DNA of 64,000 bases. Origin: Porphyromonas gingivalis ATCC 33277. GTDB lineage: Bacteria > Bacteroidota > Bacteroidia > Bacteroidales > Porphyromonadaceae. Of this stretch, positions 1 through 64,000 are shown piece by piece; position 1 is the stretch's first letter; each line of letters opens with the position of its first letter. Below the pieces are notes generated by a model. It was not told where the DNA came from. It did not search any database and saw nothing but the letters and a program-made list of their open reading frames with translations. The translations under genes and the position numbers were made by a program. The DNA lies in NCBI RefSeq assembly GCF_000010505.1, contig NC_010729.1, forward strand, positions 1,867,501 to 1,931,500. The letters run 5' to 3'.

Positions 1-255
1 AATAGTCCCCAAGGCACAAACGGCTGCTCCGGCATATCCTCTGAGACGATAGCCTACGAAGATGGATATATTGACGGCAAAGACTCCGGGCAGGGATTGC
101 GCAACGGCAAAAAGATCCAGAAAATCCTCCTCCGATAGCCAGTGGTGCTTATCCACTATATCGGCCTTGATCAGTGGCAACATGGCATAACCTCCACCGA
201 AGGTGAATCCGCCGATACGGAAAAAGGTGAGAAAGAGGGATAGATATGGATTCAC
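1..255 (-). CDS. chrA: Chromate transporter, N-terminal part (runs off window)
   Basis: The minus strand is open from base 255 to base 1 with no stop. The translation contains the ChrA-family core: FFRIGGFTFGGGYAMLPLI, then an acidic stretch with HHWLSEEDF, AVAQSLPGVFAVNISIFVGY and RLRGYAGAA. The family transports chromate across the inner membrane, and in many bacteria it comes as two short half-size proteins; the rest of this gene lies before the window. The start is uncertain: an in-frame stop lies at 298-300 and no ATG follows it, so the GTG at 253-255 (VNPYLSLFLT) or an upstream TTG must be used. No Shine-Dalgarno site is visible, which is usual here. Family assignment is firm; the real substrate is unknown. 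Confidence 0.8.
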   Translation of the reverse strand, partial: MNPYLSLFLTFFRIGGFTFGGGYAMLPLIKADIVDKHHWLSEEDFLDLFAVAQSLPGVFAVNISIFVGYRLRGYAGAAVCALGTI

Positions 256-448
256 GGCAAAAAAGAGACAGCTTGACAAAACGGACAATCCACGGCGTTA
301 CGTTCGATTACGAGTATAGGCAAGCATATATAGGTGCAGTCCGAATACTCTCAGTCTAAGCCTTTAGCATGTTATCTACTTCTTCAAACTAAAAGGGGAT
401 ATGCCAAAATGTTTTGTTTTGACACATCCCCGGATAATTGTTTTTGTA
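256..448. other. Intergenic region between chrA and porN
   Basis: About 190 bases without a credible gene. It holds the terminator of the por operon and presumably the promoter of the chromate transporter, but I see no clear TAnnTTTG box on the minus strand. Confidence 0.5.
385..431 (-). terminator. Terminator of the por operon
   Basis: Bases 395-431 form an imperfect hairpin (GGGGATATG at one side, CACATCCCC at the other, CAAAA/TTTTG inner pairs). On the minus strand it lies just after the porN stop and is followed by TTTTAGTTTG. Confidence 0.65.
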
Positions 449-1534
449 TTACTTGCGGCGACGAACCGAGCGAGTCGCAGCCTTGTTTTTAGAAGCTTTC
501 TGCTTTTTGGGTTCGACGGCCTCAGTCTCAGCAGCCCCCTCGCCTTGTCCGCGTGTTCGGCTGGTGATATTTTTACCACGAGCCTTTTCCAGTTTCTTTC
601 CCTTGCTTTTCTTTGTCTCCACCTGCTTCATCCATGTGGTATCCTGTGTCACAAAGAGCCCATCGCGGAAGCCTTGTAATTCCTTGTCGATACGTTTGCT
701 CTCCATCTTCATGGAATCGGGCGTAGGACAGTATTCGGCCAAAGCTCGGTTGTGCAGATTTTCTGTCTTGACGATGTCGCCTTTGTATAGATTAAGACGG
801 AAGAAATCGTCTATCGTAGAATTGCGAGTATTATTCAGACTGCTAAGCATTACTCGTTCACGAGCGATGTAGGGACGGATATTTTCGTAAGGAATCCAGA
901 ACAAAGGCTGATTGCGTACTTCGCCGAATTCGTCTTGGCCGGTCATGATCGGACAAATGGCTTGGATCTTAATGTCCACATCGCTATTGGTCGGAGTGAA
1001 GTACCATTCCTCCTTTACGTAGTAGGCTTTGACTTCTGCCGAGGGAATGTCGCTGTCGGCCACCTTGAAGAGCTCCGCATTCTTGTTCGTACTCGGTTGG
1101 TAATAGATGCCAAACCTGTCCAGAAACTCTTGGAACTTGATCTTGTACTGGTCTGTGAAGGCTTCGAATCCATCCAGATATTCGTACACGTCGAGGCTGT
1201 TGGAATTGATGAGTCCGAATATCGTGCTGAAGAGATTCTTGCGATCACCAATCGGACGGGGTGGATAATAGAGTACCGCGTTGGACTCTTCCATCAGGTC
1301 TACGCGTCGGTACACGACTCGCCTCCAGGGGGCGTTGTCGGTCTTCTGTGTCAGACGTCTGTTGAATTCCTGAGCACGATTGGATAGAGTAGTCATTTGT
1401 TCCACCTCGGTATTGCGCGGTGCTCGACCCACTTGCGGAGAGCGGTTGTTCGTATTTTCCTGCGCAACGGACGGGATACTGACCGTCGCTGCAAGGATCG
1501 CTCCTATGACTGCTTTGAATACTTTCATAAACAC
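449..1534 (-). CDS. porN: PorN (GldN family), T9SS periplasmic ring subunit
   Basis: A 361-residue exported protein, last gene of the porPKLMN order. Residues 1-25 are a signal peptide ending near SVAQ. The family protein binds the lipoprotein PorK and forms large periplasmic rings under the outer membrane that are essential for type IX secretion of gingipains. The last roughly 55 residues are a low-complexity, very basic tail (KKSKGKK, KKQKASKNK, ending SVRRRK) that looks unstructured; its role is not evident. Only 2 bases separate it from the porM stop, so the two are co-transcribed. The start may instead be the ATG two codons downstream (MKVFK). Identification rests on gene order plus sequence character and is firm. 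Confidence 0.95.
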   Translation of the reverse strand: MFMKVFKAVIGAILAATVSIPSVAQENTNNRSPQVGRAPRNTEVEQMTTLSNRAQEFNRRLTQKTDNAPWRRVVYRRVDLMEESNAVLYYPPRPIGDRKNLFSTIFGLINSNSLDVYEYLDGFEAFTDQYKIKFQEFLDRFGIYYQPSTNKNAELFKVADSDIPSAEVKAYYVKEEWYFTPTNSDVDIKIQAICPIMTGQDEFGEVRNQPLFWIPYENIRPYIARERVMLSSLNNTRNSTIDDFFRLNLYKGDIVKTENLHNRALAEYCPTPDSMKMESKRIDKELQGFRDGLFVTQDTTWMKQVETKKSKGKKLEKARGKNITSRTRGQGEGAAETEAVEPKKQKASKNKAATRSVRRRK

Positions 1535-1536
1535 TT

Positions 1537-3090
<1,554 letters not shown>

Positions 3091-4020
3091 TTATAAGGGT
3101 GAGCTGCCGGATGATGAAGGATTAGAAGCACCAAAATTGCCGGGCATACCGGGTAGACCTACATTCGTTGTCAAGGCTTGGAGCAAGCGAGCATACACCT
3201 CGTTGAGTTGGGTCAGTTGGCGTGCCATACGCTCGTTTTCGTTGCGGAATGAAGAACTGTCGATGACACTATTGTCATACATATCTCGGATATGAGCCAA
3301 TCCGCGGTTGATGCGATCGATGGTGTCGATCTGGGAGCTGATGCCCTTGAGCTGTATTTCGTATATGGTATTCAGGCCGGAGATATTGCGACTGAGGCTT
3401 TCCATCTGCTGGATATACGATTGCGAATTGAGACGCAGGCCTTCCTGATCCGCTTGCATCTGCTCGTAGCTCTCCGTCATGGCGGCTGCAGTCCGGCCGA
3501 TACGGGCAAGCTGTTCGCCTGCTTCAGCCAGTTTGTCTATGCCTTCGCTCAGGCGTTGGATCTGCTCTTCCGGCAGTATTCCGGTCAGTTGGGACTGGAA
3601 AGGAGTGGCAGGCTTGGGCTGTTCTTGCGGTTGCGTACCCAAAGAGGCAGAGGCAAGGCGCACAGAAGATGGCCTTTCCGCGTATGCAGCTGCTTCTTTG
3701 GCCTTTTCACGAAGATACTCCCGACGCTGCTCCATCTCCCGACGGTCCATCGGATTCTTCGAGTCCAGTTCGGGGAAGACCTCTTCCCAGTGATATTCCA
3801 TTGCGGGTTTTTCAAAACCGGAGATAAAAAACACCAAGAATTCTGTGATCATCCCCACGAAAAGCATCTCATTGCCCATCGGCAAATGGAGCAACTTGAA
3901 GAGAGCACCCAAAATCACCACAGCAGCACCCCAACTATAAACGATATTGAGAAGTCGGCGTCCTTTGTGACTGGCCAAATACATCTCAAGGATGTTCTTG
4001 TATCTTCTATAATGACCCAT
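3091..4020 (-). CDS. porL: PorL (GldL family), T9SS motor stator
   Basis: A 309-residue protein with two transmembrane helices near residues 22-43 and 52-68. The second carries a buried acidic residue, Glu60 in MITEFLVFF, corresponding to the glutamate that in the GldL/PorL family is needed for proton flow. The rest is cytoplasmic, rich in Gln, Glu and Ser with coiled-coil character between about 150 and 290, and ends in a Gly/Pro/Ser-rich tail. PorL rings around PorM helices energise secretion. It sits 40 bases after porK in the same orientation. Confidence 0.95.
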   Translation of the reverse strand: MGHYRRYKNILEMYLASHKGRRLLNIVYSWGAAVVILGALFKLLHLPMGNEMLFVGMITEFLVFFISGFEKPAMEYHWEEVFPELDSKNPMDRREMEQRREYLREKAKEAAAYAERPSSVRLASASLGTQPQEQPKPATPFQSQLTGILPEEQIQRLSEGIDKLAEAGEQLARIGRTAAAMTESYEQMQADQEGLRLNSQSYIQQMESLSRNISGLNTIYEIQLKGISSQIDTIDRINRGLAHIRDMYDNSVIDSSSFRNENERMARQLTQLNEVYARLLQALTTNVGLPGMPGNFGASNPSSSGSSPL

Positions 4021-4060
4021 AATACTTGTTTTTCTTGTTTTGAATATAGATTGGCGATAC

Positions 4061-5536
4061 TTATTTCTTTATGCTGCGACGCGAACTCTTAGGAGCCTTT
4101 CCGGAAGAGAAGGCAATGGAAGTACGTACACAACGGAATCCGATATAGGAACGACCTACGTTCTGGTATTCATGGCTACGAGTAGCCGAGCGGATGAAGC
4201 GAGCCACATCTTTCCACGAACCACCGCGTACTACCTTTTGCTTCAGGATGTACGGATCCGTGAGCGCAGCTTTGTATTCCAGTTCGGGATTGATGTCCGA
4301 CATTTGTTTGAGTCCGGACTCCGAAAATGCCGTGCTGGTCCATTCGGCCACATTGCCTGCCATATCGTACAAGCCGAAGTCATTGGGCGAAAAACTGGAT
4401 ACACGAGACGGTATCAAATGACCGTCAGCCGTATAATCTCCCTCTCCGGGCTTGAAATTGCCCAAGAAACAACCCCGTCCTGTCCTCAAGTCTTCGGTAC
4501 TCCAGGGATATTTATTGTTGGAATCGCCCATTCGGGCAGCATATTCCCATTCGGCTTCAGTGGGCAGACGGAAGTCGTCCATGATCTGTCCTTCAGGCAA
4601 GCGAATACCTTTGCGGAAGAATTCCGACCGCCACGCACAGAACGCCTGAGCCTGTTCCCATGAAATACCTACTACGGGATAATCATCGTAGCCCGGGTGA
4701 TTGAAATACATTCTCGTATAAATCTCGGTACGAGCATTGGGGAAATCATTTACCCAGCAGGTCTCATCGGGATAGATCGGTACGATGTATGTGTTGAGAA
4801 AATCGTATTCGCTGCTAAGCGGACGCGTAATGGTTTCGCTGATGATATTGCCGCTTTCGTCCACAAAAGCCGTGTCTTTCGATATCATCACTACGGCGTT
4901 GGGGTCTACCTTGATGTCCGTATTCAGATTGCGCTTTGCGGCCTTGAGCTGATGCTCGCGCAAAGCTGCCGAACGATAATCGTAGACTTCGTACCGATAG
5001 ACCATTTGATCCGGATTGAGCTTTCGATCATGAGTGACGGGATTGGTATAGTAAACGCTGTTGATGGCAGCTATTTCTTCTTCGGTAGCCCGCTTTTCGG
5101 AAGGAATAGGTTTGCTCCAATCCAAATGAGGAGTTACGGGTTCGCCGAACTTATTCTCGGTAATCTTGTATTCTTCGTTGCCGCCGTATGCAGGATCGGC
5201 CAGACGTTCGCGGATGATGGAGTCCCGAACGTAGTAGACAAACTGGCGGTATTGGGCATTGGTGATCTCCGTCCGATCCATCCAAAAAGCATCCACAGAT
5301 ATAGGGCGCGATTCGGCAGGTATGCCCCATAAGCTGTCTGCCTCTTTGTTGCCCAACACAATACTCCCTCGGGGAACCTGTATCATCCCGAAAGGCGATG
5401 GCTCATTCCATGAAGATAGCTTGGCACCGGTCAGTTCACCGCCAACAGCCCGTTTGGAAGAGCCGCACGACGAAATAGTGAAAACTCCAAACAGAAAAAA
5501 GCCTGCAAGAGCGAAAAACCTGTTCTTTCTACACAT
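4061..5536 (-). CDS. porK: PorK (GldK family) lipoprotein, T9SS ring subunit
   Basis: A 491-residue lipoprotein. The signal peptide ends in the lipobox TISSC with Cys24 as the expected lipidation site. The mature part is a formylglycine-generating-enzyme/sulfatase-modifying-factor fold, visible in WMDRTEITNAQYRQF near the start and PTEAEWEYAAR, YDMAGNVAEWT and GGSWKD later. In GldK/PorK the fold is structural rather than catalytic. The protein anchors the PorK-PorN ring to the outer membrane. The start used gives a complete signal sequence. The gene lies 56 bases after porP. Confidence 0.95.
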   Translation of the reverse strand: MCRKNRFFALAGFFLFGVFTISSCGSSKRAVGGELTGAKLSSWNEPSPFGMIQVPRGSIVLGNKEADSLWGIPAESRPISVDAFWMDRTEITNAQYRQFVYYVRDSIIRERLADPAYGGNEEYKITENKFGEPVTPHLDWSKPIPSEKRATEEEIAAINSVYYTNPVTHDRKLNPDQMVYRYEVYDYRSAALREHQLKAAKRNLNTDIKVDPNAVVMISKDTAFVDESGNIISETITRPLSSEYDFLNTYIVPIYPDETCWVNDFPNARTEIYTRMYFNHPGYDDYPVVGISWEQAQAFCAWRSEFFRKGIRLPEGQIMDDFRLPTEAEWEYAARMGDSNNKYPWSTEDLRTGRGCFLGNFKPGEGDYTADGHLIPSRVSSFSPNDFGLYDMAGNVAEWTSTAFSESGLKQMSDINPELEYKAALTDPYILKQKVVRGGSWKDVARFIRSATRSHEYQNVGRSYIGFRCVRTSIAFSSGKAPKSSRRSIKK

Positions 5537-5592
5537 ACATTATTTATATATCTGCTTCGCTGCTCTCCCCGAATCCTGCGCTAAGGCAGTTT

Positions 5593-6546
5593 TCAGAGGA
5601 AACGAATGCTTTTATACTTTGCATCTCTATTCTTCGTATTGCTCAATGGGAAAGAATAGCTGACCAGCAATTCGTGGCTTCCCCATGAGGCTTTAGCCAG
5701 TACCGATGTCGGCCACTCGAAAGCATAGCCGGCATAGAACTTGCCCAACTGCATCCCCAAGCTCACTCCCACGGCTTGTGTGGGACGATACATCAGTGAG
5801 GCAAAGAAGCGGTTGTTGTATGACATTCCCATCGTCACGTCCAAACGAGAACTGTGCCCGTCAGTAGCTGCAAAGATAGAAGGATGCCATGCAAATAACG
5901 AATAAATGGAGCGGATATTGTATCCGGCAAGGAGATAATAATGCCTTGTCAGATCTAATATGTACTGTTCATTGAGCGGAATTGCCGGAGCGGTCAGATG
6001 GGTAGAGCTGAATCCGACGTACAATTCTTTGCGGCGGTAGTATATACCTGCACCGATGTCGAAGGCCTTTCCGCTCACTTTGGTAAGGGGGATGGCCGGA
6101 TCGTTCTCCGTCTCGAGCTCCACCTTGGTGCCATCGAAAGCCGTATTGACGAGTCCGGCTTGGAGGGCGACGGACAGATCTCCGCCGAAGAGTTTCTGCT
6201 TGAAGGCATATTGCCCCATCAGCTCATTGATGGCAAAGAGCCCTCTCGTTTCGGTCACTACCCGAACTCCCATCCCATGCTCTCTGTCGAAGAAGCGAAT
6301 AGGCGCATCGGCCAGTACGACGAAGCTCTTAGGACTTCGGGGCATGCCTTCCCATTGTCTATTGTGCAGCGCAGTAATGAAAATCTCTTTGCGCATACCG
6401 GCATAAGCCGGATTGTAGTAGCCGTATGCACGGGTGTACTGAGCCAGCAATAAATCGCCCTGAGCGAAAACATCCTCTCCCCCGGCCACGGTCAGGAGCA
6501 GGAGCAGAATGAGCGAACGGAAAGATTTATGCAAGACTGATGCCAC
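5593..6546 (-). CDS. porP: PorP (SprF-like) outer-membrane T9SS protein
   Basis: A 317-residue exported protein with a signal peptide ending near VFAQG (residue 29). The mature part has the alternating strand pattern of an outer-membrane beta barrel of the PorP/SprF family, with typical pieces such as AYGYYNPAYAG near the N-terminus and the closing AGYAFEWPTS region. It is first in the porP-K-L-M-N order. A hairpin terminator separates it from the small DUF2795 gene upstream; no clear TAnnTTTG box is visible immediately before it, so its promoter may depend on another sigma factor. That last point is inference. Confidence 0.93.
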   Translation of the reverse strand: MASVLHKSFRSLILLLLLTVAGGEDVFAQGDLLLAQYTRAYGYYNPAYAGMRKEIFITALHNRQWEGMPRSPKSFVVLADAPIRFFDREHGMGVRVVTETRGLFAINELMGQYAFKQKLFGGDLSVALQAGLVNTAFDGTKVELETENDPAIPLTKVSGKAFDIGAGIYYRRKELYVGFSSTHLTAPAIPLNEQYILDLTRHYYLLAGYNIRSIYSLFAWHPSIFAATDGHSSRLDVTMGMSYNNRFFASLMYRPTQAVGVSLGMQLGKFYAGYAFEWPTSVLAKASWGSHELLVSYSFPLSNTKNRDAKYKSIRFL

Positions 6547-6560
6547 GGTGGTAAAACGAA

Positions 6561-6591
6561 GCCCCGAGTGCTATTATTGCACATCCGGGGC
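6561..6591 (-). terminator. Hairpin between DUF2795 gene and porP
   Basis: GCCCCG and CGGGGC arms with inner TGC/GCA pairs form a hairpin; on the minus strand it is followed by TTCGTTTTACC. It probably ends the DUF2795 transcript or attenuates read-through into porP. Confidence 0.5.
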
Positions 6592-6616
6592 ATATTCGCT
6601 TAAGGAGATTACATTA

Positions 6617-6838
6617 TCAGTACTCTTCTTCGTTGAAGAAAAAATCCTCTTTGCTCGGATAATCCGGCCAAATATCTTCTATCGATTCGTAGATTTCCCC
6701 TTCATCTTCCATTTCCTGCAGATTCTCGATGACTTCAAGAGGAGCACCCGAACGTTGTGCATAGTCTATCAACTCATCTTTGGTTGCAGGCCAAGGAGCA
6801 TCTTCCAATTTGGAGGCTAATTCTAATGTCCAGTACAT
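6617..6838 (-). CDS. DUF2795 family small protein
   Basis: A 73-residue acidic protein. The pattern APWPATKDELIDYAQRSGAP, then LEVIENLQEMED and IYESIEDIWPDYP, is the conserved form of this family across Bacteroidota, where it is a stand-alone protein of unknown function. I chose the ATG at 6836-6838 (MYWTLELASKLED) because homologues known to me start there and the twelve codons before it show no conservation signal. The C-terminus FFFNEEEY is also typical. It lies directly upstream of porP in the same orientation. Confidence 0.85.
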   Translation of the reverse strand: MYWTLELASKLEDAPWPATKDELIDYAQRSGAPLEVIENLQEMEDEGEIYESIEDIWPDYPSKEDFFFNEEEY

Positions 6839-6923
6839 AATGGTTAGAGTTTTTTGTCCAATAATACTTAGCACTTTGCCTCGGCCGGAAAGATTTCTAA
6901 CCGACTTCGCGCAAAAGCATGCG

Positions 6924-6931
6924 CAAAAATA
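6924..6931 (-). promoter_or_regulatory. -7 box (TATTTTTG) of the DUF2795 gene
   Basis: On the minus strand TATTTTTG matches the Bacteroidota -7 consensus TAnnTTTG and gives a leader of about 80 bases to the DUF2795 start. No convincing -33 box is visible. Confidence 0.5.
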
Positions 6932-7026
6932 GAAGAATTCTCCGGTTTGCCAGCATATACCTTTTCAGGTCAATCGGGTATCAGTCGGTTTCCTCCCATT
7001 GCTATGATCGTCCGATTCCTTTGTCC

Positions 7027-8532
7027 CTATAGCTCTTCCATGGGTATATCGATCTCCTCATCGCGTACCGGATCATAGGCCGTCAGGCTACGCAGATTGT
7101 AGTAGTAGCTCCAATAGTGATGCAATGCTCTGACGAGCGAGGTACGCGCCAGGTCCTTGGCATCCTGTGCCGCATTCAGATCGAGGGTGGAAATAGCCCC
7201 GACGGTGAAAGTTTCCACGGCAGTATGATAGCGCGCCTGAGCGATACTGTCGGTACGACGTGCCAATTCGAGGACGCGAAGTTGGTTGTTGTGTTTCTCC
7301 ACCAGCAGGAATATCTGCCGGTGCCAACGCTCTTCTTCCTGTCGCAGTCGATGCTCTTCGAGACGGCGGTTGCTCTCGGCCAAGCGTATCCGACCGCGTC
7401 CGCGTCCCCAATCCACGAGAGGAATGCGCACGCCTACGGAGACAGAGCTGTTGTCCTTCAGACGTCCGCCGTATGCATCGTGCAGATTGTCCGCCTGTCC
7501 GGCATATCCGATTTGGGCCATCAGTTCGATGGAGAAGCGTTCGGATTTGGCTCGGGCCAGAGAACGATCGGCTTCGAGCATCCTGCGCTTCATCTCTCCG
7601 ACGAACGGATGATTGCGTCCGGCCAGCTCCATCACCCGTTCATAGCTCACGGGTGTGAAGATCGTATCGGCCGGTATAGAGAGGGAGAGGACTTCATTCG
7701 GCTGCAAACCGAGGAAAATGCTCAGGGACATCTCCGCTCCGCGCAAGGCTGTACGGCTCGAAAGAATTGCCGAAGAAGCCGAAGCGTAGCTGATCTCCAC
7801 GGCTCGCAATTCGTTTTCGGACAACTTCCCGATCTTCTTTTTGGCACGCGCCACTTCGACCAGCTTCGCCGTATTACGAAGGTTGGTCTCCGCATTGTTG
7901 TACTCTTCCCGTGCCAGCAGGGCCGAAAAGTAATGATCTATACAGCTTACGCTCACCTCCTCCGTATTGGCCACGAATCGCCGGCGAGCCTCTTCGTAAC
8001 GCACGGGTTCTATGCGGCGACTCCATTTCATTTCGTTCAGTCCGAAGAGCGGTTGGCTCAGGGTCAGGCTGATCGGTACGCTCATGAAATGCCTGTCAGC
8101 TCCTTCCGTGCCGAGCGGATTGATATGCTCGAGCGAACTCACCAAAGAGAGCTTGCCGCCCGTAAGCCATATATTCTGATCCACGGATATATGTCCTGAC
8201 AGGCGCAAAGCATTGGAGCGGACGAAGCTGTAAGAGCCGTCCGGCTGCTGATAGAGCGAATAGGCACGCCTGTAGTCCGGCAGTGTGGCTGTCAAGTTCA
8301 CTCCGGGCAGCAGTTCTGCCCGATAGGTGCGCCACTGCCAGTAGGCCGCTCGAAGCTCTTGCAGTGCCACGGCTGCATCCACGCTCTGCTTTCGTGCCAA
8401 CCGGATGGCTTCCGTGAGGGACAAAGGGGATGGATCCGCGGCGGCAACCTGCTGTGCCGAAACCTCGCTCCATGGAGTCGGACCCAGGGAGGCGAAGCAG
8501 AGGGAGAGGAGGAAAAGGCTTTTTTTCTTCAT
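7027..8532 (-). CDS. TolC-like outer-membrane efflux protein
   Basis: A 501-residue exported protein starting at the ATG at 8530-8532 (MKKKSLFLLSLCF), with a signal peptide ending near SAQQ. The start was preferred over an ATG twelve codons upstream because it gives a clean signal peptide. The body is the alpha-helical/beta-barrel duplicate of the outer-membrane efflux family: LTEAIRLARKQSVDAAVALQ begins repeat 1 and the C-terminal half has the ALDLN-like piece AISTLDLNAAQDA. It should form the outer-membrane exit duct for the adaptor and ABC transporter transcribed divergently. Both arms probably share one control region. Confidence 0.88.
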   Translation of the reverse strand: MKKKSLFLLSLCFASLGPTPWSEVSAQQVAAADPSPLSLTEAIRLARKQSVDAAVALQELRAAYWQWRTYRAELLPGVNLTATLPDYRRAYSLYQQPDGSYSFVRSNALRLSGHISVDQNIWLTGGKLSLVSSLEHINPLGTEGADRHFMSVPISLTLSQPLFGLNEMKWSRRIEPVRYEEARRRFVANTEEVSVSCIDHYFSALLAREEYNNAETNLRNTAKLVEVARAKKKIGKLSENELRAVEISYASASSAILSSRTALRGAEMSLSIFLGLQPNEVLSLSIPADTIFTPVSYERVMELAGRNHPFVGEMKRRMLEADRSLARAKSERFSIELMAQIGYAGQADNLHDAYGGRLKDNSSVSVGVRIPLVDWGRGRGRIRLAESNRRLEEHRLRQEEERWHRQIFLLVEKHNNQLRVLELARRTDSIAQARYHTAVETFTVGAISTLDLNAAQDAKDLARTSLVRALHHYWSYYYNLRSLTAYDPVRDEEIDIPMEEL

Positions 8533-8621
8533 CTTTCTTTCGTTTTTATTGCACCTTTCCGACAGCAAAGTTTATGCCGCTACCCTTAAAAGGCTGATAA
8601 TATGCAAGTTTTCTCTGATGG

Positions 8622-8685
8622 CGAAGTGTCCGACTGTTCGGAAACGAACACCCGAACTGTCCGAAAACGGACAGTGGACACTTCG
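8622..8685. promoter_or_regulatory. Nested inverted-repeat operator between tolC-like gene and hlyD
   Basis: An outer inverted repeat, CGAAGTGTCC at 8622-8631 and GGACACTTCG at 8676-8685, encloses an inner one, CTGTCCG at 8657-8663 and CGGACAG at 8668-8674. It lies between two divergent starts. Such TGTCCG/CGGACA dyads suit a dimeric repressor of TetR type; no regulator gene is adjacent. Confidence 0.6.
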
Positions 8686-8795
8686 GCCAATCGAATAAGT
8701 GACTGATAATGAGGGCAGGGGATTGTTTGGCATGGCATTTGCTCTTCGGAAGGCGGCGAGCAACAAAGCTCGCACCGGAAAAAAGAAAACGATTC

Positions 8796-10046
8796 ATGGA
8801 CAGACAAGTTTCGCCCGAACGGCTCAAACGTGAAAAGCAAAGACGTTACCTCATCATAGCAGCTTCGGCAGTCCTTCTCTTCTTCGGCGGATGGTGGTTG
8901 CTCTCCTCCATGCAAGGCTCCATATCCGCAGCCTCTCTGCGTTTGGGGCGGGTGGACAAAGGAGAAGTGCAGATCGCTACCTCGGCTTCCGGCGAAGTGG
9001 TGCCGGCTTTCGAGGAGATCATCACTTCGCCGGTGCAGGCGCGTCTGATAGCTGTGCTCAAGCATGCAGGCGATTCGGTACACCGAGGTGAACCCTTGTT
9101 GGAACTGGACTTGCAGTCCGTGCGCACGGAGTTCGAGAAATTGCAGGACGAACTGCGGATGAAGCAGACCCAACTGCATCGGCAGGAAGTACAACTCCGC
9201 GGAGAACTCAACGCCAAGCGACGCGAACTCAAGGTCAAAGCCATGCAGAACGACCGCCGAAGAGCAGAGCTCCAGAGCGAAAGGTATTTGGATAGCATCG
9301 GAGCAGGTACGACGGATAAGGTACGCGAAATAGAGCTGGCCAATCGTGTGGCAGCACTCGAATACGAGGGTATGGTGGAAAACCTGCACGATCGTGAGGC
9401 CACGGCTGCTGCCGAACAGGCTACTGCCCGGCTGGAAATAGAGATTTTCAGGAAAACTTTGGAGGAGAAACGCCGTCAGCTGGATGATGCCCGGATAGCT
9501 TCTCCTCGTGACGGAGTGCTCACTTTCGTACTCAGCGAGGTGGGTACGCTTATCGGTGCAGGCTCTCAAGTGGCCACCGTGAGCGATCCGAAGCACTTCC
9601 GCATTCAGGCCGACATAGCGGACGACTATGCCCAACGCCTCTCGGTCGGTGCCAAAGCAGTGGTAAATCTCGATGGCCGTCGTATAGAAGGAACGGTGAC
9701 GAACATCACTCCTGCTGCCAAGAATGGAGTGGTACGCTTCTATGTGGGATTGTCGGCAGACGAGACGTACGCACTGCGTTCGGGCTTGAAAGTCAGCGTC
9801 TATGTGCTCACGGCTCTCAGAAACGAATGTGTGCGGATCCCCTTCGGCAATTACTATCACGGCGAAGGTCTGTATGAAATGTACGTACGCCGGGGCAGTA
9901 CGCTGGTACGTCGGGAGGTGCGTCTGGGCGGAAGCGGCGAATCGTTCGTGGAGGTCATGTCCGGTCTCGAACCCGGCGAAGAGGTCGTACTCCAGACCCT
10001 GGATGCAGCATTCCGCAATAGCAAGAAGATCAAGCTGAAAGACTGA
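8796..10046 (+). CDS. HlyD-family membrane fusion (adaptor) protein
   Basis: A 416-residue adaptor. The ATG at 8796 (MDRQVSPERL) puts the single transmembrane helix at residues 18-36, as in the family. Then come a split biotinyl-lipoyl domain (IATSASGEVVPAFEEIITSP, and ARIASPRDGVLTFVLSEVGT after the hairpin), a long coiled coil of Glu/Arg/Gln-rich residues between about 105 and 250, and a C-terminal beta-barrel part. It bridges the inner-membrane ABC complex to the TolC-like channel. The ABC ATPase follows after 79 bases. An ATG 29 codons upstream exists but would put a charged extension before the helix. Confidence 0.88.
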   Translation: MDRQVSPERLKREKQRRYLIIAASAVLLFFGGWWLLSSMQGSISAASLRLGRVDKGEVQIATSASGEVVPAFEEIITSPVQARLIAVLKHAGDSVHRGEPLLELDLQSVRTEFEKLQDELRMKQTQLHRQEVQLRGELNAKRRELKVKAMQNDRRRAELQSERYLDSIGAGTTDKVREIELANRVAALEYEGMVENLHDREATAAAEQATARLEIEIFRKTLEEKRRQLDDARIASPRDGVLTFVLSEVGTLIGAGSQVATVSDPKHFRIQADIADDYAQRLSVGAKAVVNLDGRRIEGTVTNITPAAKNGVVRFYVGLSADETYALRSGLKVSVYVLTALRNECVRIPFGNYYHGEGLYEMYVRRGSTLVRREVRLGGSGESFVEVMSGLEPGEEVVLQTLDAAFRNSKKIKLKD

Positions 10047-10125
10047 GGACGTCCCGGTCCGGGAGTCTGCCCTCCATCCGAAGAGAATGATAAGAAGAAA
10101 CCATAACGAAACATAACAGAACAAT

Positions 10126-10797
10126 ATGGATGCAATCAAACTGACCAACGTGAGTCGCATCTTCCGTGCCGGCCTGATGGAAACGGCCGCTTTGGAGGAT
10201 ATCAACATCAGCGTAAACGGCGGCGAGTTCCTTTCCGTCATGGGACCGAGCGGATGCGGCAAGAGTACGCTCCTCAACGTCATGGGTCTGCTGGACCGTC
10301 CTACCACGGGGACGGTGGAAATCCTCGGACAGACGGTACACTCCATGAACGACAAGGCTTTGGCTGCTTTCCGCAATGAAAAGTTGGGATTCGTATTTCA
10401 GAGTTTTCATCTCGTCAATACGCTCAATGTGCTGGACAACGCCATGCTGCCGCTCCTCTATCGCCGCATGAGCGAAAGTAAAAGGAGGAAGGCGGCGTAC
10501 GAAGTCCTCGAGCGCATGGAAATGACGCATCGGCTGCGCCATTATCCCCAACAGCTCTCCGGAGGTCAATGCCAACGCGTGGCCATTGCCCGCGCCATTG
10601 TAGGCAATCCCGAGATTATCCTCGCCGACGAACCTACCGGTAACCTCGATTCCAAAATGGGAGCGGAAGTAATGAGTATCCTTCATCGGCTTAATACGGA
10701 GGACGGACGTACTATCGTCATGGTCACTCACAACGAATTGCAAGCCCGGGAGACGAGTCGGACCATCCGAATGTTCGATGGGCATCAGGTGGGTTAA
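10126..10797 (+). CDS. ABC transporter ATPase (MacB/LolD-like)
   Basis: A 223-residue ATPase with Walker A GPSGCGKST, Q-loop region GFVFQSFHLV, signature LSGGQCQRVAIARA, Walker B IILADEPTGNLD and switch MVTHN. Length and the FRAGLMETAALEDI start are those of MacB/LolD-type ATPases that drive FtsX-like permeases. Two such permeases follow. It probably powers export or mechanotransmission of a substrate (drug, peptide or lipid) through the HlyD/TolC pair; the substrate cannot be read from sequence. Confidence 0.93.
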   Translation: MDAIKLTNVSRIFRAGLMETAALEDINISVNGGEFLSVMGPSGCGKSTLLNVMGLLDRPTTGTVEILGQTVHSMNDKALAAFRNEKLGFVFQSFHLVNTLNVLDNAMLPLLYRRMSESKRRKAAYEVLERMEMTHRLRHYPQQLSGGQCQRVAIARAIVGNPEIILADEPTGNLDSKMGAEVMSILHRLNTEDGRTIVMVTHNELQARETSRTIRMFDGHQVG

Positions 10798-10865
10798 TTG
10801 GTTGAAATACAGAGTTTTAATGGTCATTCTTGAGGGATGCCCGAATCGACTTCAAAAGGGGGCTA

Positions 10866-10979
10866 AACCAAACTATATAGTTTGACCAAACCAAAGTATA
10901 TAGTTTGGTTCAACCAAAGTATATAGTTCGGTCAGACCAAACTATATAGTTTAGTCAGACCAAAGTATATAGTTTGATT
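10866..10979. repeat. Array 1: five 23-bp tandem palindromes (CTATATAG core)
   Basis: Five copies of a quasi-palindrome with consensus CCAAA(C/G)TATATAGTTTGG. The TATATAG cores start at 10874, 10897, 10920, 10943 and 10966, an exact 23-bp period. Copies differ by substitutions on either arm. The array fills the 310-base gap between the ATPase and first permease genes. Confidence 0.9.
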
Positions 10980-11107
10980 CGGCCCTTCCAAAAGGATAGA
11001 AAAAGCATATCGCAAAGATGGTGCCGGAGGCTCGGGACAGAGGTTCCCCCCTTCCCATTCGGACGCCTTCCGCATCCATCGAAATAACCGCACAAGAGAC
11101 AGAAACA

Positions 11108-12394
11108 ATGAAAAGATATATCAGACAATCGTGGCAAATCATCCGGCAGAATCCGGTGCTCAGCGTTATCGGCATTATCGGTACGGCCTTTGCCATTTGT
11201 ATGGTTATGGTACTGGTGCAGCAAGAGTATATGAAGGTGGGAAAGTTCTCGCCCGAAAGCAATCGTTCGCGCTGGTTGGTGACCCGAGGTGCCACCATGA
11301 CGACGAAGGATACAACGAGAAACATGACCATGAATACCAACTTGGGTGGGTATCAGGTATTAGAGATATTCCGCAAGCTCGAAACACCCGAAGCCGTAAC
11401 GGCTTTCGAGGGACTTTCCATACCTGAGCCGGGCCTTGAACCGCGCTTCTGCGTACGCGAAGGCGAGCAGGAAGTCCCCGTCACGACGAGATATACGGAC
11501 GAGGCTTTCTGGCAGGTGTTCGATTTTTCTTTCGTCGCCGGCAAGCATTATACCGAGGCGGATGCCCGATCGAACATCGCCGTGGCAGTCATTACCGACA
11601 GGTTGGCGCGCCGGTTCTTCGGCTCTTCGAGCGAGGCCGTCGGCCGGCAAGCTCTGATCAATGGGCGCAAATACACCGTCTGCGGAGTGGTGCGCCATGT
11701 GACCCCTTTCTGCAACTTCGCTTACGGAGATGTGTGGATGCCTGTGTTCAGGCTGTACGAAGAAAGAGTGAAGAACAACCTATTCTCCAGATTCAATGTA
11801 ATCTGTCTGGCCAAAAGCCCGAAGGACTTCGATGCCATCAAGGAAGAAGTCGGGGCCTTGACTGCCAAGTGCAATAGTGTGCAGGAGAAGTTCAATATCA
11901 GTTTTCCCGGCCAGCCTGCCGATCAGTTCACGACGATGCACCGCAAATTTCACCGTGACGATACCGAACCTCTGGAGTATCGCCGTCGCTTCATTCTCCT
12001 TCTGGCAGTGTTTCTGTGCATCCCGGCCATCAATCTTTCGGGTATGACCCTTAGCCGTATGCGTCGCCGTTTGGCCGAATTGGGCGTACGACGCTCTTTC
12101 GGAGCCGTCCGATCCGATATAGTCCGCCAAGTGCTGGCAGAGAATATGCTGATCAGTCTGATAGGAGGGGCTTTCGGATTGCTTTTGAGCTATCTGGTCA
12201 TGGCCCTCTTTCCCTCGTGGCTCCTCAGCGTGGGGAGCCGGGGAATGATGCAGGGCGACATCAACGGAGCCATGTTCAATCCCGTCATTTTCCTGATAGC
12301 TCTCGTCTTCTGTGTGCTGATCAATCTGCTCAGTGCCTTTATCCCTGCCTGGCGCATATCCAAGACACCCATCGTAGAATCCCTCTCCCACTAA
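11108..12394 (+). CDS. FtsX/MacB-type ABC permease 1
   Basis: A 428-residue permease. I chose the ATG at 11108 (MKRYIRQSWQII), thirty codons inside the longest frame, because it gives the classical short cytoplasmic leader before transmembrane helix 1 (residues about 15-37). A large periplasmic MacB-type core follows, then three helices near the C-terminus with the family signature LSRMRRRLAELGVRRSFGA before helix 3. It ends in IPAWRISKTPIVESL, the usual form of the family. It is separated from its ATPase by a 310-base gap holding a repeat array, and from permease 2 by 21 bases. Confidence 0.88.
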   Translation: MKRYIRQSWQIIRQNPVLSVIGIIGTAFAICMVMVLVQQEYMKVGKFSPESNRSRWLVTRGATMTTKDTTRNMTMNTNLGGYQVLEIFRKLETPEAVTAFEGLSIPEPGLEPRFCVREGEQEVPVTTRYTDEAFWQVFDFSFVAGKHYTEADARSNIAVAVITDRLARRFFGSSSEAVGRQALINGRKYTVCGVVRHVTPFCNFAYGDVWMPVFRLYEERVKNNLFSRFNVICLAKSPKDFDAIKEEVGALTAKCNSVQEKFNISFPGQPADQFTTMHRKFHRDDTEPLEYRRRFILLLAVFLCIPAINLSGMTLSRMRRRLAELGVRRSFGAVRSDIVRQVLAENMLISLIGGAFGLLLSYLVMALFPSWLLSVGSRGMMQGDINGAMFNPVIFLIALVFCVLINLLSAFIPAWRISKTPIVESLSH

Positions 12395-12415
12395 CCTCAT
12401 CATACAGATATTATC

Positions 12416-13744
12416 ATGCTACATCATATTATCAAGATCATCCGTGCCGAACGTCGTGCCAACCTCTGGATATGGCTGGAGATGCTCGTCGTATGCGGCC
12501 TGCTTTGGTTCGTCACGGACTATGCCGTGACAGCTCTGCGTGCTTGGACACGCCCATTGAACTACGATATAGAACACGTGTACCGCCTTACCCTTGCAAC
12601 CGTGCAGAAAGACAAGGACGGAAAACGGAAAGAGATGTCCGCCGATCAGGGAAAAACCATGATGCAAACCCTCGATCTGATCGCTGCATATCCCGGAGTG
12701 GAAGCGGCTTGTCTCCAACAGTGGGGCGGTCATTATTCCTCTTCGTCAAGTAACAGTAGCTTTCAACTGGACACCGTATCACTCATAAACGTTGAGGATC
12801 GAATGGTTTCGCCGGATTATTTCCGTGTATTTCGTGTCTATGGAGCCGATGGTTCTTCGCCGGAAGAGATGGCGGAACGATTCGGCAAACTTCACATGAA
12901 CGATCTCCAACGGGACTACTATCTCTCGCGCAATGCCCTCGACTATGTGGAGAAAGTCAATGGCGAAGGACGAGAAAGCGACCGCCGCTACATAGGCCTG
13001 TCGGATAGCATCAACTACAATATGGTATCCGTTGTCGATGGCGTCCAAAGCGAAAAGAGTATCCGATACAATCAGACACTGCGAGGACTCATACCGGATC
13101 AGCCCAAAAACGAAGCTGAAAGTACCGGCTATGTCAGCCTGAAGCCCATCACCGAAGAGTACATTTCGCAAAACGAACTCATATCTTACTCCGTCTATCT
13201 GCGTGTCTCTCCCGAAGCGGATACGCCGGACTTCAAAGAGCAGTTCGTGAAAAGGATGAAAGCCGTGACCAAGGACGATACCTATCCTGTACTGACGATG
13301 AATGCTGTCAGTGAAGACCGGGCAGGGATATTGGCCGATCCTGTCCGGCAGATCAATAATCATCTGGCCATCGGTTTCTTCCTCCTGCTCAATATATTCC
13401 TCGGTATCGTCGGCACCTTCTGGGTGCGAACCGAGCAGCGACGCGCCGAAGTAGGAATCCGCCGTGTAGTGGGATCCACGAACAGGAGCGTATTCTCGCT
13501 CATGTTCGGCGAGGGGGTTATACTGATGACACTGGCTTTCCTGCCTGCGGCCGTAGCCGCATGGTACGTCATGTTCCATACAGATCTTTGCGACATCAAG
13601 GTGTTTCCTCTCGGCCGGGGACGTCTTTTGCTCGGATTGGGGTGTACTTATTTGCAGATGTTGCTGATGGTTTTTCTCGGTACTTTCATCCCCGTACTGC
13701 GTGCTTTGCGTGTGCCTCCGACCGAAGCTATCCGCAGCGAGTAG
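12416..13744 (+). CDS. FtsX/MacB-type ABC permease 2
   Basis: A 442-residue permease built like its neighbour: helix 1 near residues 17-35, a periplasmic core, then three C-terminal helices with RTEQRRAEVGIRRVVGSTNR preceding the second and VLRALRVPPTEAIRSE at the end. The two permeases are clearly divergent in sequence, so they probably form a heterodimer with one ATPase. The gene is the last of the hlyD operon; a strong terminator follows at 13847. Confidence 0.88.
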   Translation: MLHHIIKIIRAERRANLWIWLEMLVVCGLLWFVTDYAVTALRAWTRPLNYDIEHVYRLTLATVQKDKDGKRKEMSADQGKTMMQTLDLIAAYPGVEAACLQQWGGHYSSSSSNSSFQLDTVSLINVEDRMVSPDYFRVFRVYGADGSSPEEMAERFGKLHMNDLQRDYYLSRNALDYVEKVNGEGRESDRRYIGLSDSINYNMVSVVDGVQSEKSIRYNQTLRGLIPDQPKNEAESTGYVSLKPITEEYISQNELISYSVYLRVSPEADTPDFKEQFVKRMKAVTKDDTYPVLTMNAVSEDRAGILADPVRQINNHLAIGFFLLLNIFLGIVGTFWVRTEQRRAEVGIRRVVGSTNRSVFSLMFGEGVILMTLAFLPAAVAAWYVMFHTDLCDIKVFPLGRGRLLLGLGCTYLQMLLMVFLGTFIPVLRALRVPPTEAIRSE

Positions 13745-13846
13745 AGGTAGTTGGGATCCATTCTCCCACGTTCTCCCTATACCTTATTATATATAGCAGC
13801 TACGAAACGGCCGTATCGTAGTACAACCGATCCGTCCGGTCTCGAA

Positions 13847-13880
13847 GGGGCAGGAGCCGAAACAGGACTCCTGCCCCTTT
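13847..13880 (+). terminator. Terminator of the efflux operon
   Basis: Perfect 10-bp stem GGGGCAGGAG / CTCCTGCCCC with an 11-base loop, followed by TTT. Confidence 0.8.
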
Positions 13881-13964
13881 GCCGTCAAGCCTTTGTTTGC
13901 AGTTTGCAAACCGGAAAAGAGACAAAACCTCCGTTCATAATAGGAGATTTTGATTCGGCTTCCC

Positions 13965-13972
13965 TACCTTTG
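13965..13972 (+). promoter_or_regulatory. -7 box (TACCTTTG) of maeB
   Basis: TACCTTTG matches TAnnTTTG exactly and would give a leader of about 105 bases before the maeB start. The rest of 13745-14083 holds only the terminator above. Confidence 0.55.
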
Positions 13973-14083
13973 TGTGGCAATAGCTCCATACGGATTTGTC
14001 GGAATTTGTTTCTCCTCAGGCGTTTTGTGTGCTATTGCTTGGGAAATGAACCCGACAAAACAGAAACGATACTACCTATTATA

Positions 14084-16366
14084 ATGATGAATAGCAAACT
14101 CGAAGAACAGGCACGAGCCTACCATGCCGAAGGTAAGCCCGGCAAACTCGAAATCAGGCCTACGAAGCCTCATTCTACTCAGCACGATCTGACGCTGGCA
14201 TATAGTCCGGGAGTAGCGGTGCCCTGCAAGGACATCGAACAGGATCCGGCGTTTGCATACAAATACACGGCCAAGGGCAATCTCGTAGCCGTGATCTCGA
14301 ATGGTACCGCCGTTCTGGGACTGGGGGATATAGGTGCTTTGGCCGGCAAGCCGGTTATGGAGGGGAAAGGATTGCTTTTCAAGATATATGCCGGTATAGA
14401 TGTGTTCGACATTGAGATAGACGAGACGGATCCGAAGCGGTTCATCGAAGTGGTCAAGGCTATTGCTCCGACCTTCGGAGGGATCAACCTCGAAGATATC
14501 AAAGCACCCGAATGCTTCGAAATAGAGGAGACGCTGAAGCGAGAATTGGATATACCCGTCATGCACGACGATCAGCACGGCACTGCGATCATCTCTTCTG
14601 CCGGCCTGATCAATGCACTGATGATAGCAGGCAAAAAGATCGAGAATGTGCGTATCGTAGTGAACGGTGCAGGAGCATCGGCTTTCTCCTGCACCAAACT
14701 GTACGAATCCTTCGGTGCCAGAAGAGAAAACATCCTGATGCTCGACAGCAAAGGGGTGATCACGGCAGATCGGACGGATCTGACCGAACAGAAACGCTAC
14801 TTTGCCACCGAACGTACCGATGTGCACACGCTGGCCGAGGCCATTACCGGCGCAGACGTCTTCGTCGGTCTGTCCCGACCCAATGTGCTCACACAGGATA
14901 TGGTGCGGACGATGGCTCCCAATCCCATTGTATTTGCTCTGGCCAATCCCAATCCGGAGATTACTTATGAGGAAGCTACTGCCGCTCGTGAGGATATTAT
15001 CATGGCTACGGGGCGTTCGGATTATCCCAACCAGATCAACAATGTGATCGGTTTCCCTTATATATTCCGTGGAGCTTTGGACGTTCGTGCCAAGGCTATC
15101 AATGAGGAAATGAAACGGGCTGCTACGATGGCTATCGCGGATTTGGCGCGAGAGACTGTCCCCGACGAAGTACTGCGAGCCTATGGCAATGCTCAGTTGC
15201 ACTTCGGGAAGGACTACTTTATTCCCAAGCCGGTGGATCCTCGTCTGATCGTTCGCGTATCTACTGCCGTAGCACGTGCGGCAGTCGAGAGCGGAGTGGC
15301 TGAGCATCCTATTGCGGATTGGGCTGCTTATGAGGCCGAATTGTTGGGACGGGTGGGACTGATGAGCCACCTTACGCGTCGTCTTCATGAATCTGCCAAG
15401 CTCAATCCTCATCGCGTGATCTATGCAGCCTGCGAGAATCCTTCGGTGCTGAAAGCTGCCGTATCGGCACGTGCACATGGAATAGCCCGACCGATCATGT
15501 TGGGGGATGAGAAGCAAATTCGGGATTTTGCCGCAGAGTTGGATTTATCTTTGGAGGGTATCGAAATCGTTAATTACCGCTCCGATGAAGAAAAGGCTCG
15601 CCGTCATCATTATGCCCGTGTCTTTGCCGAACAGAACTGGCGGCGCGGAGGCAATCATACCGAAGCGCTGGACAAGATGTTCGACCCCAACTATTTCGGT
15701 ATGATGATGGTGCGCTTGGGGGATGCCGATGCTATGATCACGGGCATATACAGCAAGCATAGCTATCTGGCGGAAGTGGCCAAGCAGACTGTCGGCCTGC
15801 AAGAGGGCGTCGGTCACTTTGCCACTATGCATATGGTCAGCCTGAAGAACGGGCCACTCTTCCTGGCCGATACGCTGATCAATCACAACCTTTCGGCCGA
15901 GGCTCTTGTGGACATCGCCGTCATGGCCTATGAGAAAGCACACTGTTTCGGCGTAAAGCCTGTATTGGCGATAGTCGGCTTCTCCGACTTCGGAGCCGAC
16001 AGCGATGCGGATAGTACGGTGGAGGCTGCGAAGGCTGTGGCCATATTGCATGAGAAATATCCCTATATTCCCGTGGATGGAGAGATGCGGGTATCCTTGG
16101 CTCTCCATGCCGAAAAGAGGGATAAGCAGTATCCGCAGAATAAGATCAAGGGGCGTAATGCCAATGTTTTGATCTTCCCGCGTCTCTCGGCGGCAAATGC
16201 ATGTTACCAGTTGCTTCGCGAAGCGGACGATGCCGAGGAGGTGCTGGGTCCTATTCAGATCGGTCTGGCTAAGCCTGTCTACTTTGCCGACCATGATGCT
16301 ACTGTATCGGACATCCTCAATATCACGGCCATGGCCGTACTGGACAGCCACGCCTGTCTGATTTGA
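14084..16366 (+). CDS. maeB: Malic enzyme with C-terminal phosphotransacetylase-like domain
   Basis: A 760-residue protein converting malate to pyruvate and CO2 with reduction of NAD(P). The N-terminal malic domain shows AYSPGVAVPC, then NGTAVLGLGDIGALAGKPVM and the metal-site region VMHDDQHGTAI; the Rossmann part has VNGAGASAFSCTKLY. From about residue 430 a PTA_PTB domain follows, usually an allosteric sensor of acetyl-CoA in MaeB. The frame is open 111 codons further upstream, but that stretch covers a terminator and the promoter, so the ATG at 14084 (or 14087) is right. It is monocistronic, between two terminator regions. Confidence 0.95.
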   Translation: MMNSKLEEQARAYHAEGKPGKLEIRPTKPHSTQHDLTLAYSPGVAVPCKDIEQDPAFAYKYTAKGNLVAVISNGTAVLGLGDIGALAGKPVMEGKGLLFKIYAGIDVFDIEIDETDPKRFIEVVKAIAPTFGGINLEDIKAPECFEIEETLKRELDIPVMHDDQHGTAIISSAGLINALMIAGKKIENVRIVVNGAGASAFSCTKLYESFGARRENILMLDSKGVITADRTDLTEQKRYFATERTDVHTLAEAITGADVFVGLSRPNVLTQDMVRTMAPNPIVFALANPNPEITYEEATAAREDIIMATGRSDYPNQINNVIGFPYIFRGALDVRAKAINEEMKRAATMAIADLARETVPDEVLRAYGNAQLHFGKDYFIPKPVDPRLIVRVSTAVARAAVESGVAEHPIADWAAYEAELLGRVGLMSHLTRRLHESAKLNPHRVIYAACENPSVLKAAVSARAHGIARPIMLGDEKQIRDFAAELDLSLEGIEIVNYRSDEEKARRHHYARVFAEQNWRRGGNHTEALDKMFDPNYFGMMMVRLGDADAMITGIYSKHSYLAEVAKQTVGLQEGVGHFATMHMVSLKNGPLFLADTLINHNLSAEALVDIAVMAYEKAHCFGVKPVLAIVGFSDFGADSDADSTVEAAKAVAILHEKYPYIPVDGEMRVSLALHAEKRDKQYPQNKIKGRNANVLIFPRLSAANACYQLLREADDAEEVLGPIQIGLAKPVYFADHDATVSDILNITAMAVLDSHACLI

Positions 16367-16385
16367 TTCAGGTATAAATCCGTAC

Positions 16386-16430
16386 AACAAATAGAGGTTG
16401 TTTCAACGAAGAAACGAGCCTCTATTTGTT
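16386..16430 (+). terminator. Terminator of maeB
   Basis: AACAAATAGAGG pairs with CCTCTATTTGTT over a 21-base loop just after the maeB stop; a TTTC run overlaps the end of the stem. Confidence 0.65.
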
Positions 16431-16478
16431 TCTTGCAGCCATACGAAAGCCTATCGGAAGATGCTAAGGCTAAAAAGC

Positions 16479-16517
16479 AAAGAGGCTGCTCCGCACGATT
16501 TGCAGAGCAGCCTCTTT
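16479..16517. terminator. Bidirectional terminator between maeB and the minus-strand gene
   Basis: A perfect 13-bp stem, AAAGAGGCTGCTC / GAGCAGCCTCTTT, between convergent genes; it can serve both strands. Confidence 0.75.
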
Positions 16518-16593
16518 GTATTTGGGGTTTCTATCTTTCGGAAAAGTTCCCGATAAGTCGCCTTTTATTGTCCTTAAATCCGATGGACTGACT

Positions 16594-17031
16594 TTACTCG
16601 GTAGGACATTCTGCCCGCTTGAGTCCGCCGGCGGTTCTGCCGGCTTCCAAGAGTGGCAGGTTGGTTTCCGTCGGAATGTAGATCACGGTCTTGTCATTCA
16701 GGCTGCCCTGCTGACGCACCCATAGATACTGAATGTATGTGGGCGTAAGGCTGTTGTTTTCTATTCTGATGGCTTCTGCAGCTCCTTTTGCCCGTTCGAT
16801 CTCTGCTTTGGCATTGAGCTTCTCTGCTTCGAGATTGGCTTTTGCTTCTTCGATTTTGATCCTTCTGTTTTGTTCTGCTTTGGAAAACTCTGCTTTTCCT
16901 GCCTGTTCGGCTCGCCAAACGTTATACATCGGCAGCCCGAACATCAGCCCTACAATAGCAAGGAGAATGATAATGAGCGACACGACGATGGTCTTTCCCT
17001 GAATCGTAGTGGAAGAATTACCGATATTCAT
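16594..17031 (-). CDS. Membrane-anchored coiled-coil protein, SPFH/stomatin-like fragment
   Basis: A 145-residue protein: about 15 polar residues, one transmembrane helix (IVVSLIIILLAIVGLMFGLP), then a heptad-like Ala/Glu/Lys coiled coil (SKAEQNRRIKIEEAKANLE and on) with the AKGAAEAIRIE pattern found in the C-terminal coiled coil of prohibitin/SPFH proteins. The tail holds YLWVRQQGSLNDKTVIYIPTE, also SPFH-like (the motif after the coil). The SPFH beta domain itself is absent, so this is a short form and not obviously a pseudogene, as helix and frame are intact. Function unknown. It lies 34 bases downstream of rpiB. Confidence 0.75.
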   Translation of the reverse strand: MNIGNSSTTIQGKTIVVSLIIILLAIVGLMFGLPMYNVWRAEQAGKAEFSKAEQNRRIKIEEAKANLEAEKLNAKAEIERAKGAAEAIRIENNSLTPTYIQYLWVRQQGSLNDKTVIYIPTETNLPLLEAGRTAGGLKRAECPTE

Positions 17032-17065
17032 TGCTTTATTTCTTGGGTTTTTGTTGGGTTAAGTA

Positions 17066-17503
17066 CTACTTCCGGATGGGAATTTTGTCTATTCGAGCCT
17101 TGTGGCGTCCCCCTTCAAAAGGCGTCTCCAAATAGATTTTCAAGATAGCCTTGGCTTGTTCGTCCGAGATGAAGCGTGCAGGCAGCGAGAGGACGTTGGC
17201 ATCATTGTGCTGACGAGCCAAACGAGCGATCTCCTCAGTCCAGCAAAGGGCGGCACGTACGTGGGGATATTTGTTCATCACCATGGATATGCCGTTGCCG
17301 GAACCGCAGATCGATATGCCACGATTCAGCTCCCCCCGTTCGATGGCAGAGCCTAATGGGTGGGCAAAATCAGGATAATCGACGCTTTCGGAAGAGTGAC
17401 ATCCGAAGTCTTTTGTCGTGATGCCTTGCTCTGCAAGCCATGCCTTTACGCGTTCTTTCAATTCATATCCGGCGTGGTCGCTACAAATACCGATTGTTTC
17501 CAT
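17066..17503 (-). CDS. rpiB: Ribose-5-phosphate isomerase B
   Basis: A 145-residue RpiB/LacAB-family isomerase interconverting ribose-5-phosphate and ribulose-5-phosphate. Seen: CSDHAGYELKERV near the N-terminus, the phosphate/active-site region ISICGSGNGISM with the catalytic Cys, and the conserved HNDANVLSLPARF helix. It lies downstream of tkt, another non-oxidative pentose-phosphate gene, with a hairpin between them. Confidence 0.95.
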   Translation of the reverse strand: METIGICSDHAGYELKERVKAWLAEQGITTKDFGCHSSESVDYPDFAHPLGSAIERGELNRGISICGSGNGISMVMNKYPHVRAALCWTEEIARLARQHNDANVLSLPARFISDEQAKAILKIYLETPFEGGRHKARIDKIPIRK

Positions 17504-17533
17504 TGTCTGAGCTGTAGTTTGTAAAAACAGATT

Positions 17534-17573
17534 GCCCGAAAGCTATATTCCGATTTGGAAGTCGCTTTCGGGC
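17534..17573 (-). terminator. Terminator after tkt
   Basis: GCCCGAAAGC / GCTTTCGGGC, a perfect 10-bp stem; on the minus strand it is followed by AATCTGTTTTTAC. It separates tkt from rpiB. Confidence 0.7.
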
Positions 17574-17589
17574 ATCCCGTGGTTGGTTA

Positions 17590-19617
17590 TCAGTGGAGTA
17601 TTTTCAACACTTGTTCGTACACATTCTCTGCCGTAAAGCCGAGTTTCTCGTCCAGCACCTTATAGGGAGCGGAGAATCCGAAAGAGTTCAATCCCCAGAC
17701 GGCACCACTTTCACCCACAAGGCCTTCCAGGTTGACGGGCAATCCGGCTGTCAGGCCGAAACGCCTGATACCGATGGGAAGCACTTCCTCTTGATACTCG
17801 GCACTCTGCGAACGGAAAAGCCCTTCGGAAGGTACCGACACGATACGAAGTTTTACACCGCGTTTGCGCAGCAGCTCTGCCCCCTCGACCAATGTGGACA
17901 CCTCAGATCCGCTGGCCAGGAGAACTACCTCGATATTCTGATCCGTATTGACGATATAAGCTCCCTTTTCAGCCTGCAACGCTTCTTCGTACCGACTGCC
18001 GTTAGCAGGCAGATCGGTGATATTCTGACGCGAAAGGATCAGAGCTGTAGGAGTATGCGTATTCTCCATAGCCATCTTCCAAGCTACGGTAGTCTCTTGA
18101 ACATCGGCCGGACGAAGGACCAACATGGAGCGACGGCCGCTGTGATTGTGCAGCTTCTCCATCAGGCGAATTTGCGCCTCCTGTTCCACCGGTTCGTGAG
18201 TAGGACCATCCTCGCCCACACGGAAAGCATCATGCGTCCAGATAAACTTGACGGGCAATTCCATCAGGGCAGCCATACGAACGGCCGGTTTCATGTAGTC
18301 GGAAAATACGAAGAAGGTACCGCAAGCCGGAATAACGCCTCCATGAAGAGCCATACCGATACAGAGGCAGGCCATGGTCAGCTCCGATACACCCATCTGC
18401 AGGAATGCTCCACTGAAATCTCCTTTCTTCATGGCGTGGGTTTTCTTCAAGAAGCCATCGGTCTTGTCTGAATTGGAAAGGTCGGCAGAGGTTACAATCA
18501 TATTCTCCACTTCTCCGGCAAGAGTACCCAACACGGTGGCAGAAGCGGAGCGGGTAGCCTGATTGGGTTTCTGCTCTATGGCTTTCCAGTCGATTTGGGG
18601 CGTTTGACCGGCAAACCACGCATCGAACTTGGCTGCCAAATCAGGATGGGTGCTGCGCCAACGTTGCTCTTCTTCGCGACGCTCTGCCATGATCTGCTCC
18701 AGTTCTGCCAAGCGAGCGGCATACATTTCCCGAACTTCGGGGAAGATGGCGAACGGCTCTTCGGGATTGCCTCCGAGGTTCTTGACCGTTTCGGCGAATG
18801 ATGCTCCGGCAGCCGATAGCGGCTGTCCATGCGTGCTCACCATATTCTCATACGAACTGCCATCCTCGCCTACGGCACCTTTGCCCATAAGGGTGTGCCC
18901 GATGATAAGTGTGGGACGCTCGCCCTCTCCCTTGGCTTCGGTCAGGGCCTTGCGAATTTCATCCGCATCGTTACCTGCAATCTCTATTACCTTCCAACCC
19001 CATGCACGATATTTCATGGCTACGTCTTCGCTTGCCACCTCTTTCACTGTCGTAGAAAGCTGTACGTCGTTCGAGTCGTAGAACATAATCAGATTGTTCA
19101 GCCCAAGGTGTCCGGCGATTCGGCCGGCTCCTTGTGATACTTCCTCCTGTATTCCTCCATCGGAAATGTAGGCATAGATCGTTTGGCTCATCATCCAGCC
19201 GAAGCGATGAGCGAGGAATTTGGCTGCGATGGCTGCACCGACAGCATAGGTGTGGCCTTGTCCCAAGGGGCCGGATGTGTTCTCCACTCCGTGCATGACA
19301 TCTACTTCGGGGTGTCCGGGTGTGATGCTGCCCCATTGGCGGAATGCTTTGAGGTCATCCATGGAGTACTTGCCCGTCAATGCCAGCTGAGCATACAGCA
19401 TCGGGGACATATGTCCCGGATCCAAGAAGAAGCGATCGCGACCGGCCCATTGCGGGTTCTTCGGGTCAAAGATCAGATACTCGGAGAAGAGTACGTTTAC
19501 AAAGTCCGCTCCGCCCATGGCTCCGCCCGGGTGACCGCTTTTGGCTTTTTCCACCATTGCAGCGGCCAATACTCGAATATTGTCCGCAGCCTTGTTCATC
19601 AGCTTTTTGTCATTCAT
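17590..19617 (-). CDS. tkt: Transketolase
   Basis: A 675-residue thiamine-diphosphate enzyme of the pentose phosphate pathway that moves two-carbon units between ketoses and aldoses. The N-terminal substrate/cofactor part has KSGHPGGAMGGADF, GPLGQGHTYAVG and the ThDP motif (SDGGIQEE to NDV; the common GDG is SDG here). The pyrimidine domain has the catalytic Glu region MGVSELTMACLCIGMALHGG and the substrate loop WTHDAFRVGEDGPTHEPVEQ. Length is normal. A TACCTTTG box lies 75 bases upstream, and a terminator follows before rpiB. Confidence 0.97.
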   Translation of the reverse strand: MNDKKLMNKAADNIRVLAAAMVEKAKSGHPGGAMGGADFVNVLFSEYLIFDPKNPQWAGRDRFFLDPGHMSPMLYAQLALTGKYSMDDLKAFRQWGSITPGHPEVDVMHGVENTSGPLGQGHTYAVGAAIAAKFLAHRFGWMMSQTIYAYISDGGIQEEVSQGAGRIAGHLGLNNLIMFYDSNDVQLSTTVKEVASEDVAMKYRAWGWKVIEIAGNDADEIRKALTEAKGEGERPTLIIGHTLMGKGAVGEDGSSYENMVSTHGQPLSAAGASFAETVKNLGGNPEEPFAIFPEVREMYAARLAELEQIMAERREEEQRWRSTHPDLAAKFDAWFAGQTPQIDWKAIEQKPNQATRSASATVLGTLAGEVENMIVTSADLSNSDKTDGFLKKTHAMKKGDFSGAFLQMGVSELTMACLCIGMALHGGVIPACGTFFVFSDYMKPAVRMAALMELPVKFIWTHDAFRVGEDGPTHEPVEQEAQIRLMEKLHNHSGRRSMLVLRPADVQETTVAWKMAMENTHTPTALILSRQNITDLPANGSRYEEALQAEKGAYIVNTDQNIEVVLLASGSEVSTLVEGAELLRKRGVKLRIVSVPSEGLFRSQSAEYQEEVLPIGIRRFGLTAGLPVNLEGLVGESGAVWGLNSFGFSAPYKVLDEKLGFTAENVYEQVLKILH

Positions 19618-19690
19618 TCCTTCTAATTATGTTGAGGTGAGATTATATCTTAAATTGCGATTGTCCTGTGACCGAAGACATCTTTTCCGA

Positions 19691-19698
19691 CAAAGGTA
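19691..19698 (-). promoter_or_regulatory. -7 box (TACCTTTG) of tkt
   Basis: On the minus strand TACCTTTG, an exact TAnnTTTG match, about 75 bases before the tkt ATG. Confidence 0.6.
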
Positions 19699-20060
19699 AG
19701 AAGTTCCGTTCAGAGCACGTGGTTTACTATATTAAATAGATGATCTTTCGGAGGTCAAGCTTTGTTCCTCTCCCCTTAAGTGCACTGCATCAAGCTTTTG
19801 ATTTCAAAAGACAACTGGTCGGAGTCCACCGGGTGGAAAGAACCCTCGAATCTCGCCCAAGCTGTACCGAAAAAGACTGCCCGGCAAAGAGGAGATTTGG
19901 CAGCTGTCAACCGAAAGTCATCTTAAAGAGTAAGGTATGTAAACCGATACGGACTTTAGAGGAAACACTGTAATTTTAATCACGAATCAGACACTCTTCG
20001 AGTGTCAAACTTTTTCAGCACACGTCACTTCCCCTTTAGACAATCAAAAACATTCGATAA
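19699..20060. other. Gene-free region upstream of the fucosidase
   Basis: About 360 bases. A short open frame at 19740-19973 has no coding character I can recognise. At 19990-20006 GACACTC/GAGTGTC forms a small hairpin followed by AAACTTTTT, perhaps a weak terminator or leader structure of the downstream gene. No clear TAnnTTTG promoter is visible. Confidence 0.45.
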
Positions 20061-21881
20061 ATGAAAACCCTGATAACAAATCGTTTCCTCCTGCTTTTTG
20101 TCTTTTTGCTTACTGCTGTTTCTGGGCAGGGGCAAGAAGTCTACTATCCGGGGTCTGTGGTTTTTCCTGCCGATGCCACTTTGGAACAGAAGGTGGAGAT
20201 GGCGGCAAAGGTAGTCCCTACCCTACAACAGCTGGCTTGGCAGCAGATGGAGCTGACGGCATTTCTGCACTTCGGCATCAATACTTTTACCGACAGTGAG
20301 TGGGGTGATGGGAAAGAAGATCCGGCACTCTTCAACCCGGTGGAGCTGGATGCTCGGCAATGGGTACGAATACTGCACGAAGCGGGCTTTCGCATGGTAA
20401 TCCTTACGGCCAAGCACCACGATGGTTTTTGTCTCTGGCCTACAGCTACCACGCGCCATTCGGTGGCTTCATCTCCGTGGCGAGAGGGCAAAGGCGATGT
20501 GGTGAAAGAAGTCCGAGCAGCGTGCGAAGAGTATGGTATGAAGTTCGGCATTTATCTGTCTCCTTGGGATCGCAATGCGGAGTGCTATGGCGATTCGCAC
20601 CGTTACAATCGGTTTTTTGTCAGTCAGCTCACCGAACTGCTCACTCACTATGGAGAAGTACACGAAGTATGGTTCGATGGAGCCAATGGCGAAGGGCCCA
20701 ACGGCAAGCGACAGGAATATGATTGGGAGACATTCTACGACACCATCCGCCGACTGCAACCCCAAGCCGTTATGGCTATCATGGGAGACGATGTGCGCTG
20801 GGTAGGCAATGAGCGTGGACTGGGACGAACCACCGAGTGGAGTGCCACAGTGCTTACGCCGGGTATTTATTCCCGTTCGAAGACGGAACGCAATCGTCTG
20901 GGAATTAGGGAGAACTCTCCGGATTTGGGCAGCCGAGAGGTGCTGAAAGAAGCTGGCGAAATCTTTTGGTATCCGTCCGAAGTGGACGTTTCTATTCGTC
21001 CGGGTTGGTTTTACCATGCTGCCGAGGACAAGAAAGTCAAGTCATTGGACAAGTTGGTGGATATTTACTTTCAGTCCGTAGGTTATAATTCGGTACTCCT
21101 GCTCAATGTGCCGCCCGATAGGCGAGGCCTGATCCACGAAGCCGATGCCTTGCGCCTGAAGGAGTGGGCTGACTATCTCGGTCGGGCCTTTGCTCATGAC
21201 AGGGTAGTGGATTCGGCGCGCTATGCCGTTGTTCAAGAACATGCCGTCGAAGAATATGCACTCGAATCTAAGACGCACATCAATATACTTATGCTCCAAG
21301 AGGATATTACTAAGGGGCAGCGCACCGAGGCTTTCACTGTGGAGGCGTGGGTGGATGGAGCATGGCAGGAGATCGGCCGCGGTACGACTATCGGCTATAA
21401 GCGACTTCTTCGCATTCCTGCAGTCGAGACGGATCGGATACGGGTACGTATAGAACAGTGTCGTCTGCCGGTCAATCTGTGTCGCGTAGCTGTGTATTAT
21501 GCCGAGCCACCGGAGCAGGTCGTTGCCGATGAGTCGTGGAACGATATTCCACGTGCAGACTGGAAGCTGCTTTCGGACGATCCATTGACTATCGATCTGG
21601 GTAGAGAGGTCATGTTGCGCGCTTTTACCTATGCGCCATATAAGGCCGAAGCCAAGCCTACGACTGCCGTCCGCTATCGGCTGGCTGTGAGTGAAGATGG
21701 CAGACAGTGGCGAGAGATCCCGACTATGGGGGAGTTTGCCAATGTGATCAATAATCCTCTGCCTCAAACTGTAGATATGAATCAAATCGTCCGGACGCGC
21801 TTCATCCGCTTGGATGCAACTGCCGCATCGGGAGATAAAGCCGTAATCACGATGCAGGAAATCGGCGTGACTGTGGAATAG
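20061..21881 (+). CDS. Secreted alpha-L-fucosidase (GH29)
   Basis: A 606-residue exported glycoside hydrolase with a signal peptide ending near SGQGQ. The GH29 barrel shows FLHFGINTFTDSEWG, LTAKHHDGFCLWPT and the nucleophile region EVWFDGANGEG, with Asp206 the expected nucleophile. The C-terminal part from about residue 370 is beta-rich (ALESKTHINILMLQEDI, and RTRFIRLDA near the end), consistent with a discoidin-type carbohydrate-binding domain. Its role would be releasing fucose from host glycans in the periplasm or outside. No T9SS C-terminal signal is seen, so periplasmic location is more likely. Confidence 0.9.
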   Translation: MKTLITNRFLLLFVFLLTAVSGQGQEVYYPGSVVFPADATLEQKVEMAAKVVPTLQQLAWQQMELTAFLHFGINTFTDSEWGDGKEDPALFNPVELDARQWVRILHEAGFRMVILTAKHHDGFCLWPTATTRHSVASSPWREGKGDVVKEVRAACEEYGMKFGIYLSPWDRNAECYGDSHRYNRFFVSQLTELLTHYGEVHEVWFDGANGEGPNGKRQEYDWETFYDTIRRLQPQAVMAIMGDDVRWVGNERGLGRTTEWSATVLTPGIYSRSKTERNRLGIRENSPDLGSREVLKEAGEIFWYPSEVDVSIRPGWFYHAAEDKKVKSLDKLVDIYFQSVGYNSVLLLNVPPDRRGLIHEADALRLKEWADYLGRAFAHDRVVDSARYAVVQEHAVEEYALESKTHINILMLQEDITKGQRTEAFTVEAWVDGAWQEIGRGTTIGYKRLLRIPAVETDRIRVRIEQCRLPVNLCRVAVYYAEPPEQVVADESWNDIPRADWKLLSDDPLTIDLGREVMLRAFTYAPYKAEAKPTTAVRYRLAVSEDGRQWREIPTMGEFANVINNPLPQTVDMNQIVRTRFIRLDATAASGDKAVITMQEIGVTVE

Positions 21882-21908
21882 TGGTACGAGAACATCAGCA
21901 AATGTAGT

Positions 21909-21916
21909 TATCTTTG
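21909..21916 (+). promoter_or_regulatory. -7 box (TATCTTTG) of the selenium trio
   Basis: TATCTTTG matches TAnnTTTG; it lies about 100 bases before the start of the cysteine-desulfurase-like gene. Confidence 0.5.
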
Positions 21917-22017
21917 ACAGCTGTTTGGATTCGAACGATTTGTCAGAACCGGCAGTATAATGTCTCCCGTAGCGAGGAATACCTCCCATTTGCTCTTGAT
22001 GAGTTGCCGCATTGCGG

Positions 22018-23148
22018 ATGAATACATATTTCGATAACGCCACCACCTCCTATCCTAAACCCGATGCCATGCGTCAGGCTTTGGCGCATTTCTACGATGT
22101 GCCGGTAGGGAGTTACGGCCGCAGCCGCGATAGAGAGACGCTGCGCGTTATTTCGGAAGTAGAAGAGTTGCGCGATGCTTTGGCCGACCTGATCGGTGTA
22201 TCCGAGCCGGCTCATATCTGTTTTGCGGATAATGCCACTACAGGTATCAATACCATTCTTCGAGGCTCTTTGCAGGCAGGCTGTAGCGTGCTGGTCAGTC
22301 CGATGGAGCACAATGCTGTGATGCGTCCGCTCCAATGTCTGGCTGATACCATCGGTCTAAAGATTGCCCTCATGCCTTCGATGCCTGACGGACGAGTCGA
22401 TACCAACCGGCTGGTCGATGCCATTCCCACAGATACGGCTCTCGCTGTGGTCAATCTGGAGAGCAATGTCAATGGTCTAGTCCAGCCCATAGAGGAGATA
22501 GCCCGTTTGCTCACACAGGAGCGCGGCATCGCTATCTTGGCCGATGCTACGCAGTATCTCGGAACTTCACGACTCAAAGCTGATGAATTGGGGTTGGCTT
22601 ATGTGGCTTTTACCGGTCACAAAGGACTTTTGGGGCCTTCGGGTACGGGCGGATTCTATATCCGTGACCCACGAAGCGTTCACCCTCTGACCACAGGTGG
22701 CAATGGTTTGCATTCGGCTAACTGGACAGTGGGGGTGGAGATGCCGGAGCGGTTTATGGCCGGCACGGTCAATGTGCTTGGGCTTACCGCTTTGCTGGCT
22801 TCCGTTCGTCAACTTCCGCCCTTTCGTATCGGTCGGGACGCGTGGAAACAGTGTATGCAGCAGATGCAGCGGTTCCCGGGACTTCGGGTGTATGGTGCTG
22901 CTGACCCGATCGAGCAGGGCTATCTATGCTCGCTGACGCATGACCGGCTGACACCTGCACGTATAGGCGATGCACTGTACGAAGCATTCGACATTGTCAC
23001 TCGCACGGGGATTCATTGTGCGCCGTTGGCGCATCGATCGATTGGTACCTTCGCTACCGGAACAGTACGTTTGTCGCTCTCTCCCTATCACGAAGAGGCT
23101 GATTTGGAGTATCTCCTAAATGCTTTGAGCCATGTCTTACGAAGCTGA
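22018..23148 (+). CDS. Class V aminotransferase, cysteine-desulfurase-like (EF2568 type)
   Basis: A 376-residue PLP enzyme starting MNTYFDNATTSYPKPDAM. The PLP lysine is Lys202 in FTGHKGLLGPSGTGG, and the desulfurase/selenocysteine-lyase cysteine is Cys334 in RTGIHCAPLAHR, which resembles SufS/CsdB. This is the family often met beside selD in the orphan-SelD selenium clusters (EF2568 of Enterococcus faecalis). It probably releases S or Se from cysteine or selenocysteine. I use the ATG at 22018; a TTG two codons upstream is possible. Its 3' end overlaps the DUF3343 gene by 17 bases. Confidence 0.88.
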   Translation: MNTYFDNATTSYPKPDAMRQALAHFYDVPVGSYGRSRDRETLRVISEVEELRDALADLIGVSEPAHICFADNATTGINTILRGSLQAGCSVLVSPMEHNAVMRPLQCLADTIGLKIALMPSMPDGRVDTNRLVDAIPTDTALAVVNLESNVNGLVQPIEEIARLLTQERGIAILADATQYLGTSRLKADELGLAYVAFTGHKGLLGPSGTGGFYIRDPRSVHPLTTGGNGLHSANWTVGVEMPERFMAGTVNVLGLTALLASVRQLPPFRIGRDAWKQCMQQMQRFPGLRVYGAADPIEQGYLCSLTHDRLTPARIGDALYEAFDIVTRTGIHCAPLAHRSIGTFATGTVRLSLSPYHEEADLEYLLNALSHVLRS

Positions 23149-23356
23149 CAGTCGATTTTTCCTCTTCTCTACTACTCGTGATTTCATTCGGGCTATGAGG
23201 GCTGCCGAGCAGGCCGAACTGACTCATCGCGTTATTGCAGTTCCCACCCATTTGAGTGCCGAATGTGGAATGTGTCTGCACATTTCATCGGTTCAAGAGG
23301 AATTGCTCGAAACTATTTTGAAACGAATTTCCATTCCATATACTATCGGAATATGA
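23132..23356 (+). CDS. DUF3343 protein, putative Se/S carrier
   Basis: A 74-residue protein. It has the DUF3343 layout: FLFSTTRDFIRAMRAAEQAEL, then IAVPTHLSAECGMCLHI. Cys45 and Cys48 form a CGMC motif suited to carrying a persulfide or perselenide. The gene overlaps the desulfurase gene (17 bases) and the selD gene (ATGA, 4 bases), so the three are translationally coupled. The carrier role is proposed for the family from genome context; here it is inference. Confidence 0.85.
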   Translation: MSYEADSRFFLFSTTRDFIRAMRAAEQAELTHRVIAVPTHLSAECGMCLHISSVQEELLETILKRISIPYTIGI

Positions 23357-24399
23357 ACCGATCTTCCTTCGATCTACTCTCTACGGTCGAGTACGGTGGC
23401 TGTTCGGCCAAACTGGATCCGGCCAAACTGAGCGAACTCCTGCACGATATACCCTTGCCTGTAGATAGCCGTATCATGGTGGATGTGAGCACGCATGACG
23501 ATGCCGGCGTGTACCGGCTCAACGACGATACTGCCCTGATCGTAACCACGGATTTCTTCCCGCCGGTTTGCTCCGATCCTTATACCTTCGGTCGCATAGC
23601 TGCTGCCAATGCTCTCTCGGATGTGTATGCCATGGGAGGGCGACCGCTGTTGGTACTCAATCTGACCATGTTCCCCTCCGAAGGGATTCCCGTAGAGGTC
23701 TTGGCGGATATTCTCCGTGGAGGACAGCAGACAATAGACGAGAGTGGTGCCTTTACGATGGGAGGGCATACGATAGACGATCCCATACCTAAGTACGGAC
23801 TGGCCGTTACAGGCATAGTGCATCCGGAGCATCTGGTCACAAATGCCGGCGTACGTGCAGGGCAATGCCTCGTCCTAACCAAACCGCTGGGAATAGGCGT
23901 AGCGATGGCTGCCCACCGTTTGGGGCTTATCGGCAGTGAAGTCTATGAGGCTGCCATCGGGCAGATGTGCCTGCTCAATAGAGCAGGGGCGGAGTTGATG
24001 CAGAAATACGGGATAAGGGGTGCCACCGATATTACGGGTTTCGGTTTGCTCGGACATGCCAAGGAGCTGGCAGAGGCTTCAGACGTTTGCTTGCATATCG
24101 ACAGCCGATCGGTGCCGGTTTTACCGGAGTGCCTCAGCCTGCTAAGGGACGGCTGCATACCAGGTGCTACCTTCCGTAATCTTCGCTTTGTAGGGGATAT
24201 GCTTCGGGCAGATTGTCCCACAGAGTACAAAATGCTTTTGGCCGATGCACAGACATCGGGCGGATTGCTGATGGCTGTCGATGCCGATCGGGCGGAAGAT
24301 CTCGTGGCGGATCTCCATCGGACGGGTCTGCATCCTTTTGCTGCCATTATCGGTTATGCTACCGATGCGGAGGATGCCGCAAAACTGATCGTAACTTAA
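23353..24399 (+). CDS. selD: Selenide, water dikinase (selenophosphate synthase)
   Basis: A 348-residue enzyme making selenophosphate from selenide and ATP. Starting at the ATG at 23353 puts the catalytic pair at Cys17 and Lys20 (YGGCSAK), the same numbers as in Escherichia coli SelD; the frame continues 30 codons upstream but inside the DUF3343 gene. Further motifs: THDDAGVYRL, TTDFFPPVCSDPYTFGRIAAANALSDVYAMGG, ATDITGFGLLGHAKEL and AQTSGGLL (pieces only). It carries Cys, not selenocysteine. No selA, selB or mnmH lies in the window. Confidence 0.95.
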   Translation: MNRSSFDLLSTVEYGGCSAKLDPAKLSELLHDIPLPVDSRIMVDVSTHDDAGVYRLNDDTALIVTTDFFPPVCSDPYTFGRIAAANALSDVYAMGGRPLLVLNLTMFPSEGIPVEVLADILRGGQQTIDESGAFTMGGHTIDDPIPKYGLAVTGIVHPEHLVTNAGVRAGQCLVLTKPLGIGVAMAAHRLGLIGSEVYEAAIGQMCLLNRAGAELMQKYGIRGATDITGFGLLGHAKELAEASDVCLHIDSRSVPVLPECLSLLRDGCIPGATFRNLRFVGDMLRADCPTEYKMLLADAQTSGGLLMAVDADRAEDLVADLHRTGLHPFAAIIGYATDAEDAAKLIVT

Positions 24400-24416
24400 A
24401 TCAATAGAATAAAGAG

Positions 24417-26942
24417 ATGAAAAAATCATTACTCATGCTTTTGCTCTCTGCTGCGACTCTGTCCTCCATCGAGGCACAGACGATACAGCAGATGAAGGCC
24501 GGAGGCCCGTGGCCGGTACGTGCTGCTTTTAAGACCGATACCGTGGGGATGAACGGCTCCAAGTATAATCCTGCCGATTTGCTGCGTCAGGCTTACGATG
24601 CGACGGACAAAGATCTGCGCAACGTGTCGGCTGACAAGGACGGACGCATCGCCGGAAGAAAAGCCGGATCCAAAGCAGAACGCTCGGAAATGGCAGTCTA
24701 TTCCTTTGCCCTCACGGCAGAACATTTCGCAAAAGGAGATATAGAGGTATTCGGACAGGGGCGAATGTCTCTTTGGTTGGACGACAAGCAGATAGGGATA
24801 GCCGATAGTCCGAATTCCAAGGGCGACACAACGCTGCGTTTCTCTGCATCGCTCTCGCTGGTTCCAGGCACACATCATTTGCTGCTCAAGAGCTTGCTTC
24901 TCGAAGGCGATACCACTGCTACGGATGTGCGCGTAGTCCTCAAGCCGAAGACCGCTCGCGATTCGTCGGCTCTCTATCCCAACTATACGGGCAAGGAGCG
25001 GCTGAGCCTCAAGCACATGATGAGCGGCACATTTCTATCGGGAGGGAGTCTCTCTCCAACGGGCAAGTATGTACTTACTTCTTATCGGGTAAGCAGGGAT
25101 AATAAGCCTGCTGTGACCTATAACCAGCTGCGCGATGCCAAAGGAAATATCCTGCTCAATCTGAACGAAAAAGAGGCCCTTGGTTGGATGCCGCATGAAG
25201 ATATGCTGATGGTGATTCGCAAGGAAGGAAATACGAAGCGTTTGGTGGCTTTCGATCCGATGGGGAAAGGTGAAAAAACCTTGGTGTCCAATCTACCCGA
25301 ATCGCAGTTCAGGATGTCGCCCGATGCGCGCTATTATCTTTTCTACAAACAAGAGAAAGGCCCCGGAAAAGATCCTCTCTTTATCCGTCATCTGGATCCG
25401 GACGACAGACAGTCGGATTGGCGGGATCGTTCGCAGATCTATCTGTTGAATGCCGAGAGCGGTGTGTACGGTCCGCTGACATTCGGCTATTCTACCACCT
25501 ATATATATGATATTGCACCGGATAGTAAGCGTGCTCTGATCGGTACGCTCTCCACGGACTGGACGCGCCGTCCTTTCCGCTTTGCCACTATCATGGAGTA
25601 CAATATGGAGACGGGCAAGGCGGATACGCTTATCACTCGCGATCCTTCCATCGACGCAATCCAGTATACACCCGACGGCAAACATCTGATCGTAATGGGT
25701 TCGGCAGATGCTTTCGGCAATATAGGACTGAACCTGAAATCGGGAGTCACTCCCAATTCTTACGACAAGCAATTCTTCCTGTTCGATCTCTCCACACGGA
25801 AAGCAACAGCCTTGACCAAGAATTTCAACCCCAGTGTATCGGCAGGGAGATTCGACAGAAAAAACAACTACTATTATTTCAGGGCTGAAAACGGATCGCG
25901 CAAGCAGCTCTATCGGTTGGATCTGAAAACCCTTGAGATCAGTCAGATTCAGACCGGAGAGGATGTAGTACAATGGTTCGGTGTGGCAACTGATAATGGT
26001 GCTGTCTGGTACAGCGGCCAGAGTGCCAACAATGCTGACAGACTCTATCGGCTCGATGGGACCAAAGGAAAACTCGTATGGGATCTGTCCGCCGAGAAGT
26101 TGGCCAATATCGATTTCACACCGGCACGCGACTGGAACTATACGGCTCCGGATGGCACAGTCGTAGAGGGTTGGTACTACCTGCCTCCGCAATTCGATCC
26201 TTCCAAGAAATATCCTATGCTGGTCTATTACTATGGAGGAACCAGCCCGATCAATAGGACACTGGAAGGACACTACTCGCTGGCGATGTATGCTGCTCAG
26301 GGCTACGTAGTCTATACGCTCAATCCCAGCGGTACTACCGGCTATGGACAGGAGTATGCAGCTCGTCACGTCAATGCCTGGGGCGATCGGACAGCCGATG
26401 AGATCATCGGGGCAACAAAAGAGTTTATCCGCACGCATAGCTTTGTCAATGGCAAGAAGGTCGGTTGCTTCGGAGCCAGTTATGGAGGCTTCATGACACA
26501 GTATCTTCAGACGAAGACCGATATTTTTGCCGCAGCAGTCAGCCATGCGGGTATCAGCTCGATCAGCAACTATTGGGGGAGCGGATATTGGGGAATGGGT
26601 TACAGCACTGTGGCCAGTACCGACAGCTATCCTTGGAACAATCCGGATCTGTATGCCGGACACAGTCCTCTCTTCAGGGCAGACAAGATCCATACTCCGC
26701 TCTTGCTCCTGCACGGCTCTGTGGATACGAATGTGCCTACGGCGGAGAGTGTGAATCTGTACAATGCTCTGAAGATACTCGGACGCGAGGTAGAGTTTAT
26801 CGAATTTACCGAGCAGGATCATTTCATCCTCGAACCGGAGCGACGCATTCGCTGGACGAACAGTATCTGTGCTTGGTTTGCCCGTTGGCTGCAGGACGAT
26901 CCCACCTGGTGGAACGAACTCTATCCTCCTGTGAATCTCTAA
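24417..26942 (+). CDS. Secreted S9 family (prolyl oligopeptidase-type) peptidase
   Basis: An 841-residue exported serine peptidase with a signal peptide ending near SIEAQ. The middle is a beta-propeller built of WD-like blades; the alpha/beta-hydrolase domain starts around residue 575. The catalytic triad can be read as Ser688 (GASYGGF), Asp770 (GSVDTNV) and His802 (EQDHFI). The protein is longer than DPP4/PTP-A by an N-terminal extension of roughly 170 residues. P. gingivalis lives on peptides and has several periplasmic S9 enzymes; which specificity this one has (dipeptidyl, tripeptidyl, acyl or endo) cannot be told. It lies 17 bases after selD, so it may share that transcript. Confidence 0.88.
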   Translation: MKKSLLMLLLSAATLSSIEAQTIQQMKAGGPWPVRAAFKTDTVGMNGSKYNPADLLRQAYDATDKDLRNVSADKDGRIAGRKAGSKAERSEMAVYSFALTAEHFAKGDIEVFGQGRMSLWLDDKQIGIADSPNSKGDTTLRFSASLSLVPGTHHLLLKSLLLEGDTTATDVRVVLKPKTARDSSALYPNYTGKERLSLKHMMSGTFLSGGSLSPTGKYVLTSYRVSRDNKPAVTYNQLRDAKGNILLNLNEKEALGWMPHEDMLMVIRKEGNTKRLVAFDPMGKGEKTLVSNLPESQFRMSPDARYYLFYKQEKGPGKDPLFIRHLDPDDRQSDWRDRSQIYLLNAESGVYGPLTFGYSTTYIYDIAPDSKRALIGTLSTDWTRRPFRFATIMEYNMETGKADTLITRDPSIDAIQYTPDGKHLIVMGSADAFGNIGLNLKSGVTPNSYDKQFFLFDLSTRKATALTKNFNPSVSAGRFDRKNNYYYFRAENGSRKQLYRLDLKTLEISQIQTGEDVVQWFGVATDNGAVWYSGQSANNADRLYRLDGTKGKLVWDLSAEKLANIDFTPARDWNYTAPDGTVVEGWYYLPPQFDPSKKYPMLVYYYGGTSPINRTLEGHYSLAMYAAQGYVVYTLNPSGTTGYGQEYAARHVNAWGDRTADEIIGATKEFIRTHSFVNGKKVGCFGASYGGFMTQYLQTKTDIFAAAVSHAGISSISNYWGSGYWGMGYSTVASTDSYPWNNPDLYAGHSPLFRADKIHTPLLLLHGSVDTNVPTAESVNLYNALKILGREVEFIEFTEQDHFILEPERRIRWTNSICAWFARWLQDDPTWWNELYPPVNL

Positions 26943-26981
26943 GGCGAAAGCATTGTATCGCCTGCTAACAACCGAATAGAA

Positions 26982-27021
26982 CAGGGGCTGTGCTGAGGAT
27001 AAAACCTCGACACAGCCCCTG
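26982..27021. terminator. Bidirectional terminator, S9 peptidase / aldolase
   Basis: CAGGGGCTGTG pairs with CACAGCCCCTG between the convergent genes. Confidence 0.7.
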
Positions 27022-27084
27022 CGCTATTCGGGAAAATCCGAAAGAAGTCTTTACGCTTCTACGGCTTTCCTCTCTCCAAGCTTT

Positions 27085-27966
27085 TTACTTGATGGAAGCC
27101 TGATAAACGTCTTCGATAGACGCTTCCAACATAGCGTTGAACTCGGCGTCGGTCTGCTGGACGGAGAGACCTTCGACCAAAGCGCGAGAGAACGAAGCGA
27201 TAACGCCATGGTTGCGGCTGAGCAACTCATTGGCTTGCTCACGGGAATAACCACCGGAAAGCGCTACTACGCGCAGCATCATCGGGTGTTCGATGATTTC
27301 CTTGTAGAAGTTGTCCACTGTCGGGATCGTAATCTTGAGCATCACTGGCTCCGTCATCTTGTCCAACTGTGCCAGCAGTTCTCGCTTGAGGATCTCTTCT
27401 GCCTTAGCCTTTTCGGGGCAGTGGATGTCTACCTCCGGTTCGAGGATAGGCACTAAGCCATGAGAAAGAATCTCTTTTCCCCATTGGAATTGCTGCTCTA
27501 CGATGTCGCGAATGCCCTGCTCGTTGGCCTGCTTGATCACACTGCGCATCTTGGTGCCGAAAACGTGGTATCCGACAGCTTCTTCACAGAGCTTGCCGAG
27601 TTCGGGGAACGGCTTCATCAGCTGTACGCCGTTGGCTTCGTCCTGAAGCCCTTTGTCCACTTTCAGGAAGGGGACGATGTGTCTTTTCTCCCAAAGGAAG
27701 TCTGCCGTAGGCATTCCTTCGATCTTGCCGCGCATGGTACGTTCGAAGAGAATCACACCGATGATCTTGCCCGTAGCGAAAGCCGGAGAAGTAATCATCC
27801 GAGTACGCATTTGGTGAATGAGATCGAACATCTCCTCTTCGGACTGATATGCATCGGGTTGGATACCGTATGCCTTCAGAGCTTTAGGGGTCGAGCCACC
27901 ACTCTGATCCAATGCTCCTACAAAGCCGGGAGCCTGACGCATCTGCTGCAATTGTTCTTTGTTCAT
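27085..27966 (-). CDS. fba: Fructose-bisphosphate aldolase, class I
   Basis: A 293-residue class I (Schiff-base) aldolase of the bacterial type, cleaving fructose-1,6-bisphosphate to two triose phosphates. Seen: [17 protein letters not shown] near the N-terminus, [22 protein letters not shown] and the lysine-bearing strand [15 protein letters not shown], then [12 protein letters not shown] binding the phosphate. It is metal-independent, unlike the class II enzyme of many bacteria. It is monocistronic, with a TACCTTTG box upstream. Confidence 0.93.
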
Positions 27967-28021
27967 TGCTTGTTTATTTTATAAGATTAGCGAAATAGCT
28001 TGTGGTTTTTCTTGTTTTCCT

Positions 28022-28029
28022 CAAAGGTA
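28022..28029 (-). promoter_or_regulatory. -7 box (TACCTTTG) of fba
   Basis: On the minus strand TACCTTTG, about 55 bases before the aldolase ATG. Confidence 0.6.
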
Positions 28030-28264
28030 GAGATTATTTGTGAGAGGGGACGGTTCGCACATGAATAATTGATTCGGAGGAAGGGATCTTGAGGGCTAAA
28101 GGTCTGAGGAAAATCAGCCTTCTCGAATATCTACTCATGATTGCTGCTTCGGAGAGGTCTCTTAGCAAGGATAAATGCTTGAAAGGCTGATACTGACAAA
28201 TGCGATGATCTCACTGATTGAGAACTCGCATTGAAGGATCGGATACACGATATCCCGTACCCGA

Positions 28265-28420
28265 TCAGTTTGCGTGCCAAAATTTTTGCGCTTGTGGTCG
28301 CTGAAAACATGGCGCGAAAACTTTTTGCTTTTGGTGCGGGAAGTGAAAAATTCCCGCGCCACAACGAAAAAATTCCGGTGCCACTTTTGGGAAAAACGCA
28401 GACCGCAATTTTAGCGTTTT
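28265..28420. repeat. Degenerate array of short inverted repeats
   Basis: Several imperfect dyads follow one another: GCCAAAATTTTTGC (centre about 28283), GCGAAAACTTTTTGC (28321), GCGGGAA/TTCCCGC (28336-28357), GAAAAAATTCC (28370) and CGCAATTTTAGCG (28410). Most share a G/C clamp around an AAAAnTTTT heart, and spacing is about 20-25 bp or twice that. It looks like a worn version of the regular arrays elsewhere in the window. Confidence 0.5.
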
Positions 28421-28562
28421 TGGTTCGTGTTTTCGAATGAGTGAGTTGCGGGTATTGCTCCAAAGGGGTGATGGCGAATCATTGACACGACGTGTCGTGT
28501 CCGTCCTGTCCGAGCGTGTGATTCATGAAGGTCTATAAAGAGGTGACACTGTAAGACGGCAA

Positions 28563-28599
28563 TCGGCTGTGTGCGGCGATTTTTTCCGTACACAGCCGA
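28563..28599 (-). terminator. Terminator of the lipoprotein gene
   Basis: TCGGCTGTGTnCGG pairs with CCGnACACAGCCGA directly after the minus-strand stop. Confidence 0.6.
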
Positions 28600-28617
28600 C
28601 TGCGGATAGATCCCGAT

Positions 28618-29649
28618 CTACAGGTAAACGTGCAAACCGATAGTGAAGTCGAACCGATTGGCTCCCATCTTTTCTTTTGGTTTGGGTGCTGATATGTTCG
28701 TCGTCTTTATGTTATCCGGATGGAAAACGCCACCGACCATCATGATCTCTCCCCCGATGCCTAAATGTTTGTTCAGCTTGTATCCTATGTTGAGTGCCGT
28801 ATTTGCTCCGACTGTGCTGCCGGAGAAGTAACCTTCCCTCTTCGGGTCGGATATGTCGGTCAGCGTTTGTTTGAAGCCCAAATAACCTAAGCCGAAACTT
28901 ATCCCAAGCAACCACCGCTCCGAAAGAGCAGTACTCATGCTGAATAAGGGAGCGATATAGTCCAATCGATTGGCGAATCCGATACCCTGGTATTCGATTT
29001 TCTTGGTGATGTCGGCTTCATATCGAGAGGCGATCAGACCGAATCCGTAGAGGTTCCCTTTCGGGTGACATTTATATTGGAGTACGAACGAAAGTCCGTT
29101 GCTTAGCTTTTTCTCCAGCTGCTGCTCCGAATAAGACAGCCCTTTTGTCCGATTCGTGATGATAGAGGGGCCGAAATGGAGCGAGAGGTCGTGTACGGGA
29201 GCCTTGATCCGAGAGCCGATTTTCCCCCTTTGACCCGAATCGTACAGGGGCGAGTCGGGATAACCTTCTCCCTCGTTCCTCACGACAGAATCTGACAAGA
29301 GCATAAGCCCGCCTATCTGATGCATGGAGCTGCCGAAGATAGAGGGTCGTTGGTGATTGATCACGTACAGGATATTGGCACCGCTTTTTCTGGTTTCTTC
29401 GCGAGCAATCTGCACGGCCTCCGAGTAGGAGAGACTCCGGGATAGACCGGATTCGGCGATCCTCACTTTCCCTACCAGCTCAGCCTCCGAAGGGGGACGC
29501 TTACCGTTTTCGAGTTCGTAGACCGCAATAGGTGTTCCCTCGGGCAAAGGAGGGTACTGTTTGTTCAGCTCGGTGATGATGCGAGGCGCGCAAGAATGCA
29601 AGGAAATTAAGAGTACGATGACCGCACTCAGAGAGAATAACTTTTTCAT
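28618..29649 (-). CDS. Lipoprotein with outer-membrane beta-barrel-like domain, function unknown
   Basis: A 343-residue protein. The signal peptide has the lipobox ISLHSC (Cys about residue 19). After it, ELNKQYPPLPEGTPIAVYE and SEAVQIAREETRKSGAN suggest a small alpha/beta domain; the C-terminal two thirds (FGPSIITNRTKGL onward) alternate in the way of a small outer-membrane barrel, with GFGLIASRYEAD, LGISFGLGYLGF and closing FDFTIGLHVYL ending in an aromatic-Leu. It is monocistronic with a TACTTTTG promoter box. I do not recognise a named family. Confidence 0.75.
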   Translation of the reverse strand: MKKLFSLSAVIVLLISLHSCAPRIITELNKQYPPLPEGTPIAVYELENGKRPPSEAELVGKVRIAESGLSRSLSYSEAVQIAREETRKSGANILYVINHQRPSIFGSSMHQIGGLMLLSDSVVRNEGEGYPDSPLYDSGQRGKIGSRIKAPVHDLSLHFGPSIITNRTKGLSYSEQQLEKKLSNGLSFVLQYKCHPKGNLYGFGLIASRYEADITKKIEYQGIGFANRLDYIAPLFSMSTALSERWLLGISFGLGYLGFKQTLTDISDPKREGYFSGSTVGANTALNIGYKLNKHLGIGGEIMMVGGVFHPDNIKTTNISAPKPKEKMGANRFDFTIGLHVYL

Positions 29650-29676
29650 AAGCTGTATTTTCGTTCAAAGAGTGCA

Positions 29677-29684
29677 CAAAAGTA
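29677..29684 (-). promoter_or_regulatory. -7 box (TACTTTTG) of the lipoprotein gene
   Basis: On the minus strand TACTTTTG fits TAnnTTTG, about 28 bases before the ATG. Confidence 0.55.
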
Positions 29685-29848
29685 AATAGAATCTCTGCTT
29701 TCTTGGCTTGTTTTTGGGCCCAAAAATGCAAAGAAGGGCGAGTTCTCCTTTCCTTGAATGCTTGGCCCAATGTAGATCCGTACGTCCAACGGCATCGTTA
29801 TAACAAGAGCGAAGAAACAGATTCGCGCTGTGGTATAGGGAATTATAT

Positions 29849-29856
29849 TATCTTTG
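29849..29856 (+). promoter_or_regulatory. -7 box (TATCTTTG) of rpsO
   Basis: TATCTTTG, giving a leader of about 60 bases, long enough for the autoregulatory structure often found before S15 genes, which I cannot confirm by eye. Confidence 0.6.
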
Positions 29857-29921
29857 CGGCCAGATCTACGACCGTAGTAGCGGAAGTAGTTATTGTTTAA
29901 CACGTTAAAAAACGGAAGAAA

Positions 29922-30191
29922 ATGTATTTGGATTCAGCTAAAAAAGCAGAACTCTTCGAGAAGTATGGCAAGTCAGTGAAGGACACGGGTAGCCCCGAAA
30001 GTCAAATCGCTTTATTCACATTTCGCATCGCGCATTTGACTGAGCACTTGCGTCAGAACAAGAAAGACTTTGCCACGGAACGTTCTTTGAAGATGCTGGT
30101 AGGTAAGCGTCGTCGTATGCTCGACTACTTGATCAAGGTAGATATCGAGCGTTACCGTGCCATCATCAAGGAACTCGGTATCCGTCGCTAA
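29922..30191 (+). CDS. rpsO: 30S ribosomal protein S15
   Basis: An 89-residue S15 with normal length. Conserved pieces: [23 protein letters not shown], then [24 protein letters not shown] (both family hallmarks that contact 16S rRNA helices 20-22) and the basic end IIKELGIRR. It binds the central domain of 16S rRNA early in small-subunit assembly. It is a single gene with its own promoter and terminator. Confidence 0.98.
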
Positions 30192-30243
30192 TTCTCGCAG
30201 AGTGCCTCAAAGAGCATTTGCCTGAATAAAAAAGTTGTCTACG

Positions 30244-30290
30244 GGCTGTGTCGAATAAGGGTGAAACCTTAGGACACAGCCTTTCTTTTT
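30244..30290 (+). terminator. Terminator of rpsO
   Basis: GGCTGTGTC / GACACAGCC stem followed by TTTCTTTTT. Confidence 0.8.
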
Positions 30291-30292
30291 GG

Positions 30293-30300
30293 TAGATTTG
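30293..30300 (+). promoter_or_regulatory. -7 box (TAGATTTG) of znuA-like gene, almost at the start codon
   Basis: TAGATTTG ends six bases before the ATG at 30307. The upstream T-run of the rpsO terminator directly abuts it. The transcript should therefore start at or within a few bases of the ATG. Confidence 0.55.
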
Positions 30301-30306
30301 CAATCT

Positions 30307-31254
30307 ATGATCAAAACGATACTTTCACGATATGTATCCTCGAACTTTTGGAGTCGGGGAGCTACCTCTTTTTTCACGATTTTCCCGGCCTTCATCCTCG
30401 CCGCTACTGCTTTGCCGGCTTGTGGAGGGGGTACTGCTTCAAGCTCCGATCGTACGCTGGCTGTGACCATCGAGCCACAGAAATACTTCATCGAGTCCAT
30501 TGCGGATAAGTCGGTGCAGGTGGTGGCATTGGTGCCGGCCGGCAGCAATCCGGAGGAATACGACCCTTCGCCTACCGTGATGAAGCGTTTGTCCGAAGCA
30601 GATGCCTACTTCTATATAGGAGGACTGGGGTTCGAGCAAAGAAATCTCGCTGCCATTCGGGACAATAACCCTAAGCTCCCTCTTTTCGAAATGGGCAAAG
30701 CCTTGGCGGATGCCGGAAGTGCAGATCTCCACGGCTCCTGCACAGATCATTCTCATACAGACCTGCATGCCCATGATCCGCACTATTGGAGCAGTGTGGT
30801 AGGGGCAAAGGCACTCAGTCGTGCTGCATACGACGCGCTTGTGGAGCTTTATCCGAACGAGAAAGACAAATGGGACAAAGGGCACGACCGTCTCAACGGA
30901 CGTATCGACAGCGTGAAGAGACTCGTCGATACCATGTTTGCCAATGGCAAAGCAGACAAAGCCTTCGTCATATATCACCCATCGCTCAGCTATTTCGCCC
31001 AAGAGTTCGGCCTGCGGCAGATCGTCATTGAGGAAGACGGGAAAGAGCCTACAGCTGCCCACCTTCGTCGTGTGATCGATCAGGCACGTGCCGATGGTGT
31101 CAGAATCGTATTTATCCAACCCGAATTTGAAACGCGTCAGGCGGAGGACATCGCACGCGAGATCGGTGCTCGTCCGGTAAGGATCAATCCTCTGCGCAGC
31201 TCGTGGGAGGAGGAAATTTTACATATTGCTCGCGCTTTGGCTCATGAACGGTAG
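30307..31254 (+). CDS. znuA: Zinc/manganese-type ABC substrate-binding lipoprotein
   Basis: A 315-residue cluster 9 (ZnuA/TroA) binding protein. A long signal sequence ends in the lipobox ALPAC. Metal-site signals are visible: GSNPEEYDPSP (first region), a His-rich loop DHSHTDLHAHDPHYW typical of zinc binders, YHPSLSYFAQEFGL and the final VFIQPEFETRQAEDIA. I start at the ATG at 30307 because the promoter box overlaps any earlier start. The ATPase gene overlaps its end by 11 bases. Zinc is favoured by the His-rich loop. Confidence 0.88.
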   Translation: MIKTILSRYVSSNFWSRGATSFFTIFPAFILAATALPACGGGTASSSDRTLAVTIEPQKYFIESIADKSVQVVALVPAGSNPEEYDPSPTVMKRLSEADAYFYIGGLGFEQRNLAAIRDNNPKLPLFEMGKALADAGSADLHGSCTDHSHTDLHAHDPHYWSSVVGAKALSRAAYDALVELYPNEKDKWDKGHDRLNGRIDSVKRLVDTMFANGKADKAFVIYHPSLSYFAQEFGLRQIVIEEDGKEPTAAHLRRVIDQARADGVRIVFIQPEFETRQAEDIAREIGARPVRINPLRSSWEEEILHIARALAHER

Positions 31255-31873
31255 CTTATTGCTCAGCCTGAAGTCGGCCTCGTTCGGCTATGGACCGAAA
31301 AATGTATTCAAGGACTATTCGCTCGATATCGTTCGTGGCGAATTTCTCGGTATCGTAGGACGCAATGGTGGGGGAAAGTCCACCCTCGTAAAGGCAATAA
31401 TCGGCCTGCTGCCACTGCGATCGGGGAGTCTTACGTTCTACAATCGGGAGGGAATGCCGTGTGCAAGGCCCTCGATCGGTTATCTGCCTCAGCTCAATCG
31501 TATCGACAGAGCTTTTCCTATTCGCGTGGAGGAGGTCATTCGATCCGGTTTGCTTGGGGAGGGTAATCGAGGTTCGCACAAAGAACTTCTGGCCGGTGCT
31601 GCCTCCGATCTCCGGATAACCGATCTGCTCAAACGCCCCATATCGGATTTGAGCGGCGGACAGCTACAGCGTGTCCTTTTGGCCAGAGCTATCGTAAGCT
31701 GTCCCGAACTCCTCGTACTCGATGAACCGAACAGCTATTTGGACGAATCGGCTGAAGCACTCGTGCAACAGACTGTATCCCAAAGGCACAAAGACGGTGC
31801 AACCATCTTATTGATTTCACATGACAGAGAAAGCATTGGACAGCAAGCAGACAGGATATTGTCTCTCGACTGA
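31244..31873 (+). CDS. znuC: ABC transporter ATPase, ZnuC/MntB type
   Basis: A 209-residue ATPase with Walker A GRNGGGKST, signature LSGGQLQRVLLARA, Walker B LLVLDEPNSYLD and switch LISHD. The phrase SIGYLPQLNRIDRAFPIRVEEVI is the Q-loop pattern of metal-type (ZnuC/TroB) ATPases. Start chosen at 31244 (MNGSLLLSLKSASFGYG), overlapping znuA. The expected membrane permease (znuB) is not downstream: the next genes are an acetyltransferase and secDF. The permease must be elsewhere or shared. Confidence 0.87.
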   Translation: MNGSLLLSLKSASFGYGPKNVFKDYSLDIVRGEFLGIVGRNGGGKSTLVKAIIGLLPLRSGSLTFYNREGMPCARPSIGYLPQLNRIDRAFPIRVEEVIRSGLLGEGNRGSHKELLAGAASDLRITDLLKRPISDLSGGQLQRVLLARAIVSCPELLVLDEPNSYLDESAEALVQQTVSQRHKDGATILLISHDRESIGQQADRILSLD

Positions 31874-32375
31874 TCATTACCGGATCCGTCGGGCTCTTCC
31901 ATCCGATTACGACAGCATTCTTGCCCTATGGGAGGATGCCCGGCACACGATGCTTGCTTCCGACAATCCACAGTGGCAGGGAGCATATCCGGGCGAGGCC
32001 GAAGCTCAAGAGGATATAGCCCGAGGAGAAGCCTTCCTGTTGGATATAGCGAGCACTCCTTTGGGGGTGATGGCTGTGAATGATCAGATGCCGGCCGAAT
32101 ACGGCTCGTTGCCATGGCAGACCGAAGGGAAAGCCTATACGATACACCGCCTGGGTGTTCATTCCTCTCTGCTCCGCAAGGGGTATGCCGCTGCCATGCT
32201 TTCCTCTGCCGAGACGATAGCTCGCGAACAAGGGGGCACTTGCATACACATAGATACGTATAGCCCCAATACGGCTGCGCAGAGCCTTTTCCGTCGCCTT
32301 GGCTACCGGCAGGTTTGCTCTTTCCATATGAAGCAGAAGCCTTTGCCATATATCGCTTTCGAAAAATCGCTCTGA
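31821..32375 (+). CDS. GNAT family N-acetyltransferase
   Basis: A 184-residue acetyltransferase fold: YRIRRALPSDYDSILALWEDA at the start, then the acetyl-CoA loop region IHRLGVHSSLLRKGYAAAML, CIHIDTYSPNTAAQSLFRRLGY and a closing strand. The substrate is not recognisable. It overlaps the 3' end of the ATPase gene by 53 bases, so it is co-transcribed with znuA-znuC. Confidence 0.82.
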   Translation: MTEKALDSKQTGYCLSTDHYRIRRALPSDYDSILALWEDARHTMLASDNPQWQGAYPGEAEAQEDIARGEAFLLDIASTPLGVMAVNDQMPAEYGSLPWQTEGKAYTIHRLGVHSSLLRKGYAAAMLSSAETIAREQGGTCIHIDTYSPNTAAQSLFRRLGYRQVCSFHMKQKPLPYIAFEKSL

Positions 32376-32543
32376 AAGCAGCTCGGAAGTGGGTAGGCTG
32401 CAGTATCCTTGCTGTGGTTCTTGGTTATAGAGCCACCCAATCATTTGCTGTACCGAGGCAAAGTCCCACTGTTTTTGCTGCCGATGACCCGAATGATCGA
32501 CTATTTTCTATATATAAAGTGAGAGATGGTGTAAAAAAAAACG

Positions 32544-32590
32544 TAACTTTGCGCCCTATGAATATGCCTGTATAGATGAAAAAAATCTAA
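32544..32590 (+). promoter_or_regulatory. secDF promoter and leader with two tiny frames
   Basis: TAACTTTG at 32544-32551 is the -7 box. The leader then begins at or near ATG 32558, which opens MNMPV-stop (32558-32575), followed without gap by ATG-AAA-AAA-ATC-TAA (32576-32590). secDF starts at 32613. Whether the tiny frames are translated is unknown. Confidence 0.45.
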
Positions 32591-32612
32591 CAATAAATAA
32601 GTAACAGACAAA

Positions 32613-35558
32613 ATGCAAAACAAAGGATTTGTGATTGTTATCACATCGGCTCTGGCCATCATCTGTGCGTTTTACCTGTCATTCTCTTTCGTTACGAACC
32701 GTTACGAAAAGAAGGCTAAGGCGATGGGCGATGTTGCCGGAATGGCCTATCTTGATTCCATGTCGAATGAGAAGGTCTGGTTCGGCTACACGCTGAAAGA
32801 AGCTCAAGCCCAGCAAATCGGTCTTGGCCTTGACTTAAAGGGGGGTATGAACGTTATCTTGAAACTTAACGCAAGCGATCTGCTTCGTAACCTCTCTAAC
32901 AAAAGTTTGGATCCCAACTTCAACAAAGCTCTGGAGAATGCTGCCAAGAGCACGGAGCAATCCGACTTCATCGATATTTTCGTGAAGGAATATCGCAAGC
33001 TCGATCCCAACGGTCGCTTGGCCGTTATCTTCGGTTCGGGTGACCTTCGCGACCAGATTACCGCAAAGTCTACGGATGCAGACGTAGTGCGTCTGCTCAA
33101 AGAAAAATATAATAGTGCTGTAGAAGCTTCGTTCAATGTGCTCCGTGCTCGTATCGATGCTTTCGGTGTGGTTGCACCTAATTTGCAGCGATTGGAAGGG
33201 CAAGGGCGTATCCTTGTCGAACTCCCCGGAGTGAAAGACCCTGAGCGTGTTCGTACCCTTTTGCAACGCAGTGCCAACCTACAGTTCTGGCGTACATACA
33301 AATTCGAAGAGGTCAGCGGAGACTTGATCGCTGCCAATGATCGTCTGAGCGAATTGGCTATGAACAACACGGATGCTACCCCGGAAACAGAGCCTGCAAC
33401 TACTGACTCTGTAGCTGCAACAGCCGATTCTACTGCTGTACAAGCTGTAGCTGATTCTGCTACTGTAGCACAAGAAGAGGCCAAGGATGCTACTCGTAAA
33501 GACGCACTCTTCTCTCTGCTTACTCCCGTGAATCGTGGCGGTGCAGTAGTGGGTGTGGCTCGTCGTGCTAATATGGCTCAGATCTCTGAAATGCTCCAGC
33601 AAGCTCACGATCTGAAGGTTACACGTGAAGATGTGCTTTTCCTCTGGGGTGCTAAAGCAATCGAAGACCCCGAAACCAAAAAGGAGACCGACCTCTACGA
33701 ACTCTATGCTATTCGTACCAATCGTACGGGAGATCCTGATTTGGGAGGTGATGTAGTGACTTCCGCCAAGAGTGATATCCAAAATGACTTCGGTCGTTCC
33801 GAACCGATCGTTTCGATGACGATGAATGAAGAAGGTGCTCGTAAATGGGCGCGTATCACAAAGGATAACGTGGGACGGGCAATCGCTATCGTTTTGGATG
33901 GTGTGGTTTATTCTGCTCCGAACGTGAATGATGAGATCACGGGCGGTCGCTCTCAGATCTCCGGGCACTTCACCGTGGAGGAGGCCGGTGACCTTGCCAA
34001 CGTACTCAACTCCGGTAAAATGGATGCTACGGTAAGCATCGAACAGGAAAACGTGATTGGTCCTACGCTGGGTGCCGAGTCCATTAAAGCCGGATTCTTG
34101 TCGTTCCTGCTCGCTTTGGTTATCCTGATGTGTTACATGTGTCTGGCTTACGGTTTCTTGCCGGGTCTTATCGCAAACGGAGCATTGATTGTAAACAGCT
34201 TCTTCACATTGGGCGTATTGGCTTCTTTCCATGCCGTGCTGACCCTCTCGGGTATCGCAGGTTTGGTGCTGACGCTGGGTATGGCTGTGGATGCCAACGT
34301 ACTTATCTTCGAGCGTATCAAAGAAGAGCTTCGTGCCGGTAAGACTCCGATTCGTGCCGTTACGGATGGTTATGGCAACGCTTTCTCTGCCATCTTCGAC
34401 TCGAACGTTACGACTATTATTACCGGTATCATCCTATTCCTCTACGGGACGGGGCCGATTCGCGGTTTTGCCACTACGTTGATTATCGGTCTTATCGCTT
34501 CTTTCATTACGGCTGTCTTCTTGACTCGTATCGTTTTTGAGAAACTGGCGAAAAAAGGTCGTTTGGATAAGATTACATTCACTACGAGCATTACTCGCAA
34601 TCTCCTTGTCAATCCCTCATACAACATCTTGGGTAAGCGCAAGACCGGCTTTATCATTCCGGTGATTATCATCGTTTTGGGACTTATAGCTTCATTTACA
34701 ATCGGTCTCAATAGGGGTATTGAATTCTCCGGAGGACGTAACTACGTAGTTAAATTCGACCAGCCAGTATCTTCCGAAGCCGTTCGTTCGGCCTTGTCTT
34801 CTCCCCTGCAGGAAAAGGTATTGGTTACCTCCATCGGTACTGAAGGGACAGAGGTGCGTATATCTACGAACTATAAGATCCAGGAGGAAAGCGAAGAAAC
34901 TGAAGCAGAGATTACTGACAAATTGTATCAGAGCCTGAAAGGTTTCTACACCCAGCAGCCTACTGCTGATCAGTTCTTGGACAATATCATTAGCTCTCAG
35001 AAAGTAAGTCCCAGTATGTCGAGTGACATCACGAGAGGTGCTATTTGGGCTGTGCTGTTATCGATGATCTTCATGGCCATTTATATTCTGATTCGCTTCC
35101 GTGACATTTCCTTCTCTGCCGGGGTATTCGTATCTGTGGCCGCTACTACATTCTGCATTATTGCTCTGTATGCGTTGCTGTGGAAGATTCTGCCCTTCAC
35201 CATGGAGATCGATCAGAACTTCATCGCTGCTATTCTGGCTATCATCGGTTACTCGCTCAATGACACCGTGGTTGTATTTGACCGTATCCGTGAGACGATG
35301 AAATTGTACCCCAACAGAGATCGCTATCAGGTGATCAACGATGCCCTTAATTCAACATTGGGTCGAACATTAAATACGTCTTTGACTACGTTTATCGTTA
35401 TGTTGGTAATCTTCATCTTTGGAGGTGCTACGATGCGTAGTTTCACGTTCTCGATCCTGCTCGGTATCGTTATCGGTACATACTCTACGCTCTTTGTTGC
35501 TACACCCCTTGCCTACGAGATCCAAAAGCGCAAGCTCAACAAAGCAGCTAAGAAATAA
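32613..35558 (+). CDS. secDF: Fused SecD-SecF protein translocation subunit
   Basis: A 981-residue inner-membrane protein joining SecD (first about 620 residues) and SecF, as is usual in Bacteroidota. SecD motifs: LGLDLKGGMNVIL after helix 1, the large periplasmic part with an Ala/Thr-rich insert (about residues 245-290), and GMAVDANVLIFERIKEELR. SecF motifs: NRGIEFSGGRNYVVKF and GYSLNDTVVVFDRIRE. It uses the proton gradient to pull proteins across after SecYEG-SecA, so it feeds every Sec-exported protein here, including the gingipain. Twelve transmembrane helices are expected. Confidence 0.97.
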   Translation: MQNKGFVIVITSALAIICAFYLSFSFVTNRYEKKAKAMGDVAGMAYLDSMSNEKVWFGYTLKEAQAQQIGLGLDLKGGMNVILKLNASDLLRNLSNKSLDPNFNKALENAAKSTEQSDFIDIFVKEYRKLDPNGRLAVIFGSGDLRDQITAKSTDADVVRLLKEKYNSAVEASFNVLRARIDAFGVVAPNLQRLEGQGRILVELPGVKDPERVRTLLQRSANLQFWRTYKFEEVSGDLIAANDRLSELAMNNTDATPETEPATTDSVAATADSTAVQAVADSATVAQEEAKDATRKDALFSLLTPVNRGGAVVGVARRANMAQISEMLQQAHDLKVTREDVLFLWGAKAIEDPETKKETDLYELYAIRTNRTGDPDLGGDVVTSAKSDIQNDFGRSEPIVSMTMNEEGARKWARITKDNVGRAIAIVLDGVVYSAPNVNDEITGGRSQISGHFTVEEAGDLANVLNSGKMDATVSIEQENVIGPTLGAESIKAGFLSFLLALVILMCYMCLAYGFLPGLIANGALIVNSFFTLGVLASFHAVLTLSGIAGLVLTLGMAVDANVLIFERIKEELRAGKTPIRAVTDGYGNAFSAIFDSNVTTIITGIILFLYGTGPIRGFATTLIIGLIASFITAVFLTRIVFEKLAKKGRLDKITFTTSITRNLLVNPSYNILGKRKTGFIIPVIIIVLGLIASFTIGLNRGIEFSGGRNYVVKFDQPVSSEAVRSALSSPLQEKVLVTSIGTEGTEVRISTNYKIQEESEETEAEITDKLYQSLKGFYTQQPTADQFLDNIISSQKVSPSMSSDITRGAIWAVLLSMIFMAIYILIRFRDISFSAGVFVSVAATTFCIIALYALLWKILPFTMEIDQNFIAAILAIIGYSLNDTVVVFDRIRETMKLYPNRDRYQVINDALNSTLGRTLNTSLTTFIVMLVIFIFGGATMRSFTFSILLGIVIGTYSTLFVATPLAYEIQKRKLNKAAKK

Positions 35559-35582
35559 TCTGATCACTTACTTCTAAAGCAA

Positions 35583-35629
35583 CAACCCCAACGACACAAA
35601 GTGGAGTGTCGTTGGGGTTGCTTCTTTTT
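35583..35629 (+). terminator. Terminator of secDF
   Basis: A perfect 15-bp stem, CAACCCCAACGACAC / GTGTCGTTGGGGTTG, followed by CTTCTTTTT. Confidence 0.85.
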
Positions 35630-35684
35630 CTGAAAATACAATAAGAAAATGCAGCACAAGTTATTGTGTGCAGAGTACGAGTCT

Positions 35685-36470
35685 TTATTCCGGCTCCGAA
35701 GATGATGACGATTTCTTTTTTTGTCGGTAATCGCGCGCACGCTTCAACTTTTCCAGGGCATCATGTGCAGCATTCTGATGAGCTTCTTTCTTATTCATGC
35801 CGATTCCGCTACCGATACGATGGCCATCCACAAACACAGCGTAATTGAAATGTCCGTGAGCACGCTTAGGCTCGGAAATAAGACGAAATTCCAGATTCAA
35901 GTGGTGCTTCTGTGCCCATTCAAGTAGAAGGGATTTGTAATTCGTAGTAGTATCCGTCAGGCTGTCTTCCAATTCATGAAAGACGGGAATGAAGCGTGTA
36001 AGGACAAACTTTTCCGCTGCTTGGTATCCTTTGTCCAGATAGATTGCTCCGATAAGGGCTTCCAGTGTATTGCCCATAATATCAGAACTCATCTGAGATA
36101 TTTCGCCACGGACAATCAGAAAACGATCCAATCTGAGCTTTTTTGCCACTACATTGTTGATCTGTCTTTTGACAATCGCGCTGCGACGCTGACTCATATC
36201 CCCTTCATCCCAGTGAGGATGTTGGCGATATAAATAACCGCTGATAGCAGTGGCAAGAACGGAGTCTCCCAAAAATTCTAAGCGTTCGTTATTCAGTCGG
36301 TAGCCTTCGTCATCGACCAGACTGCACGAACTATGCCGAAAAGCCAGCTCATAAAAAGCAATCCGACTTGGTTTGAAGCCAAGAATATCCGAAAGCAAAA
36401 CAAAAGACCCCCTCGGCTTTCGCCAAGGGAGTCTTGATAGGTATGAACTCAAAGACAACATTGCAGTCAT
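35685..36470 (-). CDS. rnc: Ribonuclease III
   Basis: A 261-residue double-stranded-RNA endonuclease. The catalytic signature NNERLEFLGDSVLATAI is at about residues 79-95, DIMGNTLEALIGAIYLDKGY supplies the second acidic pair, and the C-terminal dsRNA-binding domain has YAVFVDGHRIGSGIGMNKKEAHQNAAHDAL. It processes rRNA precursors. It follows fabF by 11 bases in the acpP-fabF-rnc order, a grouping also seen in other bacteria. The basic Lys/Ser tail has no clear role. Confidence 0.96.
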   Translation of the reverse strand: MTAMLSLSSYLSRLPWRKPRGSFVLLSDILGFKPSRIAFYELAFRHSSCSLVDDEGYRLNNERLEFLGDSVLATAISGYLYRQHPHWDEGDMSQRRSAIVKRQINNVVAKKLRLDRFLIVRGEISQMSSDIMGNTLEALIGAIYLDKGYQAAEKFVLTRFIPVFHELEDSLTDTTTNYKSLLLEWAQKHHLNLEFRLISEPKRAHGHFNYAVFVDGHRIGSGIGMNKKEAHQNAAHDALEKLKRARDYRQKKKSSSSSEPE

Positions 36471-36481
36471 CTATCAATCAG

Positions 36482-37738
36482 TTATTTCTCGAACTTCTTG
36501 AATACAACGCTGGCATTATGTCCTCCGAATCCAAAAGTATTGGACAGGGCTACACGTACCTGACGCTTTTGTGCTTCGTTGAATGTAAAGTTCAGGTTAT
36601 AATCGATTTCCGGATCGCGATCGTCGTCCTGATGGTTGATCGTAGGCGGAACGATATCCTCGTGGACAGACTTAACGCACACCATAGCTTCTACAGCTCC
36701 GGCAGCTCCGAGAAGATGTCCTGTCATACTCTTGGTAGAACTGATGTTCAGCTTATAAGCATGTTCTCCGAAGACATCCTTGATAGCTTTCGCCTCTGAA
36801 ATGTCCCCAACAGGAGTAGAAGTACCGTGTACATTGACGTAGTCAATATCCTCCGGCTTCAATCCAGCATCTTCGATAGCGTTTGTCATAACCAGCTTGG
36901 CTCCCAACCCGTCAGGATGACTTGCCGTCAGGTGATATGCATCGGCTGAAAGACCTGTTCCCACCAATTCGGCATAGATGCGGGCACCGCGTTTAAGAGC
37001 ATGTTCCAGTTCTTCGAGAACTATACATGCTGCTCCTTCACCCATTACAAACCCGTCACGACTGGCACTGAAGGGGCGGCTGGCCTCTTGTGGAGCATCG
37101 TTGCGAGTGGAGAGAGCATTCATTGCATTGAAACCTCCCACTCCGGCAGCGCAAATCGACGCCTCAGAGCCTCCTGCAATGATTACATTGGCTTTGCCTA
37201 AGCGGATCAGATGGCAAGCATCGATCAGAGCATTGGTAGAGGAAGCGCATGCGGATGCGATGGAATAGTTAGGACCATGGAAGCCGTATTTGATCGAGAT
37301 CTGGCCGGCTGCAATATCGGAGATCATCTTGGGGATGAAAAACGGATTGAAACGAGGCCCGTTCTCCGGATTATAGTCGCGCACTTCACTTTCAAAAGTC
37401 GTCAGACCACCGATTCCGGCAGAAACGATCACTCCCACACGATTCTTGTCCAATTGGTCCAAATCGAGGCCGGAGTCTTTTACACTCTCATCGGCCGCTA
37501 CTTGTGCAAGTTGCGCGTAGCGGTCTAACTTACGCACCTCCTTGCGGTCAAAATGTTGCAAAGGGTCAAAACCCTTCACTTCGCAGGCGAACTGCGTTTT
37601 GAACTTGGAGGCATCAAAGAGCGTGATAGGTCCGGCTCCACTCTTGCCTGCCACTAAGCTTTCCCACGTTTCGGGAGCAGAGTTGCCAAGCGGAGTAATG
37701 GCTCCTAACCCTGTTACTACTACTCTTTTCAGTTCCAT
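36482..37738 (-). CDS. fabF: 3-oxoacyl-[acyl-carrier-protein] synthase II
   Basis: A 418-residue condensing enzyme of fatty acid elongation. The Cys-His-His triad is visible: ASACASSTNAL with the nucleophile Cys, VHGTSTPVGD, and TKSMTGHLLGAAGAVE. N-terminal VVVTGLGAITPLGN and C-terminal SNTFGFGGHNASVVF are typical. It uses malonyl-ACP, and its carrier protein is encoded 9 bases upstream. Confidence 0.97.
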   Translation of the reverse strand: MELKRVVVTGLGAITPLGNSAPETWESLVAGKSGAGPITLFDASKFKTQFACEVKGFDPLQHFDRKEVRKLDRYAQLAQVAADESVKDSGLDLDQLDKNRVGVIVSAGIGGLTTFESEVRDYNPENGPRFNPFFIPKMISDIAAGQISIKYGFHGPNYSIASACASSTNALIDACHLIRLGKANVIIAGGSEASICAAGVGGFNAMNALSTRNDAPQEASRPFSASRDGFVMGEGAACIVLEELEHALKRGARIYAELVGTGLSADAYHLTASHPDGLGAKLVMTNAIEDAGLKPEDIDYVNVHGTSTPVGDISEAKAIKDVFGEHAYKLNISSTKSMTGHLLGAAGAVEAMVCVKSVHEDIVPPTINHQDDDRDPEIDYNLNFTFNEAQKRQVRVALSNTFGFGGHNASVVFKKFEK

Positions 37739-37747
37739 CGGAGTATT

Positions 37748-37984
37748 TTACTTCAGGTTTTTTTCGATATAGTCGATAGCGTCGCCGACAGTCTTGATCT
37801 CCTGTGCTTGGTCGTCAGGGATAGACATGTTGAATTCCTTTTCGAAATTCATCATCAACTCAACTGTATCAAGAGAGTCTGCTCCGAGGTCATTTGAGAA
37901 ACTGGCTTCACGCGTTACTTCAGAAGCTTCTACATTCAATTTGTCAACTACGAGGTCGATCACTTTTTTTTCTACTTCAGACAT
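37748..37984 (-). CDS. acpP: Acyl carrier protein
   Basis: A 78-residue acidic protein with the phosphopantetheine attachment motif [11 protein letters not shown], modified at Ser37. It shuttles growing acyl chains for fatty acid, lipid A and sphingolipid synthesis. First gene of acpP-fabF-rnc. Confidence 0.98.
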
Positions 37985-38135
37985 AGTCTTGTTCTTTAAA
38001 ATGGTTATTACTAATAATCTTCTTACTTATATTTGTGCTTCATTTAGCGCTGTTTAGCGGATTTAGCACAGAAAATACCGTGTTAGTCCATTATCAGCAC
38101 CAGAAAATCTGCACAATCACACTCTTTGTGTGCAG

Positions 38136-38143
38136 CAAAAATA
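38136..38143 (-). promoter_or_regulatory. -7 box (TATTTTTG) of acpP
   Basis: On the minus strand TATTTTTG, about 150 bases before acpP. It lies only ten bases from the purN ATG on the other strand, so the two divergent transcription units share a tight region. Confidence 0.5.
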
Positions 38144-38152
38144 GTAAATAAA

Positions 38153-38734
38153 ATGAGAAAAGTAGCGGTTTTAGCTTCCGGTAATGGCTCAAATGCAGAA
38201 AATCTGTGTCATTTCTTTGCCCAAAGAGGTTCGGCAAGCTTGGCTGTGATCCTCAGCAACCACTCCGATGCAGGAGTTATGGCACGTGCCCATCGGCTGA
38301 AAATACCGGCTTATTCGTTTACTACCCAAGAGATGCTCGAAGGATCGAAGCCCATTGCCCTCTTGAAAGAATTAGGGATAGACCTGATCGTGCTGGCCGG
38401 CTATATGTGCTATATAACCGCACCTTACTTGGAATCCTTCCCCGATAGGATCGTCAATATCCATCCTGCATTATTGCCCAAGTTCGGCGGAAAGGGAATG
38501 TACGGACACCACGTACACGAGGCCGTCCTTGCTGCAAGGGAAAAAGAAAGCGGCATCACCATTCATCTTGTCGATGGACATTACGATCACGGCAAAATCC
38601 TCCGTCAAGCTATCTGTCCGGTCCTTCCGGAAGATACTCCGGATACGCTGGCCGAAAGGATCCACGCTTTGGAATATGCACACTATCCGGAAGCTATAGA
38701 GGAATACCTGCTCCGACTTCCTACGGAATCATGA
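38153..38734 (+). CDS. purN: Phosphoribosylglycinamide formyltransferase
   Basis: A 193-residue folate-dependent GAR transformylase of purine synthesis. Seen: VAVLASGNGSNAENL (phosphate loop), the catalytic NIHPALLPKFGGKGMYG with the Asn/His pair, and VDGHYDHGKIL carrying the catalytic Asp. The ATG at 38153 gives the usual N-terminus. The stop overlaps the next start in an ATGA. Confidence 0.95.
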   Translation: MRKVAVLASGNGSNAENLCHFFAQRGSASLAVILSNHSDAGVMARAHRLKIPAYSFTTQEMLEGSKPIALLKELGIDLIVLAGYMCYITAPYLESFPDRIVNIHPALLPKFGGKGMYGHHVHEAVLAAREKESGITIHLVDGHYDHGKILRQAICPVLPEDTPDTLAERIHALEYAHYPEAIEEYLLRLPTES

Positions 38735-39771
38735 AATACTCCTTCCCAATGTCCAAGCCATCCAACATACTATATTATATAGTAGCAGGTTTTGTCCTGT
38801 TCCTTTCTCTCTCATGCAGTAGAGCATCTGATGTTTGCCACCTCAAACTGAATCTCTCCAATCTCAGCCGAGGCGATTCGGTTCTGGCTCTGCGAATTGA
38901 AGGGGAAGGCTCCTTTCGCACAGAAGAGATACACGTTACTCCGCCCAAGGCACAGATTCGACACGAAATCAAAGGCGATGTTAGTCGCATTCTATTATAT
39001 TTCAACGAGGGCAATAACGTGCTCCGGCTCTATCCTGAAAAGGGAGAAGATATTAAAATCACTCTCGATGCCGACCAACCCCTCCTGCCTAAAATAAAAG
39101 GAGGAAGTACACATGCCACACTGAACGAGTTCATGCAAACTGCAGAGGAAGAGATCCATCGCTATCAGGATCATCTCCGAACCACCGACTTCCCCTCCAA
39201 AGCAAAAGCCTTCAGAGACTTGCGGCTCAAAGCCCTTGACTTCTATCTTTCCCATCCCGATGCCACCGGTATAAACAGATTAGCGGAGGAATACGACCTT
39301 TTCGACATAGACCTCATTCGCCGCTCCGGTATCTCGATGCACCGGCTTCCCCCGTCTCTTGATTCCATCCTTAGCCGGAATAAGTCGTACGCAGTCGGCC
39401 GTTTGGCTCCGGACTTCCTTGTCAAGGATATTGATCAGCGATCTTTCACTCTTTCCTGGTATAGGGGACAAGATGTGCTTTTGCTCTTCACGAACAAGCC
39501 TGACTCCACTACCGCTACATCATTGAAAGTATGGAGAGATAAAGAAGGAAAGACAAAGCCGGAAACCCTTACTCTCTCGCTCTTTGCACCGGACTCATCT
39601 CTCCGTAAACTCATCAGGAAGTTGGCTTTGCCCGGACGTGTGGCATCGGATAGTATCGGACAGGTATCGACACTTCTCAAGCGATATGGCATAGACAGTC
39701 TTCCATATACTATCCACATCGACACAGCCGGAAATATCCGTAGCCGCCATGCAGGCTACAGTCTCCAATAG
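38731..39771 (+). CDS. Thioredoxin-fold lipoprotein without CxxC, function unknown
   Basis: A 346-residue predicted lipoprotein with lipobox FLSLSC. The N-terminal half is a beta-rich DUF4369-like domain (SRGDSVLALRIEGEGSF, YPEKGEDIKITLD); the C-terminal third resembles AhpC/TSA/ResA proteins (AVGRLAPDFLVKDIDQRSFTLS, and LLKRYGIDSLPYTIHIDTAG with the cis-Pro). The redox CxxC of that family is absent: the place after the first strand reads LLLFTNKPDST. So it is likely non-redox or degenerate. It is translationally coupled to purN by an ATGA overlap. Confidence 0.75.
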   Translation: MKYSFPMSKPSNILYYIVAGFVLFLSLSCSRASDVCHLKLNLSNLSRGDSVLALRIEGEGSFRTEEIHVTPPKAQIRHEIKGDVSRILLYFNEGNNVLRLYPEKGEDIKITLDADQPLLPKIKGGSTHATLNEFMQTAEEEIHRYQDHLRTTDFPSKAKAFRDLRLKALDFYLSHPDATGINRLAEEYDLFDIDLIRRSGISMHRLPPSLDSILSRNKSYAVGRLAPDFLVKDIDQRSFTLSWYRGQDVLLLFTNKPDSTTATSLKVWRDKEGKTKPETLTLSLFAPDSSLRKLIRKLALPGRVASDSIGQVSTLLKRYGIDSLPYTIHIDTAGNIRSRHAGYSLQ

Positions 39772-39796
39772 TCCCTTCGCACCCTGTTTCTTTATT

Positions 39797-41338
39797 ATGT
39801 TAGTAAAGACCTTTGCCGCTGCTCTGCACAGCATAGACGCCCTTACCGTTACCGTCGAAGTCAATATCACCCGAGGTTGCTATCTCAGTATGGTAGGACT
39901 CCCCGATGCAGCAGTCCGTGAGAGTCTGGATAGGATTCGCTCCACATACGACTGTCTGAATATCACCTTTCCCCAAAAGAGCATTACGATCAATCTCAGT
40001 CCGGCAGACATCAAAAAAGAAGGTACTGCCTACGACCTGCCCCTTGCCATTGCACTCATGGCTGCAGATGGCATTATCGGAGCAGACTCTCTGCCGCGCT
40101 ATATGATTATGGGCGAGCTTTCGTTGGATGGATCGCTCCGTCCGATCAAAGGAGCCTTGCCCATTGCTATCCAAGCACGTGCCGAAGGGTTCGACGGGCT
40201 GATCCTCCCTGCGGAAAATGCACGTGAAGCAGCCGTCGTGAACAACCTCAATGTCTATGGCGTGAAGCATATTGCAGAAGTGATCAGCCATTTCAATGGG
40301 GGCGATCAGCTACAGCCCACTATAGTCGATACGCGCAGGGAATTTTTCGACCATCAGCAGCAGGTATCTTTCGACTTTTCGGAGGTGAAGGGGCAGGAGA
40401 AGGTCAAGCGCGCCCTTGAAGTGGCGGCCGCAGGCGGACACAATCTGATCATGGTCGGGAGTCCCGGCAGTGGGAAATCCATGATGGCTAAGCGAATGCC
40501 CGGAATTCTTCCTCCGTTTACACTTAGCGAATCGCTCGAAACGACCAAGATATACTCCGTGGCCGGTAAGCTGGGAGTCAATTCGATGCTCCTGACCCAA
40601 CGCCCTTTCCGCTCGCCCCACCATTCCATCTCTTCCGCGGCACTCGTGGGTGGCGGCACTTATCCACAGCCCGGAGAGATCAGTCTGGCGCACAATGGCG
40701 TGCTCTTTTTGGACGAGCTGGCCGAGTTCAACCGCTCCGTTCTCGAGGTGATGCGGCAGCCTTTGGAAGATCGGCAGATCACCGTTTCGAGAGCCAGAAT
40801 GACGGTGGATTATCCTGCCGGATTCATGCTCGTGGCTGCCATGAATCCCTGTCCTTGCGGCTACTACAACCATCCCACACGCCCTTGCACCTGCGCGCCC
40901 GGACAGGTGGAAAAATATCTCAGCCGCATATCGGGGCCTCTTCTGGACAGGATCGATATACAGGTAGAGATTACGCCTGTTCCTTTTGAGAAAATATCCG
41001 ATAGCCGGCCGGCCGAAAGCAGCGAGAAAATCCGCCAGCGAGTGGTTGCAGCACGCGAAATCCAAAGCAAACGATTTGCCGACCACTCCGGTGTCCATTG
41101 CAATGCCCAGATGGACGACAAATTGATGAACCGCTATGCACTGCCCGACGAAAAGGGACTTCAACGATTGAGGACGGCTATGGAACGCTTCGACCTCTCT
41201 GCACGTGCCTATGGTCGTATCTTGAAGGTGGCACGCACCATTGCCGACCTGGCCGGCAGCGAAGATGTGGGTGGCGAACACATCGCAGAAGCCATCGGCT
41301 ACCGCAATCTCGACCGGGAAAACTGGGGCAAGGCTTAA
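39797..41338 (+). CDS. comM: YifB/ComM family AAA ATPase (Mg-chelatase-like)
   Basis: A 513-residue protein starting MLVKTFAAALHSIDAL, the usual start of the family. The N-terminal Lon-like domain is followed by the Mg-chelatase AAA module: Walker A GSPGSGKSMM, FRSPHHSISSAALVGGG, Walker B LFLDELAEF, and a zinc-type cluster MNPCPCGYYNHPTRPCTC. In other bacteria ComM is a helicase for branch migration during natural transformation, and P. gingivalis is naturally competent, so that role fits. The longest frame begins 16 codons earlier, overlapping the preceding stop. Confidence 0.93.
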   Translation: MLVKTFAAALHSIDALTVTVEVNITRGCYLSMVGLPDAAVRESLDRIRSTYDCLNITFPQKSITINLSPADIKKEGTAYDLPLAIALMAADGIIGADSLPRYMIMGELSLDGSLRPIKGALPIAIQARAEGFDGLILPAENAREAAVVNNLNVYGVKHIAEVISHFNGGDQLQPTIVDTRREFFDHQQQVSFDFSEVKGQEKVKRALEVAAAGGHNLIMVGSPGSGKSMMAKRMPGILPPFTLSESLETTKIYSVAGKLGVNSMLLTQRPFRSPHHSISSAALVGGGTYPQPGEISLAHNGVLFLDELAEFNRSVLEVMRQPLEDRQITVSRARMTVDYPAGFMLVAAMNPCPCGYYNHPTRPCTCAPGQVEKYLSRISGPLLDRIDIQVEITPVPFEKISDSRPAESSEKIRQRVVAAREIQSKRFADHSGVHCNAQMDDKLMNRYALPDEKGLQRLRTAMERFDLSARAYGRILKVARTIADLAGSEDVGGEHIAEAIGYRNLDRENWGKA

Positions 41339-41342
41339 GACG

Positions 41343-41666
41343 ATGGATAGCACACACACACGCCTGCCATCATTTGCCGCCCATCGCCTGATTATCGGCG
41401 AGACGAGCTTCTCTTACCCTCTTCTCCGGTTGGATACTACATCCGGATGCTGGGAGCTAAGCTCTTTTTCTCACGAATCCGAGGCCGTTGTTTTTCTGTC
41501 GGGGAGTCTCTTGCTTTGTCCGGCTGATCTGTCGCCTCACCTCCCTGCCGATACACAAAGTGTCACGCTGTCCGAAATGCAAAGCCGGCTCCACTTGCTA
41601 CAGACCGTCCCCGTGCATCTCTACCACTTCCCCACTGTTTCTTCTCTCGCCCATCTCCTCCGCTAA
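41343..41666 (+). CDS. Hypothetical 107-residue protein downstream of comM
   Basis: Begins four bases after the comM stop with an ATG inside a CA-repeat (MDSTHTRLPSF). The sequence is Leu/Ser/His-rich with no signal peptide or helix I can trust, and contains three Cys. I recognise no family. Its position and open frame favour a real gene, but coding evidence is limited to that. Confidence 0.5.
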   Translation: MDSTHTRLPSFAAHRLIIGETSFSYPLLRLDTTSGCWELSSFSHESEAVVFLSGSLLLCPADLSPHLPADTQSVTLSEMQSRLHLLQTVPVHLYHFPTVSSLAHLLR

Positions 41667-41732
41667 TGCCTCGAATGAGGAGGAACAAATGCATCCTTTC
41701 TCCTAATCCTTCTCGTCTGTAGTCGGCCAAGG

Positions 41733-41936
41733 ATAGTTTCTATTGCTGTCGGTAAAAAAATGAAGATTCTTCAAAATATACTGTAATAATGGAGTCTGCT
41801 TTACTGCCATTTATATGTGGTTAGGCTGTTTTCCCCTTCGTAATGACTCTTGATAGAACAGTAATGGCTAAGAAAAGGAAATTTTATCTCGAATTTCCTA
41901 ACCGTCCAAATTTTCCCGGACAGCAATAGATAGTTT
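41733..41936. mobile_element. MITE-like element, 190 bp, with 11-bp ends and 7-bp target duplication
   Basis: CTATTGCTGTC at 41740-41750 and its perfect reverse complement GACAGCAATAG at 41919-41929 bound 190 bases without a gene. Directly outside both ends stands ATAGTTT (41733-41739 and 41930-41936), a 7-bp direct repeat. That is the structure of a non-autonomous transposable element. Confidence 0.75.
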
Positions 41937-42016
41937 CACAGCCATGAAACTAAAGTTTCGTAGTAGTGAAACTAAAGTTTCTCGACTGTGAAAATAAAGT
42001 TTCTTAACTGTGAAAC
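41933..42016. repeat. Array 2: 22-bp tandem palindromes (GAAACTAAAGTTTC core)
   Basis: GAAAC half-sites start at 41946, 41968, 41990 (GAAAA) and 42012, and GTTTC half-sites at 41933, 41955 and 41977, all on a 22-bp period. The full unit is the 14-bp palindrome GAAACTAAAGTTTC plus an 8-base spacer. The array starts and ends in half units; the MITE-like element sits in the first one. Confidence 0.9.
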
Positions 42017-42055
42017 TTCTTGAAAGAAACGGAAGAAAAAATCTCGCAGACTTCT

Positions 42056-42652
42056 TTATTTGAGCGATACGGCTCCGGGTTTGCCTGCTTTGATGTAGGC
42101 GTTCATGGATTTAATGTCGTTCGGGTTGCAGCGGCTACGGTCGCAGCGGTACAGCTCCGTGAAGGGATCTGCATCGACGATCCTCTGCAAAAGGTCGCTT
42201 TGGGAGGGAATGCCTTTGATGGCGAAGTACTGCTCATAGGTGTATTCGACGAAAGCTGTGGTAGGCCCGATGCCACGGCGGTCGAGGAGATAGCCGTCGG
42301 CCAGCTCCACCGGAGTGCAGAAACCATCGCCACGACGAAGATCGGAAGGGGCAGGACGTGCCACCACATACTTTTTGTCAGCCGAGAGGGTGATAGGCAC
42401 GAGATTGCGATAGTCGCCTCGCGTCTTGTAGATGATGATCGGAGCCAATGCCATAGCCGGCGTCATGGGTGCTACTCCATCGTGGCCGTTGCCCTCCTCT
42501 CCTCCGATGAGGATAGGTTTCGGGAAATCGTTTTGGGGCTTCTGGTTATGAGTCTGCGTCATTTCTGTGGGACTGTTGGTCTGATTCGTTCTGCATCCCC
42601 CACTCGAGAAAACGATAGCCATCAAGAGGGAGAAAAAGATTTTACTTCTCAT
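42056..42652 (-). CDS. Small lipoprotein, function unknown
   Basis: A 198-residue predicted lipoprotein with lipobox FSSGGC (Cys20). The mature part starts with a Thr/Asn/Gln-rich linker, then GGEEGNGHDGVAPMTPAMALAPIIIY and a compact C-terminal domain containing three further cysteines (one near GFCTPVE, two in RCDRSRCNP). No family recognised. Downstream lies palindrome array 2, which could act as its terminator. Confidence 0.7.
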   Translation of the reverse strand: MRSKIFFSLLMAIVFSSGGCRTNQTNSPTEMTQTHNQKPQNDFPKPILIGGEEGNGHDGVAPMTPAMALAPIIIYKTRGDYRNLVPITLSADKKYVVARPAPSDLRRGDGFCTPVELADGYLLDRRGIGPTTAFVEYTYEQYFAIKGIPSQSDLLQRIVDADPFTELYRCDRSRCNPNDIKSMNAYIKAGKPGAVSLK

Positions 42653-42728
42653 TTTCTACTCGGTATTAGTGAAGAGAATCGAATTTCTCGTCTGTAAATT
42701 ATCGGAACTAAGGTAATGGAAAATCCTA

Positions 42729-42736
42729 TACCTTTG
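42729..42736 (+). promoter_or_regulatory. -7 box (TACCTTTG) of pheS
   Basis: Exact TAnnTTTG match 37 bases before the pheS ATG. Confidence 0.6.
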
Positions 42737-42773
42737 TTTTTCCTATAAAAACAGCACTTCTATCGACAACGAT

Positions 42774-43796
42774 ATGAAAGAAAGAATCAATCAACTCCTA
42801 CAGGAAATCGGTCAGTGTGTGGCTGCCACCGTGGAGGAAGCCGAAGCTCTGCGAATCAAGTATCTCAGCAAAAAGGGCGAAATAGCCCGTCTGTTCGATG
42901 ACTTCCGGCTGGTACCGTCCGAAGAGAAAAAGCAAATCGGACAAATGCTCAATGAGCTGAAAAACAAGGCTCAGGAGCATATCAACTCCCTTCGCGAGCG
43001 GGCACAGGCAGGCTCTGCACAAGCTTCGGCAGAAACCGACCTGACACGAACATCATACCCGACGAGACTCGGAACACGCCATCCGATCTCTCTGGTGAAG
43101 CAGGAGATCTGCGAGATCTTTGCCCGCCTCGGCTTCAGTATTGCCGACGGGCCGGAGATAGAGGACGATTGGCATGTATTCTCTTCGATGAATTTCGCCG
43201 AAGACCATCCTGCTCGTGATATGCAGGACACATTCTTCATCGAGCATCGCCCCGATGTCATCCTTCGCACGCATACGTCCAGTGTCCAAAGCCGGGTGAT
43301 GGAAAAGACACAACCGCCGATTCGTGTCATTTGCCCCGGGCGTACCTACCGAAACGAAGCTATCTCCTATCGGGCGCATTGCTTCTTTCATCAGGTGGAA
43401 GCACTGTATGTGGACAAGGATGTTTCTTTCGCCGATTTGCGGCAGGTGCTTCTTTACTTCGCACAGGAAATGTTCGGAGCCGAAACCAAAATACGCCTTC
43501 GCCCTTCTTATTTCCCCTTTACCGAACCGTCTGCCGAGATGGACATCTCCTGCAATATATGTGGGGGTAAAGGTTGCAACTTCTGCAAGCATACGGGATG
43601 GGTGGAAATACTCGGATGCGGCATGGTGGATCCCAACGTATTGGACAACTGCGGCATAGACAGCAAGAAATACAGCGGCTATGCGCTCGGTATGGGTATC
43701 GAACGTATCACCAATCTTAAGTACCGAGTCAAAGACCTTCGCTTCTTCTCGGAGAACGACCTCAACTTCTTGGAACAGTTCAAGAGCGTGCACTAA
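42774..43796 (+). CDS. pheS: Phenylalanyl-tRNA synthetase alpha subunit
   Basis: A 340-residue class II synthetase subunit. The N-terminal coiled coil (about 1-90) is followed by GTRHPISLVKQEICEIF, motif 2 region GRTYRNEAISYRAHCFFHQVE and motif 3 YALGMGIERITNLKY. A cysteine cluster ICGGKGCNFCKHTGW lies in the catalytic domain as in other family members. It charges tRNA-Phe together with PheT, which is not adjacent here. nth follows after 18 bases. Confidence 0.96.
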   Translation: MKERINQLLQEIGQCVAATVEEAEALRIKYLSKKGEIARLFDDFRLVPSEEKKQIGQMLNELKNKAQEHINSLRERAQAGSAQASAETDLTRTSYPTRLGTRHPISLVKQEICEIFARLGFSIADGPEIEDDWHVFSSMNFAEDHPARDMQDTFFIEHRPDVILRTHTSSVQSRVMEKTQPPIRVICPGRTYRNEAISYRAHCFFHQVEALYVDKDVSFADLRQVLLYFAQEMFGAETKIRLRPSYFPFTEPSAEMDISCNICGGKGCNFCKHTGWVEILGCGMVDPNVLDNCGIDSKKYSGYALGMGIERITNLKYRVKDLRFFSENDLNFLEQFKSVH

Positions 43797-43814
43797 CCCT
43801 CTGATCAGTATCGA

Positions 43815-44489
43815 ATGCGCAAGGAAGAGCGATACAAAGCCGTTATCGATTGGTTTGCCGAGAATATGCCGGTGGCCGAAACGGAGCTGCGGTACCGGGA
43901 TCCTTTCCAGTTGCTGGTGGCCGTTATTCTCTCGGCACAATGTACCGACAAGCGCGTCAATATGGTGACACCGGCTCTCTTTTCTGCCTATCCGACAGCA
44001 AAGGATATGGCCGGGAGCACGGTGGAGGATTTGTTGTCTTATATAGGAAGTATCAGCTATCCGAACAGCAAAGCGAAACATCTGGTCGGGATGGCGCAGA
44101 TGCTTTGCTCTGATTTTGGAGGAGTGGTACCGGACGAGGTGTCAGAACTAACCAAACTGCCCGGCGTAGGCCGTAAGACAGCCAACGTGATAGCCTCCGT
44201 CGTCTACGGCAAACCGGCCATGGCCGTAGATACGCACGTATTCAGAGTATCCGAAAGGATAGGCCTGACCACCGGTTCGAAGTCTCCGTTAGAGACGGAG
44301 CGAGAGCTGGTTCGCTATATCCCGGATGTGCTGATACCGAAAGCTCATCACTGGCTGATCCTGCATGGACGGTACGTTTGTCTGGCTCGCAAGCCCAAAT
44401 GTGCAGACTGTGGCATAGCACCATTCTGCCGCTACTGCTCGAAAGTTTTTAAGAAGAACAGTACAGCCCTTCCGAAAAAAGGGGAATGA
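43815..44489 (+). CDS. nth: Endonuclease III
   Basis: A 224-residue DNA glycosylase/AP lyase for oxidised pyrimidines. The helix-hairpin-helix LPGVGRKTANVIASV carries the catalytic Lys, AVDTHVFRVSERIGL the catalytic Asp, and the C-terminus has the 4Fe-4S ligands in C-x6-C-x2-C-x5-C (CLARKPKCADC to CRYC). Probably co-transcribed with pheS. Confidence 0.96.
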   Translation: MRKEERYKAVIDWFAENMPVAETELRYRDPFQLLVAVILSAQCTDKRVNMVTPALFSAYPTAKDMAGSTVEDLLSYIGSISYPNSKAKHLVGMAQMLCSDFGGVVPDEVSELTKLPGVGRKTANVIASVVYGKPAMAVDTHVFRVSERIGLTTGSKSPLETERELVRYIPDVLIPKAHHWLILHGRYVCLARKPKCADCGIAPFCRYCSKVFKKNSTALPKKGE

Positions 44490-44550
44490 TAAGGCCTGTT
44501 GTGCAAATAATATCCGCACAAATGCTCCATACCTTAATTCCGGAGGCAAT

Positions 44551-45888
44551 ATGAATCGAGAAAGCTTTTTACTCCTGCTTGTTCTCTTATTTGCTCTCCC
44601 GCTCCATCTGCAAGCATCGTCTCCATGCAACAACATGGCAGATACGACTTGTATATCCGATTCGGCCAAAATGTTTCCTCCTGCCATCGGTGTTTACCAT
44701 GTAAAACCGATGAAAAACACATTGCGGCATTCCCTGCCTCTTGTGGCTGCTTCTCTCCTTACCTTCAACGTGGATGACAATATCCGAGAGCTTCGCTTTA
44801 CCGGTGCCGGGAGCTTTCATACCAAGATAGACAACGTCAGTCAGCTCGTTCCCCTTATGGCACAGCTTTCGATGAGGGGATTCGGCTATAAGGGACGCAG
44901 CAAATCATGGGGAAAAATGCTTGTGTCGGATGCCTTGGGTATGGCACTTATGGGTGGAATGGTCAATGCCGGAAAATATTCGTTCGGACGGTTGCGTCCG
45001 GATGGAACTGCTGCCAATTCATACCCGTCAGGACATACGGCAACAGCTTTCGCCTGCGCCACACTTTTTCATCTCGAATACGGCTCCCGAAGCCCTTGGT
45101 ATAGCGTGGCAGGCTATACCGTAGCCTCCTTTACGGGGATCAGCCGTATCGTGAACAATCGGCATTGGGCCAGCGATGTGCTTTGCGGAGCTGCCGTAGG
45201 GATATTGGTCGGAGAATTAGGCTATTGGATCAGCGATCTGATCTTCCGCGATCCTACGGGCTACAACTACAAGCTGACCAAGAAACAAGAAGGAACTCTG
45301 GAGAGCATGGTCATTTCTCTTTCTACCGGGAATAGATACATCAACCGGCAGATGGACTTTGAAGGCAAGACAGTAGAACGTACCGACGCTTTCGGCATGA
45401 ACCTGAAGACGACCTTCAATCCGAGCTTTGCTCGCTGGGTACGAATCGGATTGCAATTCAGCGTTTCGACAGAGAAGCAGAAAGGCCTTACGCGAGAAAG
45501 GCCGGCAAAAGTTTTCGTAGCTCCGGCGATCTCACTCGGACTTTCTGCCGGTGTAGAATGGCATCCATGGCAGAGAGCATCCGTCTGGGCAGAGATCCTG
45601 CCCTCAATACTGTTTCGTACAGACTTTACCAATGCCCAAGACAAGCCGGACGAAATGTCTTCGAAGTTACACCGACGCTCGAGTTTCCAACCGGCGTTCC
45701 AAGTGGGAGTAGCATACAGGGTATCCGATCACATGGGTATAGAAGCTCATGCAGGGTATCAGCTTGGCGAGGCAGTCTACCATCTTATGGAGGAAACATC
45801 CACTTGGTCGATCATCAAAAAGAGAGCTACCGTACCTTACCGGGGATTTGAGTTTGCAGTCGGACTACAATTCTATCCTTTCCGCTGA
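44551..45888 (+). CDS. lpxE: Lipid A 1-phosphatase (PAP2 family) with C-terminal barrel-like domain
   Basis: A 445-residue exported/membrane PAP2 phosphatase. The three catalytic motifs are intact: K142-x6-R149-P150, PSGH at 159-162, and R199-x5-H205-x3-D209. From memory this position beside mfd is the P. gingivalis lipid A 1-phosphatase gene (PG1773 in W83), whose activity makes the lipid A poorly stimulatory for TLR4. Residues about 240-445 are not part of the PAP2 fold: alternating strands such as WVRIGLQFSVST and FVAPAISLGLSAGVEW, ending FEFAVGLQFYPFR, look like a small outer-membrane barrel. Its last 24 bases overlap the convergent mfd gene. Confidence 0.85.
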   Translation: MNRESFLLLLVLLFALPLHLQASSPCNNMADTTCISDSAKMFPPAIGVYHVKPMKNTLRHSLPLVAASLLTFNVDDNIRELRFTGAGSFHTKIDNVSQLVPLMAQLSMRGFGYKGRSKSWGKMLVSDALGMALMGGMVNAGKYSFGRLRPDGTAANSYPSGHTATAFACATLFHLEYGSRSPWYSVAGYTVASFTGISRIVNNRHWASDVLCGAAVGILVGELGYWISDLIFRDPTGYNYKLTKKQEGTLESMVISLSTGNRYINRQMDFEGKTVERTDAFGMNLKTTFNPSFARWVRIGLQFSVSTEKQKGLTRERPAKVFVAPAISLGLSAGVEWHPWQRASVWAEILPSILFRTDFTNAQDKPDEMSSKLHRRSSFQPAFQVGVAYRVSDHMGIEAHAGYQLGEAVYHLMEETSTWSIIKKRATVPYRGFEFAVGLQFYPFR

Positions 45889-48800
45889 CGATTGTGTGGA
45901 AATGGCTGTACAGAGTTCACAAGCGGTGAGCACATCGGGCACCTCGCGCAAGCGAACGATCCTCTTTCCTCCGGACTGACGAATCTCGCACCGACGTGTG
46001 TGCGCTGCGATATATTCCAACAACATGCCAAAGACTTCGCTCTGATAGTAAGGGCTGTCTTCCTTGCCGACCAGATGGAAACTCATCTGTTCCCCACGCA
46101 ATACGATCTTCTCTATACCAAGCGAACGGCCGAGGCGTCGCAGCCGAGGTACTCGTATCAACTCCTCTCCCTCCGGCGGAATTTTACCGAAACGGTCCTG
46201 CATACGGCGCCGGAATGCATCGAGCTCCTCGTCTGTGGAGAGATTGTCCAACTCCCGATAAAGAAGAATGCGTTCCGAATCCAACGGCACATATTCTTCG
46301 GGGAAGGAAAGTTCCAAATCGCTCTCGACCGTTGTCTCCACTACAAACCGGGAAGCTGAAGGAATAGCTTCTTGGCTCTCTGCATAAAGATCGGCAAACT
46401 CATCCGCTTTGAGTTCGGAAACGGCTTCATTAAAGACCTTACTATACGTCTCATATCCCAAATCGGCAATAAATCCGCTCTGCTCGGCACCGAGTACATT
46501 GCCGGCACCACGTATATCCAAATCCTGAAGAGCAATGCGAATACCGCTGCCGAGGTCGCTGAAGTTCTCTATGGCTTGGAGCCGACGGCGCGAATCGTCG
46601 CTCAGGACACTGAGCGGCGGACTCAAAAGATAGCAAAAGGCTTTCCTGTTGCTCCGTCCCACACGTCCGCGAAGCTGGTGCAACTCACTCAGACCGTATC
46701 GGTGGGCATCGTCAATGATAATGGTATTGGCATTGGGCACATCGATACCGTTTTCAATGATTGTAGTTGCGACCAACACATCATATTCGTAATGGACGAA
46801 ATCGAGGATAAGCCGTTCCAGTTCTGTGGGCGACATACGGCCATGCCCCACTGCCACGCGTGCATCGGGGACTTCACGTTGTACTATGCCGGCGATCTCT
46901 TCTATATTATCTATTCGGTTGTGGACGATAAAGACCTGCCCGTTGCGAGACATCTCGAAATTGACAGCTTCCCGAACAATGTCGGGGCTGAATCGTGCTA
47001 GTTCGGTGGCAACGGGATAGCGATTCGGCGGTGGGGTGTTGATATTCGAGAGGTCGCGTGCTCCCATCAGAGAGAATTGCAAAGTACGGGGGATAGGTGT
47101 GGCAGACATGGTCAGCGTATCGACATTGACCTGTAGTTTGCGCAGTTTTTCTTTTACTGCCACACCGAATTTCTGTTCTTCATCGATCACAAGGAGGCCG
47201 AGGTCATGGAATCTGATATCGTTGCTCACGAGCCTGTGCGTACCTATAATTATATCGATCCGACCTTCTGCCAGATCGTGCAGAATCGCTTTAATATCCT
47301 TGGCCGAACGGGCGCGGGATATGTATTCGATACGCACGGGGAAATTTTGCAATCTGTCCCTGAACGTCTGATAGTGCTGATAGGCCAGTACGGTAGTCGG
47401 CACCAGTATCGCTACCTGTTTGCCGTCTGTGGCTGCTTTGAATGCGGCACGAACAGCCACCTCCGTCTTGCCGAAACCGACATCGCCGCAGATAAGCCGA
47501 TCCATCGGACGATCGCTTTCCATGTCTGCTTTTACCTCTGCTGTGGCACGCTCCTGATCGGGCGTATCTTCGTACAGGAAAGAGGCTTCCAATTCGTGCT
47601 GTAGATAACTGTCCGGACTGAATGCAAATCCTCGCTCTTCTTTCCTTTGGGCATAGAGCCGGATCAGATCGCGAGCAATATCCTTGACACGCTTTTTGGT
47701 CCTCTCTTTGAGCTTTTGCCAGGCTCCCGTGCCGAGGCGACTCAGTTCTACCTGTGCATCGCTGTCGCCACCCTTGTATTTGGACAGCTTATGAAGGCTG
47801 TGCAGATTGACGAATATTATATCGTTATTTCGGTAAATGAGTTTGATTACTTCCTGCCGCTTCCCTCCCACATCGGTCGTGATAAGGCCTCCGAACCGGC
47901 CGATACCGTGATCGATATGCACGATATAGTCGCCTTGAGAGAATTGGTTCAGCTCCTTCAGTGAGAGGGTCACTTTCCCCGAACGGGCTTTGTCGCTTTT
48001 GAGATTGTATTTGTGGTAACGATCGAAAAGCTGGTGATCCGTAAGCAGAACGATCCGAAGAGCTTCGTCCGAAAAACCCTCATGTAAGGTGAGCGATACT
48101 CTTTCCGGAAGGAGCGAAGAGCTTCCACGCTCGGAAAGGATCTCTTCCACTCTCTCGTATTGCTTATCCGAGGCTGTGGCCAAAAGCAATCTGTAGCCGG
48201 CATCTCGCCATTGCTCCAGTTGATCGATGAGCAGATCGAAATTCTTGTGGAACAAAGGCTGCGGTTGGGTCTTGAAGCCGATACGGTAATTGCCGCTCCT
48301 GCCACTACCGGTGGCAATGGTCGTGAAACCATTCAATTTATCCATCAGCTCCTTAGGCGATGTGAGCCGCTCCTGCATGGCTTCGAGCGATCCGAATCCT
48401 TCGCCGTCATCGAAGAGCGGAGCATCGGTAAATACCATTTGCAGACGATCCTCCAAAAACGGTCTGTCCGGCAATACGATGATCGTATTCTTCGGGAATA
48501 AACCGAGCAAACACTCCTCGGCACGAACATCTCCTGCCACATCAGGCATCAGTACGACCTCCGACAGCGTCCCCACCGAGAGCTGACTCTCCACCTCGAA
48601 GAGACGGATGCTTTCTATCTCGTCGTCGAAGAAGTCGATACGTACCGGTAGCTCGCGACTGAAAGAAAACACATCCAGCAAACTGCCTCGCACGGCAAAT
48701 TGCCCCGGCTCATAGACGTAATCGGTTCGTTCGAAGCCCCATTCCAATAGAAGGTCTCTGAGAAAATCCCGATCCAACCTGTCTCCCTGACGGATGCTGT

Positions 48801-49233
48801 GCATCTCTTTCTCCAGTATATCGCCGGCGACCACGCGTTCGGCCACGGCTTCGGGATAAGAGACGACAAGCGGACAGCTACCCTCCATCGAAAGAGCGGC
48901 CAAAGCCTCGGCACGAAGCACCTGTTGTGCCGCATCGGTATGCCCGTATTTGATAGCACGCTTATAGGAGGAAGGGAAAAAAAGTGCACTACCCTCTCCT
49001 CCGAGTTGCTCCAAATCGGAGAAGAGGTAGCCGGCTTCTTCCATATCCGAAGCAATGCAAAGGACAGGGCGACCGGATTCGTGTAGCAGTTTCACTATAA
49101 GGGCTGCCGACGACCCGCAAAGCCCGTCGAGAGCTACGTACTTCTCTCGGTCGAGGGCTTTCATCAAAGCCTGCACACCATTGTGCCGGCGAAAGAGGGA
49201 AAGAATATCGATTGGTTGGGGAGATTTGATCAT
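45865..49233 (-). CDS. mfd: Transcription-repair coupling factor
   Basis: A 1122-residue SF2 translocase that removes stalled RNA polymerase and recruits UvrA. UvrB-like N-terminal part, RNA-polymerase-interacting domain with GDYIVHIDHGIGRFGG, then helicase motifs GDVGFGKTEVAVRAAF (Walker A), LLVIDEEQKFGV (Walker B), TMSATPIPRTL and QLRGRVGRSNRKAFCYLL, and the C-terminal TRCF domain. I use the ATG at 49231-49233 (MIKSPQPIDIL): the earlier ATG would lie upstream of the expected transcription start. Convergent with lpxE. Confidence 0.95.
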   Translation of the reverse strand: MIKSPQPIDILSLFRRHNGVQALMKALDREKYVALDGLCGSSAALIVKLLHESGRPVLCIASDMEEAGYLFSDLEQLGGEGSALFFPSSYKRAIKYGHTDAAQQVLRAEALAALSMEGSCPLVVSYPEAVAERVVAGDILEKEMHSIRQGDRLDRDFLRDLLLEWGFERTDYVYEPGQFAVRGSLLDVFSFSRELPVRIDFFDDEIESIRLFEVESQLSVGTLSEVVLMPDVAGDVRAEECLLGLFPKNTIIVLPDRPFLEDRLQMVFTDAPLFDDGEGFGSLEAMQERLTSPKELMDKLNGFTTIATGSGRSGNYRIGFKTQPQPLFHKNFDLLIDQLEQWRDAGYRLLLATASDKQYERVEEILSERGSSSLLPERVSLTLHEGFSDEALRIVLLTDHQLFDRYHKYNLKSDKARSGKVTLSLKELNQFSQGDYIVHIDHGIGRFGGLITTDVGGKRQEVIKLIYRNNDIIFVNLHSLHKLSKYKGGDSDAQVELSRLGTGAWQKLKERTKKRVKDIARDLIRLYAQRKEERGFAFSPDSYLQHELEASFLYEDTPDQERATAEVKADMESDRPMDRLICGDVGFGKTEVAVRAAFKAATDGKQVAILVPTTVLAYQHYQTFRDRLQNFPVRIEYISRARSAKDIKAILHDLAEGRIDIIIGTHRLVSNDIRFHDLGLLVIDEEQKFGVAVKEKLRKLQVNVDTLTMSATPIPRTLQFSLMGARDLSNINTPPPNRYPVATELARFSPDIVREAVNFEMSRNGQVFIVHNRIDNIEEIAGIVQREVPDARVAVGHGRMSPTELERLILDFVHYEYDVLVATTIIENGIDVPNANTIIIDDAHRYGLSELHQLRGRVGRSNRKAFCYLLSPPLSVLSDDSRRRLQAIENFSDLGSGIRIALQDLDIRGAGNVLGAEQSGFIADLGYETYSKVFNEAVSELKADEFADLYAESQEAIPSASRFVVETTVESDLELSFPEEYVPLDSERILLYRELDNLSTDEELDAFRRRMQDRFGKIPPEGEELIRVPRLRRLGRSLGIEKIVLRGEQMSFHLVGKEDSPYYQSEVFGMLLEYIAAHTRRCEIRQSGGKRIVRLREVPDVLTACELCTAISTQSSAERIEL

Positions 49234-49237
49234 GAGA

Positions 49238-49245
49238 CAAAAATA
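49238..49245 (-). promoter_or_regulatory. -7 box (TATTTTTG) of mfd, four bases from the start codon
   Basis: On the minus strand TATTTTTG ends at 49238 and the ATG begins at 49233, so the predicted transcript is leaderless. Confidence 0.5.
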
Positions 49246-49420
49246 AGCGGTCTGTACCAATTATTTTAGCGAAACGATATTACGATCCATCCCAAAGTTC
49301 CGGCCAAATCAGATCGCACGGGTTGGTTTATACGCAAGATTTTTCTCTTTTGTCCTTCTTAAAAACGTGACGTACACCGAAAAGGTTGATACTCGGAATC
49401 GGTCAAATGTTTCGACATAA

Positions 49421-49468
49421 TTAACATCAGTTGGACGCAAGAAAAGGCCAATGGATTTGTTTTCTGAT
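49421..49468 (+). mobile_element. Relic of an IS195 left end
   Basis: TTAACATCAGTT onwards matches the 48 bases starting at 58389 (left junction and left end of the intact IS195) with only five differences, and continues to the shared TTTGTTTTCTGAT; similarity stops there. No transposase remains. Confidence 0.7.
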
Positions 49469-49539
49469 GTTACATCAACACGATAGTCCATTTAGAGCCG
49501 GTGCCATAGGGTGGAGCGGTTTTTGTAGTTAATACAGTG

Positions 49540-49547
49540 TACATTTG
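49540..49547 (+). promoter_or_regulatory. -7 box (TACATTTG) of grpE-dnaJ
   Basis: Exact TAnnTTTG match, about 80 bases before grpE and about 70 bases after the IS relic. No CIRCE-type repeat (TTAGCACTC pairs) is visible. Confidence 0.55.
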
Positions 49548-49627
49548 TGTCGATAAAAGGCGAACAGCCCTTTTCGACTGCATCAACATGCTGATAATGA
49601 ATAAAATAAAAAAGTGAAAGCAATATA

Positions 49628-50212
49628 ATGAACAAGCAAAAAAACAATCGCGAACGAACGCCTCAGCCCGAACAGGATACCGAAAGAGACGAACAACTGA
49701 CAAACAGTCACGAAAATGATATAGATAGTGCCCCCGCAGCCGAAGAGAACGACAAGGTGGCAGACCCGGTGGAGGAGCTCACGGCTCAGTTGGCTGCTCT
49801 TAACGACACCCATCTGCGTTTGATGGCAGAGTATGACAACTACCGCAAACGGACACTCAAGGAAAAGAGCGAACTTATCCGCAATGGAGGAGAAAAGGTG
49901 CTCGTGGATCTGCTGCCCGTGATCGACGACTTCGAGCGCGCCCTCAGCAATCTGGGCGACATGTCGGAGCCTGCTGCCATCAAAGGAGGAGTGGAGCTGA
50001 TCTACAGCAAGTTCATGGACTATCTGCAGAAGCAGGGTGTCAAAAAGATAGAAACCGCAGACCTGCCATTCGATGCCGACCTCTGCGATGCCGTAGCCAT
50101 GATCCCGGCACCTTCGGCCGAGCAGAAAGGTAAGGTAATAGACTGTGTAAAGACGGGCTATACGCTCAACGACAAAGTGATACGTCACGCTCATGTGGTG
50201 GTGGGAGAATGA
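49628..50212 (+). CDS. grpE: GrpE nucleotide exchange factor
   Basis: A 194-residue DnaK co-chaperone. An acidic, disordered N-terminal third is followed by the long helix (LAALNDTHLRLMAEYDNYRKRTLKEK) and the C-terminal beta wing with VIDCVKTGYTLNDKVIRHAHVVV. It speeds ADP release from DnaK. dnaJ follows after 42 bases; dnaK is not in the window. Confidence 0.95.
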   Translation: MNKQKNNRERTPQPEQDTERDEQLTNSHENDIDSAPAAEENDKVADPVEELTAQLAALNDTHLRLMAEYDNYRKRTLKEKSELIRNGGEKVLVDLLPVIDDFERALSNLGDMSEPAAIKGGVELIYSKFMDYLQKQGVKKIETADLPFDADLCDAVAMIPAPSAEQKGKVIDCVKTGYTLNDKVIRHAHVVVGE

Positions 50213-50254
50213 ATCCCCGTCAACGAATCGGAGCAGAACGAACAAGGATAAGAC

Positions 50255-51406
50255 ATGGCAGAAAAAAGAGACTATTACGAAGTCCTCGGTGTATCGAAGA
50301 ATGCCACCGACGATGAACTGAAAAAAGCATATCGCAAGAAGGCTATCCAATACCATCCGGATAAGAACCCCGGTGACAAGGAGGCCGAAGAGCACTTCAA
50401 AGAGGTAGCCGAAGCCTACGACGTATTGAGCGATCCAGAGAAGCGCAGTCGATACGACCAGTTCGGCCATGCCGGATTGGGCGGAGCTGCCGGTGGAGGT
50501 TTCAGCGGAGGCGGTATGTCCATGGAGGATATTTTCAGTCGCTTCGGTGATCTATTCGGTGGGTTCGGCGGTTTCGGCGGATTTTCCGATATGGGCGGTA
50601 GCAGTCGCAGACGTGTTCGCAGAGGGTCTGACCTGCGAGTACGAGTGAAGCTTTCTTTGGCCGATATAAGTAAAGGTGTGGAGAAGAAAGTGAAAGTGAA
50701 AAAGCAGGTAGTGTGCAGCAAATGTCGTGGCGATGGCACGGAAGAAGCCAATGGCAAGACTACCTGCCAGACCTGTCATGGGACCGGCGTGGTTACACGT
50801 GTGAGTAACACTTTCCTTGGGGCCATGCAGACCCAGAGCACCTGTCCCACTTGCCACGGAGAGGGTGAGATCATCACGAAGCCATGCTCCAAGTGTAAGG
50901 GCGAAGGAGTGGAGATCGGCGAAGAGGTGATCTCATTCCACATCCCTGCCGGTGTAGCCGAAGGAATGCAAATGTCCGTGAACGGCAAGGGAAATGCCGC
51001 GCCCCGAGGAGGCGTGAATGGCGACTTGATAGTCGTGATCGCCGAGGAACCGGATCCGAATCTGATCCGCAATGGCAACGATCTGATATACAATCTGCTT
51101 ATATCCGTTCCGTTGGCTATAAAAGGAGGTAGTGTGGAAGTGCCGACGATAGACGGACGAGCCAAGATCCGCATCGAGGCGGGGACACAACCCGGCAAGA
51201 TGCTGCGTTTGCGCAATAAGGGGTTGCCCAGCGTAAACGGCTATGGCACGGGAGACCAACTGGTGAATGTCAATGTCTATATCCCCGAATCGATCGATGC
51301 CAAAGATGAGCAGGCTATCGCAGCGATGGAAAACTCGGACAGCTTCAAACCTACCGATGCTGCTCGTAAGGATATAGACAAGAAATACAGAGAGATGCTG
51401 GATTGA
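50255..51406 (+). CDS. dnaJ: DnaJ chaperone
   Basis: A 383-residue type I J-protein: J domain with YHPDKNPGD (HPD motif), Gly/Phe-rich linker (about 75-120), four CxxCxGxG zinc repeats ([32 protein letters not shown]) and the two C-terminal substrate domains. It stimulates DnaK ATPase. Operon with grpE. Confidence 0.97.
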
Positions 51407-51491
51407 AAGACAATTCCATTGTATGGTACTTGACCTGAGAAAAGCTGCCGGTATCCGGTATGCAGTTTGACAAACGAAGTCTTTTTGAGCG

Positions 51492-51809
51492 ATGAACAAC
51501 GAATTTTTGCAGACAGAAGAGGACATTGTCCGTATGCTGCGTACAGTATACGACCCCGAAATACCAGTCAATGTGTACGATCTGGGGTTGATATATAATG
51601 TGGATGCAGGAGCCGACGGGTTCGTTACCGTCACCATGACACTGACGGCACCGAATTGTCCTGCAGCAGACTTCATCATAGAGGATGTTCGCATGAAGGT
51701 GGAAAGCGTGAAAGGCGTCAAGGGGGTAAAGATAGACCTGACCTTCGAACCCGAATGGAATAAGGACATGATGAGCGAGGAAGCCATGCTGGAGCTTGGA
51801 TTCCTCTAA
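51492..51809 (+). CDS. DUF59/MIP18 family iron-sulfur assembly factor
   Basis: A 105-residue protein with VRMLRTVYDPEIPVNVYDLGLIYNV, MTLTAPNCPAADFI holding the conserved Cys, and the end VDLTFEPEWNKDMMSEEA typical of SufT/PaaD-like proteins. The family helps Fe-S cluster maturation or insertion. Gene lies between dnaJ and the lpxH-like gene. Confidence 0.9.
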   Translation: MNNEFLQTEEDIVRMLRTVYDPEIPVNVYDLGLIYNVDAGADGFVTVTMTLTAPNCPAADFIIEDVRMKVESVKGVKGVKIDLTFEPEWNKDMMSEEAMLELGFL

Positions 51810-51837
51810 AAACCTCGGCTCCGAATCGAATTTCCCC

Positions 51838-52626
51838 ATGCGTTCGAAGATCTACTTTACCAGTGATGCCCATCTCGGTTCGCGCCATCATGCCGATCCT
51901 ATGGCAGTGGAGAGGCGTTTGGCCGCTTGGTTGGAGCGTATTCGCCATGAGGCCAAGGCCATCTACTTCATGGGCGACATGTTCGACTATTGGTTCGAGT
52001 ATCGGTATGTGGTGCCTCGTGGCTTCACGCGTTTCCTCGGGAAAGTAGCCGAATTGAGCGATGAGGGGGTGGAGATTCATTTCTTTGCCGGCAATCACGA
52101 CGTATGGCTGACAGATTATTTGACCAAGGAGCTGGGTGCTCATATCCATATGCATGGCATTACGGTGGAGTTGTCCGGCAAGCTCTTCCGCTTGGCGCAT
52201 GGAGATGAGGAGTATCGGTCTGTGAAGCGTTCGTACGACTGCATGTACCGCCTCTTCCGCAATCCGTTGGCACGCCTCCTTTATGCAGCCGTGCATCCTC
52301 GCTGGACAGTCGGTTTGGCCTATGGCATTTCACTGAAAAGCAGACGCAGCGGAGAGAAGCGAAAGACACTCGGCAATATCCCCCACGCCTACAGCAACGA
52401 CTACTTCGACATAGAAAACGAATGGCTGATTCGCTTTGCCAAAGAACATAATGCCCGACATCCCGAAGTGGATTTCTATATTTTCGGCCATCGACATCTG
52501 CTGGTCGATATGGCATTGCGCGATGAGAAGCGTGTCCTGATCCTTGGCGATTGGATTCGTTACAACTCCTATGCCGTTTGGGATGGTACGACGCTTGTGC
52601 TCGAATCCATGGAGGACATGGAATAA
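51838..52626 (+). CDS. lpxH: UDP-2,3-diacylglucosamine pyrophosphatase-like metallophosphoesterase
   Basis: A 262-residue calcineurin-type phosphoesterase with the metal motifs SDAHLG, GDMFDYW, AGNHDVW, LAHGDE and GHRH. The FDYWFEY and YDCMYRLFRNP patterns are those of LpxH, which makes lipid X from UDP-diacylglucosamine in lipid A synthesis. Start set at the ATG at 51838 (MRSKIYFTSDAHLG) because the preceding fourteen codons overlap the DUF59 gene and are not conserved in kind. LpxH is likely; a relative with another substrate is possible. Confidence 0.8.
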   Translation: MRSKIYFTSDAHLGSRHHADPMAVERRLAAWLERIRHEAKAIYFMGDMFDYWFEYRYVVPRGFTRFLGKVAELSDEGVEIHFFAGNHDVWLTDYLTKELGAHIHMHGITVELSGKLFRLAHGDEEYRSVKRSYDCMYRLFRNPLARLLYAAVHPRWTVGLAYGISLKSRRSGEKRKTLGNIPHAYSNDYFDIENEWLIRFAKEHNARHPEVDFYIFGHRHLLVDMALRDEKRVLILGDWIRYNSYAVWDGTTLVLESMEDME

Positions 52627-52707
52627 GCCTTCGGTATCAAGATCGGGACAGACTGCTTGATAAAATACGACTTCACGCCCGTTCAGGGTATAAACGAAAA
52701 TAGCACT

Positions 52708-53202
52708 ATGGGAAAGATAACAATCACGGTAGGCGATATTACTCGCTTCGAAGGAGATGCCATTGTCAATGCGGCGAATCATACCCTTTTGGGTGGAGGG
52801 GGAGTGGACGGAGCCATTCACCGAGCAGCCGGCCCCGAACTGCTGGAGGAGTGTCGCACTCTCAACGGTTGCCCAACGGGAGAAAGCAAAATAACGGGAG
52901 GATACAATCTGCCGGCGCAATACGTTATTCATACCGTAGGCCCTGTGTGGCATGGAGGGCAACATGGAGAGCCGGAGCTATTGGCTTCCTGCTACCGCAC
53001 ATCGCTGTCCATAGCCTTGGACAAGGGACTGAAATCCATTGCCTTCCCCTGCATCAGCACCGGCGTTTACCGTTATCCTAAAGATCAGGCCGCCCGCATT
53101 GCTTTGGCCACTATCGGGGAGATTATTGCAGATCGCCCCATTGACGTCACTATCGTGTGCTTCTCGGAAGCGGATAAGGAGTTTTATATCACACAGGACT
53201 GA
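52708..53202 (+). CDS. Macro domain protein (ADP-ribose/O-acetyl-ADP-ribose hydrolase type)
   Basis: A 164-residue single macro domain: [35 protein letters not shown] region (conserved Asn-Ala-Ala-Asn and the [10 protein letters not shown] loop), then [12 protein letters not shown]. This is the MacroD/YmdB-like class, which removes ADP-ribose from acidic residues or hydrolyses O-acetyl-ADP-ribose. The ATG at 52708 gives the normal N-terminus. No ADP-ribosyltransferase or sirtuin is adjacent. Confidence 0.92.
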
Positions 53203-53294
53203 CGCGTAACTCCTTGGCCTTCTCGCAAGATCTCTATCGAAAAGCCTTGCAGTATACTCCGCCTTCTTCTCTCTTCTCTATTCAGTTCGCTCTC

Positions 53295-53424
53295 ACCCCC
53301 CAAGGGTTCCCTTCCAAGATCCCTTAGGGATCCCTCCTGAGACCCCTAAGGGGTCCTACCCGAGACTCCTTAGGGGTCCCATAGGAGACTCCCCGGGGGT
53401 CTCAACAGGGACTCCTAAGGGATC
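53295..53424. repeat. Array 3: six 23-bp tandem palindromes (CCCTnAGGG core)
   Basis: Six 15-bp palindromes, such as GATCCCTTAGGGATC, GACCCCTAAGGGGTC and GACTCCCCGGGGGTC, centred at 53302, 53325, 53348, 53371, 53394 and 53417: an exact 23-bp period with 8-base spacers. Substitutions in one arm are often matched in the other. Confidence 0.92.
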
Positions 53425-53533
53425 GTCCCGATACTTCTTGATGTCTTGGGAGAAGGTTTTCCAAAGAGACTTTTCCTCTCTTCCTCTCTGCACGCTTGCC
53501 CTGAATCTGTGCTGTCAGCGTCACGTTTTTTTT

Positions 53534-53541
53534 TACATTTG
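53534..53541 (+). promoter_or_regulatory. -7 box (TACATTTG) of spt
   Basis: Exact TAnnTTTG match preceded by a T-run, 28 bases before the spt ATG. Confidence 0.6.
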
Positions 53542-53568
53542 TGCCTAATAAGCTAACTCTCGAGGCTA

Positions 53569-54756
53569 ATGGGAAAATTGTTACAGGATAAATTGGCTCA
53601 GTATACCGAGCCGCAAAAGGCACAAGCCGCAGGTATTTACCCTTATTTCAGAAAAATCGAAAGTGATCAGGACACCGAGGTCGTTATCGATGGTCGGAAA
53701 GTCCTCATGTTCGGCTCCAATGCATATCTGGGACTGACGAACCACCCGAAAGTCAAGGAGGCAGCTATCGAAGCGACAAAGAAGTACGGTACGGGCTGTG
53801 CCGGCTCCCGGTTCCTCAACGGCACACTCGATATTCACCTCGAACTGGAAAAACGGCTGGCCGAGTTCGTCGGCAAGGAAGATGCCATCAGCTTCTCTAC
53901 CGGCTTCCAAGTGAATCTGGGCGTTGTCTCCTGCATCACCGGCCGCGAGGATTATATCATCTGGGACGAGTTGGATCATGCTTCGATCATCGAGGGTATT
54001 CGCCTTTCATTCAGCACGAAGTTAAAGTACAAGCATAATGATATGGGTTCTCTGGAGAAGCGGCTCCAGCAGTGCGACCCGGACAAGATCAAACTGATTG
54101 TGGTCGATGGTGTCTTCAGTATGGAGGGTGATGTCTGCAATCTGCCCGAAATCGTTCGCCTCGCCAAGCGATACAACGCCAATGTGATGGTGGACGAAGC
54201 TCACGGTATCGGCGTGATGGGCGACCACGGACGCGGCGTCTGCAATCACTTCGGTCTGACCGACGAAGTGGACTTGATCATGGGTACTTTCAGCAAATCT
54301 TTCGCTTCGCTCGGAGGGTTTATTGCAGGAGACAAGAGCGTTATCAACTACCTGCGCCACCACGCCCGATCCTATATTTTCAGTGCCAGCTGTACGCCGG
54401 CCTCTACGGCAGCGGCAGCAGCTGCTCTGGACATTATGCTTAGCGAACCGGAGCGTTTAGCCCGATTGTGGGAGCTGACGCACTACTCATTGAACGCATT
54501 CCGCAGTCTTGGATTCGAAATAGGTCATACATCGACACCTATTATCCCGCTTTTTATCCGCAACAACGAGAAGACATTCCAAATAACCCGAGACGCTTTC
54601 GAAGAAGGGGTATTCGTCAATCCGGTGGTCTCTCCGGCGGTAGCTCCGTCCGACACCCTTATTCGCTTTTCACTCATGGCTACGCATACGAAGGAGCAAC
54701 TCGACTTTGCCATCGAAAAGCTGCATAAGGTATTCAAGCAGAACGGTGTCCTGTAA
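53569..54756 (+). CDS. spt: Serine palmitoyltransferase
   Basis: A 395-residue PLP enzyme of the alpha-oxoamine synthase family, condensing serine with an acyl-CoA or acyl-ACP as first step of sphingolipid (dihydroceramide) synthesis. Seen: GSNAYLGLTNHPKVKEAA, GTGCAGSRFLNGTLDIHLELE, VDEAHGIGVMGDHGRG and the PLP lysine in MGTFSKSFASLGGF. A close relative, KBL (glycine acetyltransferase), shares these motifs, but the N-terminus GKLLQDKLAQYTEPQKAQAAGIY (in parts) and the species context support SPT. Sphingolipids of this organism influence host signalling. Confidence 0.92.
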   Translation: MGKLLQDKLAQYTEPQKAQAAGIYPYFRKIESDQDTEVVIDGRKVLMFGSNAYLGLTNHPKVKEAAIEATKKYGTGCAGSRFLNGTLDIHLELEKRLAEFVGKEDAISFSTGFQVNLGVVSCITGREDYIIWDELDHASIIEGIRLSFSTKLKYKHNDMGSLEKRLQQCDPDKIKLIVVDGVFSMEGDVCNLPEIVRLAKRYNANVMVDEAHGIGVMGDHGRGVCNHFGLTDEVDLIMGTFSKSFASLGGFIAGDKSVINYLRHHARSYIFSASCTPASTAAAAAALDIMLSEPERLARLWELTHYSLNAFRSLGFEIGHTSTPIIPLFIRNNEKTFQITRDAFEEGVFVNPVVSPAVAPSDTLIRFSLMATHTKEQLDFAIEKLHKVFKQNGVL

Positions 54757-54810
54757 GTGTAATTAATGATAACAGCGTGTTGCGACACGCTCCTTTGGAG
54801 GAGGATGGTA

Positions 54811-55434
54811 ATGAATACAACGATAATAGGAGTAGCAGGCGGAAGTGCTTCCGGCAAGAGTACATTGGTGAAAAAGCTCTGTGAGGCTTTCGTCGAAGAA
54901 GATGTGCTTGTACTCTGTCACGATTACTATTACAAGGCCAATGACCACCTCTCCCTTGAGGAAAGAAAGAAGCTGAACTACGACCATCCCAATGCTTTCG
55001 ACACGGATATGTTCGTCAGAGATATTCTCTCTCTGAAGGCAGGCAAAACGATAGAGCGTCCGGTCTATTCTTTCGTAGAGCACAATCGTTTGCAAGAAAA
55101 AGTAACCGTTCGTCCTGCCAAAGTAATCGTACTGGATGGAATCCTGATATTCGAAAACAAAGAGCTGCGGGATCTGATGAATGTGAAAGTATTCGTCGAT
55201 ACCGATGCGGATATTCGATTGGCGCGCCGCCTTGTGCGCGATGTCCAGGAACGGGGACGCAATATGGATTCGGTATTGGCACAGTACTTCAGTACGGTTC
55301 GGCCTATGCACGAGGATTTTGTGGAACCATCCAAGCGGTACGCTGATCTGATCATTCCGGAAGGTGGATTCAATTCGGTGGCGCTCTCACTCCTTGTCGA
55401 AAAAATCCGATCGGTGATTCGTAAGGAAGAATAA
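54811..55434 (+). CDS. udk: Uridine kinase
   Basis: A 207-residue P-loop kinase phosphorylating uridine/cytidine in pyrimidine salvage. Walker A GGSASGKST, the lid and substrate part CHDYYYKANDHLSLEERKKLNYDHP (in pieces), and RRLVRDVQERGRNMDSVLAQY. I choose the ATG at 54811 because GGAGGAGG at 54796-54803 stands at good Shine-Dalgarno distance, unusual in this genome. Confidence 0.93.
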   Translation: MNTTIIGVAGGSASGKSTLVKKLCEAFVEEDVLVLCHDYYYKANDHLSLEERKKLNYDHPNAFDTDMFVRDILSLKAGKTIERPVYSFVEHNRLQEKVTVRPAKVIVLDGILIFENKELRDLMNVKVFVDTDADIRLARRLVRDVQERGRNMDSVLAQYFSTVRPMHEDFVEPSKRYADLIIPEGGFNSVALSLLVEKIRSVIRKEE

Positions 55435-55475
55435 CAGCCGGATACTCCGATCTTTCTCTCAAAACCAAAACCTTA

Positions 55476-56663
55476 ATGCGATTAAAACCAAGGCTTTCTT
55501 TCCAAAACAGCATTCCTGTATTGTGGTGGATAGCTGCCATCGTATCTGCCATTACGAAAGCTGCTCCGCACAGGCACAATAACTATACCATATTCCGCTC
55601 CTCTTTCTATCATTTCTCCCGACATCAGTCGCTCTATTCGGTCTATCCGGCAGAGCATCACGATGTTTTTCTCTACGGCCCTGTCTTCTCTATCCTTTTC
55701 GCCCCTTTTGCCCTTTTGCCTTCTTTCATAGGGATGCTGCTGTGGCTGTGCTTTTCGGTTGCCGGATGCCTTTGGGCTGTCAGCCAATTACCCACGAGCG
55801 AAAAGAAAAAGGCTGCCATCCTATGGATTGCCTTCCTTGACCTGTACACGGCTTTGTGTATGCAGCAGTTCAACATCCTTATAGGAGCATGTATTCTGCT
55901 CAGCTTTGCTTTTGTGGAGAAGAAAAAGGAATGGGCGGCAACGCTTTTCATCGTATTAGGAACCCTGACCAAACTGTATGGTATCGTTGGCTTGGCTTTC
56001 TTCCCGTTTGTGAAAAGAAAAGGCCGCTATTTGGCTTGGCTTTTTGCATGGTTCGGTCTGATCGGTATCTTGCCGATGTTGTTTGGAGGAGGTTCTTATG
56101 CCCTTGAGCAGTATATGAATTGGTTTGCCAGCCTTGGCACGAAGAATGGGGAGAATCTGTTCTCCCTGTATCAAAACGTTTCCCTGCTCGGGATGGTTAG
56201 GAAAATGACCGGTATTGCCGGCTACTCCGACTTGCTGTTGTTAGTCCCCGGACTTATCCTGTTCGCTCTTCCTTTCCTCCGATTCAGTCAGTACAAGGCT
56301 CCACTCTTTCGGATGAGTATATTGGCTTCGACTCTGCTTTTCACAGTTTTATTCAGTACCGGTAGCGAATCGAGTACTTATATCATAGCGTTGTTGGGTG
56401 TCGGTATCTGGTTCATACATCGCCCCAAAGGGAAACCCGACCGGCTGGATATTACACTCTTAGTCGGAACACTATTCCTCTCCTCTTTATCGCCGACCGA
56501 TCTGTTCCCTGCGGCTCTTCGCAAGAATGTCGTGCTCCCATACGCATTGAAGGCTCTATTCCCGACCTTGGTTTGGATACGGTTGAGTATAGAGCTGCTT
56601 TGCACGCATTATCTCTCTACCCAAGCGGACACATCCTCATCTTTGGCCTATGATCAGAATTGA
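55476..56663 (+). CDS. GT-C fold glycosyltransferase (GT87/DUF2029-type membrane protein)
   Basis: A 395-residue integral membrane protein with about nine or ten transmembrane helices. The first outer loop has FRSSFYHFSRHQSLYSVYP followed by DVFLYGPVFSILFAPFALLP, the pattern of GT87 transferases, which use polyprenyl-phosphate sugars as donors on the periplasmic face. Tail is polar. It starts 41 bases after udk, and its end overlaps the GT2 gene by 14 bases. The acceptor (lipid A, sphingolipid, polysaccharide or protein) is not known; see the hypothesis for the trio. Confidence 0.8.
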   Translation: MRLKPRLSFQNSIPVLWWIAAIVSAITKAAPHRHNNYTIFRSSFYHFSRHQSLYSVYPAEHHDVFLYGPVFSILFAPFALLPSFIGMLLWLCFSVAGCLWAVSQLPTSEKKKAAILWIAFLDLYTALCMQQFNILIGACILLSFAFVEKKKEWAATLFIVLGTLTKLYGIVGLAFFPFVKRKGRYLAWLFAWFGLIGILPMLFGGGSYALEQYMNWFASLGTKNGENLFSLYQNVSLLGMVRKMTGIAGYSDLLLLVPGLILFALPFLRFSQYKAPLFRMSILASTLLFTVLFSTGSESSTYIIALLGVGIWFIHRPKGKPDRLDITLLVGTLFLSSLSPTDLFPAALRKNVVLPYALKALFPTLVWIRLSIELLCTHYLSTQADTSSSLAYDQN

Positions 56664-57360
56664 TGTGGTACTGCCGGCATACCGTCCCGGTCAGGGGTGG
56701 GAGCGAGAGGCTATATCTCGCTTGACAGCTTTGTCCGATAGTATACCGGACGTGACTTTTCGCATATTCATCGTACCCGATGGGAGCAATGAAGGTCATT
56801 CTGACGAGGTACGTTCGCATTGGGCAACATCGCCGTGGGAGGTCATCTATTGCGACTATGCCAAGAATAGAGGAAAGGGCTTTGCCGTCCGCTATGGAGT
56901 AGGACAAACCGATGCTCCTTTTGTGCTCTATACGGATTATGATCTGCCGTTTACTCTGGATTCATATAAACAGGTGATAGAAGCCCTTCTGGAAGGTGCA
57001 GATGTCGTTATATCTCGCAGAGAGCCGGAATCTTATGGGAAAAAGATTCGCTTAAAGCGGAAAATGCTTTCCGACTTTTCGCATTTTGTAAACAAATTCT
57101 TCTTCTTGCCAACGACTGATACACAAGGAGGACTTAAGGGGTTCTCCTCAGTGGGACGTTTTATTTTCCTCCAAACACGGATAGATAGTTTCCTGTTCGA
57201 TACCGAGTTTATCTGTCTGGCTAAGAGAAAAAAAGTGTGCATAGCAGTCGTCAGCGGCTCCATTCGTCCTGACATCTCTCTGTCGGTAATGAAAGCCAAG
57301 ACTATCCTTCGTGAAGTCTATAAAATCCCCAAATTGATCAAAGCAAGATGGTTCTCTTGA
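56650..57360 (+). CDS. GT2 glycosyltransferase, polyprenyl-phosphate sugar synthase-like
   Basis: A 236-residue GT-A glycosyltransferase: VVLPAYRPGQGWERE, YAKNRGKGFAVRYGV, the metal/nucleotide motif YTDYDLPF (Asp96, Asp98), DTQGGLKGFSS and FDTEFICLAKRKK. This is the pattern of dolichyl/undecaprenyl-phosphate glucose or hexosamine synthases (ALG5/ArnC relatives) that move a sugar from a nucleotide to a lipid phosphate on the cytoplasmic side. No C-terminal membrane helices are visible. It overlaps both neighbours (14 and 13 bases). Confidence 0.85.
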   Translation: MIRIDVVLPAYRPGQGWEREAISRLTALSDSIPDVTFRIFIVPDGSNEGHSDEVRSHWATSPWEVIYCDYAKNRGKGFAVRYGVGQTDAPFVLYTDYDLPFTLDSYKQVIEALLEGADVVISRREPESYGKKIRLKRKMLSDFSHFVNKFFFLPTTDTQGGLKGFSSVGRFIFLQTRIDSFLFDTEFICLAKRKKVCIAVVSGSIRPDISLSVMKAKTILREVYKIPKLIKARWFS

Positions 57361-58142
57361 GTTTCGATATCGAGGAGTTCGATGTACCCCTTGAGCAGGG
57401 ATATAAGGACTTCCCATCGGAAGAACAATTGCGCATCAGTCGTCAAGGGACAGAAGCCATCCTCCATATATTGAGAAAAAAAGGCGTTCGGTCCACCTTC
57501 TTCAGTACCGTTACTTTCTGGGAATCATTGCCGGAGGATCTGCGAAAGGGCATTTACACGGATGGACACGAATTGGCCTCTCATGGTGTGTTTCACTCTT
57601 CTTTCTCCAAAGAGCACCTTGCCGAATCTCGTCAGAAGCTCGCTTCTCTGTGGGATGGTACCGATGTCTGCGGTTTTCGGATGCCACGTATGATGCCCGT
57701 TGGCGATGCGGAAATAGCCGAAGCCGGTTACTTGTACAATTCTTCGCTCAATCCGACTTGTATCCCCGGTCGCTACAATCATCTCTCGGCTCCGAGATTA
57801 CCCTATTTCGACAAGTATGGGGTCTTGCAGATGCCGAGTTCGGTAACACCTCTATTGCGTTTCCCTCTCTTTTGGCTTTCCCTCCACCATCTTCCCCTCA
57901 GGCTATACATCAGGATGATTCGTCACACCGTTCGGCGCGACAATTATCTCAATCTTTATTTTCACCCTTGGGAGTTCGCTGAGATCAGCTGTTTACCCGA
58001 CTGCAAACTGAGCTATACCGTTACTCATAACAGTGGCGAAAAAATGTGTCGCAGACTGGAGGCCGTGATCGACACCCTCCTCGCCGATGGTTGTTCTTTC
58101 GGCACTTTCTCAGATTACTATCGTTTTCAAAAGCAAGGCTGA
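57348..58142 (+). CDS. Polysaccharide deacetylase family protein (CE4-like)
   Basis: A 264-residue NodB-homology deacetylase without a signal peptide. Motif 1 is SFDIEEFDV (Asp7), motif 2 HGVFH (His79 and His83), motif 3 region CGFRMPRMMP, and NLYFHPWEFAEI near the C-terminus, all of the WbmS/DUF3473-like subgroup. Cytoplasmic location and coupling (13-base overlap) to a lipid-sugar synthase suggest that it deacetylates an N-acetylated lipid-linked sugar instead of a wall polymer. Confidence 0.85.
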   Translation: MVLLSFDIEEFDVPLEQGYKDFPSEEQLRISRQGTEAILHILRKKGVRSTFFSTVTFWESLPEDLRKGIYTDGHELASHGVFHSSFSKEHLAESRQKLASLWDGTDVCGFRMPRMMPVGDAEIAEAGYLYNSSLNPTCIPGRYNHLSAPRLPYFDKYGVLQMPSSVTPLLRFPLFWLSLHHLPLRLYIRMIRHTVRRDNYLNLYFHPWEFAEISCLPDCKLSYTVTHNSGEKMCRRLEAVIDTLLADGCSFGTFSDYYRFQKQG

Positions 58143-58357
58143 TTCGCTCAAAAACGAGGACCTGTGTGTCTCTGCGAACCTCAAGCATATGCCTGAAGGA
58201 AACTTGAGGGAATCTCTGTTTACTTGGCAGCCATACGCCTGCTCTTTGATCTTTCCTGAAGATACAAAGAATCAACTCACGTTAGAGGATACTATGGTCT
58301 AATATGGAACGTTTACGATTTGTATGCAACAGAAATATATAAACTTCTGTAATAGAA

Positions 58358-58390
58358 CGTCAGTTCGATCTAAGCGGAAATAGGAAAGTT
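58358..58390 (-). mobile_element. Fragment of an IS195 right end, inverted
   Basis: These 33 bases are the exact reverse complement of 59428-59460, the right end of the intact IS195. Two bases (AA) separate the fragment from the intact copy's left end. Confidence 0.85.
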
Positions 58391-58392
58391 AA

Positions 58393-59460
58393 CGTCAGTT
58401 CGACGTAAGAAAAAGCCAATGAATTTGTTTTCTGATTAGGGTTAAACGCCCAAAGAACGTGGGCATTATGCTTGAAAAAGTAGCGAATTATTTGCATCTT
58501 AGCAGTTGATAATCAATAAGATACGAACAAACAAAACGCTACTTTATGAAGACAAATATAGTTGATGTTTTTTGCATCATAGATGATTTCTCCAAGCTTT
58601 TTGATGAAGCAATCAAGAAAAAGACCCTCGAAGAGGAAGACAAAAAACGCAGGAATAGAAAGTTTAAGATGTCGGACAGTGAGGTCATGACCATCCTGAT
58701 CCTGTTTCATCTGTCAAGATACCGAGATTTGAAAGCTTTTTATCTTCAATACATCACCCATTCTTGTCGATCCGAGTTCCCACATCTTGTCTCTTATAAT
58801 CGCTTTGTGGAGCTGCAAAGCAGGGTAGGTTTCAAGCTGATAGCATTTCTCAATATGTGTTGTTTGGGTCAATGTACAGGCATCTCTTTCATCGATTCCA
58901 CCCCACTGAAGGCTTGTCATATCAAACGAGCTCATGGGCATAGGACAATGAGGGGATGGGCTCAAAAAGGCAAAAGCACCATGGGTTGGTTTTATGGATT
59001 CAAACTACATATTGTTATCAACGACAGGGGTGAAATCATCAACTATCAAATCACACCGGGCAATTGTGATGACAGAGAACCTCTGAAAGACGGAACATTC
59101 ACCAAGAATCTTTTTGGCAAACTCATTGCCGATAGAGGCTACATTTCCCAAAACCTTTTTGACCGGCTCTTTGTCGATGACATCCACATGATAACCAAAA
59201 TCAAAAAGAACATGAAGAACTCCCTGATGCATCTATATGACAAAGTTTTATTGAGAAAGAGAGCCCTGATCGAAACGGTCAATGATATGTTCAAAAATCT
59301 CTGCCCGATAGAGCACACGAGACATCGCAGTGTCAACAATTTTGTCACCAACCTGATCTCCGGTATCATCGCTTACAACATCCTGCCTAAAAAGCCTGAA
59401 CTCAATATTGAAATCATCAGAAACCCTAACTTTCCTATTTCCGCTTAGATCGAACTGACG
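58393..59460 (+). mobile_element. IS195 (IS982 family), complete
   Basis: CGTCAGTTCGA at 58393-58403 and its reverse complement at 59450-59460 bound exactly 1068 bases, the length I recall for IS195, with one full-length transposase. TTAA stands on both sides (58389-58392, 59461-59464), but it is self-complementary, so whether it is a target duplication is uncertain. Confidence 0.88.
58546..59448 (+). CDS. IS195 transposase (IS982 family)
   Basis: A 300-residue DDE transposase. FIDSTPLKACH gives the first catalytic Asp, KSTMGWFYGFKLH is the IS982 signature after it, LIADRGYISQNLF gives the second Asp, and RALIETVNDMFKN the Glu. Frame intact, so probably active. The stop is 12 bases inside the right end of the element. 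Confidence 0.92.
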   Translation: MKTNIVDVFCIIDDFSKLFDEAIKKKTLEEEDKKRRNRKFKMSDSEVMTILILFHLSRYRDLKAFYLQYITHSCRSEFPHLVSYNRFVELQSRVGFKLIAFLNMCCLGQCTGISFIDSTPLKACHIKRAHGHRTMRGWAQKGKSTMGWFYGFKLHIVINDRGEIINYQITPGNCDDREPLKDGTFTKNLFGKLIADRGYISQNLFDRLFVDDIHMITKIKKNMKNSLMHLYDKVLLRKRALIETVNDMFKNLCPIEHTRHRSVNNFVTNLISGIIAYNILPKKPELNIEIIRNPNFPISA

Positions 59461-59534
59461 TTAAAGGAGACCTTTGCACGGCGATTGGTGTGTATTTTGT
59501 TTATTAATTCATTGTATAATAGGGAGTTATTTTG

Positions 59535-59542
59535 TATATTTG
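59535..59542 (+). promoter_or_regulatory. -7 box (TATATTTG) of the IS1126 transposase
   Basis: TAnnTTTG match inside the element, 30 bases before the ATG. Confidence 0.5.
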
Positions 59543-59571
59543 AGCATTAAAAACAGCATAATATTCCTCCC

Positions 59572-60633
59572 ATGGCATACCAATTCAAGAATACCGATGA
59601 GCATGTAACATTTGCAGACGCACTCCTTTCAAAGCGTTATCGCAAAGCACAAAACGACTTCCTCAATCAGGTTGACAGGCTTATCGATTGGCGTCCGATC
59701 AGGACGCTGATCAACAAGAAATACACGAAGCGACAAAATGCCATCGGTGCCCCGGCTTATGACGTGATTCTCTTATTCAAGATGTTGCTTTTGGAGACAT
59801 GGTACAACCTCAGTGATTGTGCTTTGGAGGAGCGCATCAATGATTCAATCACCTTTTCCCGATTCTTGGGGCTGAAGATGGAAGAGGTATCTCCCGACCA
59901 CAGCACCATCAGTCGATTTCGTTCGGCACTGACAGAGTTGGGTCTCATGGACAAACTATTGGCGCAGTTTAACAAACAACTTTCGCGCCATCACATTTCG
60001 GTAAGGGAAGGGGTGCTTGTGGATGCAAGCCTTGTGGAGACGCCGCATAAACCCAACGGAAGCATTACGATTGAAGTCGCAGATGACAGGCAAGACAATC
60101 GGAGCGAGGAGGAAAAAGAGGCAGAGGAGGATTATCAAAAACAGGTTGTCCGTCAGCGTAAAGGGACGGATGAAGAAGCCCGTTGGGTGTACAAACAAAA
60201 GCGTTATCACTACGGATACAAAAAGCATTGTCCGGCCAATGTTCAAGGCATTGTTCAAAAGGTGATAACGACAGCAGCGAACCGCAGTGACACGAAGGAG
60301 TTTATTCCGCTATTGCAGGGTGCAAACATACCTCAAGGTACAGCCGTCTTGGCGGACAAAGGATATGCTTGCGGGGAAAATCGTTCCTACCTGCAAACCC
60401 ATCACCTTCAAGACGGCATTATGCACAAGGCACAACGCAACAGGGCATTGACCGAGGAAGAGAAGCAACGAAACAAAGCAATCAGTCCGATACGGAGCAC
60501 CATCGAACGCACCTTTGGCAGTATTCGCCGGTGGTTTCATGGCGGACATGTCGATACCGGGGACTTGCCAAGACCCATACTCAAAACATTCTTGAAAGCA
60601 TCGCCTTTAATTTATACAGAACGCCGGGGATAA
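59572..60633 (+). CDS. IS1126 transposase (IS5 family)
   Basis: A 353-residue DDE transposase. N-terminal helix-turn-helix type domain (KMLLLETWYNLSDCALEERI), first Asp in GVLVDASLVETP, second in AVLADKGYACGENR, and the Y-R-K/E block RSTIERTFGSIRRWF. A Glu/Lys-rich insert lies at about 170-190. Frame intact. Confidence 0.92.
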   Translation: MAYQFKNTDEHVTFADALLSKRYRKAQNDFLNQVDRLIDWRPIRTLINKKYTKRQNAIGAPAYDVILLFKMLLLETWYNLSDCALEERINDSITFSRFLGLKMEEVSPDHSTISRFRSALTELGLMDKLLAQFNKQLSRHHISVREGVLVDASLVETPHKPNGSITIEVADDRQDNRSEEEKEAEEDYQKQVVRQRKGTDEEARWVYKQKRYHYGYKKHCPANVQGIVQKVITTAANRSDTKEFIPLLQGANIPQGTAVLADKGYACGENRSYLQTHHLQDGIMHKAQRNRALTEEEKQRNKAISPIRSTIERTFGSIRRWFHGGHVDTGDLPRPILKTFLKASPLIYTERRG

Positions 60634-60804
60634 TTATGTCCTCATCCGTAGGATAAGGCATAACCACCCTTGAGGAGCTCGTACAAGTAGCTCCTCAAAG
60701 GGGGGATTTACAACTACTTTCACTCCTTACTGCCACCCCTTTCACTCGCTCCTTTTATGCCAAGAACTCCTCTTCCCTCCATCTCCTTATTTTTCAAAGG
60801 TCTC

Positions 60805-60942
60805 TTAAAGATAGGAAGATAGCCCAACATACACCTAAAACAGTAGCCTGCAATTTGACCCATAGACCGAAAATTATTGACCGCCCCATTTTTCAAAGGT
60901 CTCCTCTTGACAAGTTTACCAGACAGCAATAATAAAAACGAA
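60805..60942. other. Remnants between IS1126 and the kgp terminator
   Basis: No gene. ATTTTTCAAAGGTCTC (60888-60903) repeats exactly the last 16 bases of IS1126 (60789-60804), 99 bases further right. TTTACC(A)GACAGCAATA (60915-60931) matches the reverse complement of the left end of the MITE-like element at 41740. The stretch seems to be built from old element ends. Confidence 0.6.
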
Positions 60943-60976
60943 GTCGCCCGACCTCCTTTTAAGGAAGTCGGGCGAC
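60930..60976 (-). terminator. Terminator of kgp
   Basis: GTCGCCCGAC (60943-60952) and GTCGGGCGAC (60967-60976) form a 10-bp stem, extended by TCCTT/AAGGA in the loop; on the minus strand it is followed by TTCGTTTTTATTATT. Confidence 0.85.
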
Positions 60977-61049
60977 CGATTCATACTCTGAGACAATTAC
61001 AGACCTATATTAAAAGTGTCTGCACAAAGTCTCCGAGTCCAAGACAGAA

Positions 61050-64000
61050 TTACTTGATAGCGAGTTTCTCTACGTAAGACTTGCCGTCAACGACAACCAT
61101 GACTGCATAGTAGCCGCCCTGAGCCGTGTAAACAACCGTGTTGCGACCCGCTGCCAGACGACGACCGTTCATGTCGTAGATCATAGCTTCGCCTTGGCAA
61201 GTTACCGTGATAGTCTTTCCTACAACCGTCAGCGTGTAAGGCTTCTGAGCAGTTACGTCTGCCACTCCATCAGGAATATAATCCACACAAACCTTCGGAG
61301 ATACGCCGGCTGCGTACTTAACCTCTACGCAATACTCATGAGATTGTGCACTCATTCCTGCATCGCGGTAGGTCGTTTCGGTCAGACCTTCCTGGATCTT
61401 CGTGCCGTCACGATACACCGTGTAGGTGTAACTGGGACCTTCGCCTTCACCTGTTATCACTACATCGTCAATCATTATGCCCAGAACATCCGTGCAATTG
61501 TAATGACGGAAAGCGACATATTTCGTGCCGGCAGGGAGGTCTTTTTCTCTTGTCAAGTTGGCTCCTCCTTGAGTGTAGGTCATCGTTTCTTCAAAGATTA
61601 CTTCGAAGTCGGCTGCAGCCGTTCCGCTCTTGGAGATACAGAGTGCATAATGATCATGACTCCATTGAGGAAGACCCGGTGAACCCACCTTATAAGTAAT
61701 CTTCTTTGCTCCTTCAACCTTCGGAGTGATCAGAAAGTTGTTCGGCGTGAGAGGCAAATATTCTTGACCCTGAAGTAAAGAAGAATAGGATATGGCTACG
61801 TTGCTGGCGCGTAAAGGTGAAAGAACATGACGCTCTCCTCGCGTAAATTCATTGAGCGTGATATCCCAGTTATTACCGTCACCATCGGCATCCAATGCTG
61901 TCCACCCTGTGGGAATAGCGTCTCCTTCAAAATCTTCATTAAGCAGTTCTCCTCGTTTGCCACTCGGGGCTTCCCACTTGAGAACCACGTCGCCGCCATC
62001 CGGTTGTGCCTTCAGGTTCTTTACAGGATTGAACTGAGTCGGATTAATAGTTACGTTTACACACACCTTCGGAGATACGCCGGCTGTGTACTTCACTTCC
62101 ACGCAATACTCATGATTGCCCGTAGCTACGCCGTCTTCTTCGAAGGTCGTTTCGGTCAGACCTTCCTTGATCTTCGTACCATCACGATATACCGTGTAGG
62201 TATAATCGGTCGGGGTGGGGCTGCCACCCATGGTGAACTGAATATCATCCAAAAGAATGTAGTTCAAATCCGAGCAATTGTAGTGACGGAAAGCAACATA
62301 CTTCGTGCCCGCAGGCAAATCTACCGTACGCTCGATCCATACACTTTGAGGTTTGGCGCCATTGGCTTCCGTGGAAAGACCGAATCTTGCTCCGCCCTTA
62401 TTTATTCCGTTAGGCGTTTCTTCGAAAACAACCGTGAAGTCTCCGGCGTTCGTGCCCGTCTTGGAGATCATCACCGCATAGTGATCCCCGGGAAAACCGT
62501 CGTTGACTGCATAGTAGTACTTTACCTTCGTTGCGCCTGTAACATCCTTTGAGATGAGATAGTTATCAGGATTCAAAGCCATTCCATTCCATGAGAAAGA
62601 GGCTACTACGTTGGTGCCGCCATGAGCTGTCAGCCAGTCCAATTGTCCGGAAGACAGACAGAGCCAATCCTGACCATCGCCATCGGCATCGATAGTAGTC
62701 CATTCCGCTGGTGCCTCTCCATGAGTAGAAGACTCGAACGTTTCCGTGAAGTCTGCGCGCTTGCCATTGGCCTTGATCTCAACCTCATCAAGGTCGATGT
62801 AGAACATATCCGTGCTTTGGAAGTGACGGAAAGCAACATATTTCGTACCTGCGGGAAGGTCTACCGTCTTCTGGCGCCAAGTACCCTGTATACGACCACG
62901 AATAGCTTCCGGCGAGCGAACACCTTTTGCCGTAATCGTCTCTTCCAACAAAGCATTCGTGAAGTTGGATGCATCGTTACCGGTCGAAGATGCATACACC
63001 GCATAGTGCTCGGATGCATAATTAGCATCCTGTGCGCATACCCAGAAAGTCAACTTACCTCCGTTAGGCAAATCCAATGCCGGTGTTATCAGATAGTTGT
63101 CAGGGGTAAGAACTCCTATACCACCAAGACCGAATGACTCTGAATATACACAACCATTGCTATTGTAGCCAGCGATTCCGGGAGCATTTCCAGGTTTCCA
63201 GCCATGCCCGTCACCGTCTGCATCGATCGTCTTCCATGAGGCAGGAATACCATTTTCGAATGATTCGGAAAGTGTTGTTGTTCCCGGATTCGGATTCGGA
63301 TTCGGATTTGGGGTACCATTAGGTGCATCCCACTTAAGCGTTACTTTCTGGCCGACTGCACTACCGGTCAGGTTCTGTACAGGAGCAAATTCATTGGATC
63401 CTTCTACCGTAACGTCTTTACATACCTTCGGAGATACGCCGGCTGTGTACTTAACTTCCACGCAATACTCATGATTGCCTGCAGCTACACCGTCTTCTTC
63501 GAATGTCGTAGCCGTCAGACCTTCCTGGATCTTCGTGCCGTCACGATAGACTGTATAGGTATAGCTTGCAGGTGAATCGTCTTCGACTTCCATATCAGTT
63601 CCATCTCCCATTCCGGCGCGACGCATCGTGAAGGTGTACTTCTTGCCTGCTTCGAATGTGAAATCGTCATAACGTGCAGGCTGGTTGCCTCCATCTCCTG
63701 CGATCCACATCTTTCCGGATGCAGGTTCCGGGTTCGTAATGCAATAGTCGTAAACACCACCGGGGATTACAACTTCACCCTGTCCTGTAACGATAATATT
63801 CTGTGTAGTAACAACAGGATCGGCATTGGCCGGGATCAAATACTCGAAGTTCGCACTGTAAAGATTGGAAGAAGCTGTTCCGGTAAAGAGAGGACCGGTT
63901 GCCGGAATGACACTTCCGAATGTATTGTGATCGGCATCCAACAAGAACTGGTAACCCGTATTGTCTCCCCATACGTTGTCTGCTGCGAGCACAACCTTGG
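61050..64000 (-). CDS. kgp: Lys-gingipain, C-terminal part (haemagglutinin domains and T9SS signal)
   Basis: The frame is open from the window end to the stop at 61050, about 983 residues; the protease domain lies outside. From the N-terminal side: a DUF2436-like adhesin region (LAADNVWGDNTGYQF), then three cleaved-adhesin jelly-roll domains beginning SESFENGIPASWKT, TETFESSTHGEAPAEW and NEDFEGDAIPTGWT, joined by near-identical linkers YTYTVYRDGTKI..HEYCVEVKY. A PNPNPNPNP linker precedes the first. The last about 70 residues, with MIYDMNGRRLAAG and ending SYVEKLAIK, are the T9SS C-terminal sorting domain, needed for export by the por machine and removed at the surface. HagA or RgpA share such domains; single (not multiple) blocks and the neighbouring genes favour Kgp. 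Adhesin parts bind haemoglobin and matrix proteins. Confidence 0.82.
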   Translation of the reverse strand, partial: KVVLAADNVWGDNTGYQFLLDADHNTFGSVIPATGPLFTGTASSNLYSANFEYLIPANADPVVTTQNIIVTGQGEVVIPGGVYDYCITNPEPASGKMWIAGDGGNQPARYDDFTFEAGKKYTFTMRRAGMGDGTDMEVEDDSPASYTYTVYRDGTKIQEGLTATTFEEDGVAAGNHEYCVEVKYTAGVSPKVCKDVTVEGSNEFAPVQNLTGSAVGQKVTLKWDAPNGTPNPNPNPNPGTTTLSESFENGIPASWKTIDADGDGHGWKPGNAPGIAGYNSNGCVYSESFGLGGIGVLTPDNYLITPALDLPNGGKLTFWVCAQDANYASEHYAVYASSTGNDASNFTNALLEETITAKGVRSPEAIRGRIQGTWRQKTVDLPAGTKYVAFRHFQSTDMFYIDLDEVEIKANGKRADFTETFESSTHGEAPAEWTTIDADGDGQDWLCLSSGQLDWLTAHGGTNVVASFSWNGMALNPDNYLISKDVTGATKVKYYYAVNDGFPGDHYAVMISKTGTNAGDFTVVFEETPNGINKGGARFGLSTEANGAKPQSVWIERTVDLPAGTKYVAFRHYNCSDLNYILLDDIQFTMGGSPTPTDYTYTVYRDGTKIKEGLTETTFEEDGVATGNHEYCVEVKYTAGVSPKVCVNVTINPTQFNPVKNLKAQPDGGDVVLKWEAPSGKRGELLNEDFEGDAIPTGWTALDADGDGNNWDITLNEFTRGERHVLSPLRASNVAISYSSLLQGQEYLPLTPNNFLITPKVEGAKKITYKVGSPGLPQWSHDHYALCISKSGTAAADFEVIFEETMTYTQGGANLTREKDLPAGTKYVAFRHYNCTDVLGIMIDDVVITGEGEGPSYTYTVYRDGTKIQEGLTETTYRDAGMSAQSHEYCVEVKYAAGVSPKVCVDYIPDGVADVTAQKPYTLTVVGKTITVTCQGEAMIYDMNGRRLAAGRNTVVYTAQGGYYAVMVVVDGKSYVEKLAIK
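61286..61432 (-). repeat. kgp: Adhesin linker repeat, copy C
   Basis: One of three copies of a stretch of about 145 bases encoding YTVYRDGTKIQEGL to HEYCVEVKYAAGVSPKVC; the other copies are at about 62056-62201 and 63419-63563. This copy is the most diverged (TYRDAGMSAQS in place of TFEEDGVA.GN). Confidence 0.85.
62056..62201 (-). repeat. kgp: Adhesin linker repeat, copy B
   Basis: Second copy, encoding YTVYRDGTKIKEGL to YTAGVSPKVC. Very high DNA identity with the copy at 63419. Confidence 0.85.
63286..63309 (-). repeat. kgp: Hexanucleotide repeat coding for Pro-Asn linker
   Basis: Three copies of GGATTC plus GGATTT, read on the minus strand as the PNPNPNPNP linker before an adhesin domain. 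Confidence 0.85.
63419..63563 (-). repeat. kgp: Adhesin linker repeat, copy A
   Basis: Third copy, encoding YTVYRDGTKIQEGL to YTAGVSPKVC. Confidence 0.85.

What the first reader, a model, noticed from the sequence alone, without database searches (positions are those of the whole stretch)
53295..53424. Six perfectly phased 23-bp palindromes upstream of spt; same geometry as two unrelated arrays
Six 15-bp palindromes with CCCT(T/A)AGGG-like hearts are centred exactly every 23 bp. Array 1 (10866, CTATATAG heart, 23 bp) and array 2 (41933, CTAAAG heart, 22 bp) have quite different sequence but the same plan: a 14-16 bp palindrome plus a 7-8 bp spacer. Shared geometry without shared sequence argues against simple copying of one element and suggests a process or protein that reads dyads at two helical turns, or a mechanism that makes palindromes locus by locus. 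Several substitutions are matched on the opposite arm (for example GATCCC with GGGATC next to GACCCC with GGGGTC), which hints at selection for pairing. P. gingivalis is known to carry a MITE with 22-23 bp minisatellite units (BrickBuilt); I cannot tell whether these are related.
Basis: partly seen in the sequence, partly recalled or inferred. Interest (0 to 1): 0.75.

Follow-up and report, generated by a model that had tools for sequence, protein, structure and literature searches.

The report
Phased palindrome arrays tied to HU-HIG genes
The six-palindrome patch is one scattered copy of a family of evenly spaced two-fold DNA sites; many such families, with different letters but the same 22-23-bp pitch, lie between genes and often beside genes for HU-like DNA-binding proteins, which are the likely readers.

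Summary
The array is real: five good dyads (GAYYCCNNNGGRRTC) centred 23 bp apart plus a decayed sixth. It is not BrickBuilt. It is one of five arrays of one family in this genome.

In 1.79 Mb sampled from 19 Porphyromonas genomes, four-dyad arrays lie mostly at 22 bp (41 of 68) or 23 bp (9), with many unrelated sequences. Base-pairing is not what is kept here: in this family the arms vary independently, which points to a protein reading double-stranded DNA.

The lead is the neighbour gene. Arrays lie upstream of HU-HIG genes (PF18291, HU fold) in 18 of 46 held cases against 49 of 963 control genes. Outside the genus, 15 of 72 HU-family loci have one beside the gene, against 0 of 210 control genes. 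This family's "home" copy precedes the HU-HIG gene at 502 kb (a transposase gene now lies between). The 22- or 23-bp pitch tends to follow the HU-HIG tree.

Best reading: each HU-HIG paralogue docks on its own family of phased dyads. Linkage is shown; binding and function are inferred. One pair of about 91%-identical HU-HIG proteins has different arrays, which counts against strict sequence pairing.

The parts
53295..53424 (.). array 3: phased dyads, 23-bp pitch; scattered member of the GAYYCCNNNGGRRTC family
   Evidence: homologues at G000 500786-500915, 657699-657759, 788406-788537, 1787608-1787743
53295..53309 (.). unit 0, decayed dyad (centre 53302)
   Evidence: 3 of 11 pairs
53318..53332 (.). 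unit 1 GATCCCTTAGGGATC (centre 53325, 7/7 pairs)
53341..53355 (.). unit 2 GACCCCTAAGGGGTC (centre 53348, 7/7)
53364..53378 (.). unit 3 GACTCCTTAGGGGTC (centre 53371, 6/7)
53387..53401 (.). unit 4 GACTCCCCGGGGGTC (centre 53394, 6/7)
53410..53424 (.). unit 5 GACTCCTAAGGGATC (centre 53417, 5/7)
52657..53202 (+). macro-domain protein gene upstream of the array
   Evidence: PF01661, E 3.4e-50; ORF; absent with the array at the P. loveana spt locus
53534..53541 (+). TACATTTG, matches the Bacteroidetes -7 element TAnnTTTG (recalled); likely spt promoter, about 110 bp beyond the array
   Evidence: same letters before spt in P. loveana, where the array is missing
53569..54756 (+). spt-like class I/II aminotransferase gene
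10869..10976 (.). array 1: five dyads CCAAASTATATAGTTTGG, 23-bp pitch; its family has a copy before the HU-HIG gene at G000 1574611
   Evidence: orthologue in P. gulae 116 of 117 identical
41932..42017 (.). array 2: GAAACTAAAGTTTC, 22-bp pitch, weaker; one partial relative at 135351

Best explanation
The array is a row of two-fold symmetric docking sites on double-stranded DNA, about one protein dimer per 22-23 bp. The likely reader is an HU-HIG protein (PF18291, HU/IHF superfamily). Each HU-HIG paralogue would have a home array beside its own gene (autoregulation) and, in many families, scattered relatives; array 3 is a scattered relative of the home array of the HU-HIG gene at G000 502070, array 1 of that at 1574611. 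SHOWN: the arrays, their preferred 22/23-bp pitch, their spread in the genus, the linkage of arrays to HU-HIG genes inside and outside the genus, the predicted HU fold of the protein, the tendency of pitch to follow HU-HIG clade, the lack of base-pair covariation in this family. INFERRED: that HU-HIG binds the dyads, that neighbouring dimers pack into one nucleoprotein row, that the home array serves autoregulation, and that scattered arrays let the protein bend, silence or insulate intergenic DNA. At spt the array lies upstream of a conserved promoter-like box and is missing in P. loveana.
For: Pitch: in 1,785,587 bases of 19 Porphyromonas genomes, periods 17-60 allowed, 41 arrays at 22, 9 at 23, 4 at 44, 3 at 41 and 11 over nine other periods; two dinucleotide shuffles gave 18 in all, one at 22, none at 23. 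Linkage: 18 of 46 held HU-HIG genes have an array (score >=23) within 700 bp upstream of the domain, 0 of 38 downstream, control genes 49 of 963; without two loci fetched through array hits 16 of 44; against control genes with an own upstream gap >=150 bp, 41 of 365, p 6e-5. Outside Porphyromonas 15 of 72 HU-family loci (13 of 61 longer than 115 aa, 2 of 11 shorter) against 0 of 210 control genes, 3 of 720 shuffled flanks, 0 of 72 at periods 25-29. Families with both a home array and other places: this one, array 1, BrickBuilt, CGATTTATATA, CTTTATACTATAAAG, AAACGTCTAGACGTTT (two short matches); in Taibaiella soli six other places. Pitch on the HU-HIG tree: 5 changes against 10.2 shuffled, 0 of 200; thinned set 3 against 6.4, 4 of 1000. 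Home array before the HU-HIG gene at 1825857: 120 of 122 identical to P. gulae, gene 479 of 516, DNA beyond 172 of 216. Protein: HU fold, best 4fmr, then HU/IHF; PF18291 E 2.9e-22. Half-site positions 6 of 144 changed, spacers 22 of 144, p 0.002.
Against: No binding data. The HU-HIG genes at 356 kb and 502 kb are 91.5% identical over 468 bp and share a 310-bp block at 92% (proteins 91% with the P. gulae orthologue of the 502-kb one), yet their arrays differ wholly: either few residues set specificity, or the protein reads geometry, or gene conversion made the genes alike. Three of 15 strong HU-HIG matches in G000 score only 17, three more 21-22. Five home arrays (L208, L211, L214, L043, L180) have no relative in the 384-kb sample. 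The best-hit subset alone (8 of 30) is p 0.02-0.07 against gap-matched controls, and those controls were scanned only inside their gap while HU-HIG windows were always 700 bp, which favours HU-HIG; some HU-HIG loci are orthologues or duplicates of each other. Outside the genus many arrays lie after the gene. Near-copies L253 (23) and L256 (22) disagree in pitch, as do L010 and L064. TTTCCAC and array 2 have no home array found. The spt array diverges faster (82.9%) than its flanks (90-96%). HU proteins mostly bind without sequence preference (recalled).
Confidence: 0.6

Rival explanations
1. The arrays act as RNA: rows of hairpins that stop, protect or process transcripts.
For: The + strand folds better than its shuffles (z -3.75); BrickBuilt authors predicted long stem-loops (PMC4596501, parts 1-4 of 9 read); two families of other species pair more than shuffled arms.
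Against: Arms vary independently in this family; no G-U bias, 41 against 49 in 27 sense-oriented arrays; orientation of 55 arrays, divergent 18, co-directional 29, convergent 8, is like that of 351 gaps >=150 bp, 94, 208, 49; no Rfam family near its gathering score; no terminator-like site called in the array.
Confidence: 0.1
2. Selfish minisatellites: tandem duplication plus spread by MITE-like elements, with no host reader. (Spread of this kind may also coexist with a reader.)
For: Unit gain and loss between species; BrickBuilt, CGAT and TTTCCAC arrays sit inside dispersed repeats of about 300-640 bp; the spt array evolves fast; several home arrays have no relatives in the sample.
Against: Does not explain one pitch for unrelated sequences, HU-HIG linkage, slower change at half-site positions, or the 98.4% home array. 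For family 1 and the spt copy of family 3 the homology ends at the array.
Confidence: 0.18
3. A repair process makes palindromes locus by locus (template switching in quasi-palindromes).
For: Dyads of many sequences; two families in other species show excess pairing.
Against: Predicts matched arms, which this family lacks; does not give a 22-23-bp pitch or HU-HIG linkage.
Confidence: 0.05
4. HU-HIG linkage is incidental: arrays and HU-HIG genes both gather in long or mobile intergenic regions.
For: Gap matching lowers the contrast in the genus (41 of 365 genes with a gap >=150 bp have an array; best-hit subset p 0.02-0.07; the match is imperfect and favours HU-HIG).
Against: Held loci 16 of 44, p 6e-5; G000 8 of 15, p 1e-4; replicate outside the genus, where sampled stretches had no array at 22-23 in 339 kb but 15 of 72 HU-family loci do; pitch tends to follow HU-HIG clade.
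Confidence: 0.13

Closest known systems
BrickBuilt MITE minisatellite of P. gingivalis (PMC4596501, parts 1-4 of 9 read)
   Same: 23-bp tandem units, intergenic, scattered, unit number varies; its unit is a near-dyad; the paper lists BrickBuilt_14 beside a DNA-binding protein gene (PF00216), probably the array before the HU-HIG gene at 961 kb
   Different: other consensus; no homologous leader or tail around array 3; no entry of its Table 1 names this locus's flanking genes
HU-HIG proteins (PF18291); expansion in Bacteroidetes described by Burroughs and co-workers 2017 (recalled, not seen; searches did not list it)
   Same: the linked genes are members by Pfam and predicted fold
   Different: no DNA target is known to me; the array linkage is what this report adds
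REP/BIME elements with RAYT transposases (recalled)
   Same: many short dyad families, each thought to go with one protein
   Different: no Y1 transposase (PF01797) match in this genome; strict 22-23-bp pitch
Plasmid iterons and partition arrays (recalled)
   Same: tandem sites near two turns apart, beside the gene of their binding protein
   Different: chromosomal, dyads, many families per genome
22-, 23- and 41-nt direct repeats noted in the W83 genome paper (known only as cited in PMC4596501)
   Same: probably include these repeats
   Different: dyads, pitch rule and HU-HIG link not mentioned in what I saw

Membership tests
BrickBuilt | 23-nt unit AGAYCATARTATCCTCTCRTRTG | tested here: not met
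   array 3 units are GAYYCCNNNGGRRTC plus 8-bp spacer
BrickBuilt | leader/tail with IS5-type terminal inverted repeats | tested here: not met
   homology of the spt copy to its paralogues stops at the array ends; TIRs themselves not searched for
BrickBuilt | listed loci | tested here: not met
   Table 1 has no entry naming a macro-domain or spt gene
REP with RAYT | Y1 transposase in the genome | tested here: not met
   0 matches in G000; 45 of 60 genomes searched in the order have one
Structured RNA family | Rfam match over gathering score, or covarying arms | tested here: not met
   (this family)
HU-HIG-linked phased dyad arrays (class proposed here) | four or more dyads at 22 or 23 bp | tested here: met
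HU-HIG-linked phased dyad arrays (class proposed here) | family has a copy beside an HU-HIG gene | tested here: met
   P. gulae L026: array ends about 50 bp before the HU-HIG gene; in G000 a DDE transposase gene lies between array and gene
HU-HIG-linked phased dyad arrays (class proposed here) | HU-HIG binds the array | not testable with these tools
   needs a binding assay
HU superfamily (for the linked protein) | HU fold | tested here: met
   model of the P. gulae orthologue, pLDDT 85.8; Foldseek 4fmr 2.7e-5, HU 5lvt 2.8e-4; profile match to 5eka 1.6e-9

The most novel reading that the evidence does not exclude
Bacteroidota carry a diversifying lock-and-key system: each HU-HIG paralogue owns a private family of phased dyad arrays, with pitch set by the protein clade and letters turning over freely, so that one genome runs several parallel nucleoid-protein codes that mark, silence or gather their own scattered sites.
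Probability: 0.35. Interest if true: 0.92.

Novelty: new variant of a known kind. Interest (0 to 1): 0.8.

Why it matters
HU proteins are textbook packers with little sequence choice (recalled). If many HU-HIG paralogues across Bacteroidota each read their own phased arrays, a large unexplained gene expansion gains targets, a set of 'junk' minisatellites (BrickBuilt included) gains a reader, and the question of what HU-HIG does becomes directly testable: mix one protein with its home array. The rule 'pitch kept, letters free' would also be an unusual form of DNA recognition.

Tried and rejected
BrickBuilt copy: sequence, flanks and loci do not fit. RAYT: none found in the genome. RNA: Rfam, covariation in this family, G-U bias and orientation negative; a good RNA fold is expected from dyads. 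A first pooled pairing test gave own arms 1636 against 1524 shuffled (sd 14), but its arrays were picked by dyad score, so I went on to homology-picked units and per-family tests: z runs from -1.0 (family 1) and -0.6 (this family) to 1.9 (CGAT, p 0.05), with G010 4.8 and G016 4.4 clearly positive, partly from the central TA/CG step and sub-families (my reading); most families are still dyad-picked. An attempt to fetch 20 wider HU-HIG regions failed. Literature: ten searches; by their listings none gave a paper on phased dyad arrays with HU-HIG, and one search gave 0 papers; a subscription paper could be missed. PMC2700814 (Geobacter, passages) was not alike. PMC5771137: passages only. PMC4596501: parts 1-4 of 9.

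Limits. My gene caller is a simple hexamer model. The 46 HU-HIG loci are those the tools handed back, not all matches; eight are G000 upstream pieces of 0.9 kb. Some control stretches of P. gulae and P. loveana were chosen around array hits, which raises the control rate; the arrays counted share that. Half-site classes were defined on overlapping units and the first spt unit pair is out of register, so 6 of 144 is approximate. The three orthologous family 3 arrays differ: spt 82.9% (flanks 90-96), 500 kb 90.8% (92 and 97), 788 kb 93.1% with 22 gap columns (82 and 96). For one search I dropped seven rows: L194 (21 bp) and L204, L039, L218, L228, L253, L282 as near-copies; L253 disagreed with its kept partner.

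Full report
OBSERVATION. Window 53295-53424 lies between a macro-domain gene and an spt-like aminotransferase gene, both on +. Five units match GAYYCCNNNGGRRTC without mismatch, centred 23 bp apart; a sixth at the left end is decayed. Arrays 1 and 2 exist; array 2 is weak.

NOT BRICKBUILT, BUT A FAMILY. A whole-genome search found paralogous arrays at about 500788-500918, 788406-788533 and 1787608-1787735; a pattern search added 657699-657759; one further match at 1201009 is a single unit. Unit order and spacers are shared between the spt, 500-kb and 1788-kb copies, so arrays were copied as wholes. For the spt copy homology ends at the array; the 500-kb and 1788-kb copies share one flank as well. 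Array 1 has four paralogues. BrickBuilt (PMC4596501, parts 1-4 of 9 read) has another unit and other loci.

SAME PITCH, OTHER LETTERS. I wrote a scanner that sums pairing over four dyads at every centre and period. In 384 kb of this genome (periods 16-40) 16 regions passed, all at 22 or 23 bp; one of them (L051 3274) has unlike units and is probably chance. With periods to 60, three 41-bp regions joined, which I take for PgRS repeats. Families include TTTCCAC-GTGGAAA, CGATYTATATARATCG, CTTTATACTATAAAG, BrickBuilt and those of the window. In stretches of 19 Porphyromonas genomes (1,785,587 bases) the 68 regions are 22 bp 41, 23 bp 9, 44 bp 4, 41 bp 3, others 11; two shuffles gave 18 in all, one at 22 and none at 23. 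Nine of the 19 genomes had no region at 22 or 23, most of them sampled for only 20-80 kb. A sister genus gave 1 in 200 kb and other Bacteroidales families none at 22-23 in 339 kb. Species have their own letters, e.g. GAGGGATATCCCTC or GACCTATATAGGTC. Of 61 arrays at 22, 23, 41 or 44 bp in seven genomes, 60 are intergenic by my gene calls, with orientations like those of all gaps >=150 bp.

PAIRING IS NOT WHAT IS KEPT HERE. In 52 homology-found units of this family the variable arm positions are independent: pair 3 C-G 20, T-A 6, C-A 18, T-G 6, other 2; pair 4 C-G 30, T-G 17, C-A 3, T-A 1, other 1. Shuffling arms gives z -0.6 here; the eight families range from -1.0 to 4.8, two of them (other species) clearly positive. 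In 27 sense-oriented arrays G-T mismatches are 41 and C-A 49. Yet conservation is two-fold symmetric, and between P. gingivalis and P. gulae half-site positions changed in 6 of 144 cases, spacers in 22 of 144 (approximate). That is what a dimer reading two half-sites on duplex DNA would leave.

DISPENSABLE AT SPT. P. loveana has neither array nor macro gene at spt but keeps the TACATTTG box. The spt array is 82.9% identical to P. gulae, its flanks 90-96%; array 1 is 116 of 117 identical, its flanks 86 and 98%.

THE NEIGHBOUR. Of 20 proteins, most of them flanking family 1 and 3 arrays, Pfam named two HU-HIG (PF18291), at L010 and L026. A genus search found matches in 26 of 26 genomes, 3 to 17 each, the weakest of ordinary HU size. 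In this genome, of 15 matches with E <= 2.5e-14, 8 have an array (score >=23) within 700 bp upstream: AAACGTCTAGACGTTT, AATAGTATATACTATT, CGATTTATATATAAATCG (twice, with 836 bp exactly duplicated), AAACTGACGACTGTTTT, CTTTATACTATAAAG, BrickBuilt, family 1. Two more score 22, one 21, three 17. The fifteenth, at 502070, has this family's array about 1.1 kb away behind a transposase gene, and about 50 bp before the gene in P. gulae. Over all 46 held loci 18 have an upstream array, against 49 of 963 control genes; downstream 0 of 38. Without the two loci fetched through arrays it is 16 of 44. Against control genes with a gap >=150 bp (41 of 365) p is 6e-5, for G000 alone 1e-4, for the best-hit loci alone (8 of 30) 0.02, or 0.07 with gaps >=250 bp; these controls were scanned only inside their gap, HU-HIG windows over 700 bp, and some HU-HIG loci are duplicates or orthologues, so the p values flatter.

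REPLICATION. A scan of named genomes with an HU-HIG alignment gave 80 loci. Of 72 outside Porphyromonas, 15 have an array within 600 bp of the gene on either side (13 of 61 with proteins over 115 aa, 2 of 11 shorter); controls 0 of 210 genes, 3 of 720 shuffled flanks, 0 of 72 at periods 25-29. When 17-30 were allowed the pitch was 22 (11) or 23 (4). Examples: Hoylesella pleuritidis CTACCCC-GGGGTAG and Taibaiella soli AACTAGTACGTACTAGTT before the gene, Parabacteroides ATCTGC-GCAGAT after it. The Taibaiella home array has six other places in that genome, the Hoylesella one has one.

SCATTERED RELATIVES. In the 384-kb sample, home arrays of this family, array 1, BrickBuilt, CGATTTATATA and CTTTATACTATAAAG have other places; five (L208, L211, L214, L043, L180) have none. 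L205's has none in the sample but two short matches elsewhere in the genome.

PITCH AND PROTEIN. On a tree of 32 HU-HIG proteins with arrays the pitch label needs 5 changes, shuffled mean 10.2, 0 of 200 as low. With seven rows left out (near-copies and the one 21-bp row), 25 rows: 3 against 6.4, 4 of 1000; without three long-branch rows, 3 against 6.2, 2 of 1000. Exceptions: the near-copies L253 (23) and L256 (22), and L010 (23) beside L064 (22). The home array of the HU-HIG gene at 1825857 is 120 of 122 identical in P. gulae, the gene 479 of 516, the DNA beyond 172 of 216.

PROTEIN. AlphaFold model of the P. gulae orthologue of the 502-kb protein: pLDDT 85.8, low only in the tail. Best Foldseek hit 4fmr, a Bacteroides vulgatus putative DNA-binding protein, then HU and IHF chains among the next rows. 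Pfam HU-HIG for all ten proteins, in and outside the genus.

AGAINST. In this genome the 356-kb and 502-kb HU-HIG genes are 91.5% identical over 468 bp and share a block of 310 bp at 92% on the far side of their arrays, but the arrays between are unrelated in letters and equal in pitch. This argues that letters and protein are loosely coupled, or that a few residues matter, or that gene conversion acted. No binding, expression or strain data were available.

VERDICT. The finding is real and larger than stated. The array itself is an ordinary scattered member of its family; the class it belongs to, phased dyads tied to HU-HIG genes, did not appear in the papers I could search.

Noticed in passing
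window 58276 (about 32 bp): single BrickBuilt-like unit, 87.5% identical to the array before the HU-HIG gene at 961 kb
   Followed up: no
L051 1568-1710, L047 3886-4258, L040 11961-12183: 41-bp repeats (probably PgRS) hold two alternating dyads; in the unit of L051 their centres are about 20.5 bp apart by eye, so they may be the same geometry with alternating letters
   Followed up: no
L035 2115-3014: DDE transposase gene (PF13612) between this family's home array and its HU-HIG gene in this genome; not between them in P. gulae
   Followed up: partly
G000 671496 and 1566631: two HU-HIG genes with 836 bp of upstream region exactly duplicated
   Followed up: no
G000 1787608-1787743: family 3 array copy whose flank resembles that of the P. 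gulae 500-kb HU-HIG locus, as if a home array had lost its gene
   Followed up: no
L225, L228, L242, L243, L265, L293: outside Porphyromonas several arrays lie just after the HU-family gene instead of before it
   Followed up: partly
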